DNA of 50,164 bases, taken from a bacterium (GTDB taxonomy: Bacteria > Zixibacteria > MSB-5A5 > WJJR01). The DNA is taken from positions 1 to 50,164 of the forward strand of contig JAKAKI010000095.1 of the NCBI GenBank assembly GCA_021813505.1, read 5' to 3'. The notes beneath the pieces are model-generated. The model ran no database searches. It saw only the letters and a program-made list of their open reading frames with translations, and had not been told where the DNA came from. Positions 1-50,164 of this stretch are shown one piece after another. The position numbers were made by a program, and so were the translations under genes. Each line of letters begins with the position of its first letter. Positions within the stretch are counted from its first letter, which is position 1.

Positions 1-78
1 GCTGATCGCCGCCCCATGATCCTGGTCCATGACTCATCCTCCGCTCCCAAGTTAGGCCCGGAGAACCGTCGCAAACCA

Positions 79-405
79 TCAACTTTCAAAGGCTAATTCT
101 GTCCAGGTTGGACTGAAACAGGACAAAAGCCCCGCGCAGTAGATGGCCGACTTCGTTGTTCCCTTGGGAAATCGCAGCCCTGCGTACTGGCCCAACAGTT
201 GCGTCTTGTCGTGGGCGAATATGCCAGTGTTTCCCGCGAACAATAGCAGTGCATTCGCGTCGTAGTACGACGTCCGATCGATCGTCTGCACGCTGTTCTG
301 CCAGTTCGTCCAGTCTGGACCCGATGCCTCCTCTGCCGTAGCGGCCGCGATGATGATCACGACGGCCGCCAGGACCGGGCAAAGACGATGCGTCATTCGT
401 CTCAT
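79..405 (-). CDS. Truncated secreted-protein N-terminus (relic)
   Basis: Encodes 108 residues. A basic start is followed by a hydrophobic stretch ending near AAATAEE, which looks like a Sec signal peptide. The segment FAGNTGIFAHDK followed by GLRFPKGTTKSAIYCAGL resembles the N-terminal part of large secreted proteins common in FCB-type candidate phyla, which normally run for hundreds of residues with a C-terminal sorting domain. Here the reading frame stops soon after that segment. A ribosome binding site (GAGGTGACCT) lies directly before the ATG at 405, so the start is well supported. I see no continuation in another frame down to the window edge, so this is probably a truncated gene. The function is unknown. 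Confidence 0.5.
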   Translation of the reverse strand: MRRMTHRLCPVLAAVVIIIAAATAEEASGPDWTNWQNSVQTIDRTSYYDANALLLFAGNTGIFAHDKTQLLGQYAGLRFPKGTTKSAIYCAGLLSCFSPTWTELAFES

Positions 406-956
406 AGGTCACCTCATCGATTCTCCTGATAAGTACTCCACGGAATGCCGACTCACATCGAACTCCGCAGTTGTCGAATCGTCGCCGTCGTCGGCGATGC
501 GAATTGGCTACGATGCAAAAGGTAACAACAAACCGAATATTGTCAATCATGATTTCATAACGCGTGCGACTGCCAGCCTGTGCCATTCCGGCATGGACTC
601 ACTGCAATCGAACCCCAGCCTCCATCCTCGGGTACGGATTACGCAAATTGGTGTGCGAACGGAAATTTCCTGCGAACCGTCCGTAGGGTTTCGTGTACGA
701 CTTCTCAGGTACCTCTCGGGCGGTCGCGGCCGGTTCGTCGCAGCCGGAATCAAAATCGCCCACAGTGTCTTCGGCCGCACGGCAAATGCTGCCGTAAAGA
801 CCAAAAAGCATGGAGCAGTTGGTGATGGAATCACTCTCATAAATTGCGGGTCACATGGCCGGGTGATGGCAGGATAGAAGGACCCTTCCCGGAAAGCAGC
901 AGTGCCTGCGACCGGTCATTGTGACTCGCACCAGATACCATCGGAAGGGAGGAAAC
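406..956. other. Intergenic region, no gene supported
   Basis: About 550 bases between two divergent genes. Open frames exist on both strands, but none has a convincing start, domain or amino-acid composition. A minus-strand frame at 599-811 could be a protein remnant, but I cannot support it. Only the ribosome binding sites of the flanking genes are clear: GAGGTG before 405 and GGGAGG before 957. Confidence 0.4.
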
Positions 957-1567
957 ATGCGTTCTACGCTAATCGGCCTGGCCGTACTGCTCGCACTCGC
1001 CACCAGTGGGTGCGGCGAAAAAAACGGCTCGAAGGCGAGCTGACCAAAGCCCATGGCCAGATCACTGAACTTGAAGGCACTCTGGCGCAGTCGCATGCGA
1101 GCACCGACAGTCTCGCCGACAGCCTGCGCTCTGTCGTCGCGGCGATCGAGCGCGCGCGGATGAACAGCGACAGTCTGGAGAAATCGTACCGGGTGGTCGC
1201 GGCCAAATCCAATCGCCTGGAGAAAGATCTGAAAACGGCGCGGACCGAATTCGAAAAATCGCTCGACAGTCTGCAGGGCATCAAATACGCCCTCGACAGC
1301 ACCGTGCGCACGCAACAACTCAAGATCCAGGGCGCCGAGACGCAGGTCGCGTCGTTGCAGCAGGACATCCTGCGCGTCTCCGGCGAAAAGGACTCGGTCT
1401 ACGCCGTGATCGACCGGGTGCGCCCGTGGCTGGATTACTATAAACAGGAATCGAAACGGAACTGGTTCAAGAAGCTCTTCGGCGCCGGCCGGGCCAGGAA
1501 ACCGCAAGCTCCGGAGCCGCCGCTCACGCCGACCCTCGTACCGAGATTGAACGTGGAAAAGTCGTAA
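957..1567 (+). CDS. Coiled-coil lipoprotein, frame interrupted at an A7 tract
   Basis: The ATG at 957 follows a strong ribosome binding site (GGGAGG, 946-952) and encodes a lipoprotein signal peptide, MRSTLIGLAVLLALATSGC, with the lipid-modified Cys at residue 19. That frame hits TGA at 1041-1043. The body of the protein is in the -1 frame and reads KKRLEGELTKAHGQITELEG onward to a stop at 1567. It is a long heptad-rich coiled coil with repeated S-A-D-S-L-type segments, then a basic, Pro-rich tail. The two frames meet at seven consecutive A residues (1018-1024); one extra A gives an uninterrupted lipoprotein of about 203 residues. Explanations are a recent frameshift, a sequencing or assembly error, or slippage at the A tract. 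It is probably an envelope-anchored coiled-coil protein of unknown role. Confidence 0.6.
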
Positions 1568-1709
1568 CACGAAGCCCGCACACACGCACGGCGGGAAGAC
1601 GGCAGCCGGACCCACCGGCCCAATACCCCCCCATCCGTCTTCCCCCGTGCCTGGTGCTTCTCACTGCAGCCTGAATCGCTTTCGCCTTGGCAAGCAAATC
1701 GATTTTGCA

Positions 1710-1882
1710 GCGGGGAGATTGCTTCGCTTCGCTCGCAATGACGGCTAGTGTCCTCCGCGAAAACGCTTCTGCCCAACGAGCGGACAAGGGGCTTTCAGCC
1801 CCTTGGCCTCAGGCGATGCCGTGTGTATCTGCGAGGAGTGTCTCCGCTGTAGGCGGAGAGAGCGACGAAGCAATCTCCCCGC
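1710..1882. repeat. 173-bp element with 17-bp terminal inverted repeats
   Basis: The left arm GCGGGGAGATTGCTTCG (1710-1726) is matched exactly in inverse by CGAAGCAATCTCCCCGC (1866-1882). The interior contains smaller hairpins, including CAAGGGGCTTTCAGCCCCTTG near 1786-1806 and a CCGC/GCGG stem. There is no credible open reading frame. The GAGATTGCTTCG core resembles short intergenic repeats seen in many bacterial genomes. A related element with GAGGTTGCTTCG arms lies at 43421-43575. Confidence 0.7.
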
Positions 1883-1892
1883 GGCCGGCACC

Positions 1893-3281
1893 CTAACTCC
1901 CTGACCGGGGAGACCGCTCCTCGCGGCCGTCGTCGTACAGGCCGACCACTTCGGTCACTTCACCGCGCTCATTCGCCACGAATTTCAGACGGAAGTAATT
2001 GGTGTCCGGTGAATCGAGCCGGAACACGGTTGTGCTCAACGGCACGAGTTTGAACTTGGGCCGTCCCTCGCGCTGGTAGAACAATGCGCCATTCTCGAAG
2101 AGGATCTTGCGCGGTCCGAAGGTGCCGGCGTACTTCTGCATCGTCGCCGGATCGACGGTCACCGGATGCTGCTCCGCCTCTTCACCTTCGAGATCCCACG
2201 CCAGCATGCGCTTGCGGTCTGGATCGGTGACCCGGTCGCGAAGCTTCTTGAGCGCCTCGATGCGCGCCACCGCCAGCGCCTGCGCCGCGGGAACCTCGAT
2301 ATCCGGTTTGACTCCGACGCCCTCCCAGTTCGCGTTCGTCACCGGGTTGATCGCCCGCCCGAACGGCACGCGCAGTTGGATATTCATGTGGAGAAATGCA
2401 TGATCCTCGACCGGATGCGCGCCGCCGCCGGTGGTCTCGCCGATGATCGTTGCGCGTTTCAAATTCTTGAGATTGTAGGTGAATTCCTCGGCGCCCGAAA
2501 ACGTGAATGAACTGGTCAGCACATAGACGTCGACATTCGACATGTGCCGTCCCGGCACATATGGCAGCGTCCATGTCTGATGGATGGTATCATGGGGGCG
2601 GAAGTAGAAACTGTTGAGATGTTTCTGCTCCCCAAAAAGGTAGCTGCTGAGCAATTGGATCATGGTCGCATCGCCGCCGCCGTTCTGGCGCAGATCGAAG
2701 ATGATCGCGTCGACATTGCCGAGGAAGTTCATCGCCGCCACTGCCGTCGGCCCCGCGACGTCGGCGCTGGCAAACCGGCGGAAATCGATGTAGCCGATAT
2801 TCCCCGGCAGCCGTTCCACTTTGTAGAAACCGTAATTGTCCAGGCGCGCCCGCTCCGCCTCAGCCACTTTTGCCGAATCGGTCAGTGTGTCGCCGGGCGT
2901 GAACATCGTCGCCAGGTCGGGGAAGTATCGCACCCCAAGATGACGATCCTTGCTCACCGAGCGCAGGTCCTCGGTGAGCTTCATGGTGAACGCAATTGGG
3001 TCGGTGAGCGTGTCGTATTTCCCCTGCTTAAGATACTGGCGAACCAGTTTCTCCATCTGTTTGGCAACGTCCGGGTAGACATAGTCGCTGTTGAGCGTAG
3101 CGGTCACCGAATCGATGATCGCTGCGCGCTGGCCCCGGTCGAGCTTCGGCTCCGCCGCCGTTTGCGCGTGCGCGGTGGTGCACCTCAGGGAGATGGCCAC
3201 CAGCACCAGCAACACCGAAAGCACGACAATCAGCATCATTCGCGATGCATCCCGATCTGCAAGATTCCTCTGACTCATCAT
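1893..3281 (-). CDS. S41-family peptidase (IRBP/C-terminal processing type)
   Basis: An exported serine peptidase-like protein of about 462 residues. The start at 3281 is chosen because GGGAGG lies eight bases upstream; longer frames add only low-complexity residues. A short basic start and a single hydrophobic segment (LIVVLSVLLVLVAISL) form a signal peptide or membrane anchor. A helical N-terminal domain (DSVTATLNSDYVYPDVA) precedes the S41 core: GYIDFRRFA, the IIFDLRQNGGGD strand-loop, the serine motif TSSFTFSGAEEF and IIGETTGGGAHP. The GETTGG form is typical of the retinoid-binding-protein-like S41 branch. A beta-rich C-terminal domain follows. It lies 50 bp downstream of the MarR-GNAT gene on the same strand, so co-transcription is possible. 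The substrate is unknown. Confidence 0.85.
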   Translation of the reverse strand: MMSQRNLADRDASRMMLIVVLSVLLVLVAISLRCTTAHAQTAAEPKLDRGQRAAIIDSVTATLNSDYVYPDVAKQMEKLVRQYLKQGKYDTLTDPIAFTMKLTEDLRSVSKDRHLGVRYFPDLATMFTPGDTLTDSAKVAEAERARLDNYGFYKVERLPGNIGYIDFRRFASADVAGPTAVAAMNFLGNVDAIIFDLRQNGGGDATMIQLLSSYLFGEQKHLNSFYFRPHDTIHQTWTLPYVPGRHMSNVDVYVLTSSFTFSGAEEFTYNLKNLKRATIIGETTGGGAHPVEDHAFLHMNIQLRVPFGRAINPVTNANWEGVGVKPDIEVPAAQALAVARIEALKKLRDRVTDPDRKRMLAWDLEGEEAEQHPVTVDPATMQKYAGTFGPRKILFENGALFYQREGRPKFKLVPLSTTVFRLDSPDTNYFRLKFVANERGEVTEVVGLYDDGREERSPRSGS

Positions 3282-3331
3282 AATCGTTCCTCCCATTTCC
3301 CTCATGGCTCCGATTCTTCCCATAACTCCCA

Positions 3332-4300
3332 TCACTTCAACCCCAACCTCATCTTGATCGTGCACCGCTCATACTGCTTCGCGCCGGCGTCACCCCGCGC
3401 CTCCACAAACCCCAGCTTCCGGTAAAGCGACAACGCCGCTTCAAGCTTGGTGCTGGTGTAGAGGATCACGCTCCGCGCTTTGAGTTCTCGGGCTTTGGCA
3501 ATCGCCGCTTCGGCAAGCCGGCGCCCAATCTGCTGTCCCTGAAATTTCTCGGTGACCGCCATCTTAGCCAGTTCGAATGTGCGCGCATCAGTCCGGACCA
3601 GCGCAACTGTCCCGACAATCTCGCGCCCGACCCGCGCGAATAGCACCGCGCCCCCGGCCTTGATGATTTGGCCATCGGGGTCGCGCAGAATCGCTTCGTC
3701 GCACGGCTCCACCGTGAAGTACTTGTTCAGCCATTCGTAATTCAGTTCGCGGAAGTACTTTCGCAACCGGGGCTGGTACCCGACGATCGTCACTTTGGGT
3801 GCGTGGCGTTTCGCAAGACGAACCGTGACCCGCTCATACATCGGCCGCTCGTCCAGTGCGCGTTCCATGTTGGTGATCGCTGCCAGGACTCCATCGCCCG
3901 ATGATTCCACCAGCTCGCGTGTCGCCTCGCCGATTTCACTCCAGACCGGCTCGAGCCTGGCCAGCAGGCGCCGTCCGCCCGCCGACAGCGACAACAGCCG
4001 CCGCCGGTCGTCGCCCGAATCCCGGGCGGTGGTCAGAAGCCCGGCCCTGGTCATGGCATGCGCCAGTTGATTGACCGCCGGATGCGTGATCCCCAACGAC
4101 CGCGCGATCACGGTCACCGGCATCGGCGAATTCTCCTTCAGCAGGTACATCACCGGAAACCAGGGCGCCTCGAACGCAATCCCGTTCTCCTCGTAAATCC
4201 GTGAGGCGTCGCGGGATAGCCGCTCCCCCAATCGGCGGAACCGGCTGGCCAGCGCCAACGGTCCCAAGTCAGTGATCAGATCCAAGTGCCATCCCTCCAT
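3332..4300 (-). CDS. MarR-family regulator fused to GNAT acetyltransferase
   Basis: About 322 residues. The N-terminal half is a MarR winged helix: LGERLSRDASRIYEENGI, then the helix-turn-helix MPVTVIARSLGITHPAVNQL and the wing DSGDDRRRLLSLSAGGRR. The C-terminal half is a GNAT N-acetyltransferase with an acetyl-CoA loop (FQGQQIGRRLAEAAI) and the closing LYRKLGFVEA motif. The start at MEGWHLDL (4300) fits the domain boundary; the longer frame reaches into the candidate operator. MarR-GNAT fusions are an established family that is usually autoregulated, with unknown acetyl acceptors. The palindromic site at 4329-4346 fits autoregulation. The S41 peptidase gene follows on the same strand. Confidence 0.85.
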   Translation of the reverse strand: MEGWHLDLITDLGPLALASRFRRLGERLSRDASRIYEENGIAFEAPWFPVMYLLKENSPMPVTVIARSLGITHPAVNQLAHAMTRAGLLTTARDSGDDRRRLLSLSAGGRRLLARLEPVWSEIGEATRELVESSGDGVLAAITNMERALDERPMYERVTVRLAKRHAPKVTIVGYQPRLRKYFRELNYEWLNKYFTVEPCDEAILRDPDGQIIKAGGAVLFARVGREIVGTVALVRTDARTFELAKMAVTEKFQGQQIGRRLAEAAIAKARELKARSVILYTSTKLEAALSLYRKLGFVEARGDAGAKQYERCTIKMRLGLK

Positions 4301-4328
4301 GATCGGCCCGCTGGCCGATACAAAAGAG

Positions 4329-4346
4329 CTTACGTAAGTGCTTACG
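4329..4346 (-). promoter_or_regulatory. Candidate MarR operator, overlapping palindromes
   Basis: Just upstream of the MarR-GNAT start (4300), the sequence contains two overlapping inverted repeats that share a half-site: CTTACGTAAG (4329-4338, perfect) and CGTAAGTGCTTACG (4333-4346, six-base arms around TG). The spacing, 29-46 bases before the start codon, is where an autorepressor would block transcription. The palindromes are seen directly; the assignment to this regulator is inferred. Confidence 0.5.
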
Positions 4347-4455
4347 GAAAGTTTCAGGCCTATTTCGGAAGACCTGTCAGGATCCGGGGGGGTGCATTGG
4401 GGAATGCGTGCCATTGACTTAAGTCAGTGGCACGCTTCGAACAGAGGCGTTCACG

Positions 4456-4586
4456 GGTGCCACGAACAAGGAAGACCGAGCGGCTTTATGCTCGGCCTTC
4501 CTTGTCCGTGTCTTTGCCGCTTGGGCTGAGGAAAAGACACGGACAAACCTTCTCCAAAGAGCCGGAGAAGGCTTGTCCGTGGCACC
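4456..4586. repeat. Structured repeat family GGTGCCACG, copy 1
   Basis: A 131-bp element bounded by GGTGCCACG and CGTGGCACC inverted ends. Inside are a hairpin with ACAAGGAAG/CTTCCTTGT arms around GAGC...GCTC, a CCGTGTCTT/AAGACACGG pair, and a CCTTCTCC/GGAGAAGG stem. A second copy at 43720-43854 has the same layout; its last stem is changed on both sides so that pairing is kept. No coding potential. Confidence 0.75.
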
Positions 4587-4672
4587 CTCACGCGCGGCCG
4601 GACTGTTCAGCGCACGCGTCAATTCAGTAGCAGGTGCTCTTGAGGGTAGTGACTCCTCGGAAGAAGTGTACC

Positions 4673-6031
4673 CTACTCCAGCCCGTACTTCCGCAGTTTC
4701 GTGTACAACACTCGCCGGGTAATCCGCAGACGTTTGGCGGCGTTGCTCTTGTTGCCGTTGCAGGCTTGCAGGGCGGCCACGATCATCTGCTTCTCGACAT
4801 CCTCGATGCCTTGATCTGTCGCAGATGTCGGAGACTGCGGGGCGGACTCGGGTGCCGCTGCGACGATGGCGCGAGTGGGGGAGAGGCCTGGGAGGAAGCC
4901 CAGATGTTCGGGCTTGATCACGTCACCGTCGGCGAGAATCGTGGCGCGTTCGATGATATTGCGCAGCTCACGAATATTCCCCGGCCAATGGTAGGCGCGC
5001 AGCGATTCGGCGACATCCTTCGTGATCTTTGCCGATGGGTACCGCAGCTTTTCGAGAAAATGTGCCGCCAAAAGGTCGATATCGGCGGGACGTTCACGCA
5101 GTGGCGGAACCGTAATCGGAAAGACATTCAGGCGGAAAAACAAATCCTCGCGGAAGCGGCCGGAATTGACCTCGGTTTCCAGATTCTTATTGGTCGCGGC
5201 GATCACGCGCACATTGATGGCGATTGTCTCGCCGCCGCCAACACGGACAATCTCGCGCTGCTCCAGGGCACGCAGAAGTTTCGCCTGAAATCCGCCGGAG
5301 ATTTCGCCGATTTCGTCGAGAAACAGCGTCCCGCCTTCGGCCAGCTCGAATCGTCCGGCTCGTTGTTTGATTGCGCCGGTGAAGGCGCCCTTTTCGTGGC
5401 CAAACAGCTCGCTTTCCAGAAGTGTCTCGGTCAGGGCGGCGCAGTTGGTGGCGACAAACGGCCGCGACCCGCGCGGTGAGGCGCGATGAATCGCCTGCGC
5501 CACCAGCTCCTTGCCCGTTCCCGATTCGCCGGCGACCAAAACCGTGGCATCGGTCTTCGCCACGCGCTCGATCAGGGAACGCAGTTTCTCCACTGGTGGC
5601 GACACGCCAATAAACTCGTCATCGGTGAGCGCCTTGAGATCCTCATCGAGCCGTTCGGCACGCGCTGCGATCCGCCGATTTTTGAGCCAGCGTTCGACCC
5701 ACAGCGTCATCTCATCCAGATCGAGCGGCTTCTGCAGAAAATCAATCGCCCCCGCCTTCATCGCGGCTACTGCCGCGGCGGTTGAGCCGTGCGCGGTGAG
5801 TACGACCACGTCGGTGCCCTCGAGTGCGGTCACCGCATTCACGATCTGCAATCCATCGACTGGCTCCATTCGCAAGTCGGTGATCACCAGGTCGAACGGC
5901 GTGCTCTTGAGCCTCTCCAGCGCCCTCGCGCCGTCGCTTTCGTACGACGCACGATGCCCCAGGTCGTTCAACGTCTCCGACAGGAGAAACCCAATCCGCT
6001 CCTCGTCATCGACTATCAGAATCTTGGCCAT
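4673..6031 (-). CDS. NtrC-family sigma-54-dependent response regulator
   Basis: A 452-residue activator with all three standard parts. The receiver domain (1-120) has the acidic pair DDE at 8-10, the phosphoacceptor D52 in VITDLRM, and K101 in FLQKPLD. The AAA+ domain (about 140-375) has Walker A GESGTGKE (168-175), the sigma-54 contact loop GAFTGA (215-220), Walker B GGTLFLDE and [15 protein letters not shown] Fis-type helix-turn-helix ([18 protein letters not shown]) closes the protein. The sensor kinase gene lies 508 bp upstream on the same strand, with repeats between them. The intact GAFTGA loop predicts activation of sigma-54 promoters; the promoter-like site at 8222-8237, beyond the kinase gene, is a natural candidate target. 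Confidence 0.95.
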
Positions 6032-6083
6032 GCCATTTCCCTCGATTCAATCCGTCAGTCTCTATTACATTACACGAGCGCAT

Positions 6084-6206
6084 GTCATGCTAGCGACGAA
6101 GCATCTGCAGTCCGTCCTATTGGCGGGAGGCCGTCAACAGCAGATCCTTCGTCGCTAGGTTTGTGGCCGAAGTGAGTTTGCCGCAGGCTCCGCTCCTCAG
6201 GATGAC
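6084..6206. repeat. GTCATGCTGAGGAGC-family repeat, copy A
   Basis: Shares almost all its sequence with copy B at 6286-6417, including the ACGAAGCATCTGCAGTCC block and the right end GCTCCTCAGGATGAC. Relative to copy B it lacks about 11 bases after GTCATGCT, so its left arm is degenerate. A nested inverted pair, GCGACGAAGCATCTGC and GCAGATCCTTCGTCGC, remains. Both copies continue into a shared flank, ATCGTGAGTTCA. Lies between the response regulator and sensor kinase genes. Confidence 0.75.
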
Positions 6207-6285
6207 ATCGTGAGTTCACTTCGCTCCAGATGTTAACACCTCTACCTATCTCACCACCAGCTCCAGACTCCGAGAGCTCGCCGCT

Positions 6286-6417
6286 GTCATGCTGAGGAGC
6301 GAAGCGACGAAGCATCTGCAGTCCGTCCTATTGGCGGGAGGCCGTCAACAGCAGATCCTTCGTCGCTCGGTTTGTGGCCTCGGTGAGTGTGCCGCAAGGC
6401 CCGCTCCTCAGGATGAC
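6286..6417. repeat. GTCATGCTGAGGAGC-family repeat, copy B
   Basis: Full-length copy with terminal inverted arms GTCATGCTGAGGAGCG and CGCTCCTCAGGATGAC (one mismatch) and the nested GACGAAG/CTTCGTC stem. It lies about 200 bp from copy A in direct orientation. No open reading frame of interest. Confidence 0.75.
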
Positions 6418-6451
6418 ATCGTGAGTTCATTTCGCTGTTGCAGAAGCGCCT

Positions 6452-6530
6452 GGGAGGGCGATCCGCCGCGGCGGACTGCCGAGCCTTCTTCCCGCGCGGA
6501 AACATGGCTCGGCGGGAGCCTCGCCCTCCC
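6452..6530. repeat. GGGAGGGCGA inverted-repeat element, copy 1
   Basis: Ends in GGGAGGGCGA (6452-6461) and TCGCCCTCCC (6521-6530), with GCCGAGCC and GGCTCGGC inside. It is the most diverged of four copies in the window (others near 7951, 21447 and 36293). It sits immediately downstream of the sensor kinase stop codon. Confidence 0.65.
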
Positions 6531-6539
6531 GTCCAATGC

Positions 6540-7874
6540 TTATGTGTCATGCGTCGACTCCTCCTCTCCCGCCAGCGGCCACTCCACCACAAAGACTGCT
6601 CCGCCGCCGGCATTCTCCTCACACGACACCCGCCCCGAATCCTGCTCCACCATCATCTTCACCGCATACAACCCCAGCCCGCTCCCCTTTGCTTTCGTCG
6701 TGAAGAACGGCTCGAAGACGCGTTTGCGATCCTTTCGAGGAATCCCCGACCCGTGATCGGCGACGGTCAGCCGCCCATGCTTGTTTCCGGACGGTCCCCA
6801 TTTCACTTCGACAGTTGCTCCATCGGGAGATGCATCAAACGCGTTGTTCACCAGATTGATAAGTACCTGCTTCGGTGTATCGGGATCGGCCAGAATGGGG
6901 CCGGTCGGCTCGACCGTCAGATGCCAACGCCCGCGCGTGCGCTCTTCACTTCCGAATGACTTCTCCATCCACTCTTTGAGTTTGTCTTCGATGGCGAGCG
7001 CCGTGGGGTGAGAGGTCACCGGCGATCCCAGCCGCAGATATCCACCCAGAATGCGATTGAGCCGGTCGACTTCGTCAGGAATGAAATGCAGCAGTTCCGC
7101 TCTCTTCCCGGTGTCCTCAACCCGTTCGAGCCGTTGCGCTGTCGCCTTGATGATCCCCAGCGGATTCTTGATCTCATGCGCGATTGTTGCCGCCAGCCGT
7201 CCCAGTCCGATCAGCTTCTCCGAATGCATAAGCTGTTCTTCCCACGCCAGGGTCTTGCGCGTGTACCAGGCGAACAATCCCACAAGGAGAAGCGTGAGAA
7301 TCGCCGACGATCCATGAACCCACCACGCCAGTCGCCGCAGGTCGGCGAGCGCGCCAAAATAGCCGGCGTCTGCTTCGATTCGCACAATCGCGATGGTTCG
7401 TCCGCCCGCAGTGTCCAAAATCGGCGCCGCCGCGCTGCGGTAATACGAATCGCCCCAGCGGTAGGTCGGCGACGTCCACGACAACCCTGACATCAGCGCC
7501 CATTGTCCATCACGGTCCAAAAGCGAGGCCACCAGAATCGCCAGCGAATCCGGCTTGTCAGCAAATGGATCCTGCCAAAGCGTATCGAGGATCGAGACTG
7601 AGACCAGCCGGTTGGCTGATGCATACGAGCGCGTCAGGTCGCGGAGCCGCAGAAACATGTCGGGCCGGAACCTCTCACCGACCGTGCCGGAGATCACCTC
7701 ACTGGGGATACTTGCCGCCAATCCCTCAGCCAACCCGGCCATCTGATCGCCGACCTGGTCATCGAGCGACTTGCTGAGTCCGGCAAATTCCACCCGGAAC
7801 GCCACGTTGACCATCACCAGCAACAAAGTCGCCGCTGCACTAATCACCGCCAGCAGGAGAAGCTTCCGTCGCAT
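6540..7874 (-). CDS. Membrane sensor histidine kinase (NtrB-like partner)
   Basis: 444 residues. A first membrane segment (about 4-27) and a second (about 186-204, GSSAILTLLLVGLFAWY) frame a periplasmic sensor domain of about 160 residues. The cytoplasmic part has the phosphoacceptor H233 in IAHEIKNPLG, the N box LINLVNNAFDA, the G1 box VADHGSGIP, the F box FEPFFTTK and the G2 box GSGLGLYAVK. Every catalytic box is present. No HAMP domain is evident between the second membrane segment and the H box. This architecture usually pairs with sigma-54 activators, and the adjacent same-strand response regulator gene is the expected partner. The signal sensed is unknown. Confidence 0.93.
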   Translation of the reverse strand: MRRKLLLLAVISAAATLLLVMVNVAFRVEFAGLSKSLDDQVGDQMAGLAEGLAASIPSEVISGTVGERFRPDMFLRLRDLTRSYASANRLVSVSILDTLWQDPFADKPDSLAILVASLLDRDGQWALMSGLSWTSPTYRWGDSYYRSAAAPILDTAGGRTIAIVRIEADAGYFGALADLRRLAWWVHGSSAILTLLLVGLFAWYTRKTLAWEEQLMHSEKLIGLGRLAATIAHEIKNPLGIIKATAQRLERVEDTGKRAELLHFIPDEVDRLNRILGGYLRLGSPVTSHPTALAIEDKLKEWMEKSFGSEERTRGRWHLTVEPTGPILADPDTPKQVLINLVNNAFDASPDGATVEVKWGPSGNKHGRLTVADHGSGIPRKDRKRVFEPFFTTKAKGSGLGLYAVKMMVEQDSGRVSCEENAGGGAVFVVEWPLAGEEESTHDT

Positions 7875-7950
7875 TAGTTAGCCATCACAGTTTGAGTGTT
7901 TCTCATTCGCGATGCCGTCTCGCGTCCCCGATTTGAGCAGTTTGCGAGAG

Positions 7951-8000
7951 GGGAGGGCGAGGCTCCCGCCGAGCCTCTTTACCGCGCGGTAACGGGCTCT
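7951..8000. repeat. GGGAGGGCGA repeat, left arm only (copy 2)
   Basis: The 25-bp arm beginning GGGAGGGCGAGGCTCC and ending GCCGAGCC is intact (7951-7975) and is followed by an AT/GC core, but the opposite arm has been lost. It lies in the divergent region between the kinase gene and the lipoprotein gene. Confidence 0.55.
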
Positions 8001-8094
8001 CCAACTCCATCGCTCCTCAGTCCACATCAGAGCACCTTCCGAGGGCCATTTGAATCGCAATCAGGTTCCTCACCTGTCCTTCAAGAAACAAACG

Positions 8095-8110
8095 TGTACC
8101 GTTTGGTACA
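8095..8110. promoter_or_regulatory. Candidate upstream activator site (perfect inverted repeat)
   Basis: TGTACC and GGTACA flank GTTT, a perfect 6-4-6 inverted repeat. It lies about 110-125 bp upstream of the sigma-54 promoter-like site, the usual distance for enhancer sites of NtrC-type activators. The decamer ACAAACGTGT overlapping its left side (8088-8097) occurs again at 8181-8190, 93 bp on. Assignment to the neighbouring response regulator is inferred. Confidence 0.45.
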
Positions 8111-8221
8111 ATCGGCAATTGTTCACGACGCATGAACCGAGATGCGTTTAACGCCACTCCCCAGTCATAACAGATTTAGCACAAACGTGTTAGGGCAAAT
8201 CACCAAGCTCAATTCAGCTTC

Positions 8222-8237
8222 TGGCAGGTCAATTGCC
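8222..8237 (+). promoter_or_regulatory. Sigma-54 promoter-like site
   Basis: TGGCAG, five bases, then TTGCC. The spacing exactly matches the -24/-12 consensus TGGCACR-N4-TTGC; the only core difference is G for C at the sixth base. Transcription would begin near 8248, and the lipoprotein start codon is at 8316. The two-component system with a sigma-54 activator lies on the other side of this intergenic region. Confidence 0.6.
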
Positions 8238-8315
8238 AAATAACCTGTCGAAGTTCTGTGGCTTTCGAGAAACGAGATGGCAAAACGATTCGAGAATCAA
8301 CGAGAGGAGAGATCG

Positions 8316-9479
8316 ATGCGAAGAACCACAACAGCACTGCTGGCCATCACCCTGGGCGTCTTGATGGTGCTTCTGGCGGGATGCTCGAAAGACTCACCGT
8401 CAAACCCGGGCACGATTGACCAGCTCAATCTCACATCGCAGTTCGGCGGGTACTCAACCTCGGATGAGCCTGCCGCGTTTGGCGATCCGGAGATCGCCGC
8501 AATGATGGAGCAGGATCCCGAGTGTGACGATCCGGCCATCTCCGCCGGAGCGGCGGATTCACTTCGCCGGTTGCACGGCGCCACGGTCTACGCCATGGCG
8601 ATCCGCTGGGGAATGCTGCTGGGCGATTCGACGGTGACCGTACCGACCGACTGGTCGGGCTCGCTGTCAATTACGCACGGCGCCATCCACATCGTGCGCA
8701 CACTTCAGTTCGAAGAGCATCAAGATCACATCGTGCGGCCACGCACCAGCCGCTCCGAGCTTGCCTGGGTGTCGCAGACTGCGCCGAGTTTCGACGGCAT
8801 CCTTGTGACCATCATCGTGCCACAGGCACCGCCGGACTCGGATTGGTCGAACAATCAGGTGAGTTTCCAGACAACGCCGTACTCGCGGATCTTCAATCTG
8901 CCGGAACTGAATCATCTCAATGAGATCGTTGACGTCGGCACCGATGGCAACCAGGTCGCCTTCAACGCCACCAATGTGACCGCCGATTCGTGCGGCAGCG
9001 GCCAGTTGGAAGGGAAGTGGGTGCTCAATCCGTCACACAAAAACGGACACTTCCTCGGCAAGTGGATGAACGAAGACGGTCTCATGCTGGGCTTCATTCG
9101 CGGCCACTTCGGCGCCCGTCCGGACTCCAGCAAGATGTTCTTCGGTAAATTCATCGGACTCGAAGGCCACTTCCGCGGCTTGATCCGTGGCAACTGGGCG
9201 TTCGATCTGGGCGATTCGACGCGAGGCACATTCGACGGCATCTTCGCGGGACGCGGCGGCCAGACGTTGGGCGAACTGCACGGCCAGTGGGGATCGCTCC
9301 CGCCCGATTCCACAGCGGCAGTGGGTCGTGAACACGGGAACAATGGCAACATGCATGGACGCGGCCATGATCGCGATCCGAAAGAAGACATGAATTTCGG
9401 AACCAACGGCTGGATCCCCGGCTTCTTCAGCGGCCAATGGCAAAAGACGTGTGGTACCGATTCAACCGGCGGCGGTTGA
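8316..9479 (+). CDS. Lipoprotein with Gly-Trp/Phe tandem repeats
   Basis: 387 residues. The start at 8316 has the ribosome binding site GAGAGGAGAG and opens a lipoprotein signal peptide ending in VLLAGCSKDS, lipid-modified at the Cys. The middle is a beta-rich globular region. From about residue 225 to 330 there are imperfect repeats built on G-x-F/W with GHF, GKW, GKF and GNW turns, such as GHFLGKWMNEDG and GHFRGLIRGNW. The tail is rich in His, Gly and Asn. I do not recognise a named family. The repeats suggest an extended beta structure at the cell surface or in the periplasm. Expression from the sigma-54 site, controlled by the divergent two-component system, is plausible. Confidence 0.75.
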   Translation: MRRTTTALLAITLGVLMVLLAGCSKDSPSNPGTIDQLNLTSQFGGYSTSDEPAAFGDPEIAAMMEQDPECDDPAISAGAADSLRRLHGATVYAMAIRWGMLLGDSTVTVPTDWSGSLSITHGAIHIVRTLQFEEHQDHIVRPRTSRSELAWVSQTAPSFDGILVTIIVPQAPPDSDWSNNQVSFQTTPYSRIFNLPELNHLNEIVDVGTDGNQVAFNATNVTADSCGSGQLEGKWVLNPSHKNGHFLGKWMNEDGLMLGFIRGHFGARPDSSKMFFGKFIGLEGHFRGLIRGNWAFDLGDSTRGTFDGIFAGRGGQTLGELHGQWGSLPPDSTAAVGREHGNNGNMHGRGHDRDPKEDMNFGTNGWIPGFFSGQWQKTCGTDSTGGG

Positions 9480-9508
9480 TACCAAGGCAGCGCGACATCA
9501 CACCAACC

Positions 9509-9541
9509 AAAGCGCCCCGGCCGATGTTGCCAGGGCGCTTT
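9509..9541 (+). terminator. Candidate terminator hairpin
   Basis: AAAGCGCCC (9509-9517) pairs with GGGCGCTTT (9533-9541) about 30 bases after the lipoprotein stop codon. The following tract (TGATATTTGA) is only weakly T-rich. Confidence 0.55.
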
Positions 9542-9580
9542 GATATTTGAAGCCGACTAACTGAGTAGTGCAGGATCGAG

Positions 9581-10069
9581 TGTGGCGCGGGCGCCCTCGC
9601 CCGCGGTCGCGGCGGAGCGGCGAATTCACTTCGGACATCCAGAAGTCAAAAAGTGCATGCTTCGCACGCACGCGACCGAGGGCGGCCGCGCCACATCTGT
9701 GGCGAACTGGTGGCCCACCAGGAGTCCAGTCCGCGAAGCGGACAGGACGGATGGTGGGGTTCTTCACGGGAGGGCTTGTTCGCGTCCGCGGACCTGCCGC
9801 CTCCCACCATCCGCATCTTCGCCTGCGGCGAAGCCGCTCCTGGTGGGCCACCGGCTCTGCGGTAGGTCAAGCCCAGCGAGATAAGAGTTTTCTCCTGCCT
9901 CCCTCCGGGATAGAGCTCACGGGAGGGCTTGTTCGCGTCCGCGGACCTGCCGTCTCCCACCATCCGCGTCTTCGCCTGTAGCGAAGCCGCTCCTGGTGGG
10001 CCACCGGCTCAACGACCAGTCAATGCCAGCGAGAGATGAGTTTTCTCCCCTCTCCCTCGGGGAGAGGGG
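9581..10069. repeat. Repeat cluster with a 153-bp tandem duplication
   Basis: A gene-free stretch built from repeats. A unit with roughly inverted ends TGTGGCGCGGG and CCGCGCCACA occupies 9581-9695. An inverted segment containing TGGCCCACCAGGAG (around 9713-9760) then faces two tandem copies of a 153-bp unit (9764-9916 and 9917-10069). Each of these begins TCACGGGAGGGCTTGTTCGC and contains CTCCTGGTGGGCCACCGGCT. Frames here are artefacts of the repeats. Confidence 0.7.
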
Positions 10070-10116
10070 CCGGGGGTGAGGGCACTTCCGCGCTCAGTCG
10101 CCAGTTGATCCGAATC

Positions 10117-12549
10117 CTACTTCAATAGAATCAGCTTTTTCGATTCAGTACGTCCCGATGCGCTCAGCCGGTGGAAGTAGATGCCCGAAGCGGCCGCCTC
10201 ACCGTGGCTGTTCGTCCCATCCCACAAGACTTGATAGACACCTGCCGGCTGGGACTTCTCCACCAGCGTGGTCACCTGCGGCCGAGGATATCGAAAATCT
10301 CAAGCCGCACACGGCCGCTCGACGGAATCGAGTACTGGAACACGGTCGATGAGTTGAACGGATTGGGGTAGTTCTGATTCAGTGCGAATGAAATCGGAAG
10401 TCCGGCGCTACCGGATGTCCCTGCCTCCACGAATGCATGATTGCCAACGAGCAGCATGTACTGAGCGCCGCTTTCGACCGGGGTCCTTGGGAGTTCCACC
10501 GCCGGATTCTTCCTCAAATCCCATCTGCGGCCAGAGACACTATCGACCAGAGCAACTTCCGAATTGTCAGGCAGCGTCAGAACTGTTCCAATCTCAAGAG
10601 TTGCTGGAGCCTGCGTATTGCCACGGACAAGAAGATCATAGCGCCAGCCGGTTTGGCCGGGCGCGCGGTAATCTGCCGCAAGCAATCTCCCGGTGGCAGC
10701 GCTGTCCCGGCAGACCGTTGCCAAAGAGACATACCGGTCAAAGGGAGGTGGTTCGCTGAGGTCACAATCGTCAGCACCATCCGTAGCCGCAGGCCGCACA
10801 CCGATTGTATTGGTCTGATCCTGTGCGCCTGCTGATGACAGGCTCAACTGCAACGACCAATTGTCCGTCGTTGCCATCAGTTTGGATGAAGCCGATTGCC
10901 CGATACTCAGCGCTTCGGAATAGGGGAGAAGCAGATGTCTGGCGGCGAGGTCGTTGTTTCGGACCCAGTAGCCCGAATAGGGTTTCAGCGTGGAGACCGT
11001 GTCGTATCCGCTTCCGGTGTACCGCCACGCCGCGGTTTCGATCCCGGCATCGGCGATGCGGGAACTCCAGTTGATGTCAAACGCAAACGGAGTCGCAATC
11101 TGATTCTACCCCGGTTCAAGCGACAACACCCCATATCGGGTCGCGTTGACGATGGTGTCAGGGAGGGCAGACAATCCACTCGCCCTCAGTCGCCGCCCGC
11201 CGCGGGCGATCAGCCAGTACCCTTTCCCCCGGGCGATATCTCCGACGCCGGGATACTCGTCGTATGCTCCGGTTCCCGAATTCCAGCGCCCGAGCCGCCA
11301 GAGAGCGTGATCGACCGCGCCAAGATCATCGGCAAACACATTGGCCGGGGAGCTGGGTGAAACATCGAAAGGAAACCCGACCATCTGGTACACGCACTCG
11401 GGAAGCGTCCGTGCCGGCTGGTTGTTCAACTCGGACCTGACGATGAAGGGATGGGCCGATGGGCTGAATTCGGGCAGTGTCGCCGATACCTCTCCAACAA
11501 TTCCGCGAAACGCGAACTCGGCGCCTCGGTCACCCATGACTGCGGCCGGTATCGATCCGGTGTAGCCGCCGCTGAACTGAGTCATCCTGGAGCTATCGAA
11601 TTGTCTCCGTCCCCCGGGGCGATAGTAAAGCCACAGCGTATCAAGGTCCGACGCCGTCTGCACAGATACAGTGTACGCTGTTCCGGCCGGGGCGGAAGTT
11701 ATGCTGTCCTTGCTGTACCGCACTCTGCCGAAGTCGGCTGCGAAGTTCGATTGTGCCACTGACTGAAGTCGCTTCAGTTCTTCAATCGATGCCACCCGTC
11801 TGGATTCACTGGGCGCATGGCCGCTGGGCGCTGGTGAGACAAACTCAAGAACGTCCTGGTCGGTGGCGTAATCGATCGCCGGCTCGATGAAAAACGCGTT
11901 GCCATCGGCAAAACCGAACGCATCCCGCCGATTCACGGTCAGGAAGTACATTACCGGAAGCGAGTTGTTGACAATCTCCACTTGCAGCGCCGGATCCGGT
12001 GTCGTGCTGTAAGCCGTATCAAAGATCCAAAGCCATTCCCTGGGGACCATCAACGACCACATTGCTCCCCTGCGCGTAATCCGGTGGCCACCACCGACCG
12101 TTGACCAATCCGGAGGGGACGTTGTTTTCGAGAAATCCCACGGCGAGCCGGCGATAGGGAGTGGAACTCACATCCCAGGCCGAGAGCGGTACGCTCTGCG
12201 TGAAGTCCTGAAAATCGTATCCTTGGCCCGCGGTGTTCTTGATGTACGGCGCGAAACCAGGCCGGGCGGGGGGATCGGCAAACCGCCGTCCGTAGCGATA
12301 CGCGAACGAAACATTCGAATCACTCGGATTAAAGTTCCCTTCAGCATCGGTCGGCGCCAACAAGAGCAGTACACGCTTCAACTGTCGAGGAGTCGTGCTC
12401 GAGGAGATCACGCTGTTCCAGCCACCTGCCCACCCGATGGCGCCGCCGAATCCCTCGAAGCCGAAGTTCGCACCCTCGGAGGATCCGATTCCTCGCCGGG
12501 TGGCGGATCTAGAAGCGTGTCGCCTTGCGGGGGCATACTCACAACTCAA
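10117..12549 (-). pseudogene. Decayed secreted protein with type IX-like sorting domain
   Basis: One large secreted-protein gene broken by at least three lesions. From the 5' side: a segment down to about 12040 (reading NFGFEGFGGAIGW through VVVDGPQGMA) continues only in another frame from WLWIFDTAYSTT, so a frameshift lies near 12020-12060. That frame runs to an amber codon at 11106-11108, which replaces the Trp expected in LEPG(W)[10 protein letters not shown]; coding sense continues in the same frame beyond it. Near 10275-10284 one base is missing after DILGR, and the remainder ([19 protein letters not shown] through KKLILLK) is in a third frame ending at 10117. The C-terminus, with [14 protein letters not shown], is a FlgD-like/type IX-type sorting domain. 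The true 5' end is unclear and may lie upstream of 12549 after another shift near 12480. Confidence 0.8.
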
Positions 12550-12839
12550 GTCCGGTAATTACCACGATTGCCTCTGGCTTAGCCTTCCGGTCGTGCACCG
12601 GCCAGCCTAAGATGTACTGAATTACTGTCGCCGCGAGAATAATGGCCGATTCCACGAACGGCAACCTGTTTCTTGCCCGTTGAAGGCATCCCAACAATCA
12701 TCGTTATCGTCAGTTCCTGCCGTTCTCCGCAGAATCGCAGCACACAAGCCAATCCGACATCCCGTATTAGGACAACTGAGCTGCCGGCGGGCGACACTGC
12801 AGGATTGTCGACAGTCTGCCGCAGCCCAAGAGAGGCCGT
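12550..12839. other. Intergenic, possible 5' remnant of the pseudogene
   Basis: About 290 bases with no gene I can support. On the minus strand one frame has a hydrophobic stretch (VESAIILAATVIQYILG) that could be a degraded signal peptide belonging to the adjacent pseudogene, but its frame does not join cleanly. Confidence 0.3.
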
Positions 12840-13382
12840 ATGAATGAGAACACTCCAAGTCCCGCCCCTGCGTCACGGGGCCGCTTTGTCTCCAAGCGCG
12901 ATATCTCCATCGAGATTTTCGAACAGCCGGATGGACGGATGGCGGTCTATTCAACCTTCCTCGATCCCTACCATCTGATCCGTCTGGACCTCACCGTCGA
13001 GCCAGGCACCAAGGAGATTCTTGCCGCCCACGCCGAGATGGCAAACCACCCGCATTCGCTCTGTCCTTTGGTCACCATCAAGGCACACTCGCTGGTCGGG
13101 TTGCGCATCGGACGTGGCGTCATTAAGGAGATTTCACAGCGTATTGGCGGCGCTCAAGGTTGCGTCCATCTCCGTGAACTCGCCATGGAAGCCGCCAATT
13201 TCATCGCTACGGCGCTGATTGGCTACGACGACGGGTACGGGGTCATGAGCCGTGACTTCAACGCCATGCCCGAGGATCAGCGTTATCAGGTCTCCAAAGA
13301 GCGCCTGCAGGGCACCTGCCACATCTTCCAGGGCTCCTCCGAGGCCGGTATTCCGCTCAATGACGGGTTAGCGAAATCATAA
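12840..13382 (+). CDS. DUF2889-family protein
   Basis: 180 residues. It matches the layout I know for DUF2889: an N-terminal RDISIEIFEQPDGRMAVYSTF strand region, LDLTVEPGTKEILAAHAEM, LVGLRIGRGVIKEI and the conserved GGAQGCVHLREL, followed by a helical C-terminus. There is no signal peptide or membrane segment, so it is likely cytoplasmic. The molecular function of the family is not known to me. The queG gene starts 45 bases downstream on the same strand, so the two may be co-transcribed. Confidence 0.7.
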   Translation: MNENTPSPAPASRGRFVSKRDISIEIFEQPDGRMAVYSTFLDPYHLIRLDLTVEPGTKEILAAHAEMANHPHSLCPLVTIKAHSLVGLRIGRGVIKEISQRIGGAQGCVHLRELAMEAANFIATALIGYDDGYGVMSRDFNAMPEDQRYQVSKERLQGTCHIFQGSSEAGIPLNDGLAKS

Positions 13383-13427
13383 CTCGCCCCAATTCCGGGC
13401 GGTTTCTTGCGTATTTGCGGTAGACTG

Positions 13428-14459
13428 ATGGAAACATCGACTTCCACCCCCGAAAAACTACGCGAACGGCTGCTCGTCGCCGCCCGCGATCTGGGCGTTG
13501 ATCGCCTCGGTGTTGCCAGGGTCCAGACCGTCGAATCTGACCGGGAGCGGTTGCTGGATTGGCTGACCAGAGGGTACCACGCCGGAATGACGTGGATCTC
13601 CCGTGACCCCGAACGTCGGGCGGAAATCAACCGAGTCCTGCCGGGGGCCAGGAGTGTGATTTCCATTGCCATCAACTACGGCACGGATGACTGCCCCTGC
13701 GAGGATTGCGGAGCGCTCAAGGTGTCGCGCTACGCCTGGGGCGAGGATTACCACCGGGTGCTGGGACGGAAATTGAAAGCGCTTACGGAGCTTTTGGATC
13801 AATGGGCGCCCGGCTCCAAGTCGATCTTCTATGTCGACACCGGTCCGGTCATGGAGAAGGCTTGGGCGCAACGCGCCGGGCTGGGATGGATAGGCAAGAA
13901 TGGCAATTTCCTGACCCGCAGTTTTGGCTCGTGGGTCTTCATCGGCGAGATTCTGACAACTGTCGAGCTCCCCGCCGACGAATGCCATTCTGACTTCTGC
14001 GGCTCCTGTACGCGGTGTATCGAAAGCTGCCCGACCAATGCTATCTCTGAGCCGTATGTCGTTGACGCACAAAAGTGTATAGCTTACTGGACCATCGAGC
14101 ATCGCGGCGAATTCCCCGAGGGAATCGCCGAAACGCTCGACGGCTGGATTTTCGGCTGTGATATCTGCCAGGATGTCTGTCCCTGGAACTCCTTTGGGCA
14201 GCCCACTCGCGAACCAGCGTTTGCGCCCCGGACTGATGCTGTTTGCCCGCCTGCCGACCGCTGGGTAGCCCTCTCCGAAGATGAATTCCAGCATGAGTTT
14301 GCGGATTCCGCCCTAAAGCGGGTTGGCCGCGATGGTTTGGTTCGAAATATCCGTTCGCAAAGCCAGGATCCTCTCGAATCGGTTCTGCGCATCCTCGACT
14401 GGAAACCCTGCGAGGATTTGCAGGATGAAGACGTGACGCTGGACGGCAAGGACCGCTAA
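13428..14459 (+). CDS. queG: Epoxyqueuosine reductase QueG
   Basis: 343 residues. Catalyses the last step of queuosine synthesis in tRNA, reducing epoxyqueuosine to queuosine with a cobalamin cofactor and two 4Fe-4S clusters. The sequence shows RYAWGEDYH, YVDTGPVMEKAWAQRAGLGW with the conserved Asp near 137, and GKNGNFL. Two ferredoxin-like cysteine motifs follow: CGSCTRCIESCPT (about 191-202) and CDICQDVCPWN (about 244-254), the family signature. The ATG at 13428 gives the standard family N-terminus (KLRERLLVAARDLGVDRLGVA); a TTG 21 bases upstream is less likely. Length is slightly short of typical, with no C-terminal HEAT-like extension. Confidence 0.95.
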   Translation: METSTSTPEKLRERLLVAARDLGVDRLGVARVQTVESDRERLLDWLTRGYHAGMTWISRDPERRAEINRVLPGARSVISIAINYGTDDCPCEDCGALKVSRYAWGEDYHRVLGRKLKALTELLDQWAPGSKSIFYVDTGPVMEKAWAQRAGLGWIGKNGNFLTRSFGSWVFIGEILTTVELPADECHSDFCGSCTRCIESCPTNAISEPYVVDAQKCIAYWTIEHRGEFPEGIAETLDGWIFGCDICQDVCPWNSFGQPTREPAFAPRTDAVCPPADRWVALSEDEFQHEFADSALKRVGRDGLVRNIRSQSQDPLESVLRILDWKPCEDLQDEDVTLDGKDR

Positions 14460-14585
14460 GCGCATTTCCCCTTGACGCCGTCCGTTTTCCGCGCTATCTG
14501 ACTACCTTTCAGGGGCTTGACCCCCGTTGAAGGCGACAACCCTCGGGTCGAGGCTGTTCGGACCCGTCTGTGAAAGGAATCGCAT

Positions 14586-15545
14586 ATGGCAGTAGCAACC
14601 TCATCCAAGAAATCGACGCCCGCCCCCAAGGGTTCAGCGCCATCTGTCCCGCAACGTCCATCGCTTTGGGACCTTCCGATTTCGGCCGGCAAGAAGGCCC
14701 GGCTCTACCGGCTGTTGTACCAGTTCGGACCTGCCAACGGCACCCTGCTGCTACTGCCGCTGGACCAGGGGCTGGAGCACGGGCCTCAGGATTTCTTCGC
14801 CAATCCCGATTCGCTCGACACCGATTACATCTTCCGCCTCGGTATCGAGGGCCGCTTCTCGGGGGTCGCGATTCATGTCGGCCTGGCCGAAAAGTACTAT
14901 CCGAAATATGCGGGGAAGATTCCCCTCGTTCTGAAGCTCAATGGCAAGACGGCGATCCCGTCGGATGCCCACGCCTACTCGCCTATGACCGGGACAGTCG
15001 AAGATGCTGTGCGTCTCGGCGCCGATGCCGTGGGGTACACATTATTCGTGGGATCACCGGCGCAGGATCAGGACATCACGGTTCTCAACGAAGTCCGCTA
15101 CGACTGCGAGCGCGCCGGGATGCCGTTGATCGTCTGGTCGTATCCGCGCGGTGAGGCCATTGACAAGAAGGGCGGGCGCGATTCGTTGTATGCGGTCGAC
15201 TACGCTGCGCGTGTCGCCGAGGAGCTCGGCGCCGACGTAGTAAAAATCAATCTGCCCACCGGCAATTCGGCTGATTCCCCCAAGCCGTATCCCGGTTTGA
15301 AGGTCGATGAACTGGAGATGGCCACCAAGGTTGTCCGCTCCGCCGGACGTTGCCTGGTGCTCTTCTCGGGCGGTTCGAAATTGGGCGACGATGACATGCT
15401 GAAGAAGGTGGAAACGTGCATGAAGGCCGGTGCCACGGGCCTCATCTTCGGGCGCAACATGTGGCAGCGTGGCTGGGACGATTCCCTCGCCATCGGCTCC
15501 CGTGTACACGGCATTCTGCGCCGCTACGGCATCGAGGAAAAGTAG
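14586..15545 (+). CDS. fbaB: Class I fructose-bisphosphate aldolase, DhnA/FbaB type
   Basis: 319 residues. Cleaves fructose 1,6-bisphosphate to dihydroxyacetone phosphate and glyceraldehyde 3-phosphate through a Schiff base, in glycolysis and gluconeogenesis. Archaeal-type markers are LLLPLDQGLEHGPQDF near the N-terminus, KLNGKTAIPSDAH, AVGYTLFVGS, the likely Schiff-base lysine in ADVVKINLPTG, and phosphate-binding LFSGGSKLGDDD and GLIFGRNMWQR. AAAGGA lies before the ATG. The first 20 residues are a low-complexity Ser/Pro/Lys extension. The dxs gene follows on the same strand; aldolase and Dxs share glyceraldehyde 3-phosphate as a metabolite. Confidence 0.92.
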   Translation: MAVATSSKKSTPAPKGSAPSVPQRPSLWDLPISAGKKARLYRLLYQFGPANGTLLLLPLDQGLEHGPQDFFANPDSLDTDYIFRLGIEGRFSGVAIHVGLAEKYYPKYAGKIPLVLKLNGKTAIPSDAHAYSPMTGTVEDAVRLGADAVGYTLFVGSPAQDQDITVLNEVRYDCERAGMPLIVWSYPRGEAIDKKGGRDSLYAVDYAARVAEELGADVVKINLPTGNSADSPKPYPGLKVDELEMATKVVRSAGRCLVLFSGGSKLGDDDMLKKVETCMKAGATGLIFGRNMWQRGWDDSLAIGSRVHGILRRYGIEEK

Positions 15546-15562
15546 GGTGGGCTTTGCCCACC
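15546..15562. repeat. GGTGGGC-TTT-GCCCACC hairpin repeat
   Basis: A perfect 7-3-7 inverted repeat immediately after the aldolase stop codon. The same core recurs near 41114-41132, 41163-41180, 43651-43668 and 49614-49628. It could act as a weak terminator or mRNA-stabilising hairpin between fbaB and dxs. Confidence 0.5.
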
Positions 15563-15614
15563 ATGTCTTTCGCTGTGTATGAACGACATCGTGGCAACGC
15601 GAACCGACTTTATC

Positions 15615-17591
15615 ATGAGCCCATACAAACTCCCACCGCTGCTCGCATCCATCGACTCGCCGGCCGATCTGAAAGGACTGAGCGTCGAGCAACTGCAGCA
15701 ATTGTGTGATGAAATCCGCCAGTACTTGATCGAGGTCATCGTGGACGTCGGCGGGCATTTCGCCTCGTCCCTCGGTGCGGTCGAATTGACCGTGGCCCTG
15801 CATCACGTCTATGATGCGCCGCGTGACAAGATTGTCTGGGACGTCGGCCATCAGGGGTACGTGCACAAGATCCTGACCGGACGCCGCGACCAGTTGCCGA
15901 CCATCCGCCGCTATGAGGGAATCTCCGGATTTCTGAAGCGCAGCGAATCGGAGTACGATGCCTTCGGCGCGGGCCATGCCTCCACCGCGATCTCCGCCGC
16001 GCTGGGCATGGCGGTGGCACGCGACCGCAAGGGAGAGGACTTCGAGGTCGTGGCGGTCGTCGGCGATGGCGGCATGACCGGCGGACTGTCATTCGAGGGG
16101 CTCAACAATGCCGGTGCGATCAACACCGACTTCACGGTGATCCTCAACGACAACCGGATGTCGATTTCCCCCAACGTCGGCGCCCTCTCACGGCATCTGG
16201 CCGAGATTATCACCGATCCGCTTTACAATCGCCTCAAAGGCGAAATCTGGAAGGCGATGGGGAAGGCGCCCTTCAGCGATCAACTGCGCAACCTTTCGAA
16301 GCGCATCGAAGAATCGCTCAAGAATCTCGTGTCCCCGGGGATGTTCTTCGAAAATCTCGGATTCAAATACGCCGGGCCGATCGATGGCCACAACGTCGCC
16401 GATCTGGTGACCATCCTGCGCAAGGCGAAGGATTTTAACAAGCCGCTATTGGTCCATGTCATCACCCGCAAGGGATGCGGCCACGAGTCGGCCGAGGCCG
16501 ACCCGATCAAATGGCATGGTGTCAAAGCCAAAGCGAAACCCAAGCCGGATGCCAAACCGGTGGTGGTTACTGATGGTCCGCCGGCGTACACCGATGTCTT
16601 CGGCAAGACCATGCTTCAAATCGCCGAGCGCGATCCGCGGCTGATTGCCATCACTGCCGCCATGAGCACCGGAACTGGCCTGGTCGAATTTTCCGAGAGG
16701 TATCCGCAGCGCTTCTTTGACGTGGGCATTGCCGAGGGACACGCCGTCACGTTCGCCGGCGGTCTGGCCAGCGAGGGCTTCCGTCCGGTTTGCGCGATCT
16801 ACTCAACCTTCCTCCAACGAGCGATCGACCATCTCGTTCATGACGTCGCCATCCAGAAACTGCCGGTGATCTTCTGCCTGGATCGTGCCGGGCTCGCCGG
16901 TGAGGATGGCCCCACGCACCACGGCAATCTCGATCTGGTGTACCTCTCGTGTGTGCCCGGCATGGTGGTCGCGGCGCCCAAGGATGGCAACGAACTGCGC
17001 GATTTGTTATTCACCGCCATGGCGTACGACTCCGGACCGTTCGCAATTCGCTATCCCAAGGACGAAAGCTGGGTCTACGAGCGCGATGTGAAGTTCACGC
17101 CGATTCCAATAGGCCGCTGGGAGATTCTGCGTCCCGGCAGCGACGCGTGCATTCTCGCGGTCGGGTCAATGGTGCGCCCGGCTCTGCAGATCGCCGAACA
17201 GTTGGCCTCCGAGAAATTCAATGTCCAGATCGTCAATGCCCGGTTTGTGAAGCCCCTGGATATGGCACTGCTCGAACAGATCATCGCCAAGCACGATTTG
17301 ATCATCACGCTCGAAGAGGGAGTGATTCGCGGTGGTTTCGGCCAGGCGGTCGCGCAAGTGGTCCATGAACATGATCACGCGTCGGTGCAGGTGCGTGCGA
17401 TCGGAATCGATGATATGCTCGTGACACACGGCACCCGTGCCCAGTTGCTGGACTTGACCGGCCTGTCGGTGGCCAAACTGACGCGCCGCGTTCGCGACCT
17501 GCTCGAGGCCCGTGCCACGGCGCACGCCAAAGGCAAATCCCGGCTCCGCCTGTCTCCGCCGCTCCCGCGTGTCTCGGGCGCAAAGGAATAG
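15615..17591 (+). CDS. dxs: 1-deoxy-D-xylulose-5-phosphate synthase
   Basis: About 658 residues. Condenses pyruvate with glyceraldehyde 3-phosphate using thiamine diphosphate, the first step of the MEP isoprenoid pathway. The N-terminal domain has the family signature DIRQYLIE-like start, HHVYDAPRDKIVWDVGHQ, HKILTGR and the thiamine-diphosphate motif GDGGMTGGLSFEGLNNAG. The transketolase domain includes FDVGIAEGHAVTFAGGLA, GLAGEDGPTHHG and IRYPKDE. The C-terminal domain has LEEGVIRGGFG. The ATG at 15615 (MSPYKLPPLLASIDSP) matches the usual Dxs start; an ATG at 15579 in the same frame is an alternative. IspH, the last MEP enzyme, is encoded 214 bp downstream. Confidence 0.95.
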   Translation: MSPYKLPPLLASIDSPADLKGLSVEQLQQLCDEIRQYLIEVIVDVGGHFASSLGAVELTVALHHVYDAPRDKIVWDVGHQGYVHKILTGRRDQLPTIRRYEGISGFLKRSESEYDAFGAGHASTAISAALGMAVARDRKGEDFEVVAVVGDGGMTGGLSFEGLNNAGAINTDFTVILNDNRMSISPNVGALSRHLAEIITDPLYNRLKGEIWKAMGKAPFSDQLRNLSKRIEESLKNLVSPGMFFENLGFKYAGPIDGHNVADLVTILRKAKDFNKPLLVHVITRKGCGHESAEADPIKWHGVKAKAKPKPDAKPVVVTDGPPAYTDVFGKTMLQIAERDPRLIAITAAMSTGTGLVEFSERYPQRFFDVGIAEGHAVTFAGGLASEGFRPVCAIYSTFLQRAIDHLVHDVAIQKLPVIFCLDRAGLAGEDGPTHHGNLDLVYLSCVPGMVVAAPKDGNELRDLLFTAMAYDSGPFAIRYPKDESWVYERDVKFTPIPIGRWEILRPGSDACILAVGSMVRPALQIAEQLASEKFNVQIVNARFVKPLDMALLEQIIAKHDLIITLEEGVIRGGFGQAVAQVVHEHDHASVQVRAIGIDDMLVTHGTRAQLLDLTGLSVAKLTRRVRDLLEARATAHAKGKSRLRLSPPLPRVSGAKE

Positions 17592-17804
17592 ATGCTTGGA
17601 ACCGCCTGGAGATATTGAACCGCAGATTGCCGTTGGCCCGTCCGATCAAGGGCACATCGGTGGGCCGGACACTCTTGTCCGGCCTCGTTTCGCGGCGTGC
17701 CGCAGGATTCCGGTCACACGACCACAGGGGATGTCAGTCCGCCAACGTTTTTTTCGATTGAAATGCGACGAATATCGTCTTATTAGACGTACTGTAGAGT
17801 AACC

Positions 17805-18686
17805 ATGGTCAAACGGATCATCATCGACGAGAACGCCGGTCCCTGCGGGGGCGTCAAGCGCGTCATCCATCTGGCGGAAAAGAACCTGGCCGCCGGGGTG
17901 AAGACCGCCTCGCTCGGCGCGGTGATCCATAACAATGTCGAGATCGACCGCCTCAGCGAACTCGGTCTGGACACCGTCGATCAATCCGAATTCGTACGCG
18001 TCGGGCAGGGAGGGGAGAAGCGCAAGCTTCTGATCCGCGCCCATGGCGAGGCCCCCGCGGTGTTCCACCAGGCCGAAGAGCTCGGCATCGATGTCGTCGA
18101 CGGGACCTGTCCAGTCGTGACGCGTTCGCAGAAATATGCGCGCATGTACCACGAGCGTGGTTACCAGATCGTGGTCATCGGCAAACCGAAACACGCCGAG
18201 GTGATCGGGATTCTCGGCCATTGCGACGATCAGGCGAAGGTTGTTCACGATGAAGCCGATGTCGAGCAGCTTGATCCCGAGCGACCGACCTATGTCTTGG
18301 CGCAGACGACGATATCCGATGAGATGTGGAATTCGATGCTGGCGGCGATTCAAAAGCGGGTGCACGACGTCGTCTGGCGCAACACGATCTGCGCGTTTGT
18401 CTCCGATCGCGAAACCGAGTTGCGCGCTTTCGCCGCCTCGTGCGACGTCATGCTCTTTGTCGGCGGCTTCAATTCCTCGAATACCAAAGTCATGTACGAC
18501 GTGTGCCTGCAGGTAAATCCGCGCGCGCACTGGATCGAGACCGCCGCCGAAATCGATTCCAAGTGGTTCGAAGGTGCCGAGACGGTCGGCATCTCCGGTT
18601 CCGCCTCCACACCCCAGTGGCTGCTGGAGCGCATCGGCCAGGAACTCACGGCCCGTTGCGACGCGGACCTGACCCCCTCGATTTAG
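17805..18686 (+). CDS. ispH: 4-hydroxy-3-methylbut-2-enyl diphosphate reductase
   Basis: 293 residues. Reduces HMBPP to IPP and DMAPP with a 4Fe-4S cluster, the final step of the MEP pathway. The three cluster cysteines are visible: C14 in AGPCGGV, C102 in DGTCP and C196 in RNTICAF. Substrate-binding motifs include GAVIHNN, IRAHG, KHAEVIG, QTTIS, VGGFNSSNT and GISGSASTP. Complete length. It follows dxs on the same strand, so two steps of one pathway are clustered here. Confidence 0.95.
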   Translation: MVKRIIIDENAGPCGGVKRVIHLAEKNLAAGVKTASLGAVIHNNVEIDRLSELGLDTVDQSEFVRVGQGGEKRKLLIRAHGEAPAVFHQAEELGIDVVDGTCPVVTRSQKYARMYHERGYQIVVIGKPKHAEVIGILGHCDDQAKVVHDEADVEQLDPERPTYVLAQTTISDEMWNSMLAAIQKRVHDVVWRNTICAFVSDRETELRAFAASCDVMLFVGGFNSSNTKVMYDVCLQVNPRAHWIETAAEIDSKWFEGAETVGISGSASTPQWLLERIGQELTARCDADLTPSI

Positions 18687-18732
18687 CTCCGCCAGATCCA
18701 TCCTCTGTGTCCCGGTGGCCCGCCTGTACCAG

Positions 18733-18795
18733 GTCCACTCGGTCCACTCCGTCCACTCCGTCCACTCCGTCCACTCCGTCCACTTTGTCCACTTA
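18733..18795. repeat. Tandem 9-bp repeat GTCCACTCC, seven units
   Basis: Seven consecutive nine-base units of GTCCACTNN (ending CG, CC, CC, CC, CC, TT, TA). A five-unit relative is at 49765-49809. Lies between ispH and the following secreted-protein gene. Confidence 0.85.
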
Positions 18796-18860
18796 ATGCG
18801 TGGAATAACCCCCCTTCTTGGGTGTATTCTCCGTCAGTCCGAAGTCCTGGCGAGGTGGTC

Positions 18861-21368
18861 ATGCTTTCGGAATTCAAGATTATCAAATTGCCACATTGGG
18901 TAGGACTAGTCATCGGTGTCTCCGCGATGGCCATGCCAGCAATTGCTGGCCATCTCCGAACGCACCCGTCGAGCGCTGGAGTCAGCGACTTTCAGACCCT
19001 CAATCCTGGCGAGATTCACGGAGACGTTAGCTACGCCGGAGCGATGTGGCTTTCGATCGACATGCCTCGTGGGGTTGCCTGTGGCTCGGCAGGGGGAAAC
19101 CTCCGGTTTGGCTGTGTGAGAGGCACGGACACACTCCTGACTGTGCCTTGGGGATTCAGACATCTCATCCGCACAGTTGTGTCTTCCTCAGATCCAGGTG
19201 ACAAGAACTATAGCCCCCAAGCCAAAGCGAACCAGCAGGAGTATGCTGTCTACACCGACATGCCGGAACCACCATTCAACATGGATTCGCTGATGCGTGT
19301 TACGGGAGGACCAACCGGGATTGAAGTTCACCAGACTTCGTATGCGTGGTCCGATGTCGGTCGGAAGAGATCGATCCTCATTGACTACTGGATCAAGAAC
19401 GTGTCCAACCGGATCATCCAGAAGGGCGTTGTCGGAATGTACGTTTCGGGATTCGCATCGTGCCCGGGTCCCAGTCACTTTGGCCCGCCGGATCAGGACA
19501 ATCTGTGCGGACTGATTCGAACGGTTCCCTCACTAATTCCGGGCAACGAAGATACCCTGAATCTGGTCTGGATGGCTGATAATGATGGCGATGTAATAGG
19601 TGCTGCACCGTACCGCTATCCGCTCACAGCGGTTATAGGTGTGCGAGTCCTGAAATCTCCAAAAGTCCAGAGGTTCAATCTCAACTGGTATGCTTCGCTG
19701 AAGAGCATTGGAATGTACGGATCCTGGATTCCCTACATCCAATGGGGGCCAACAGGCGCCTCTCGCCAGGTCGTCCCGACCGACCCGCATGGCTGGTACC
19801 GAGCCATGATCAACGAGCAAATCGATTACGATCAGGTCTACAGCTCCCACGACTTCAGCGACCTCGGTTGGAATCCCCCCGCCGCTGGTCGGGACACGAT
19901 GATCGACATCGCCGACGGCGCTATCACTGATGCGCTCCTCTCCTGGGGGCAGATCGACGACATCGCTCCCGGCGACTCTGTCGAATTCACTGTGGCTTTC
20001 AGTCTCGGCTATCCGTTCCACCGCGATCCGATGAATTTCGCCACTCGTTTCAATCCCGACAACCCACAGCCTTACTTCAACCACTTGGATTTCTCGGACC
20101 TGATCGCCAACACCCGCGCTATCCAGTGGGCCTTCGACACTCCAGGGCTTGACTCCGACCCCAATGATGGAATCGACTACCGTGGCAAGGCTCATCTGTT
20201 CGACTGCGATAAGGCCGCCCCCGATGGTTCACCGACAGGCTGCGATTCGGTGTTCTACGAGGGCGACGGAATCGCTGACTTCGGGCGTCCCGTGCCGCCC
20301 CCGCCACCTCTGTTCACGGTCACGACGAAGCCAGGCACGGCCATTCTCCGTTGGGATGGCTCCCAAACCGAGCTGTCGCGTCACGCGGTGACTGGCCGGT
20401 GGAACTTCGAGGGATATCGAATCTACGCAGGCCGCGACACGGCCGCCGGCCGATTCTCGATGCTGGCCAGTTGGGACAAGCTGAACTACAGCCGCTTCGT
20501 GTACGACACCCTGGCGCCGGACACCTCCCATTGGCGGCAGGAGTCCTATCCTTACGAACTCTCCGAATGGCAGCGGATTCTGGGTGGAGCGGTGGACCCG
20601 CGGGATTATCCCGTTAAGTCTCTTGAACACTCGTACTATGACGTCTATTTCGACACGCTCCGGAATTTCATGGGCGAGGTAGTCGACGTCGTCGCCCGCG
20701 AGCGATTCTCCTGCTGGCTGCCTCAGGCGGCGAACCGGGGCAATGAGTACATCGGTGATGCCGGACCGGAGGCCAATATCATCCAGCAGGTCGGGACTCG
20801 CGACACGACGATCGGGGGGCACGAATTCAGCTACGGCATCTACGAAGCTGTGATAACCAACTTACAGCCCTCGATCCCGCTCTACTGCGCGGTGACGACG
20901 TTCGATCAAGGCGACTATGTGGCCAAGCTCCCTCCTGTTGAATCGGACCCAAGCAGCAACTTCCACTATGGGCAGCCCATCTATTCGGCGAATGTGGTCA
21001 TGGACTCGGGGCTCAAAGTCTCGGTCTATCCGAATCCCTATAAGACATTCTTCAATGATGCCTACGGCCATCGCACGAGTTACTACGCCCAGGGACACGA
21101 GGGCCAGCGCGGGACCGATTTCGACGAGCGCGACCGCCGCATCCATTTCATCAACCTGCCCGACACGGCGGTCATCACGATCTACTCACTGGCCGGTGAC
21201 CTGATCCGCACGATCTATCACCCGGACCCACATCGCACCAGTTACTCCTCCGAAGCCAGCTGGGACCTGGTCACAAGGAGCGCCGAAGCCGTCACCCCCG
21301 GCATCTACATCTACCACATCGCCTCCAGACTCGGTTCACAGGTGGGCAAGATTGTTATCATCAAATGA
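18861..21368 (+). CDS. Large secreted protein with C-terminal sorting domain
   Basis: About 835 residues. The ATG at 18861 is preceded by GAGGTGG and starts a signal peptide (LVIGVSAMAMPAIAG). The body has domains seen in large exported proteins of FCB-type candidate phyla: GEIHGDVSYAGAMWLSIDMP, a fibronectin-like region (PGTAILRWDGS... FEGYRIYAGRD), DSVEFTVAFSLGYPF, and a C-terminal segment starting VYPNPYK, with AVITIYSLAGDLIRT, ASWDLVTRSAEAVTPGIYIY and the terminal GKIVIIK. That last segment is the type IX-like/FlgD-type sorting domain. Probably exported to the surface; function unknown. It is intact, unlike the related pseudogene at 10117-12549. Confidence 0.8.
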   Translation: MLSEFKIIKLPHWVGLVIGVSAMAMPAIAGHLRTHPSSAGVSDFQTLNPGEIHGDVSYAGAMWLSIDMPRGVACGSAGGNLRFGCVRGTDTLLTVPWGFRHLIRTVVSSSDPGDKNYSPQAKANQQEYAVYTDMPEPPFNMDSLMRVTGGPTGIEVHQTSYAWSDVGRKRSILIDYWIKNVSNRIIQKGVVGMYVSGFASCPGPSHFGPPDQDNLCGLIRTVPSLIPGNEDTLNLVWMADNDGDVIGAAPYRYPLTAVIGVRVLKSPKVQRFNLNWYASLKSIGMYGSWIPYIQWGPTGASRQVVPTDPHGWYRAMINEQIDYDQVYSSHDFSDLGWNPPAAGRDTMIDIADGAITDALLSWGQIDDIAPGDSVEFTVAFSLGYPFHRDPMNFATRFNPDNPQPYFNHLDFSDLIANTRAIQWAFDTPGLDSDPNDGIDYRGKAHLFDCDKAAPDGSPTGCDSVFYEGDGIADFGRPVPPPPPLFTVTTKPGTAILRWDGSQTELSRHAVTGRWNFEGYRIYAGRDTAAGRFSMLASWDKLNYSRFVYDTLAPDTSHWRQESYPYELSEWQRILGGAVDPRDYPVKSLEHSYYDVYFDTLRNFMGEVVDVVARERFSCWLPQAANRGNEYIGDAGPEANIIQQVGTRDTTIGGHEFSYGIYEAVITNLQPSIPLYCAVTTFDQGDYVAKLPPVESDPSSNFHYGQPIYSANVVMDSGLKVSVYPNPYKTFFNDAYGHRTSYYAQGHEGQRGTDFDERDRRIHFINLPDTAVITIYSLAGDLIRTIYHPDPHRTSYSSEASWDLVTRSAEAVTPGIYIYHIASRLGSQVGKIVIIK

Positions 21369-21446
21369 ATCCATGGTCGGTGGCACGGGCTTCCAGCCCG
21401 TGCGGCGAATCAGGAGACTTCATAATACGTCGGGAAGACATTGCCT

Positions 21447-21534
21447 GGGAGGGCGAGGCTCCTGCCGAGCCTTGTTTCCGCCGCGCACCAAATGGCCGCG
21501 CGGGCAGAAGGCTCGGCAGGAGCCTCGCCCTCCC
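21447..21534. repeat. GGGAGGGCGAGG inverted-repeat element, copy 3
   Basis: Two perfect 25-bp arms (21447-21471 and 21510-21534), starting GGGAGGGCGAGGCTCC and ending in its reverse complement, around a 38-bp core rich in CCGCGC. This is the cleanest copy of the family. A smaller hairpin, CACGGGCTTCCAGCCCGTG, lies just before it near 21376. Confidence 0.8.
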
Positions 21535-21581
21535 TCGGAGCGCCCTGCCCAAATCCATTCTAGCCACTCCGTCTACTCCCC

Positions 21582-21620
21582 ACAAAAAACACAACGGCCC
21601 CAGCAACTCGCCGGGGCCGT
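21582..21620 (-). terminator. Intrinsic terminator of the PpiD-like gene
   Basis: Read on the minus strand, ACGGCCCC (21613-21620) pairs with GGGGCCGT (21594-21601) and is followed by TGTGTTTTTTGTG. The hairpin plus T tract lies 26 bases after the stop codon of the gene ending at 21646. Confidence 0.75.
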
Positions 21621-21645
21621 CAAGAGCCTGTTCGAGAACTGTTCC

Positions 21646-23445
21646 TCAGTAGATTTCCCCGGACTGGTACCGGTAATCCTTGATGTCCGATTTTTTCAAG
21701 AGGTCGTTGTACCAGTTGTTGTAGATCATCTGGCGCTTCCCATCGAGCGCAGCGGTCATGATGGAATCGCGCTTCTGGGTGTAAAATTGCATGTTGGCCT
21801 CCTGGCGGTCCACCTGCTGGATGATCACTGCTCCGAATGTGATCTTCGCGACCTGCGACAAGGGCTGCGCCGAACTGAGCGAGAAGGCCACGCCCCGGAA
21901 TTCCGGATCTTCGCCGAACCGCCCTGCCTTGTCAAACCGGCCGAAATAGTCGGTGCTGTCATAGGTGGCTTTCGCGGCAGCAGCGGCCTGGGCCATCGGC
22001 ACACCCGAGGCAATCTGCTCGCGCACCGGGCGCAGCCGCTCTGCCGCCATGCTGCGGGAAAGCTGCGCGGTCAGCTTGGAAACGATGTTCGTTGAAACAT
22101 CGCTGAAGGCCGCCTGTCCTGCCGGCTGATGATCGGACAGGACGGCGATCACGTACTTCTCCTGCGTGTCAAAGGGATCGGAAATCGTGCCCTTGCTCAC
22201 GCCGAATGCAAACTCCGTGATTCCCGGTTCGTCACCAATACCGAGAATCGCCTTGCCGCGTTCGAACCAGCCGCTGCGAATGATCTCGATTTTTTCCCGC
22301 GCCGCCACGGCGTCGAATCCATCCTTGCGGGCGTCGGACACAAACTGTTCCGCCCGGATACGGAGGTCGGACAAGGTTGTGGACGAGGGTTGAACCCGCA
22401 GCAATATGTGCGCGGCATGAACCTCGACGGTATCGCCTTTGGTGCGCTTCCCCTCGGACTTGATGATGTGATATCCGAATTGCGACTGAACCGGCGGGGA
22501 AACCTGGCCCGAGTCAAGGGCGAACGCCGCCGTCTCGAACGGAGCGACCATCGCACCCTTGCCGAACCAGCCGAGGTCTCCGCCGTTCTGGGCGCTGCCA
22601 TCCTCAGAGTATTGCCGTGCCAGTTGCGCGAAATCCTCGCCGCCCCTGGCCCGCTCCGCGAGCGCTTGCGCGTCACGCATCACTTCAGCGGAATCCTCCG
22701 CCGACGCAAGCTTCGGGATGGTCACGTAGGCCAACTGGGCGCGTTCGTCATGAGTGAATTCGCTCGCATGCTGCTGGTAATACTCCCGCGCCTTGGTGGA
22801 GTCGACCGTGCCGATGGAATCGCGGTACAGGCCGGAGGCCAGGAAGACATACCGGACCTTGGTTTTCTCCGACGCCGCGGTGTAGAGATCCTTCATTTCC
22901 GGATCATCCACACGCACCGTCGCCGACACATACTCATACAGCTTCTGCTGCAACACGCGCGGCTTGGTCAGTGCTTCAATCTGGACCCAGAGCTGCGGAT
23001 CGGGATTGCGGTACGCCTGCATGTACTTGTTGTAATCGAACTGGCCGTTGGTCATGAAGACTTCCGCCTGCTGCACCTCGCGCGGGGGATACCGGCGCAG
23101 ATGTTCGGCCAACTCGCTGTTGGTGACCTCCAGGCCGATCTTGTCCACGTATTCACGCAGAATGCGGCTCGCCACCATCTGGTTGAACACGTCATCGCGG
23201 ATCTTCCGGATATCCTCATCCTTCAGGTCCGGCTTCTTCTGCTGCTGTTGCTCAATTGCATTCTGGCAGAGCAGGGAGTACTCATCGATCTTGAGCTCCT
23301 GGCCGTTGACCTTGCCGATCACACCCCGTGAGCCCGGACGCGCCGTGAAATCCATTCCCCAGGCAAAAATGATCGTGCCGACGAACGCCGCCACAATGAT
23401 CCAGAGGACAGGCTTGGTGCCGGCCCGCATGTATTTCATGACCAT
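21646..23445 (-). CDS. PpiD-like periplasmic chaperone/peptidyl-prolyl isomerase
   Basis: About 599 residues. A single N-terminal membrane anchor ([19 protein letters not shown]) is followed by a SurA-N-like helical chaperone domain ([32 protein letters not shown]). A parvulin rotamase domain is recognisable at [39 protein letters not shown] and QFGYHIIK. A second, more degenerate parvulin-like repeat follows. This is the PpiD architecture: an inner-membrane-anchored folding factor for outer-membrane and secreted proteins. The start at 23445 has GGGAG ten bases upstream. A terminator follows the stop. Divergent from the M23 peptidase gene. Confidence 0.88.
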
Positions 23446-23648
23446 GGCTTCATGACTCCCTTTGGTTTCCTGCCATTCCCCGTCCACCGGGGCTCTGCTA
23501 CAACATCCATCGGCAGACGCGGGTGCATCCCCTCCGCCTACCGGCAAAACATCGCAAAATAATGAACTTTCCCCGATTCACCAATCGAATTCCGCGTCCC
23601 CCAAATGGGGTTGACAAGGGCCGCCTCCTTGCCGTTTATGGTCGGCCT

Positions 23649-25652
23649 ATGGGAGGCAGGGTCCGAACCGCAGCCATCCTGGCCGCATTGACAGTCCCTC
23701 TGATAGCCATTGCCGATGGCGGTGTGCCAGGCCGCTATATGTGGCCTTTGGAGGGCAAGACAAACATCAGTGCCGGCTTCGGAGACTACCGCACTCGCCA
23801 TTTTCACGGTGGCATCGACATTTCGACCGGTGGGCAGGAGGGATTTCCAGTCCGGGCAGCCGATTCCGGCTGGGTCATGCGCGTCGCGACCTCCTACTGG
23901 GGATTCGGCAAGGTCGTCTATGTCCGCCTCGCCGGCGGACGGGTGGCCGTCTACGGCCATCTTTCAGAACTGGCGCCTAAGATCCAGAAATACGTCGAGG
24001 GCAATCAGTACGCCGCCGAGCGTTACTTGCAGAATCTGCTTCCGGCGCCGGGACAGATTCCGATTGCCAAAGGCGAGATCGTTGGCAAGACCGGCCAGAC
24101 CGGTGCCGGACCGCCGCATTTGCATTTCGAGTTGCGCACCGATGCCGACCGGCCGCTAAATCCGCTGGTGGCGGCATTCCAGAAGCCCGACAAAACCGCG
24201 CCGTCGATCCATTCCATCACGATCATCCCGCGCCAGCCGGATCTGTTCGCCGTGCCGCTGTCGCTGGTTGAGGGCAAGCCGGCTCCCGCCACTTACGACT
24301 TCTCCGGGCTGCCCGGTGGACGGGTGCTGGGGACGACGCCGGTTGCCTCCGGCGTCTTCGGGATCGCGGTCCGTACGGATGATATCATCGACAGTCCCGA
24401 ATGGGTCGTCTCCGCTTATCATTGCCGCCTGTGGGCAAATGACGCGCTGGTCTGCGAGGTCCACCACGATTCGCTGGACTATCGTGACACGCGGCTGATC
24501 GAGTTGGAACGCATTTACGACGGCAGGCCGGGTTTCGCCGAACGGGCAGTCAATCTCTTTCGCCGCCCGGGCAATCGCCTCTGGAACTACACGAATACCA
24601 ACAACGATGGCTGGCTGGAGGCCGGGAAGAACCTTCACTCCGGGCCCAATCAAATGCGTTTGGAAGTCGAGGATGCGGCCGGCAACAGCGCTTTCGCCGA
24701 TTTCCAGATCGAGGTCGGCCCCGCCCCGCCGCCGGCGGCGGGGAACACCGGCGCCGAGAAAAACCCTGCCGCGATCGTCTGGTCGGACAATGGGATATTT
24801 CTTCCAATCGCTGGAACGCGCGGCGCGGAACCCGCCGGCTTCCTCGACTACGGCCTGACCAAGCCCCTGCAACCATACCGGACAGCGAGTGGCGTCTTTT
24901 CCGTGTGGCTGCCCGCCGAGCAATTCGCCGGACTCGATTCGATCTGGACCAGGACCGGCGGCCAATCCAGCGCACAGCGTCTGCGAGTCAAGGCCGTCTC
25001 GAGCTTCGACAGCACCGTTATCAAATCTGCCGATGGCCGCGCCGCCGTTCAGTTCGGTCCCGGTGACTTATATCAGGCCTCGTTCTTTCACTTGACGCGC
25101 GACAAAGCGGGTCCCAAAGCTCGGAAAGCTGTTTCCGAACTGTACACGCTGCAACCGACCACCGTACCGTTTGTCCGGGCGTTGCGGATGGGAATCGAGT
25201 TTGAAGGCGGCACCGCCGAAGCGCGGCGTGTCGCGCTCTATCGCTACCGGTCCGAAAGCAATAACTGGGATTTCATCGGCTCGGACTACTCGCCGGATGA
25301 GCAGGTGATCTCCGGGAAGATCGAGTGCCCCGGATCATTCGCCCTCCTGGCCGATTCCGTTCGCCCTTCGATTCGCGATTTCACACCGGCCAAGGCCGAT
25401 CGCATTCGCGACCGCCAGCCCATGATCCGTTTTGTCCTCAGTGACGATCTCGCCGGCATCGGTTCCGATACCGACGTCGTCATGACCATCGATGATCATT
25501 GGACAGTCGTTGAGTACAATCCGGAAACACAGCAGGCCAAAGCCCAGCCCCGCACTCCCCTCGCTCCCGGCGACCATCGCCTCGTCCTGACCGTCAAGGA
25601 TCGCGTCGGCAACGAAACAAAACTCCAGCGGACGTTGACGATTCTTAAGTAG
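23649..25652 (+). CDS. M23 metallopeptidase (LytM-type) with beta-rich C-terminus
   Basis: About 667 residues with a signal peptide (TAAILAALTVPLIAIADG). The M23 domain follows at once: GFGDYRTRHFHGGIDIS carries the first zinc ligands (HxxxD), VYGHLSELA follows, and GPPHLHFELR carries the HxH ligand. These residues predict an active zinc endopeptidase acting on peptidoglycan crosslinks in the periplasm. The remaining 450 residues are beta-sandwich-like domains with Gly/Asp turns (VEDAAGNSAFADFQIEV; VKDRVGNETKLQRTLTIL), perhaps for localisation. The start is chosen by position of the signal peptide; no good ribosome binding site is visible, and in-frame starts exist upstream at 23562. Confidence 0.88.
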   Translation: MGGRVRTAAILAALTVPLIAIADGGVPGRYMWPLEGKTNISAGFGDYRTRHFHGGIDISTGGQEGFPVRAADSGWVMRVATSYWGFGKVVYVRLAGGRVAVYGHLSELAPKIQKYVEGNQYAAERYLQNLLPAPGQIPIAKGEIVGKTGQTGAGPPHLHFELRTDADRPLNPLVAAFQKPDKTAPSIHSITIIPRQPDLFAVPLSLVEGKPAPATYDFSGLPGGRVLGTTPVASGVFGIAVRTDDIIDSPEWVVSAYHCRLWANDALVCEVHHDSLDYRDTRLIELERIYDGRPGFAERAVNLFRRPGNRLWNYTNTNNDGWLEAGKNLHSGPNQMRLEVEDAAGNSAFADFQIEVGPAPPPAAGNTGAEKNPAAIVWSDNGIFLPIAGTRGAEPAGFLDYGLTKPLQPYRTASGVFSVWLPAEQFAGLDSIWTRTGGQSSAQRLRVKAVSSFDSTVIKSADGRAAVQFGPGDLYQASFFHLTRDKAGPKARKAVSELYTLQPTTVPFVRALRMGIEFEGGTAEARRVALYRYRSESNNWDFIGSDYSPDEQVISGKIECPGSFALLADSVRPSIRDFTPAKADRIRDRQPMIRFVLSDDLAGIGSDTDVVMTIDDHWTVVEYNPETQQAKAQPRTPLAPGDHRLVLTVKDRVGNETKLQRTLTILK

Positions 25653-25670
25653 GGCGTATTGCACACGCCC
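25652..25670. repeat. GGGCGT/ACGCCC hairpin after the M23 gene
   Basis: GGGCGT ATTGCAC ACGCCC starts on the last base of the M23 stop codon. It may serve as a terminator, though no T tract follows. The rest of the gap to 25867 shows nothing I can name. Confidence 0.4.
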
Positions 25671-25867
25671 CCGGGTAGGGGTATCGTCCTGATGCCTGCT
25701 CCCCCGGACTGCTCCAGGCGATTTTGAAGCCGATCAATCGCCGCCTTGCGGGGCAAGCTGCACCGCGATAGTTGATTTCCCGCACAAGCGATCATACCTT
25801 CATCCAGACCCGGACTAGTTTGTCCATGCTGCCGGGCCGTTCTGATCGACATAGATGAGGATTCGCC

Positions 25868-26800
25868 ATGGCTCGTAAGACGCAAAGCGCGAAGTTGCCT
25901 TCCCGTTCCAAGTCAGTCGCCAAGAAGAAACGCATCAGCACGCCTGCTCCCGTCAAGAGGAAGCGCTCCGCGACTCCGCCCGACGCCAAGAGCTACAAGC
26001 ATCCGGAGGCCGACAGCCCCATGCGGCCGGATGTGGGGACACAGGCGCAGTTCAAGAAAAAGAAGGCGCCGGTGACTTTTCGGCATACGCCCTCGCTGGG
26101 TCTCGCGCCCCGGTCGGACAGCTCGCTGCCGCCGAATCTTGAATGGGACGGGCAGAATGCCGCGCGCGAAGAGGGTGAGGCGTTGATCGCTCAGATCCTC
26201 AAGGCCAAGACACTGGAGGAGGCCAAGGCGGCCGGATTGAAGCTTAAGGCGATGAGCGCGCCTTTTCTCAACTGGGTGGGAAAGGCCGAGCGGCTCTCGT
26301 TCGATGTTCCCACACTCCCGTTGTTTGTCCACGAGCGTCTCTCGACCAAGGCGATCATCGACACCCTGAAGTCGCATCGCAAGGATAAGGGTGTTGAGCA
26401 GTCTTCGATGTTCGAGATGTTCGGCGATCCGCAGCATTCAATCTCGGACCAGATTCTTCGCGCCTACGAGCACCGCGATCAGTGGATCAACCGGATGATT
26501 CTCGGCGATTCGCTGGTGGTGATGAATTCTCTTCTCCAGTACGAGGGTCTGGGCGGTCAGGTGCAGATGATCTACATGGACCCGCCGTATGGGGTGAAGT
26601 TCGGGTCCAATTTCCAGCCTTTTGTGCGCAAGCGCGATGTAATGCACGGCGACGATGGTGACATGACGCGGGAACCCGAGGTTGTGAAGGCATGCCGGGA
26701 CACGTGGGAATTCGGCCTGCATTCCTACATTGCCTACTTGCGAGATCGCCTACTTCACTGCCGTGACCTTCTCTCTCCGCCGAAGCCAATGTGGATGTGA
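25868..26800 (+). pseudogene. mod: Type III methyltransferase Mod, N-terminal fragment
   Basis: 310 residues. A basic, low-complexity leader (1-75) precedes the start of an adenine-specific methyltransferase of the type III Mod (beta) class: QWINRMILGDSLVVMNSLL and the catalytic motif MDPPYGVKFGSNFQ (DPPY at 238-241), then RDTWEFGLHSYIAYLRDRLL. In intact relatives the sequence continues with the middle of the catalytic domain, the target-recognition region and the AdoMet-binding motif. Here it breaks off after CRDLL into the unrelated tail SPPKPMWM and stops. The C-terminal part of the same protein starts 10 bases before this stop in another frame. The enzyme should be inactive. Confidence 0.8.
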
Positions 26801-27540
26801 CCGCAGTCGGCGCGGCCAAGACACTTTCGGATGTCGTCGAGGAAGCGACCGAGAAGCGCGGCGGTCGTCTGCCGTTGTCCCAGAGGACCGTGGCCATCGT
26901 GTTTGGCCCGGAGAATGGCGCGGTCAGCGAGAAACTGGTCTTTGAGGCCGCCAAAGAGGCGCACGCCAAGAGCTACGCGCATCTCTATGTCATTGGCTTC
27001 GCGATCCAGCCGCACGCGCGCAACCTGATCGAAGAAAGCAATGCGGCCGTGGGAATCTCTGCAACCTATGTGCAGGCGACACCCGATCTGATGATGGGTG
27101 ATCTTCTTAAGAACATGCGGTCGAGCCAAATCTTCAGTGTTTGCGGACTTCCCGAGGTCGCGTTGCGGAAGCTGGCGCCGAAGAAGGGGACCGACCAGCC
27201 AAAGTACCAGGTCGAGCTGCTGGGCCTGGACACGTTTGACCCGGGCACGATGAAGTCGGAGCACAAGCAGGGAAACGATGTGCCCGCGTGGTTCCTCGAT
27301 TGCGACTACAATGGTCTGTGCTTCCATGTCTCGCAGGCGTTTTTCCCGCGCACGGGCGCATGGGAGAGTCTGAAGAAGGCGCTGAAGGCAACGCACGACG
27401 AGTCGGTCTGGGATCATCTCGCGGGGAGTGTCAGCACTCCGTTTGAGGCCGGCGAGCACGGCGAGATCGCGGTCAAGGTGATCGACGACAGGGGGAACGA
27501 GCTTCTGGTGGTGAAGAAGTTGAGCGAGGCGGAGCTTTAA
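26791..27540 (+). pseudogene. mod: Type III methyltransferase Mod, C-terminal fragment
   Basis: About 250 residues with no start signal of its own; the frame is open back to about 26770. It resembles the C-terminal domain of Mod proteins paired with the BPTD_3080-type Res subunit: VDVTAVGAAKTLSDVVEEA, VAIVFGPENGAVS, YVIGFAIQPHARNLIEE, MMGDLLKNMRSSQIFSVCGLP, AWFLDCDYNGLCFHVSQAFFP, and the closing AVKVIDDRGNELLVVKKL. The AdoMet-binding motif and recognition domain are missing. It is joined out of frame to the N-terminal fragment, so an internal deletion of several hundred codons is the simplest explanation. The stop codon TAA is also the first half-arm of palindrome P1. Confidence 0.75.
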
Positions 27541-27670
27541 GGTCACAAATTGTGACCTTAGACTTGAAACCACAAATTGTGATTTCAAATTCGGCCTCGC
27601 GGTCTGTGATTTCATTTGAGATCACGAATTGTGATCTCAAACTTGAGGTGCCAATTTGGCACCTCAAGTT
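27537..27670. repeat. Array of 27-bp palindromic units before the ORF6N gene
   Basis: At least four 23- to 31-bp palindromes, each with a single central base. P1 27538-27560: TAAGGTCACAA arms, perfect. P2 27564-27588: TTGAAACCACAA, one mismatch. P3 27616-27640: TTGAGATCACGA, one mismatch. P4 27640-27670: 15-base arms around AACTTGAGGTGCCAA, perfect. Starts of P1-P2 and P3-P4 are 27 bases apart, and 52 bases separate P2 from P3, where a degenerate half unit (TGTGATTTCA, near 27604) remains. Each unit read in plus-strand triplets gives a variant of LRSQx[40 protein letters not shown]. The ORF6N gene has the same unit, in coding phase, at 27901-27927. Confidence 0.85.
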
Positions 27671-27696
27671 AGTGCCGTGTTAGAAGTGGGATCTGC

Positions 27697-28215
27697 ATGA
27701 GTCGCGCCAAGGAATTGACAAAGCCGGAGGCCATCGAGCACCTGATTCGCATGATCCGCGGAGAGAAGGTGATGTTGGACAGCGAATTGGCGGCTTTATA
27801 CGGGGTCGAAACCAAGGTGCTCGTCAGGGCAGTGAGGCGTAACCTGCCACGTTTCCCGGAGGATTTCATGTTCCGTCTCACCCGCGAAGAATTCGAAATC
27901 TTGAGGTCACAATTTGTGACCTCAAATTGGGGGGGCCGGCGGTACCCACCTTACGCCTTTACTGAGCAGGGAGTCGCAATGCTCTCCGGCCTCCTTAACA
28001 GCCCGCGGGCCATCCAAGTTAATGTCCAGATCATGCGAGCATTCGTGCGACTCCGGCAAATGCTGTCAGCACACGCCGACCTTGCGCGCAAGCTCGAATC
28101 ACTTGAGAAGAAATACGATTCCCAGTTCAGAGCCGTCTTCGACGCGATCCGCGAACTGATGACGCCGCCGACATCGAAAACCCGGCGAATTGGCTACCAT
28201 CGCGAAGATGGATAG
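27697..28215 (+). CDS. ORF6N-domain DNA-binding protein
   Basis: 172 residues. The ORF6N domain, known from phage antirepressor-like and mobile-element proteins, occupies about 15-105: [59 protein letters not shown] and [21 protein letters not shown] helical, probably coiled-coil tail follows ([27 protein letters not shown]). The codons for LRSQFVTSN contain a perfect 12-1-12 palindrome at 27901-27925. GGGA precedes the ATG. It sits between mod and res on the same strand, 37 bp before res. Its role in the restriction locus is unknown; DNA binding is predicted from the family. Confidence 0.85.
27901..27925. repeat. Palindromic unit P5 inside the ORF6N coding sequence
   Basis: TTGAGGTCACAA, T, then the exact reverse complement. 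It encodes LRSQFVTS in the ORF6N frame. It is the in-gene counterpart of the upstream array and is closest in arm sequence to P1 and P4. Confidence 0.9.
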
Positions 28216-28251
28216 TCTGCGCTTGGAGCATCCGAACAATCTGAAACCGTC

Positions 28252-31200
28252 ATGCAATCGTACGAAGTCCCCGAGCCTATCTTGAACACTCCGTTCGCGG
28301 AGCCAACGGCATACTGGTACATCCGCGAGGGCGAGACTCCCGAGAAACGAACGGGGCGGCGCGCGGCCATCGTCTTCCCCCCGCGCGACCAGAAGCAGGA
28401 ATGGGACATCTCGGACGGGCTGCTGCGCAAGTCGGAGGAATACCCGAACGGGTATGAACTGACCCTGGTCAACCTGATCCGTGAACGTCTCGCGGGCTGG
28501 CGGAAGGCAGGATATCCCGGTGTCACGCGGACCACGCTGGAGTTGCTTCAGTATTGGCGCCGGGACGGACGTAAAGAGCGGCTCTTCTTCGCCCAGCTTG
28601 AAGGGGCGGAGACAGTCATACTTCTGAAGGAGGCGCGCAACGACTTCCTCCAAGGGCTGAATATCCCCCTCGACATGCCCAGCGAGCAGCAACAGAAGGA
28701 CGGAACCCGAGCGTTTGAGCGATATGCGTGCAAGATGGCCACCGGATCGGGTAAGACCACAGTGATGGCCATGCTGGCGGCGTGGAGCATTCTCAACAAG
28801 GTCAATGATCGCAGCGACGCGCGTTTTTCGGACGTTGTGCTCGCCGTCTGCCCAAACGTCACGATCCGGCATCGTCTGCTGGAGCTCGATCCCAACCTGG
28901 GCGACGGGAGCCTCTACCGCAAGCGTGACCTGGTACCCACCCATCTTATGCCGCGCCTGCGCGAGGGGCGGGTGATCGTGACGAACTGGCACAACTTCGA
29001 GCCGAAGACCTCGCAACTTGGCGGAGTGGCCGCCCGGGTCACCAGAACCGGAAAACCGGTCCAGACACGCGAGACGATTCATATCGGCCAGAAGACGACC
29101 ACGGCCCGGGGCGCGCGTTACCTCACACAGGAAGATTATGAACGCCATGTGGCCGCGGGGCTGATCAAGGTCGTGAAAGAAGAACGGGATACCGATGGGA
29201 CGCTGAAGAAGGCCCAAGTCGAGGCGGTCCGGTATATCGAGAGCGACACGTCAGTCGTCAATAGCGTCCTCGGGCGCGATTCCAAGCAGAACATTCTCGT
29301 CCTCAATGACGAAGCCCACCACGCGTATCGAATTCGCCGCGTGGAAAAGGACGAAGAGGAAGAAGAGGAGACCTTCGGCGAAGACGAAGAGGCCGAGGAC
29401 TTCTTCAAAGAAGCGACCGTCTGGATTGAGGGGCTTGACCGTATCAACAAGCTCCGTGGCATCAACTTCTGCGTCGATCTCTCGGCGACACCGTACTACC
29501 TCGGCCGCGTCGGGCAGGATACAAACAAACCGTTCCCCTGGGTGGTAAGCGATTTCGGCTTGATCGATTCGATTGAGTCGGGACTTGTAAAGATTCCACA
29601 GTTGGCGATCCGAGACACGTCGGGGGCTGAGTATCCCCACTACTTCAATATCTGGAACTGGATTCTGCCGCTCCTCACCCCCGGAGAGCGCGGCGGCAAG
29701 AAGGGCAGCCCCAAAGCGGAGGCGATCCTCAAGTATGCCAATCATCCCATTGCGATGCTGGGGGGATTGTGGGAGGAGTTGCGCAGCCAATGGGTGGAGG
29801 ATCGCGAAGACAAACGTCCACCCGTCTTCATCATCGTGTGCAAAAATACGAAGATCGCGAAGGTCCTCTACGAATGGCTGGCCGAGGATAAGCAGCCGTT
29901 GAACCTCCCGCCTGCCAAGCTCGACGGACTCGTCAATAGCGACGGCAAGATCAACACGATTCGAGTAGACTCCAGAGTTGTCCACGAGACCGACAGCGAG
30001 ACGGCCAAGGCGGATGAGTCGCTCTGGATGCGGTTCACGCTCGATACGGTCGGCAAGGCGCAGTGGCCGGCCGATCTGCAAGGACGGCCAATCTATCCAC
30101 CGAAGTTTGAAGAGCTCGCGGAGAAGCTTGAGCGTCCGTTGCATCCGCCGGGACGTGACATCCGCTGCATTGTCAGTGTGGGAATGCTCACCGAAGGGTG
30201 GGACTGCACAACAGTGACCCACATCATCGGGCTGAGGCCGTTCATGTCTCAGTTGCTGTGCGAGCAGGTGGTAGGGCGCGGACTCAGGCGCACGAGCTAC
30301 GACACGGACGACCAGGGCAAACTGAGCGAAGAGGTCGCCAAAGTTCTGGGCGTTCCCTTCGAGGTCATCCCATTCAAGACAAGTAACACTGGTGGCGGGG
30401 GCGGGCGCGAGAAGCGCCACCACATCCACGCGGTATCGGGCAAATCGGGATTCGAGATTCGATTCCCCCGTCTTGAGGGGTACACGCAGGCGATCAGGAA
30501 TCGGATAACGATTGATTGGGATTCTGTACCCTCCCTTCGTCTGGCGCCGGGAGAGATCCCTCCTGAAGTGGAGATGAAGGCCCTCTCCATTAACAACGAG
30601 GGTCACTTGACGCTCTCGGGGCCTGGAAAGCTTGACGACGTAGGACTCAAACAATTCCGCTCGCAGCACCGGATGCAGGAACTCGTGTTCGATCTCGCCC
30701 GCGGGCTGACGAAGTCTTACCTGGAACAGGCCACATGCGAGATCCCGGCACACCGGTTGTTCCCGCAAGTTGCCCAAATCGTTCAGCGCTATGTGAGTGA
30801 AAGGGTCAGGGTCGTTCGCCCCGCTGATATCAAGGACCTTTTCCTTTCGCCATATTACGGCTGGCTGATTGAAATCTTGGTCGGTGCCATTCGGCCTGAT
30901 CAGACGCAGGGCGAGGCGCCCGAAGTCCCGCGATACGAAACGTCCCGAGGTCCCGGCTCCACCGCCGATGTCGATTTCTGGACCAGCCGTGATGTGCGGG
31001 AAGCCATTCACTCGCACGTGAATTACGTGGTCGCCGACACCAAGAAGTGGGAGCAGTCAGCCGCGTACCACATCGACAAACATCCGCTGACGGCGGCATT
31101 CGTCAAAAACGCGGGCCTCGGCCTTGCGATCCCATACTTCCACAACGGCGAGATGCACGACTACATCCCGGACTTCATCGTTCAGCTCAAAGCAGATCCC

Positions 31201-31410
31201 CCCACTCACCTGATCCTGGAGACCAAGGGCTACGACCCGCTGGAAGACGTGAAAGGAGCCGCCGCCGAGCGCTGGGTGGCCGCCGTCAACGCGGACGGGT
31301 CTTATGGTCGGTGGGCGTATGCGGTGGCGAAGCGGCCGGAAGACGCGGGAACGTGCATTGCGAGTGTGGCACAGAGGGTCGTCGGCAACACCGCCCGCAG
31401 TTTGACCTAG
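28252..31410 (+). CDS. res: Type III restriction Res subunit (BPTD_3080-like)
   Basis: 1052 residues, apparently intact. The N-terminus (YEVPEPILNTPFAEPTAYWYI) is typical of this Res branch. Superfamily 2 helicase motifs: Walker A ATGSGKTT (163-170), motif II NDEAHHAYR (about 352-360), motif III DLSATPYYLG, and motif VI QVVGRGLRRTSYD (about 670). A PD-(D/E)xK nuclease lies at the C-terminus: YIPDFIVQL (about 970) with LILETKGYDP (about 990). It would translocate on and cleave unmethylated DNA together with Mod. Because Mod is broken and type III cleavage needs Mod for recognition, this subunit is probably idle or works with another partner. An acidic run (EEEEETFGEDEEAEDF) lies after motif II. 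Confidence 0.9.
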   Translation: MQSYEVPEPILNTPFAEPTAYWYIREGETPEKRTGRRAAIVFPPRDQKQEWDISDGLLRKSEEYPNGYELTLVNLIRERLAGWRKAGYPGVTRTTLELLQYWRRDGRKERLFFAQLEGAETVILLKEARNDFLQGLNIPLDMPSEQQQKDGTRAFERYACKMATGSGKTTVMAMLAAWSILNKVNDRSDARFSDVVLAVCPNVTIRHRLLELDPNLGDGSLYRKRDLVPTHLMPRLREGRVIVTNWHNFEPKTSQLGGVAARVTRTGKPVQTRETIHIGQKTTTARGARYLTQEDYERHVAAGLIKVVKEERDTDGTLKKAQVEAVRYIESDTSVVNSVLGRDSKQNILVLNDEAHHAYRIRRVEKDEEEEEETFGEDEEAEDFFKEATVWIEGLDRINKLRGINFCVDLSATPYYLGRVGQDTNKPFPWVVSDFGLIDSIESGLVKIPQLAIRDTSGAEYPHYFNIWNWILPLLTPGERGGKKGSPKAEAILKYANHPIAMLGGLWEELRSQWVEDREDKRPPVFIIVCKNTKIAKVLYEWLAEDKQPLNLPPAKLDGLVNSDGKINTIRVDSRVVHETDSETAKADESLWMRFTLDTVGKAQWPADLQGRPIYPPKFEELAEKLERPLHPPGRDIRCIVSVGMLTEGWDCTTVTHIIGLRPFMSQLLCEQVVGRGLRRTSYDTDDQGKLSEEVAKVLGVPFEVIPFKTSNTGGGGGREKRHHIHAVSGKSGFEIRFPRLEGYTQAIRNRITIDWDSVPSLRLAPGEIPPEVEMKALSINNEGHLTLSGPGKLDDVGLKQFRSQHRMQELVFDLARGLTKSYLEQATCEIPAHRLFPQVAQIVQRYVSERVRVVRPADIKDLFLSPYYGWLIEILVGAIRPDQTQGEAPEVPRYETSRGPGSTADVDFWTSRDVREAIHSHVNYVVADTKKWEQSAAYHIDKHPLTAAFVKNAGLGLAIPYFHNGEMHDYIPDFIVQLKADPPTHLILETKGYDPLEDVKGAAAERWVAAVNADGSYGRWAYAVAKRPEDAGTCIASVAQRVVGNTARSLT

Positions 31411-31431
31411 CCTGATATGTGGCTGCTTACC

Positions 31432-32898
31432 CTACCCCAGCGCGAGCTTCCCCGAATGCCGGTTGATTCGCGTGGGGTATTTGCCGGAGAAACAGGCGGC
31501 GCAGAAGGACTTCTTGGGATGTTTGGAGAGAGTGAGCATCCCTTCGAGCGAGAGATAACCCAATGAATCGACGCCGAGGTAACGTTTGATCGCGCCCACC
31601 GTGCGGGTCGAGGCGATCAGCTCGCCTTTTGTGGGCATGTCGATGCCGTAGAAACACGGTGAGATAATCGGGGGAGAGGCCACGCGGAAATGCACCTCGC
31701 GCGCGCCCGAGTCGCGAATCATGCGCACCAGTTTGCGCGCCGTCGTGCCGCGCACAATCGAATCGTCGACCACCACGACCCGCTTGTCCTTCAGCACACC
31801 GCGCACCGCGTTGAACTTGATCTTCACATCGAGGTCGCGCATGCCCTGGTCTGGGAGGATGAATGTTCGTCCGACGTAGTGATTCCGGATCAGCCCAACT
31901 TCGAGCGTCAGTCCCGATTGCTCCGCGTATCCCAGCGCCGCCGTATTCGAGGAGTCCGGAACGGAAATCACGATGTCGGCGTCGGCAGGCTGCTCGATGG
32001 CGAGGCGTCGGCCCAGACGGCGCCGCACCTTGTCCACGCTCTCCTCGAAGATCATGGAGTCGGGGCGCGCAAAGTAGACGTACTCGAAGATGCAAAACGA
32101 GAGTTTACCCTTCGCCGGTATCTTGGAGGAACGAATTCCCTTCTTCGAGATCGCAATGATCTCGCCGGGTTCGATGTCGCGGACATACTTGGCGCCGATG
32201 ATGTCGAAGGCACATGTCTCCGAGGCGATAACCCACGAGCCGTTTCGCTTGCCCAGCGCCAGCGGACGGAAGCCATTCGGATCACGGGCGGCAATCAGTT
32301 CGTCAGCGGTGAGGAACATGAAGCAGTACGCGCCCTCGACCTTGCCCAGAGCATCGGCCAGACGCGAGACCACGTCACGCTTTTGGGACCGGGCGTAGAG
32401 ATGGAGCACCAGTTCCGAATCCGACGACGTCTGAAAGATCGCCCCGCCCGATTCCAGATAAGTCTTCAACTCACCGGCATTGGTGATATTGCCGTTGTGC
32501 GCCGCCGCCAGTTCCTTGTAGCGGAACTTCATCATCAAAGGCTGTGCATTCGCTGCGGTCGAGGAGCCGGTTGTCGAGTAGCGGTTGTGGCCGATTGCGG
32601 AGTTGCCGTCCAAATCCCGAAGGACCTTACGATCAGGGAAGACATCGGCGATTTCGCCCATGCCCTTCCGCAATCGGATCGTCTGCCCGTCGGACGTGGC
32701 GATTCCGGCGGATTCCTGACCGCGATGTTGTAGCGAGTACAAGCCGAAATACGTCAGCTCGGCGGCTTGCCGGGAGTTCCAGATTCCGAACACGCCGCAT
32801 TCGCAGGCCGGCTTGTCCGAATTGCGCCGAGACTGCTCAGATACTTCCCGCTTCTGTTCGGCAATCGTCTTGCGCTGGTCTGCTCCCTTGATTGTCAT
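31432..32898 (-). CDS. purF: Amidophosphoribosyltransferase
   Basis: 488 residues. First committed step of purine synthesis: transfers ammonia from glutamine to PRPP. The start at 32898 has GAGAGGG upstream. A 33-residue leader, longer than usual, precedes the N-terminal nucleophile C34 in CGVFGIW, exposed after propeptide removal. Glutaminase motifs: LQHRGQESAGIA, GHNRYSTTG, AHNGNITN, SSDSELVLHL. The phosphoribosyltransferase domain has DSSNTAALGYA and the PRPP motif VVVVDDSIVRGTT. CFYGIDMP and FCAACFSGKYP are the cysteine sites of the Bacillus-type enzyme with a 4Fe-4S cluster. Convergent with res, with 21 bases between them. Confidence 0.96.
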   Translation of the reverse strand: MTIKGADQRKTIAEQKREVSEQSRRNSDKPACECGVFGIWNSRQAAELTYFGLYSLQHRGQESAGIATSDGQTIRLRKGMGEIADVFPDRKVLRDLDGNSAIGHNRYSTTGSSTAANAQPLMMKFRYKELAAAHNGNITNAGELKTYLESGGAIFQTSSDSELVLHLYARSQKRDVVSRLADALGKVEGAYCFMFLTADELIAARDPNGFRPLALGKRNGSWVIASETCAFDIIGAKYVRDIEPGEIIAISKKGIRSSKIPAKGKLSFCIFEYVYFARPDSMIFEESVDKVRRRLGRRLAIEQPADADIVISVPDSSNTAALGYAEQSGLTLEVGLIRNHYVGRTFILPDQGMRDLDVKIKFNAVRGVLKDKRVVVVDDSIVRGTTARKLVRMIRDSGAREVHFRVASPPIISPCFYGIDMPTKGELIASTRTVGAIKRYLGVDSLGYLSLEGMLTLSKHPKKSFCAACFSGKYPTRINRHSGKLALG

Positions 32899-33101
32899 CA
32901 ATCCCTCTCCGGGAAAACGCCGAATAAACCGACTGCCTCTTCCGCTGTCAATGGCCGTGACGGGCACCGGCCGTAACGCGGAAACAATTAATACGCAGCA
33001 ATGCGGAAGGAATTTGGGTGGTCGCCCGATCTTTCGCGCCGAACCAGCCTGATCAGATGGACTGTTCGCCCTCTGGAACTGTCAATAATGCGCCGAACAT
33101 G

Positions 33102-33143
33102 ACAAAGCCGAGGGGCAAGGCTCATGTCCCTCGGCTTTGTGTT
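33102..33143 (-). terminator. Candidate terminator hairpin
   Basis: ACAAAGCCGAGGG (33102-33114) pairs perfectly with CCCTCGGCTTTGT (33128-33140), a 13-base stem. It lies just after the dockerin-protein stop (33157) on the minus strand. Only short T runs flank it. The rest of the gap to 32899 shows no gene. Confidence 0.6.
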
Positions 33144-33156
33144 TGCGAAACGGCCG

Positions 33157-34356
33157 CTACGGCTGGTTAACGCAGCATGGACCCAACCCCGCGCCATTAT
33201 TGTTGAAAATCGCGTCAACCGCGTCGAGGACATCGAATACGTCGATCACACCATCGCAATTGACGTCCACCGGCGCACCGTTGCACATCCCTGGTGCGAC
33301 GGTGACGGTGGCCTCGCAAGAGTCCAACCCGCAGGTGCCGTCGCTGACGATCAGCTTCACCAAAGTCTGGCCCAAGGGATACGGTCCGTGGGGAATCTGA
33401 GTCAGCGTGACCGGGTCACCATCCGGATCGTACGATCCGTTGTCGATGGAAGCGAATGCCTGGCCACCCATCGCATATCCGGCCGCGACATCATGGCAGC
33501 GCGCAACTGGAGGATTGGCCGATCCGCGTACGACGGTGACCATGGCTTGGCAGGTATCCGCGAAGCCGACCGGATCCTGCACGATCATGGTGACAGCGGT
33601 CTGCCCGAGTGGGTAAGGGCCCGGAGGTGTCTGCGAGAAGATGAGCAGCTCGGCCTCCGGATCGTAGGACCCGTTGTCCACCGACGCCATTGCGTCACAA
33701 TTCGGCCCGCTGTTCACGGTGACATCGTGGCATTGAGCGATCGGCGGCAAATTGGGGACAATCGAAATCGTGCCCTTGGTGAAATCCGGCACGACGTTTT
33801 GCGCAGGCTCCTCGATGGCATACAGAAGATGATTGGCCGGATTCACGCAGGCTGTATCGATCTCGAACTGGCCGGGCGTGGAGGTGGCCCCGATGCTCAA
33901 AACGATCGATCCGGAAACGTCGGCGCCGGCGGCAAGATGGTTCGACGGGACGATGGCCACGCCTGCGACCATCACCCCTTCGGGAGAGGCCAGTACCGGA
34001 TGGGGAAGAGTGTCATTGCTCGATGATGTCGTGAAGGCAACCGGGCCGCAGGACCCACCCAAGTCGGGGAAGATTCGATTCACCCGCAAATCGGAGAGAG
34101 CAGCGCTCGGGCCGGCGAGACGATCTTCGTAACCCAGCTTAAGTGACGTGATAAACGAACCGGGGGTCAGTTCGCGAATGATCAGTGGTACCGCCAAACC
34201 GACTACGTTCGCATCGTTCGTGAGCCTGACATGAATCCTGGCATTACTTTGTCCCGTGCCCACAGACTTTGACTCCACCACGACGGAGTTGACCGCCCAA
34301 ACTTCCCCCGCCAGAAGTGAACCCGCCAATGCCACTACCGCCACCAAACGTCGCAT
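33157..34356 (-). CDS. Secreted protein with two HYR-like repeats and dockerin-like end
   Basis: 399 residues. A signal peptide (MRRLVAVVALAGSLLAGEVWA) leads to a beta-sandwich resembling cohesin-type domains (SVVVESKSVGTGQSNARIHVRLTN). Two repeats share AQCHDVTV/ARCHDVAA, SVDNGSYDPEAE/SIDNGSYDPDGD and PGPYPLGQT/HGPYPLGQT, as in HYR/Ig-like surface modules. The C-terminus, VDVNCDGVIDVFDVLDAVD, is a single calcium-binding dockerin-like half repeat, ending in a Cys pair (GPCCVNQP). Exported; possibly an adhesion or scaffold component. Function unproven. Confidence 0.75.
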   Translation of the reverse strand: MRRLVAVVALAGSLLAGEVWAVNSVVVESKSVGTGQSNARIHVRLTNDANVVGLAVPLIIRELTPGSFITSLKLGYEDRLAGPSAALSDLRVNRIFPDLGGSCGPVAFTTSSSNDTLPHPVLASPEGVMVAGVAIVPSNHLAAGADVSGSIVLSIGATSTPGQFEIDTACVNPANHLLYAIEEPAQNVVPDFTKGTISIVPNLPPIAQCHDVTVNSGPNCDAMASVDNGSYDPEAELLIFSQTPPGPYPLGQTAVTMIVQDPVGFADTCQAMVTVVRGSANPPVARCHDVAAGYAMGGQAFASIDNGSYDPDGDPVTLTQIPHGPYPLGQTLVKLIVSDGTCGLDSCEATVTVAPGMCNGAPVDVNCDGVIDVFDVLDAVDAIFNNNGAGLGPCCVNQP

Positions 34357-34575
34357 CGCTCCTCTTTGGTTTCCTGGACCCGGACCGACTCCGTGAATGC
34401 GATTATGAATCTGCGCTAGACTGTCCTGCCGGTGCTGCCGCCCGGCAGCCCCATCTCCAATAAATAGAATATGAACGGATTTTCAATCTGTCACGATATT
34501 TGGAAGTGACTTTTGCAGAAGAGTTGGAGCGGGAACCTTGCCACCCGCAAGCGCTCGAGACTTTCAGCGCTGATC

Positions 34576-35022
34576 CTATGGAGTTGACTGTACGCCGACA
34601 CCGTGGCTGTAAACCATCTGGCCGCCGAGGAATGCACCGTACACCAGAACTATAGTGACTAGCAGCAAAGCTCCCAGGTAAAGATACGCGCCTCTCTTTG
34701 GGAACATCCCCCGCAAGGCGATCCGCCAGAACGCCAGTAGCGCGAGACCGCCGCTGACGAGGAATGCCGCCGTTTCGTGAGACTCGATCAATTGATGGAC
34801 CACTTCGGTTTTGGGAGCGCTCGTCTCCGCGACCAGCCCGCTGGCTACCGACACAAACGCGCCCAGCATGGCCGCGATGAGGAGAGGCGTGCTGCCGCCC
34901 CAGAAGCCGGCCTCGATCAGCCGGGTGCGTCCCCAAAACCACCGGCCCAGGTCGAAACAGAGGGCGATGACCGCCAGGGCAATCGGAAAGTGAATAACAA
35001 TCGGGTGGATCGGCAGACTCAT
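34576..35022 (-). CDS. DUF2231-like membrane protein
   Basis: 148 residues starting MSLPIHPIVIHFPIALAVIA, the characteristic start of DUF2231 proteins (histidines and Pro before the first helix). About four membrane segments: IHFPIALAVIALCFDLGRWFW, LIAAMLGAFVSVASGLVA, FLVSGGLALLAFW and LYLGALLLVTIVLVYGAFLGG. Inner-membrane protein; members are often linked to redox or heme functions, but the role here is not evident. The start at 35022 is preferred because the upstream 24 codons lack membrane-protein character. Confidence 0.7.
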   Translation of the reverse strand: MSLPIHPIVIHFPIALAVIALCFDLGRWFWGRTRLIEAGFWGGSTPLLIAAMLGAFVSVASGLVAETSAPKTEVVHQLIESHETAAFLVSGGLALLAFWRIALRGMFPKRGAYLYLGALLLVTIVLVYGAFLGGQMVYSHGVGVQSTP

Positions 35023-35477
35023 TGTTCGGGCCCTCCCTGGCCGTCTTGGCGCCATCGTGGACTGGATCGGGCGAAGCTGACGCCCAGCCCACACGGCGGA
35101 ACCGACAGCGTATCGCGGTCCCAGCTCTTCGTCAATGAGATTTTAGCAGGATACGATTCGTCCAAAATGTGCAATGTGTTTCACATCCGCGCCATGGCCA
35201 AACTTGCCATGGCCATTCTGAGATTCCCACGCTATCGCCGAGAAGCCCGATTGTGAGCTCTTTCGTACCGTCCGATGGGGACCGTGAACACCAGTCCCAG
35301 AACATCCCACTGTCCCGCAGCAACATCCCGATTCCCCAAACATCTCGTCTGACTGGCTCCCGATGGAACGCACTGCTCTCCAGAGTTCGGAGATTCTCGC
35401 ACTCCCAGCAAGAACTCAGGCGGCATCTCCCTTGCGTTACAACAGCCTTGCCGGTACCCTCTGTGGTGTGACGAATT
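35023..35477. other. Intergenic region, no gene supported
   Basis: 455 bases between divergent genes. The only pattern I see is GCCATGGCC occurring twice within about 30 bases (35190-35215). No convincing promoter or small gene was identified. Confidence 0.35.
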
Positions 35478-36263
35478 ATGAGTGAAAAGACGACCGAAAC
35501 CAACTTCCAACGACGATTTCAGGCATTGAGCCGGCTTGCGATGGCCGCTTCTGCCGGCCGCTCCGTTGATCATCTCCTCGAGCTCGCTGTCAGCGAAGCT
35601 GCCTCACTCGTCGGCCTGGTTGCAGGCGCTGTTCGTGTATTTGGCGCCGAAAACGTGGATGCTGCCGGCGCGATGGCCGGCGAGGAAGAGGGCAAACAGA
35701 AACTCGCGGAACTCGAAGAGACACTTCTTGGACAACTCAGGCACAATTACTCGGTCCGCTCGCTGTTTATGACGCTTGATCTCGATGGGCCCGCAGGCCT
35801 TTTCTCTTATCCTTTGATGTCCGGCACCAAGGTGGTTGGCGCGGTTTCCGGTCTGGCACGGGGCGAACGCAACCTGGCTTCCGAGGAGGAATTCGTAGCA
35901 TCGCTTGCCGCCATGATCGTCCTCATTTGCCGCGCGAGTGGCGATTGGGTTGTGCCAACCAAGAGCGATGCCGAGGTCGCGATCAAGACCAAGGCCATTC
36001 AGGAAACCGCTGCAACGATTAATCACGAAATCAACAATCCTCTGATGGCCGTCATCGGCAATGTTGAGCTGCTCCTGCGCCGCGACGCGCTCACGGATCC
36101 CGATGCGCGCGAAAAGCTCAATCGAGTACACGAAGCGGCCACACGTATCCATCAGGTCACCCAGAATCTGATGAGGATCTCCAATCCCCGCTCAGTCCCG
36201 TATCCCGGGGGAAGCTCGATGATCGAACTTCCCAATCCGCAAAAGCCGGACGAAAAAAAGTAA
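35478..36263 (+). CDS. GAF plus histidine phosphoacceptor protein without ATPase domain
   Basis: 261 residues. A GAF-like sensory domain spans about 15-155 (FQALSRLAMAASAGRSVDHLLEL, GLFSYPLMSGTKVVGAVSGLAR, EEEFVASLAAMIV). A HisKA-type dimerisation domain follows, with the H box ETAATINHEINNPLMAVIGN. The protein ends soon after with RSVPYPGGSSMIEL and a charged tail; there is no N, G1 or G2 box, so it cannot bind ATP like a kinase. The C-terminus looks natural rather than frameshifted. Such GAF-HisKA proteins may act as phosphorelay intermediates or be phosphorylated by a partner kinase. No response regulator is adjacent. Confidence 0.75.
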   Translation: MSEKTTETNFQRRFQALSRLAMAASAGRSVDHLLELAVSEAASLVGLVAGAVRVFGAENVDAAGAMAGEEEGKQKLAELEETLLGQLRHNYSVRSLFMTLDLDGPAGLFSYPLMSGTKVVGAVSGLARGERNLASEEEFVASLAAMIVLICRASGDWVVPTKSDAEVAIKTKAIQETAATINHEINNPLMAVIGNVELLLRRDALTDPDAREKLNRVHEAATRIHQVTQNLMRISNPRSVPYPGGSSMIELPNPQKPDEKK

Positions 36264-36292
36264 CTCCAGGCCGTGTACTGTGCTTGGCGCGA

Positions 36293-36362
36293 GGGAGGGC
36301 CAGGCTCCTGCCGAGCCAAGTTTCCGCGCGGACAAGAGGCTCGGCAGGAGCCTCGCCCTCCC
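36293..36362. repeat. GGGAGGGC inverted-repeat element, copy 4
   Basis: 25-bp arms at 36293-36317 and 36338-36362 with one mismatch, around a 20-bp core. Lies between the GAF-HisKA gene and the portal gene. Confidence 0.75.
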
Positions 36363-36459
36363 AAAGTAGTCCCATCAGTTTCCATCCCCAGCCCCCACGA
36401 CGGGGGTGATTGCTCCGCCATCCGGCAGGGTAGAGGACCACCCTTCCTTCGAGGAGCGA

Positions 36460-37764
36460 ATGCGCGATAAGTTTCGAATGCTACGGCGTGCCTGGTCACG
36501 CCTGGCCTCACCACCGCAGTCCCAAACCGCCGAACGCCTGGGCCGAATCGACCGTTGGCCCGGCCTGCACATCCGCCGGCGATCCAACTCTCCAGCAACA
36601 TCAGATTCCGATTGGTCGTTCTCCCTCGGCCAATCGACCGAACGCGCGGCAACCATCCGGCTCCACCGTTTCCTTCGCGACAATATCCCGATTCTGAAGT
36701 CGGTGATTTGGACCTGGACCCGCCTCGCCGTCTCGCCGCACCACTTCGAAATCCTTGAACCAGCCGATGACACAACCCGTCGCCGGGCGCTCGCGGTTCT
36801 CGACGCACTCGACCGTCGTATCTATCCGGAACGGATCGTTCGATCCGGCGGATTCGATGCCCTGCTTATCCAGATCTTCAGCACCCTGTTCACCGATGGC
36901 GCGGTGGCCGGGGAACTGACCCTGCTTCCCTCACGCCAAGGGCTTGACCGTTTTGGGTTCATTGATACGGCGACGCTTGAGTGTGAGTCTGGGAACTCTG
37001 GCCGCTGGCAGCTCTATCAGGACAATGGCGGCCGACGCGTGGCACTTGGTTCGGATGCAGTTTACTACTGGCCTCTGGATGCTGATGCCGGGCGTCCGTT
37101 TGGACGTTCGCTGCTGGCTGCTGTCGCCTTTGTGGCGCGGGTCGAACAGGAATTAGTGCGCGACATGCGCTTGTCGATGCGCAATGCCGGCTACCACCGC
37201 CTCCATGTGAAAGTCCGCCCCCCGGCGCAGGGTCCCGCGGAGAGCAGCCACGATTACACCGCCCGCGCCAACGCCTACTTTGACTCGACCGCGAGCGCCT
37301 TGCGCGACCTCGAGGTCGATGACAACCCGATTACTTGGGACGACGTCGAAATCTCCGCCGTCGGACCGGGCGGGCAGGTCGCCGCCACCCACAACTGGTA
37401 TCTCAACCATCGCGCCATGGTTGAGGATGTTATCGCCGGCTGCCATCTGGCGCCGTTCATGCTCGGCTATTCGTACGGAACGACGCAGACCTGGGCCAAG
37501 TTCAAGTACGAGATGGTCGGGCGCCAGATCAGCACACTCCAGCGTGCCGCTTCGCGATTCTGCGAATGGATCGCTGGAATCGAACTCGCTCTCGCCGGAG
37601 TCGATGCGACCGTCCATCACGTCTTCGACAATCGCCTCGAATTCGACCGCCGTGAACGCTTCGAAGCCGACCGTACGCAAACCGAGGTCGTCTTGCGGCA
37701 GCTTGATGCCGGTCTCCTGACCATCGAACAGGCCCGCCGGCAACTCGACATTCCTTCTACTTAG
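36460..37764 (+). CDS. Phage portal-like protein
   Basis: About 434 residues. No signal peptide. The layout resembles tailed-phage portal proteins: a basic N-terminus, LRDNIPILKSVIWTWTRLAVSP, DALDRRIYPE, a clip/stem region around DVEISAVGPGGQVAATHNW, and a C-terminal helical run (WAKFKYEMVGRQISTLQRAASRFCEWIAG, then QLDAGLLTIEQARRQLDIP). The assignment is from overall pattern and from the terminase gene downstream; it is less certain than the terminase. GAGGAG precedes the ATG at 36460. The last codons are duplicated in the repeat downstream. No capsid, protease or tail gene is nearby. Confidence 0.65.
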   Translation: MRDKFRMLRRAWSRLASPPQSQTAERLGRIDRWPGLHIRRRSNSPATSDSDWSFSLGQSTERAATIRLHRFLRDNIPILKSVIWTWTRLAVSPHHFEILEPADDTTRRRALAVLDALDRRIYPERIVRSGGFDALLIQIFSTLFTDGAVAGELTLLPSRQGLDRFGFIDTATLECESGNSGRWQLYQDNGGRRVALGSDAVYYWPLDADAGRPFGRSLLAAVAFVARVEQELVRDMRLSMRNAGYHRLHVKVRPPAQGPAESSHDYTARANAYFDSTASALRDLEVDDNPITWDDVEISAVGPGGQVAATHNWYLNHRAMVEDVIAGCHLAPFMLGYSYGTTQTWAKFKYEMVGRQISTLQRAASRFCEWIAGIELALAGVDATVHHVFDNRLEFDRRERFEADRTQTEVVLRQLDAGLLTIEQARRQLDIPST

Positions 37765-38034
37765 CGCGCCGAAACGCGCCCAAGGGGCTGAAAGCCCCTT
37801 GTCCGCACCGGTGGCGGTATGCGCGCAGGTAAGCATGAGCAGAGGCCGTTTGCTGGGTATTGCAGCCGCTCCGGCGCTCACACAGTGGCGCCCCCCCGCG
37901 CGACCACGATCCAATGGTTGGTAGGGGCGGCCCTATGTGGCCGCCCGATTCCCGCGCGCTGCGAGTTGTTCCCACACCGAGTCGTCAGATCGCGGACTAG
38001 GGGCTTCCAGCCCCTTGCGGTTTCACGATTCACT
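37747..38034. repeat. Tandem duplication, copy 1 (includes portal 3' end)
   Basis: Starts at GACATTCC inside the last codons of the portal gene and continues through AAGGGGCTGAAAGCCCCTT, GGGCGGCCCTATGTGGCCGCCC (37925-37946) and CGGACTAGGGGCTTCCAGCC. Nearly identical to 38058-38389 at an offset of 311 bases, apart from an insertion of about 45 bases in copy 2. Confidence 0.85.
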
Positions 38035-38057
38035 CGGTTCCTGACAGTCGGCATTTG

Positions 38058-38389
38058 GACATTCCGTCTGCCTAGCGCGCGGAAACGCGCCCAAGGGGCT
38101 GGAAGCCCCTTGTCCGCACCGGTGACGGTATGCGCGCAGGTAAGCATGAGCAGAGGCCGTTTGCTGGGTATTGCAGCCGCTCCGGCGCTCACACAGTGGC
38201 GCCCCCCCGCGCGACCACGATCCAATGGTTGGTAGGGGCGGCCCTATGTGGCCGCCCGATTCCCGCGCGCTGCGAGTTGTTCCCACACCGAGTCGTCAGA
38301 TCTCGCCCAAGGGGGTGAATTCCCCGTGCTCCCTTCCGCGCCAGGTTTGCGGACTAGGGGCTTCCAGCCCCTTGTGCGTTCACGATTCA
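38058..38389. repeat. Tandem duplication, copy 2 (portal 3' fossil)
   Basis: Begins GACATTCCGTCTGCCTAG, a diverged copy of the portal gene's final codons and stop, then repeats the downstream hairpins. About 45 extra bases (TCGCCCAAGGGGGTGAATTC onward, near 38302) separate its two parts. It lies just before the terminase gene. Confidence 0.85.
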
Positions 38390-38412
38390 CGTCCCGTTAG
38401 CTCATTCCCCAT

Positions 38413-39762
38413 GTGTTACCCTCCGTGTCCACCTCCAACTCCCGCTGGCGTCGCGCCGTCACCGATCCCGTCTACTTCGCACGCGAATTCCTCGACCTCG
38501 ATCCGCACCCCGGCCAGCAGCGCTGGCTGACCCACGCCAACCGATCCGAGAATCTGCTCCATACCGGTAATCGCTGGGGGAAGTCCCTCGCCCAAGCCAT
38601 CAAGTTTGCCCACCGCTGTCTTTTCCAAATCCGCAATCCCCTCCACGACCGCGCCGGCCGCTATGTCGCGGTCAATGTCTCCATCACTCTCGACCAGGCC
38701 CGCATCATCTTCAACGAGGCCGTCCGGCTCGTCCGCCGGCTCCCGTCCTCGGATTACCTCATCGATGAGTTGATTCACACCCCGTTTCCGATGCTCCGGC
38801 TCACCAACGGTTCCATCCTGTGGGCACGCTCCAGCCAGCGGCGCGGCGAGTATTTGCTCGGACACGATTTCGACTTCGTCACCTTCGACGAAGCGGCTTT
38901 CGAGCCCAGTCCGGAGGAAGTGGTCGAAGAGGTGCTGGCGATGCGCGTTGTCGACCGCGCCGGGCAGATTGACTACACGTCAACTCCGCGCGGCAAGAAC
39001 TGGTTTTATCGCAAGGCCCTCCGTCTGGCCTCAAATCCGGCCTTGGGGTATGTCCAGCGGGGCGACAGCCGCGAAAATCCGCACCTGCCCCGTGAATATC
39101 TCGAGCGCACCATGCACCGACTTTCGCCGCAACGCCGGGCGCAAAACATTGAAGGCCGCTTTGTCGATTGTGGCAATGAGGTCCTGGCCGAATCCGATAT
39201 CCAACGCGCCCTCTCCCTGTCAGCCGGGCTGTCAGCACCTCTCCCCGGGCATCGCTATGTCCACGGCTGGGACTTGGCGCGTAAACGGTCATGGACAGTT
39301 GGGGTCACGCTGGATTGCACGGTCCGCCCGCTGCAAGTGGTCGCATTCGAGCGGTTTCAGCACCGCAGTTGGCCCGCTGTCTTTACTGCCATCCGCAGCC
39401 GCTACGCGCGCTATCAGGGGCGGGTTCTGATTGATGCGACCGGATTGGGGGACGTTGTCCTGGCCGAATTGGTCGATATTGGCGCCGAGGGATTCAACTT
39501 TGGCGAACGAGGCGGACGCGCCAAAAACGAACTCATCGCCGCTTTGGAACAGGCCTTCGTTGCTGGTGCGGTGGCAATCCCTCAAGTCGAGATGACCATT
39601 CCGGATGGCGAATACTGGTCTTTGGCCGGCGAACTGCGCGAATTCACCTGGGAGGACAATACCCATTGCGATGCCGCCTTCGCCCTGGCTCTGGCCGTCT
39701 GGCTGGCACGGACGGGCCATGAAATCGCGCTCCCGCCGCCTTTCCGTTTGCAGCGCTGGTAA
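38413..39762 (+). CDS. terL: Phage terminase large subunit
   Basis: 449 residues. The packaging ATPase-nuclease of tailed phages. ATPase domain: Walker A-like GNRWGKS (52-58), a coupling region, and Walker B FVTFDEAAF (155-163), followed by DYTSTPRGKNWFY. RNase H-like nuclease domain: HGWDLARKRSWTV, RVLIDATGLGD and the final acidic site DNTHCDAAFALALAVW. All motifs look intact. A GTG at 38413 opens the frame, with another GTG at 38425; the exact start is uncertain. It lies downstream of the portal-like gene, separated by the tandem duplication. The usual order is terminase before portal, so this order is reversed. Confidence 0.85.
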   Translation: MLPSVSTSNSRWRRAVTDPVYFAREFLDLDPHPGQQRWLTHANRSENLLHTGNRWGKSLAQAIKFAHRCLFQIRNPLHDRAGRYVAVNVSITLDQARIIFNEAVRLVRRLPSSDYLIDELIHTPFPMLRLTNGSILWARSSQRRGEYLLGHDFDFVTFDEAAFEPSPEEVVEEVLAMRVVDRAGQIDYTSTPRGKNWFYRKALRLASNPALGYVQRGDSRENPHLPREYLERTMHRLSPQRRAQNIEGRFVDCGNEVLAESDIQRALSLSAGLSAPLPGHRYVHGWDLARKRSWTVGVTLDCTVRPLQVVAFERFQHRSWPAVFTAIRSRYARYQGRVLIDATGLGDVVLAELVDIGAEGFNFGERGGRAKNELIAALEQAFVAGAVAIPQVEMTIPDGEYWSLAGELREFTWEDNTHCDAAFALALAVWLARTGHEIALPPPFRLQRW

Positions 39763-39864
39763 CCACCATGATCTTAGCGAGCCGCCGCTGAGCTCGATTA
39801 GGAGCACTCAAGCCGGACATTTCTTATGTCGATCTTAGGGGAGAGGGTTCCTAGCGAGGTGCTG

Positions 39865-41010
39865 ATGCGTATGCGCACATGGATCGCGGTATTGACTGGC
39901 CTCTTGAGTGTTTTGGGTTCGTTCACCCAAACCACAACACAGGCCGAATTGAACGGCAATTATTATCGAAACGCCGAATATTACATTTCATTCGGCCGCC
40001 CGAATGAGGCCTGGAAATTCCTCGAAATCCCCGCGCCCAAAAGTGAGCTTGCCGTTCCCTGCCGGGCGCTCGCCGCGTTCTCGAATGGCGACGGGCAGGC
40101 GATCGCCATGCTCGCGCATTGCGCGGTCCATCCGATCAGCACCATCGGCAATGCCGGCGACCTGAGCAACCGTTGGCCCTCGCTGGTGAGGGAGATCATC
40201 TCGCTGGTTTCCACCGGGGAAACGAATCCATCAGTTGAGGATTCGACATACGAAGTGACCACGGAAGCGGTGCGCTTTGAACTGCATTATCAAAGCACGA
40301 CCCCGGGCGATATCGAAGTGCTGGAAAACTGGGTGACCGGGTTCCTGGTGTGTGATACGTCCAACCAGCAGCATATCTATGCGATCCGTTGCGCGGCGCC
40401 GCAGGCCGCCGCCAAGGCGTGGGAAAGCGATTTCACCCGGATCATGCCGACCCTCCGTTACGATGGGCCGCAGCGCCTGACGGTGTTCGTCCCGAAGTCC
40501 CACATCGGCACATGGTTGTTCATTCTGGCCCTCGGGTTTGCTGCCGGTATCATGTTTCTGATTCTGCGTTCCTACAGCCGCAAAGCCGGCGCCAGAGCAT
40601 CGTCGCGAGCACTGATGAACATGGCTGCCGCCGACAGGGCACAGGCCAACTTCGAAAACGTCCCCGATCGGCTGACGTCAACTCCCGACTCGCCGTACGG
40701 CGACGGTCCCGAGCGGGTTGGCTGGCAGCCGGAGCCACCGTCACGTCCGGATTATTCCGTGATCACTCCCGGTAGTCGCAGCACTCAGCCGTACCCTGCA
40801 CCGGATCACATGAACATCCCGGATGCGATGAATGTGCCGGATGCGATGAACATGCCCGATTCGATGTCGGTTCCGGCACCGGATGTCGCCGTTCAAACCA
40901 AGGTCGCTGACGGCTTCTGGAAATGCTCGTGCGGGCGGATCAACCCGGCCTCGTACGAGTTCTGTGCACGCTGCAATCTGGACCGCCCCAAAAAACCGGC
41001 TTCGAGTTAG
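39865..41010 (+). CDS. Membrane protein with C-terminal zinc ribbon
   Basis: About 381 residues. An N-terminal signal segment (TWIAVLTGLLSVLGSFTQT) is followed by a domain of about 200 residues with a TPR-like start (YYRNAEYYISFGRPNEAWKFLE), one membrane helix (WLFILALGFAAGIMFLILRSY, near 225-245), then a Pro-rich linker with the repeat IPDAMN-VPDAMN-MPDSMS. The last 35 residues, WKCSCGRINPASYEFCARC, form a four-Cys zinc ribbon of the RanBP2/zinc-ribbon kind. Topology would place the ribbon in the cytoplasm if the first segment is cleaved. The start is at 39865 or 39871 because GAGGTG precedes both. No known family recognised. Confidence 0.65.
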   Translation: MRMRTWIAVLTGLLSVLGSFTQTTTQAELNGNYYRNAEYYISFGRPNEAWKFLEIPAPKSELAVPCRALAAFSNGDGQAIAMLAHCAVHPISTIGNAGDLSNRWPSLVREIISLVSTGETNPSVEDSTYEVTTEAVRFELHYQSTTPGDIEVLENWVTGFLVCDTSNQQHIYAIRCAAPQAAAKAWESDFTRIMPTLRYDGPQRLTVFVPKSHIGTWLFILALGFAAGIMFLILRSYSRKAGARASSRALMNMAAADRAQANFENVPDRLTSTPDSPYGDGPERVGWQPEPPSRPDYSVITPGSRSTQPYPAPDHMNIPDAMNVPDAMNMPDSMSVPAPDVAVQTKVADGFWKCSCGRINPASYEFCARCNLDRPKKPASS

Positions 41011-41074
41011 CCGGCATGATCAGCGCAAGCCCGGGGCCTATTGAAAAACCTGCAATTCCGCGAACGGCGGAGAT

Positions 41075-41126
41075 AGCAGGTGGGCAGAGCAGGTGGGCAG
41101 AGCAGGTGGGCAGAGCAGGTGGGCAG
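41075..41126. repeat. Tandem 13-bp repeat AGCAGGTGGGCAG, four units
   Basis: Four exact consecutive copies of AGCAGGTGGGCAG, running into the GGTGGGC/GCCCACC hairpin repeat (to 41132), with a second hairpin of that family at 41163-41180. It appears to be a local expansion of the left half of that hairpin repeat. Confidence 0.85.
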
Positions 41127-41210
41127 AGCCCACCCTGGCATGTCTCGCACGGGATTCGTAGGGTGGGCTCCGCCCACCAGTTTTCGCGGGAACGATCTAA
41201 CAGCGGCATT

Positions 41211-43304
41211 TCAACTCTCATCAAGCAGCCGTAACATCTCCGCGGGATCGTTCGTCGGCCTCTGGCAGGCGTGATTCCGGCAAACGTACGCCGTTTCCCT
41301 CCCATTTATCGCGCCCATCGCGCGAGTGAACTCGGCGATCTGGCTGATCGCAGGATTCGATTCGCTCGCCGGACGGAGAATCACAGTTTTGTTCGGTTCG
41401 TACGCGGCGCGCAGCGTCAGCAACATCTCTTGGGTTCCGCGATCCTCCGGATTACCCACGATGACGACCTCCGCCGCCGGGCCGATACCAAAATCAGCCG
41501 CGCAGAGCATCATGGCGTACGCCGATGGTTGGCGGGCGACGTCGCCGCCGAATGCCCGCCCAATGGCCAGAGCCTTTGATTCCAGATCCGCCTGTCCGGT
41601 GATGCGGGCGAGGCGAAATAGATTGAGCACCGCCACGGAATTCCCTGATGGGATCGCCCCGTCGTAAGGCTCTTTCTTCCGCGCGATCAAATCCTCGGCG
41701 TCGGCCGCAGTGAAGAAGAACCCCCCGTTGTCCCCATCCCAGAATTTCCGCACGAATTCCTCATTCAGCGCAATCGCCGTCTCCAATCGCGTTGCATCAA
41801 ATGTCGCTTCATACAATTCGAGCAATCCCCAGATGAGGAATGCGTAGTCGTCGGCCGTGCCCAGTACCGCGGCGTCGCCGTCCCGCCAGCGATGAAGCAG
41901 CCGGCCATCGTCCCGGTGAAGTTTCGCGAGTATAAACTCCGCCGCGCGCCCCGCGGCGGCCGCATAGGCGTGATCCCCGAATGCCTGTGCCGCCTTCGAC
42001 AGCGCCGCGATCATCAGACCATTCCAATCAGCAAGTATTTTATCGTCTTTTAGAGGATGCACCCGTTTCTCACGAATCGCGAATAGCGTGCGGCGGATCG
42101 ACTCGATTCGTTCCCGCAGTGAAGACTCGGACATCCCGGCTTGTTGCGCGTCCATTTCCAATGAGCTCGCGAGGTGAGGGATGTTGTGCCCCGTCCGCTG
42201 CTGCGTAGCCTGCTCGAGGAAATTCCCCTCCGGTGTGAGCCCGAATACCCGAATGAACAAATCGGCATCGCCGGCACTCAGAATCGAACGCCCTTCCGCC
42301 ACACTCCAGACATAGAACTTCCCCTCTTCGCCCTCGCTGTCGGCGTCTTCGGCCGAGTAGAATCCTCCCTCTGGAGACTGCATATCGCGCAGGACATAAG
42401 TCAGGATCTCCCGCGCCGCCGTCTCGAATTCTGGTTTCCGGGTTGCCTGAAATGCCTCCGTGTAGGCCATCGCGAGCATCGCCTGATCGTACAGCATCTT
42501 CTCGAAGTGGGGGAGAAGCCACTGCGCGTCGGTGGAGTAGCGATGGAATCCATATCCGATCTGATCAAAGATCCCACCCGAGCGCATCGCGGTCAGCGTC
42601 CGCTCGACCATCGCCAATGCCGCCGCTTCCCCGGTGCGCTTCCAGTATCGCAGAAGGAACAAGAGCGAATGCGCCGAGGGGAATTTCGGCGCCGGGCCAA
42701 ATCCGCCATGGCGTGAATCGAACCGCGATTCGAGCTGGTCGAACGCAAGCTCCATCGTTGCCACATCAGGACCCTCGCCCGGTTCACTCGGCAACTCTCT
42801 TAGCGCGGCGGTGATGTGCTCGGCAGAATCCAGAATCTCCTGGCGGCGGTTCTTCCAGACATCGGCAACGCGCGGCACCAAATCGAGCATCCCCATCCGG
42901 CTCTGCCGTGTTTCCTTTGGAAAATACGTGCCCGCGAAGAACGGCTGCTTCTCGGGAGTCATGATAATCGTCAACGGCCAGCCGCCGCTCCCCGCCATCA
43001 TCTGGCAGACCGCCATGTAGATGTTGTCGATGTCCGGCCGTTCCTCCCGATCCACTTTGATCGAGATGAAAGTTTCGTTCATGACCTGTGCGACCGCCTC
43101 GTCCTCAAACGATTCATGCTCCATCACATGGCACCAGTGGCAGGTGGAATACCCAATCGACAGGAAGATCGGTTTGTCCTCGCGCCGGGCCGTGTCAAAT
43201 GCCTCCGGCCCCCATGGATACCAGTCCACCGGATTGTCCGCGTGTTGCAGCAGGTAAGGGCTCTTCTCACGGGTCAGGCGGTTGTTTTTCTGGTTGGGTT
43301 GCAT
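41211..43304 (-). CDS. Thioredoxin-domain (DUF255/YyaL-type) protein
   Basis: About 697 residues. The N-terminal DUF255 thioredoxin-like domain has the family opening [30 protein letters not shown], the redox motif [19 protein letters not shown] and [23 protein letters not shown]. The C-terminal part is an (alpha/alpha)6-barrel-like region: [42 protein letters not shown]-type block, [37 protein letters not shown], and [11 protein letters not shown]. This matches the bacterial YyaL/human SPATA20 family, whose reaction is not established. Start at 43304 with AAGGA upstream. Cytoplasmic. Confidence 0.9.
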
Positions 43305-43420
43305 CAAGCGTTCCTTCGCAATCCTCGTTTCACCCTTGGCCGCGCCATCCGTCACTCCCAGGTTCGTGATCGACCCTGCGCTCACGGGTCTGTTGAAGGA
43401 CTTGACCTCGAGATCGCGCC

Positions 43421-43575
43421 AGTTGTGTAAGGGGGAGGTTGCTTCGTCGCTCCCTCCGCCTTCGGCGGAGATGCTCCTCGCAGCGACAACTGTGCCTTTG
43501 CGTTGCCAACGACCAGTGTGATGTCGTTGCGAGGCGCGGCTCTTTGCGCCGAAGCAACCTCCCCCTAACACAACT
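43421..43575. repeat. 155-bp element with 26-bp terminal inverted repeats
   Basis: Arms at 43421-43446 (starting AGTTGTGTAAGGGGGAGG, ending TTGCTTCG) and 43550-43575 match in inverse with one mismatch. The interior contains CCGCCTTCGGCGG and TCGTTGCGAGG hairpins. Same general type as the element at 1710-1882. Confidence 0.75.
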
Positions 43576-43719
43576 GTCGCCGCCTTTCGGAGGGCTTCTT
43601 CAACACGCCGTCACGCTCAGGGCTCCATCCGAATCCTTCCCGCGCGAAACGGTGGGCAGAGCCCACCCTAGTATCCACTGAAAAACCGTCATCGACCAAG
43701 TAGCAAGTCTGATTACTCG

Positions 43720-43854
43720 GGTGCCACGGACAAGGAAGGCTGAGCGGCTTTTCTGCTCGGTCTTCCTTGTCCGTGTCTTTCTTCTGTTTGCGAGAAGAAG
43801 ACACGGACAAGCAGATTCTCCAAAAAGCCGGAGAATCTGCTTGTCCGTGGCACC
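43720..43854. repeat. Structured repeat family GGTGCCACG, copy 2
   Basis: A 135-bp copy of the element at 4456-4586. Its ends GGTGCCACGGACAAG and CTTGTCCGTGGCACC are a perfect 15-bp inverted pair. The last stem is a perfect 16-bp pair (GACAAGCAGATTCTCC with its complement), whereas copy 1 has CCTTCTCC/GGAGAAGG at the same place, so both strands changed together. Confidence 0.8.
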
Positions 43855-43883
43855 CTGCTGGAGAGCTGGGCTGTTCAAGCCTC

Positions 43884-45623
43884 CTATGGTGCCGGGTTGG
43901 GCGGCGGAGGGCCGCTTCGGTAGACGTAATCGTTGAGCAGGACGATATCGAGCGCATCCACTTTGCAGTCGCGGTTGACGTCCAGCGTGTTCGGCCCCGG
44001 CGGGTCAGCAGCCCCGCGGTAGATCGCATTGATCTCCACCATGATATCCGCCAGATTGATGCTGCTATCGTAGTTCAGATCACCCGGCACGGTTCCCTGC
44101 GGGTAGTTCACGGCGGCGAGGAGATCGATAATACCCCAGCCATCATTGTTGTTGGGGCACCTGGTATTCGACCCCGTTCGCATCATCGCCTCACGCACCT
44201 GCATCGGAGTCCAGGTGGGATGTGCCGACAGGATCACCGCCGCACAACCCCCGGCCAGCGGGCACGAGAGCGAGGTTCCCGAGGCGTATGTGTACGTTGT
44301 ATTCCCGCCCGGATTGGCGCAGGCCGTGCTCACGCCGCACGCGCACACCTCCGGCTTGGTGCGTCCGTCCGCCGTCGGACCCCGCGATGAAAATCCCGCT
44401 AGCAAGCCGTAGATATCCACTGCCCCAACAGTGATCATCGAGTCGGCGTCGGCGGGAGCGTTGAGGCCTGCATATCCATTGTTGCCAGCCGAATTACAGA
44501 CCACAATCCCCAAGGATGCGGCATGGCTGGCTGCAATCGATGTGACCGCGGTATGGCCGTCGAAACTCGCCGGGGTGTACCAGTCCGAGTAACCCAGCGA
44601 GGAAGAGATCACATCGACGCCAAACGTTTCGGCCCATTCCATTCCCGCCACCCAGTTGTCTTCCTCGATCGGAGTCTCAGACCGAATGTCTTCGGTCTTA
44701 GCCAGCAGGAACTGCGCCCCGTACGCGGGGCCGTAGAGCGATCCGTCTGCCTGCCCGCCAAGCGCCGACCATGTGTACGTCCCATGGTTCATTTGCCCCG
44801 GTTGATCAGCCGGTTCATCGGCCGTGTTTCCGTCATTGAAGATGAAGTCGTGTTCGGCCAGGACCCGGCTCTCTGCGTAAGCCGGAGCGAAGGCGACATG
44901 CGTTTTGCGGTACCCTGTGTCCATCATGCAGACAATCACTCCCTGGCCCTTGTAACCGAGAGTGTGTACCGCCGGGACGTTGATCTGCTGCAATTGCGAA
45001 TACGAATTGCCGTAGTTCAAAGCATCGGGCGCTGTGGTGTTCATCGGCTTTTGCAGCGATCCCATTCCGGGTGGCGTCGGCACCGTCGGTTCGGGGAAAT
45101 ACTTAAACCCGATCATCGGGTCGATCTTTCGAACACTGGGCAGCGCCGCAAGGCCGGAGAGAAGATCCGGATCAATTTCGAACGAAGCGGCGTTCAGCCA
45201 GCGCGAAGTATGCCGGAGGACACCGCCTGTGGCGATTATCTGATCCACATAATCCTGACGCACCGGCAAATCGCCAAACTCGACTCGGTCACGCCCTACC
45301 TTCGCGCGCCGCCATACCTGACGGGTACTCAGCGCCACACTCTGCACCGTGGCACTCGCGGCAAGGCCGGCGTCATCCGCAAATCCTTTGTCCGTGAAAT
45401 ACACCCAGACTTTGACCCGGCCGTTCTTGACGGTGTTTTGGATGACCTCTGTCGCCCACCCGGAGATCACCGGATTCTGTTTGGCCGCCATGTACTTGCC
45501 CTGAAGGGCCGGGCGTGACTGGGGTGCCGCCGCGTCGGATGTGCGAGGCACGATCAGGAAGACTACTGCCAGACTAATGGCTGAAACTTTGGCTAGATCG
45601 GTGTGCGTAAGACGCAATCTCAT
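43884..45623 (-). CDS. Secreted subtilisin-like (S8) protease with dockerin-like end
   Basis: 579 residues. GAGGAC precedes the ATG at 45623. A signal peptide (VSAISLAVVFLIVPRTSDA) and a pro-region (about 35-175, with VKVWVYFTDKG and SRWLNAASFEID) come first. The S8 catalytic triad is complete: D235 in VCMMDTGYRKTHVAF, H280 in MNHGTYTWSALGG and S451 in SGTSLSCPLAGG, with oxyanion N near 381 in NSAGNNG. The C-terminal 65 residues form two calcium-binding dockerin-like repeats (DLNYDSSINLADIMVEINAI; DVNRDCKVDALDIVLLNDYV). Probably a surface or extracellular protease. Divergent from the beta-propeller dockerin gene. Confidence 0.92.
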   Translation of the reverse strand: MRLRLTHTDLAKVSAISLAVVFLIVPRTSDAAAPQSRPALQGKYMAAKQNPVISGWATEVIQNTVKNGRVKVWVYFTDKGFADDAGLAASATVQSVALSTRQVWRRAKVGRDRVEFGDLPVRQDYVDQIIATGGVLRHTSRWLNAASFEIDPDLLSGLAALPSVRKIDPMIGFKYFPEPTVPTPPGMGSLQKPMNTTAPDALNYGNSYSQLQQINVPAVHTLGYKGQGVIVCMMDTGYRKTHVAFAPAYAESRVLAEHDFIFNDGNTADEPADQPGQMNHGTYTWSALGGQADGSLYGPAYGAQFLLAKTEDIRSETPIEEDNWVAGMEWAETFGVDVISSSLGYSDWYTPASFDGHTAVTSIAASHAASLGIVVCNSAGNNGYAGLNAPADADSMITVGAVDIYGLLAGFSSRGPTADGRTKPEVCACGVSTACANPGGNTTYTYASGTSLSCPLAGGCAAVILSAHPTWTPMQVREAMMRTGSNTRCPNNNDGWGIIDLLAAVNYPQGTVPGDLNYDSSINLADIMVEINAIYRGAADPPGPNTLDVNRDCKVDALDIVLLNDYVYRSGPPPPNPAP

Positions 45624-45992
45624 GTTGTCCTCAGATTGAACTGCAAACATCACTTTTGGTCGGCGCCGCCTGCCTACTTTTTGGATCGGCAGACTCAGTA
45701 CGTAACGTCAACGGCGATACAACGATGTCATCCTCTGAAATACCGCTCCCCCAATGGAGCCGAAAGGTAACCAGGACGCGGGGAATCCCGGAAGATCGTA
45801 TCACAATGCTGCCCCCACAGGTGCACGACGAAATATACCGCAAACTCGTTGTTTGTCAATGAGAACGCCGCCATTTGCCGCACGATGCGCACCGGGCGAG
45901 GCCAGACCTGTCCGCTAATTCGAACGAGGGAACACTTGCCCAGCTTGCATCCCCACCATTTCCAGCGTTATTACACTCGAGAGCCTTGTCCC
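45624..45992. promoter_or_regulatory. Divergent intergenic region between two dockerin-protein genes
   Basis: 369 bases that must hold the promoters of the protease (minus) and propeller (plus) genes. I cannot place a convincing -35/-10 pair or an inverted-repeat operator. Confidence 0.3.
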
Positions 45993-48032
45993 ATGATTCC
46001 CCTGCTTCCCATGCTTCGCATAATTCCCATCCTGCTGATCGCAGCCGTTTGCGCGTTCCCGTGTCCCGCAGTCGAGTTCACGCTTGATCCCTCCGGTTCT
46101 GCACTTTGGGGAGGCGGCCAAGCGATCACGCTATCGGGCGAGTGGCTTGTCACTGGCCACCCGGATGGGCTGCGCGTATGGCAGAAGACGGTGGGGGGAC
46201 AGCGGCGGTTGACTGGGCAATTGGAAATCCGCGGTGGAGTTCGAGACCTTGCGTCGAACGGCACTGTCGTGTACGGCTTGGACGGCGCGGGCAATGCCTT
46301 CATGGCGAGTATCGCCGATCCATCGCAACCCAGCAATGAAGGAGAATTAGGTCCAGTTCACGAATGGTCGGCGCTGGCCATCAATGGCCATTTCGCACTT
46401 TTGGCCGGCACCGATTCGGCCATGTCATTCGATATCACGGACCCGTTTGATCCCGTCGTTGCCGGTATCGCGAGGTACAGTGGCGCAGCCCTGTCAGTTG
46501 CCGCCCACGATACTCTCTTTGCCATCGGGCAGGGAAGTGCCGGGCTCTTGGTTGGCAGGCAACACCCAGATGGATCACTGAGCATTCAAGGACACCTCAC
46601 TGGCCAGGCTGTAAGCGAACTTGTGACTGATGGGACGTATGGCTGGGCGCCGCAGGGTGACAGCGGGGTGTTGATCCTCGACTTCACGAATCCGAATCTC
46701 CCGGTGTCAGTAGCTCGCATCTACACTTACGGTGTTGCGACACATCTTTCATTGGCTGGCGACCGCCTGCTGGCCGCCGATGAAATCGCTGGGTTGAGTT
46801 CGTATCGCCTGATTGCCCGTCCATTTCCTTATTGGCAGTCCGAGTTGAATTCTCTGCACGGCGTTGATGGACTTATGGCCGAATCCCCCTCGCGTTTCTA
46901 TGCGATCCGGGATGGCGAAGTATTCACCGTGGATGTGGACGTTGCGGGGCGGCTGTCGCAGACCGCTCAGTTCAGTCACGTTGGCGCGTACCGGACAGTG
47001 CTTCGTTATCGTGAGTGGATCTATGTCATGAGCACAACGGGCATTTGGCGCGCCGACGGCGCGATGCCGCTCGCTGATTCGAACTTCATCCGTTTCTCGT
47101 CGCAATCGATCCGAAGCGCCGTCGTCGTCGGCGACAAACTGCTGACCGCTGAGGGTCATTCGGGCGCGCGACTCTATCGCATCAAGAACGACGGGTCGCT
47201 CGAATTCCTCTCCCGGATTCCCGCATTGACATCAACGGGCGGTGTTGTGTTCAGCCGCGATTCGCTGATGGTGCTTGATAGCGTCTACGGTTTCCAGATC
47301 TATGGCGTGACCAATCCGTATGCTCCCGCTTATCTCGGAGGACGTGCTCTCGACCGCCAGGCGCCAGTGGCCGCGATCTATCGGAATTACCTCTACATCT
47401 CGGAGCCCCTCCAGGGTGTCTCCATCTGGAATTGGCAGTATACGGCCAAACCGGAGAAGCTGGGGTTCCTGCCGCACACGAGAAGGACAGAAGGGATTCT
47501 GATCGATGGCAACCGGCTCTATGTGGCCGACCGCGATTCCGGCCTAACGATCTTTGACCTGACCGTGCCCACCAATCCCGCGACACTGGCACGGATCCCG
47601 GCGCCCTTTTCTCCGACTTCGCTTTGCCGTTCCGGCCGTCTGCTCTACACGGGACAATCGGACTGCACCGTATCTGAGATCGATGTATTGAATCCTGCGT
47701 CACCAGTCCTCCTGGCCGTAACCGAGATTCCCGGCCCGGTGCATGGGGTATCCCAATTCGGCGAACGTACCTGGGTGTCTACAGAGTCAGCGGTGCGCAC
47801 GCTGGCCGTGGGCCCGGCCCTGCTGCCGGGCGATTTCAATGCGGATGGTTTCGTTGACATCTTTGACGTCACGTCGATGATTGCCTACTGTTTCAGCGCT
47901 GGTGATCCTCCGTTCCGTCTGAACGCCGCCGATGTGAATGCCGACGGGCAGACTGATTTGATCGATATTGTGCTTCTGATCGATTACATCTTCAGTGGTG
48001 GGCCTGACCTTCTGCCGGGTAAGGTGGAATGA
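45993..48032 (+). CDS. Secreted LVIVD beta-propeller protein with dockerin-like end
   Basis: 679 residues. The ATG at 45993 begins a signal peptide (MLRIIPILLIAAVCAFPCPA). The body is a series of about 40-residue beta-propeller blades of the LVIVD type, each built on a visual pattern of strand, DxxGLxIFD-like turn and NPxxPxxxG, for example MSFDITDPFDPVVAG, VLILDFTNPNLPVSVA, YVADRDSGLTIFDLT and EIDVLNPASPVLLA. The C-terminus has two calcium-binding dockerin-like repeats (DFNADGFVDIFDVTSMIAY; DVNADGQTDLIDIVLLIDYI). Probably extracellular, acting in binding or assembly. The same C-terminal module is on the divergent S8 protease. Confidence 0.85.
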   Translation: MIPLLPMLRIIPILLIAAVCAFPCPAVEFTLDPSGSALWGGGQAITLSGEWLVTGHPDGLRVWQKTVGGQRRLTGQLEIRGGVRDLASNGTVVYGLDGAGNAFMASIADPSQPSNEGELGPVHEWSALAINGHFALLAGTDSAMSFDITDPFDPVVAGIARYSGAALSVAAHDTLFAIGQGSAGLLVGRQHPDGSLSIQGHLTGQAVSELVTDGTYGWAPQGDSGVLILDFTNPNLPVSVARIYTYGVATHLSLAGDRLLAADEIAGLSSYRLIARPFPYWQSELNSLHGVDGLMAESPSRFYAIRDGEVFTVDVDVAGRLSQTAQFSHVGAYRTVLRYREWIYVMSTTGIWRADGAMPLADSNFIRFSSQSIRSAVVVGDKLLTAEGHSGARLYRIKNDGSLEFLSRIPALTSTGGVVFSRDSLMVLDSVYGFQIYGVTNPYAPAYLGGRALDRQAPVAAIYRNYLYISEPLQGVSIWNWQYTAKPEKLGFLPHTRRTEGILIDGNRLYVADRDSGLTIFDLTVPTNPATLARIPAPFSPTSLCRSGRLLYTGQSDCTVSEIDVLNPASPVLLAVTEIPGPVHGVSQFGERTWVSTESAVRTLAVGPALLPGDFNADGFVDIFDVTSMIAYCFSAGDPPFRLNAADVNADGQTDLIDIVLLIDYIFSGGPDLLPGKVE

Positions 48033-48133
48033 CCCCGATGCCGGCGAATCAATTGACGTTCTGGTGGCACGGAAATCCCGCCCGTGACTCTCACAGGAGA
48101 GATCCAACTTACCGAACAGTCAGTGCCGCCACC

Positions 48134-48161
48134 CGTAGAGGCGGCCCTATGTGGCCGCCCG
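48134..48161. repeat. GGCGGCC-CTATGT-GGCCGCC hairpin repeat
   Basis: A third copy of the hairpin found twice in the duplication at 37925-37946 and 38236-38257. Located in the 250-base gap between the propeller gene and the MoaB-like gene; a related short hairpin follows to about 48210. Confidence 0.6.
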
Positions 48162-48282
48162 GGCCGTTTCCCCGCCCCGACACAATAGGGCGCCCACACA
48201 GGGGTGCCCCAACGGTCGCGGATATTCCTAATGGGCACGGCCATCTCGCCCGTGCCCCTAACGGGAGTGATCCGAATAGGCT

Positions 48283-48786
48283 ATGACTGACATGACCCCA
48301 CGCGAATTCACCGCCCAGGTGATAACCGTCTCCACCCGTTGCGCCGCAGGGGAGACTGAAGATCGTTCCGGACCGCTGGCCTCCTCCCAATTGGTTGATC
48401 TTGGGCTGTCCACCAATCCAGTCGTGGTCATTCCCGATAATCGGTCGAAGATCGCGCAGTCGATTCTCCGATACTGCGATTTTGCGCCCGTATCGCTGCT
48501 GATCCTCACCGGCGGTACCGGCCCAACGCCCGATGATCTCACACCCGAAGCTATCGTTCCTCTGCTGGATCGCCGTTACTTGGGAATCGAGGAGGCCATC
48601 CGGGCCGATGGACGCAATTCGAATCCCAGGGCGCCGCTCTCTCGAATTGTCGTCGGCGGACGCGGGCGGACCGTTGTGATGGCATTGCCGGGATCACCGG
48701 GCGGCGCAAGTGATGCTCTGACGACCATGAAACCGTTCCTCCAGCATCTGCTGACTCTGACTCGAGGCAGCCAGGATCCGCATTAG
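48283..48786 (+). CDS. MoaB/MogA-like molybdopterin-binding protein
   Basis: 167 residues. Members of this family adenylylate molybdopterin or help insert molybdenum. Family motifs: the DRSG site near 27-30, the pterin-binding loop LILTGGTGPTPDDLTPEA (about 73-90) and MALPGSPGGASDAL near the C-terminus. The usual TGGTG-x-x-x-R-D has PTPDD here, so one charged position differs. No other cofactor gene is in the window. The start could also be the ATG at 48292. Confidence 0.8.
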   Translation: MTDMTPREFTAQVITVSTRCAAGETEDRSGPLASSQLVDLGLSTNPVVVIPDNRSKIAQSILRYCDFAPVSLLILTGGTGPTPDDLTPEAIVPLLDRRYLGIEEAIRADGRNSNPRAPLSRIVVGGRGRTVVMALPGSPGGASDALTTMKPFLQHLLTLTRGSQDPH

Positions 48787-48817
48787 ATTTTCAATCATTC
48801 GTTCTTCGTACTTCCGC

Positions 48818-49072
48818 TCACACCGTTTCCTCCAACGTCCCCTTCTCCTCCGGCTTCTCGCGACCGATGCTGTTCAGCCACCACCGTGTTCCGCGTTGCT
48901 GGGCGTCCTGCATGCCTTCGAGAATCGGCAACGCCATCCACAATAGATGGCGGCATACCTCGGCAAAGGGACGATCAAGGGATTCGGCGGCGGTATTGAT
49001 TCTGGACTTGAGCTCGGTGGACAGGAACAGCTTTACCGCGTGTTGTCCTCTGAGATGATGTGATGGATGCAT
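48818..49072 (-). CDS. Small ribbon-helix-helix-like protein
   Basis: 84 residues. The ATG at 49072 has an excellent ribosome binding site (AAAGGAG) inside the 3' end of the upstream gene, and the two overlap by 40 bases, suggesting coupled translation. AVKLFLSTELKSRINTAAESLDRPFAEVCRHLL fits a strand-helix-helix DNA-binding fold. The C-terminus is charged. A longer upstream frame exists but has no start signal. Function not identified; possibly a regulator from a mobile element. Confidence 0.6.
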   Translation of the reverse strand: MHPSHHLRGQHAVKLFLSTELKSRINTAAESLDRPFAEVCRHLLWMALPILEGMQDAQQRGTRWWLNSIGREKPEEKGTLEETV

Positions 49073-49608
49073 TCGTCTTCTCCTTTGCCCATGTGATCCG
49101 GAATTCGTTCGAACTTCCGGTGTTTGCGTTGATGAGTGATCAGAGTCTGGGGTGATGATGCTTTCCAGCCGACCGCGCGCTCGATGCGCACGGCGATCTG
49201 TCCCCAGGTCATGTCCGGCGTCCTGGCATCGAGTATTCGCTCGGCGGTGGTGCGCCATTGTGCCCGGCAGATCGCGCAGTTGGGCAGTTGAATCGCCTCC
49301 AACCCGAACATGCGCGCGACCAGCGGAGCAAGTTCAATCTCGAGCTTGGCGAGAGCGCGCCGATGGGCCATCCGTACAAAATCCAATGGCACACCGGTGG
49401 CTCGTGCCAGTTGCGGCATCGAATGGCCGTCGAAATAGTACCCCTCCACAATCGCGAGTTCACCCGCCGTCAGTACCCGAAGCGCGCGTCGCACTGATAT
49501 CTCTACGGCATAACTGCGGCTGGCCGGGTCGCCGCGCGCAATCGCGGCTTCAATCGGGTCTTGCTCCAGTTCATCAAGTCTGCCCTCGTGTTCCAAATGC
49601 ACCTCCAT
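49033..49608 (-). CDS. Helix-turn-helix protein, possibly phage terminase small-subunit-like
   Basis: About 191 residues from ATG at 49608. A sigma-region-4-like helix-turn-helix (LTAGELAIVEGYYFDGHSMPQLARATGVPLDFVRMAHRRAL, about 75-115) is followed by a CAIC Cys pair and a second helix-turn-helix-like region (MTWGQIAVRIERAV) leading to LITHQRKHRKFE. The Cys pair plus terminal basic helix resembles small DNA-packaging proteins, but this is a weak match. It is the first gene of an overlapping pair with the ribbon-helix-helix gene. The start is uncertain because no clear ribosome binding site precedes 49608. Confidence 0.5.
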   Translation of the reverse strand: MEVHLEHEGRLDELEQDPIEAAIARGDPASRSYAVEISVRRALRVLTAGELAIVEGYYFDGHSMPQLARATGVPLDFVRMAHRRALAKLEIELAPLVARMFGLEAIQLPNCAICRAQWRTTAERILDARTPDMTWGQIAVRIERAVGWKASSPQTLITHQRKHRKFERIPDHMGKGEDECIHHIISEDNTR

Positions 49609-49764
49609 GTAGAGTGGGCTTTGCCCACCATTCACGCCTCCGCGCCCAGAGTCCGCGCGTTCACGCAAAGCATGACGGCCACCGGGGCCATGCGACGATC
49701 AGTTGACCATCACTTGCCCCGGCATCCGGCGAGATGATTCGAAACGACACGAGGGCCTCGCTTT

Positions 49765-49809
49765 GTCCACTCAGTCCACTGAGTCCACTTAGTCCACTTC
49801 GTCCATCGT
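49765..49809. repeat. Tandem 9-bp repeat GTCCACTNN, five units
   Basis: Five nine-base units (four GTCCACTNN and one GTCCATCGT) of the same type as 18733-18795. Lies in the gap before the thiolase gene. Confidence 0.8.
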
Positions 49810-49906
49810 CGTTCCGAGGTCGTTTGTTCCGTGGCGCGAATTGTCTTATACTCGCCAGACCGGCCTGGCCGGAAAGGGCGACACGTTGAACACAAGGGAG
49901 ATGACG

Positions 49907-50164
49907 ATGGCGGAGATCTACATTGCAGGCGCAGTACGAACGGCAATCGGAAAATTCGGCGGAACGTTGGCGGAGACTCCCGCCGTCGACCTTGGTGTGG
50001 CAGCCGCGATTGGCGCGCTCAAGCGCGCAAACGTCGACCCCAAGTCCATCGATGAGGTGTTCTTCGGCCATGCGCGTCAGGCCAACTGCGGCCCCAATCC
50101 GGCCCGCCAAGTCGCCTCACGCGCCGGTGTGCCGTACGAATCCCCCGCCATGACCGTCAACCAG
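49907..50164 (+). CDS. Acetyl-CoA acetyltransferase (thiolase), N-terminal part
   Basis: Runs off the window end after 86 residues. MAEIYIAGAVRTAIGKFGGTLAETPAVDLGVAA and VFFGHARQANCGPNPARQVASRAGVP are the standard N-terminus of thiolases, which condense or cleave acyl-CoA. The active-site Cys, expected just after AMTVNQ, is not in view. AAGGGAG lies six bases before the ATG at 49907; an ATG at 49901 overlaps that site and is less likely. Whether it is biosynthetic or degradative cannot be told from this part. Confidence 0.9.
   Translation, partial: MAEIYIAGAVRTAIGKFGGTLAETPAVDLGVAAAIGALKRANVDPKSIDEVFFGHARQANCGPNPARQVASRAGVPYESPAMTVNQ

Follow-up and report, generated by a model that had tools for sequence, protein, structure and literature searches.

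A candidate small sigma-54 regulon linking a two-component system to a lipoprotein gene and a second operon in the phylum Zixiibacteriota

Results

The whole stretch of DNA analyzed here, 50,164 nucleotides long, probably from an uncultured member of the phylum Zixiibacteriota, and referred to below as the window, contains a sensor kinase gene and a response regulator gene that lie divergent from a lipoprotein gene. The region between the kinase and lipoprotein genes holds the elements that make up a candidate sigma-54 promoter. The features are as follows.

4673-6031, minus strand: NtrC-type response regulator gene, encoding a receiver domain, a Sigma54_activat domain with GAFTGA, and a Fis-type helix-turn-helix
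6540-7874, minus strand: sensor histidine kinase gene, encoding HisKA and HATPase_c domains
8088-8097 and 8181-8190, the second copy on the plus strand: decamer ACAAACGTGT, the copies exactly 93 bp apart
8095-8110: palindrome TGTACC-GTTT-GGTACA, a perfect 6-4-6 inverted repeat and proposed operator (enhancer site) of the NtrC-type regulator
8222-8237, plus strand: -24/-12 sigma-54 promoter element TGGCAGGTCAATTGCC, with GG at 8223-8224 and GC at 8235-8236 in canonical spacing
8316-9479, plus strand: lipoprotein gene, the proposed target of the promoter, encoding 387 amino acids with the lipobox LAGC and C-terminal GxFxGxW-type repeats

Two features favor ATG 8316 over 8277 as the lipoprotein start, the signal peptide and a purine-rich AGGAG stretch immediately before it; transcription would be expected to start near 8248. 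The protein matched no Pfam or NCBIfam family. Neither a fold search of the PDB with its structure model (pLDDT 81.7; E ≤ 0.001) nor a profile search against PDB sequences produced a match, so no fold is assigned to it. In the kinase, hydrophobic stretches near residues 5-28 and 180-200 lie on either side of a presumed periplasmic part. The GAFTGA motif is present in the window's regulator and in most of its orthologs, and the genome has an rpoN gene (PF04552 match, E = 7.4e-59, at C15:8443-8919). The kinase-regulator pair is divergent from the lipoprotein gene in five families (f1, f2, f5, f6, and f12).

The surroundings of these genes are rich in repeats. The gap between the kinase and regulator genes, which nearly abut in several relatives, contains two 134-nt copies (6092-6225 and 6303-6436, 93% alike) of a dispersed repeat with more diverged copies, about 69 to 79% identical, in the same genome. 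The kinase gene is flanked by 45-nt inverted repeat arms (6489-6533 and 7948-7992, 87% complementary), and 3' of the lipoprotein gene, at 9764-10066, are two 150-nt direct repeat copies that are 87% alike. Beyond these, at 10150-12550 on the minus strand, the open reading frames 10272-10877, 11106-12062, and 12019-12549 appear to be parts of one long gene for a secreted protein with a sorting-like C-terminal domain (NPFNSST...FDILGRR), broken up by frameshifts or sequencing errors.

A reading made from the sequence alone had pointed to a -24/-12 site at exact spacing, a perfect inverted repeat upstream of it, and a repeated decamer, and had proposed that the kinase-regulator pair controls the lipoprotein. 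The promoter element and the palindrome are both as described, the palindrome lying 112 to 127 bp upstream of the -24 element. A single -24/-12 match is without significance alone: the pattern TGGCA-N6-TTGC is expected by chance 0.44 times per window and was matched in 39 of 100 shuffled sequences. In the 3.9-Mb genome the exact palindrome is found at two places, only one of them in the window; we attribute the other copy (C83:40039), which sits inside a response-regulator reading frame, to chance. The significance of promoter and palindrome comes from their conservation and not from the single match. In the window's genome (G000) and its sister G001, TGGCAGGTCAATTGCC and the palindrome are identical while adjacent bases vary. 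The decamer fared differently. Both copies are present, and among the lipoprotein promoters of the first set of genomes the repeat is found only in these same two genomes; because of this confinement we do not count it as part of the conserved system, and as an element of the switch it was rejected for lack of conservation outside the genus.

Of 58 related genomes, 27 have a relative of the lipoprotein, as do 95 of 132 genomes of the phylum Zixiibacteriota. The palindrome, a dyad, is conserved in front of these orthologous genes: at two or fewer mismatches it was present in 23 of the 27 first-set lipoprotein promoters and in 50 of 58 promoters, 18 of them exact, in a held-out test on genomes unused before. 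None of 60 reversed sequences in the held-out control matched at this threshold, and neither did two paralogous copies in the held-out test. We also checked the orthologous intergenic regions for loss of the -24/-12 element, the outcome that had been named in advance as refuting the proposal; a -24/-12-like element was present in nearly all of them, about 90 to 145 nt downstream of the palindrome, and in the 23 first-set promoters with the dyad it began 91 to 146 nt from the dyad start. Phasing of the distance from palindrome to -24 element was strongest near 10.3 to 10.7 bp within each promoter class, with p-values that ignore the relatedness of the genomes.

The four first-set exceptions differ in kind. 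G021 has just 191 nt of upstream sequence, and in G003 an extra reading frame separates a one-mismatch dyad from the lipoprotein gene. That frame (L054 5060-6244, plus strand, 394 amino acids) is itself lipoprotein-like, with several LTxxQ-like stretches; by eye it resembles Spy, CpxP, or ZraP, and it has no Pfam or NCBIfam match. G006 and G037 have neither the dyad nor an ortholog of the regulator. That G006 nevertheless retains a -24/-12-like element counts against regulation by dyad and regulator, as do three genomes of one genus (G098 to G100; L159, L164, and L160) that keep the lipoprotein gene with no recognizable dyad. The same holds for the -12 element of the orthologs, which is often TTGA or TTGT, not TTGC (held-out L139-L196 together with L001-L030), possibly reflecting a lineage-specific preference of sigma-54 in this phylum.

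A scan that presupposed no motif counted every dyad of 6-bp arms with a spacer of 0 to 10 in two sets, 23 promoters of the lipoprotein and 21 of the second unit described below. It ranked TGTACC-N4-GGTACA first in both (14/23 and 12/21), whereas dinucleotide shuffles never gave more than 3. The runners-up were mostly shifted or variant forms of the same dyad. A weaker second site was found within 75 nt of the main site in 38 of 51 held-out promoters, mostly 20 to 32 bp away, against 1.2 expected. At the lipoprotein promoter of the window itself there is a single strong site with no good partner, which counts against the model.

The second unit is an operon encoding an exported all-helical repeat protein and a predicted outer-membrane barrel. 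Behind the regulator gene in families f5, f6, f7, f8, f12, and f17, and in genomes G004 and G005 of f1, come the dyad or a variant form, a -24/-12-like element, and then the helical-protein gene, with the predicted barrel gene next wherever this was examined; in G003 the helical-protein gene comes directly after the regulator gene. In the window's genome the operon is unlinked, on contig C9, and is preceded by a two-mismatch site, a weaker site 30 bp away, and GGGCACGGGATTTGAT 120 nt further down. In f8 and f17 the lipoprotein gene is the one relocated, with its dyad retained. The second-unit sites of f1 and f2 are degenerate, at two to three mismatches, and count against the model. The constancy of the sites despite changing linkage is, on comparative grounds, the strongest argument for what would be a true regulon. 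The helical protein was modeled as all helix (pTM 0.31), and its profile matches in the PDB are for the most part helical proteins that are designed or of low complexity.

The second unit also bears on which regulator acts at the dyad. Among the 58 genomes, 24 have both the regulator ortholog and the helical-protein gene and 34 have neither, with no exception. Two genomes were scored by inspection: G027 as regulator positive, from the C-terminal end of the protein seen immediately before the operon where the contig begins or ends, and G016 as negative, as the recognition helix of its closest regulator differs. The recognition-helix signature I[TS]RR[VMRK]LY is common to the regulator orthologs and is missing in twelve paralogs and in the G016 protein.

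To look beyond the phylum, we scanned 84,980 species genomes by DNA only, with no protein information, for the dyad followed after 84 to 114 nt by TGGCA-N6-TTG. This gave 21 loci. Two are lipoprotein promoters, and five lie before genes of the helical family (profile E values of 1e-16 to 1e-96), including Calditrichota and KSB1 records. Another three, in three other genomes, lie before genes for small exported WXXGXW-repeat proteins (PF12779).

L127 4618-5091, minus strand: WXXGXW-repeat gene behind a dyad and -24/-12 element
L130 2589-2894, minus strand: WXXGXW-repeat gene behind a dyad and -24/-12 element
L132 5313-5627, plus strand: WXXGXW-repeat gene behind a dyad and -24/-12 element

The PF12779 loci suggest that the TGTACC-N4-GGTACA operator may be used more widely. 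The remaining loci, with Alteromonas-type genomes and TetR-flanked genes among them, appear to be chance matches or other uses of the dyad. Three Alteromonas genomes (L118, L134, and L136) share the arrangement dyad-84 nt-TGGCAGC...TTGATC at the same spacing, with no obvious gene start nearby.

Discussion

Among the closest known systems is ZraSR-ZraP (HydHG) of Escherichia coli and Salmonella, in which an NtrC-type pair, a divergent envelope-protein gene, and a sigma-54 promoter form a very small regulon (PMC7657598, PMC4987338). The window shares the pair with its NtrC-type regulator, a divergent gene for a predicted envelope protein, and a candidate sigma-54 promoter, and of the NCBIfam models the kinase scores best against ZraS. 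The scores, however, fall well below the model cut-offs (156 bits against 479 for ZraS and 396 against 760 for ZraR). The zra locus has sigma-54 promoters in both directions (PMC4987338), whereas here we saw none towards the kinase in the window and no convincing one in eight divergent loci. The target is a lipoprotein with no Pfam or NCBIfam family rather than a ZraP-type chaperone, and the system has a second, two-gene target operon and the operator TGTACC-N4-GGTACA. Because model cut-offs, target family, and promoter layout all differ in this way, we regard the proposed regulon itself as new: it would work like ZraSR-ZraP and is not a member of it.

NtrBC and AtoSC offer partial parallels. 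Like NtrC, the regulator is associated with a dyad upstream of a -24/-12 promoter, and its TGTACC/GGTACA half-sites differ by one base each from the NtrC site TGCACC-N5-GGTGCA (PMC4987338). The spacer is 4 here rather than 5, the kinase has a presumed periplasmic sensor part, the proposed targets are predicted envelope proteins and not nitrogen genes, and the regulator scores 412.7 bits against the NtrC model cut-off of 558.6. AtoC, with the same domain architecture in its AtoSC pair, is the regulator's best-scoring NCBIfam model at 431 bits, but the equivalog cut-off is 714 and no acetoacetate metabolism genes lie at the promoters studied. None of the papers searched joins Zixibacteria, sigma-54, and two-component systems.

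In enhancer-binding proteins, phosphorylation assembles a ring that contacts the sigma-54 holoenzyme by looping, and NtrC-type activators act from upstream dyad enhancer sites that are commonly paired. We propose that the inner-membrane sensor kinase would phosphorylate the NtrC-type response regulator, dimers of which would occupy TGTACC-N4-GGTACA sites, often as a pair separated by about two to four helical turns. The pattern of second sites fits a hexamer seeded by two such dimers. Phosphorylation would then assemble the AAA+ ring, which would reach RNA polymerase-sigma54 at the -24/-12 element, roughly 90 to 145 bp downstream, by DNA looping and drive promoter opening with ATP. The units activated would be the divergent lipoprotein gene (8316-9479) and the helical-protein/barrel operon on C9, and the response would most likely remodel or protect the cell envelope. 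This envelope role is predicted from where the targets should reside, as judged by their signal peptides and the predicted barrel.

Several NtrC-type regulators are encoded per Zixiibacteriota genome and identical dyads elsewhere flank TetR genes (L119 and L128), so the palindrome could in principle be the operator of a different regulator, whether another enhancer-binding protein or a repressor, with the adjacent pair controlling something else. We consider this unlikely, given the perfect co-occurrence of the regulator with the second target, the joint loss of regulator, helical-protein gene, and dyad in G006 and G037, the placement of the dyad right behind the regulator gene in most families, and a recognition helix specific to orthologs of the window's regulator.

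Expression of the lipoprotein from an ordinary sigma-70-type promoter, next to a fortuitous -24/-12 match, is very improbable. The chance expectation for a single match given above speaks in its favor, but no sigma-70-like site was found in 7000-10000, most orthologous promoters have the -24/-12 element too, within a restricted range of distances from the dyad, and element and palindrome are unchanged between G000 and G001 where neighboring bases differ. We give still less credence to the palindrome being a transcription terminator or other RNA hairpin rather than a protein-binding site, even though it appears as a minus-strand entry in a terminator scan and lies directly after the regulator gene in many families. 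In the window both divergent genes point away from it, leaving no gene end at that position; it is met again before lipoprotein genes that are unlinked and before the C9 operon, also unlinked; and its arms hold one sequence (G2 and C5 conserved at 99%, T3 at 91%, and A4 at 94%) instead of covarying, as those of a hairpin would.

We return to regulation of the lipoprotein by the adjacent pair. Conservation, the divergent arrangement, the recognition helix, and co-occurrence all support this part of the original proposal, which appears too narrow in that the unlinked two-gene operon is fronted by the same kind of site. At a probability of roughly 85%, judged from comparative sequence evidence, the pair would switch on both the lipoprotein and the second operon through TGTACC-N4-GGTACA and -24/-12 elements, as a small sigma-54 regulon found across the phylum. 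More speculatively, and in our estimate with the odds somewhat against it, this could be an ancient envelope-response module of Zixiibacteriota, Calditrichota, and KSB1, in which the regulator acting at this operator controls a lipoprotein/helical-repeat/barrel set, not described before, that works as one envelope machine.

An uncultured phylum would gain a regulon defined by its operator, its regulator, and its target genes, and one that is testable in a laboratory host. The motif finds further members from DNA alone. Three families that lack curated annotation, the lipoprotein, the helical-repeat protein, and the predicted barrel, are tied into one presumed functional unit.
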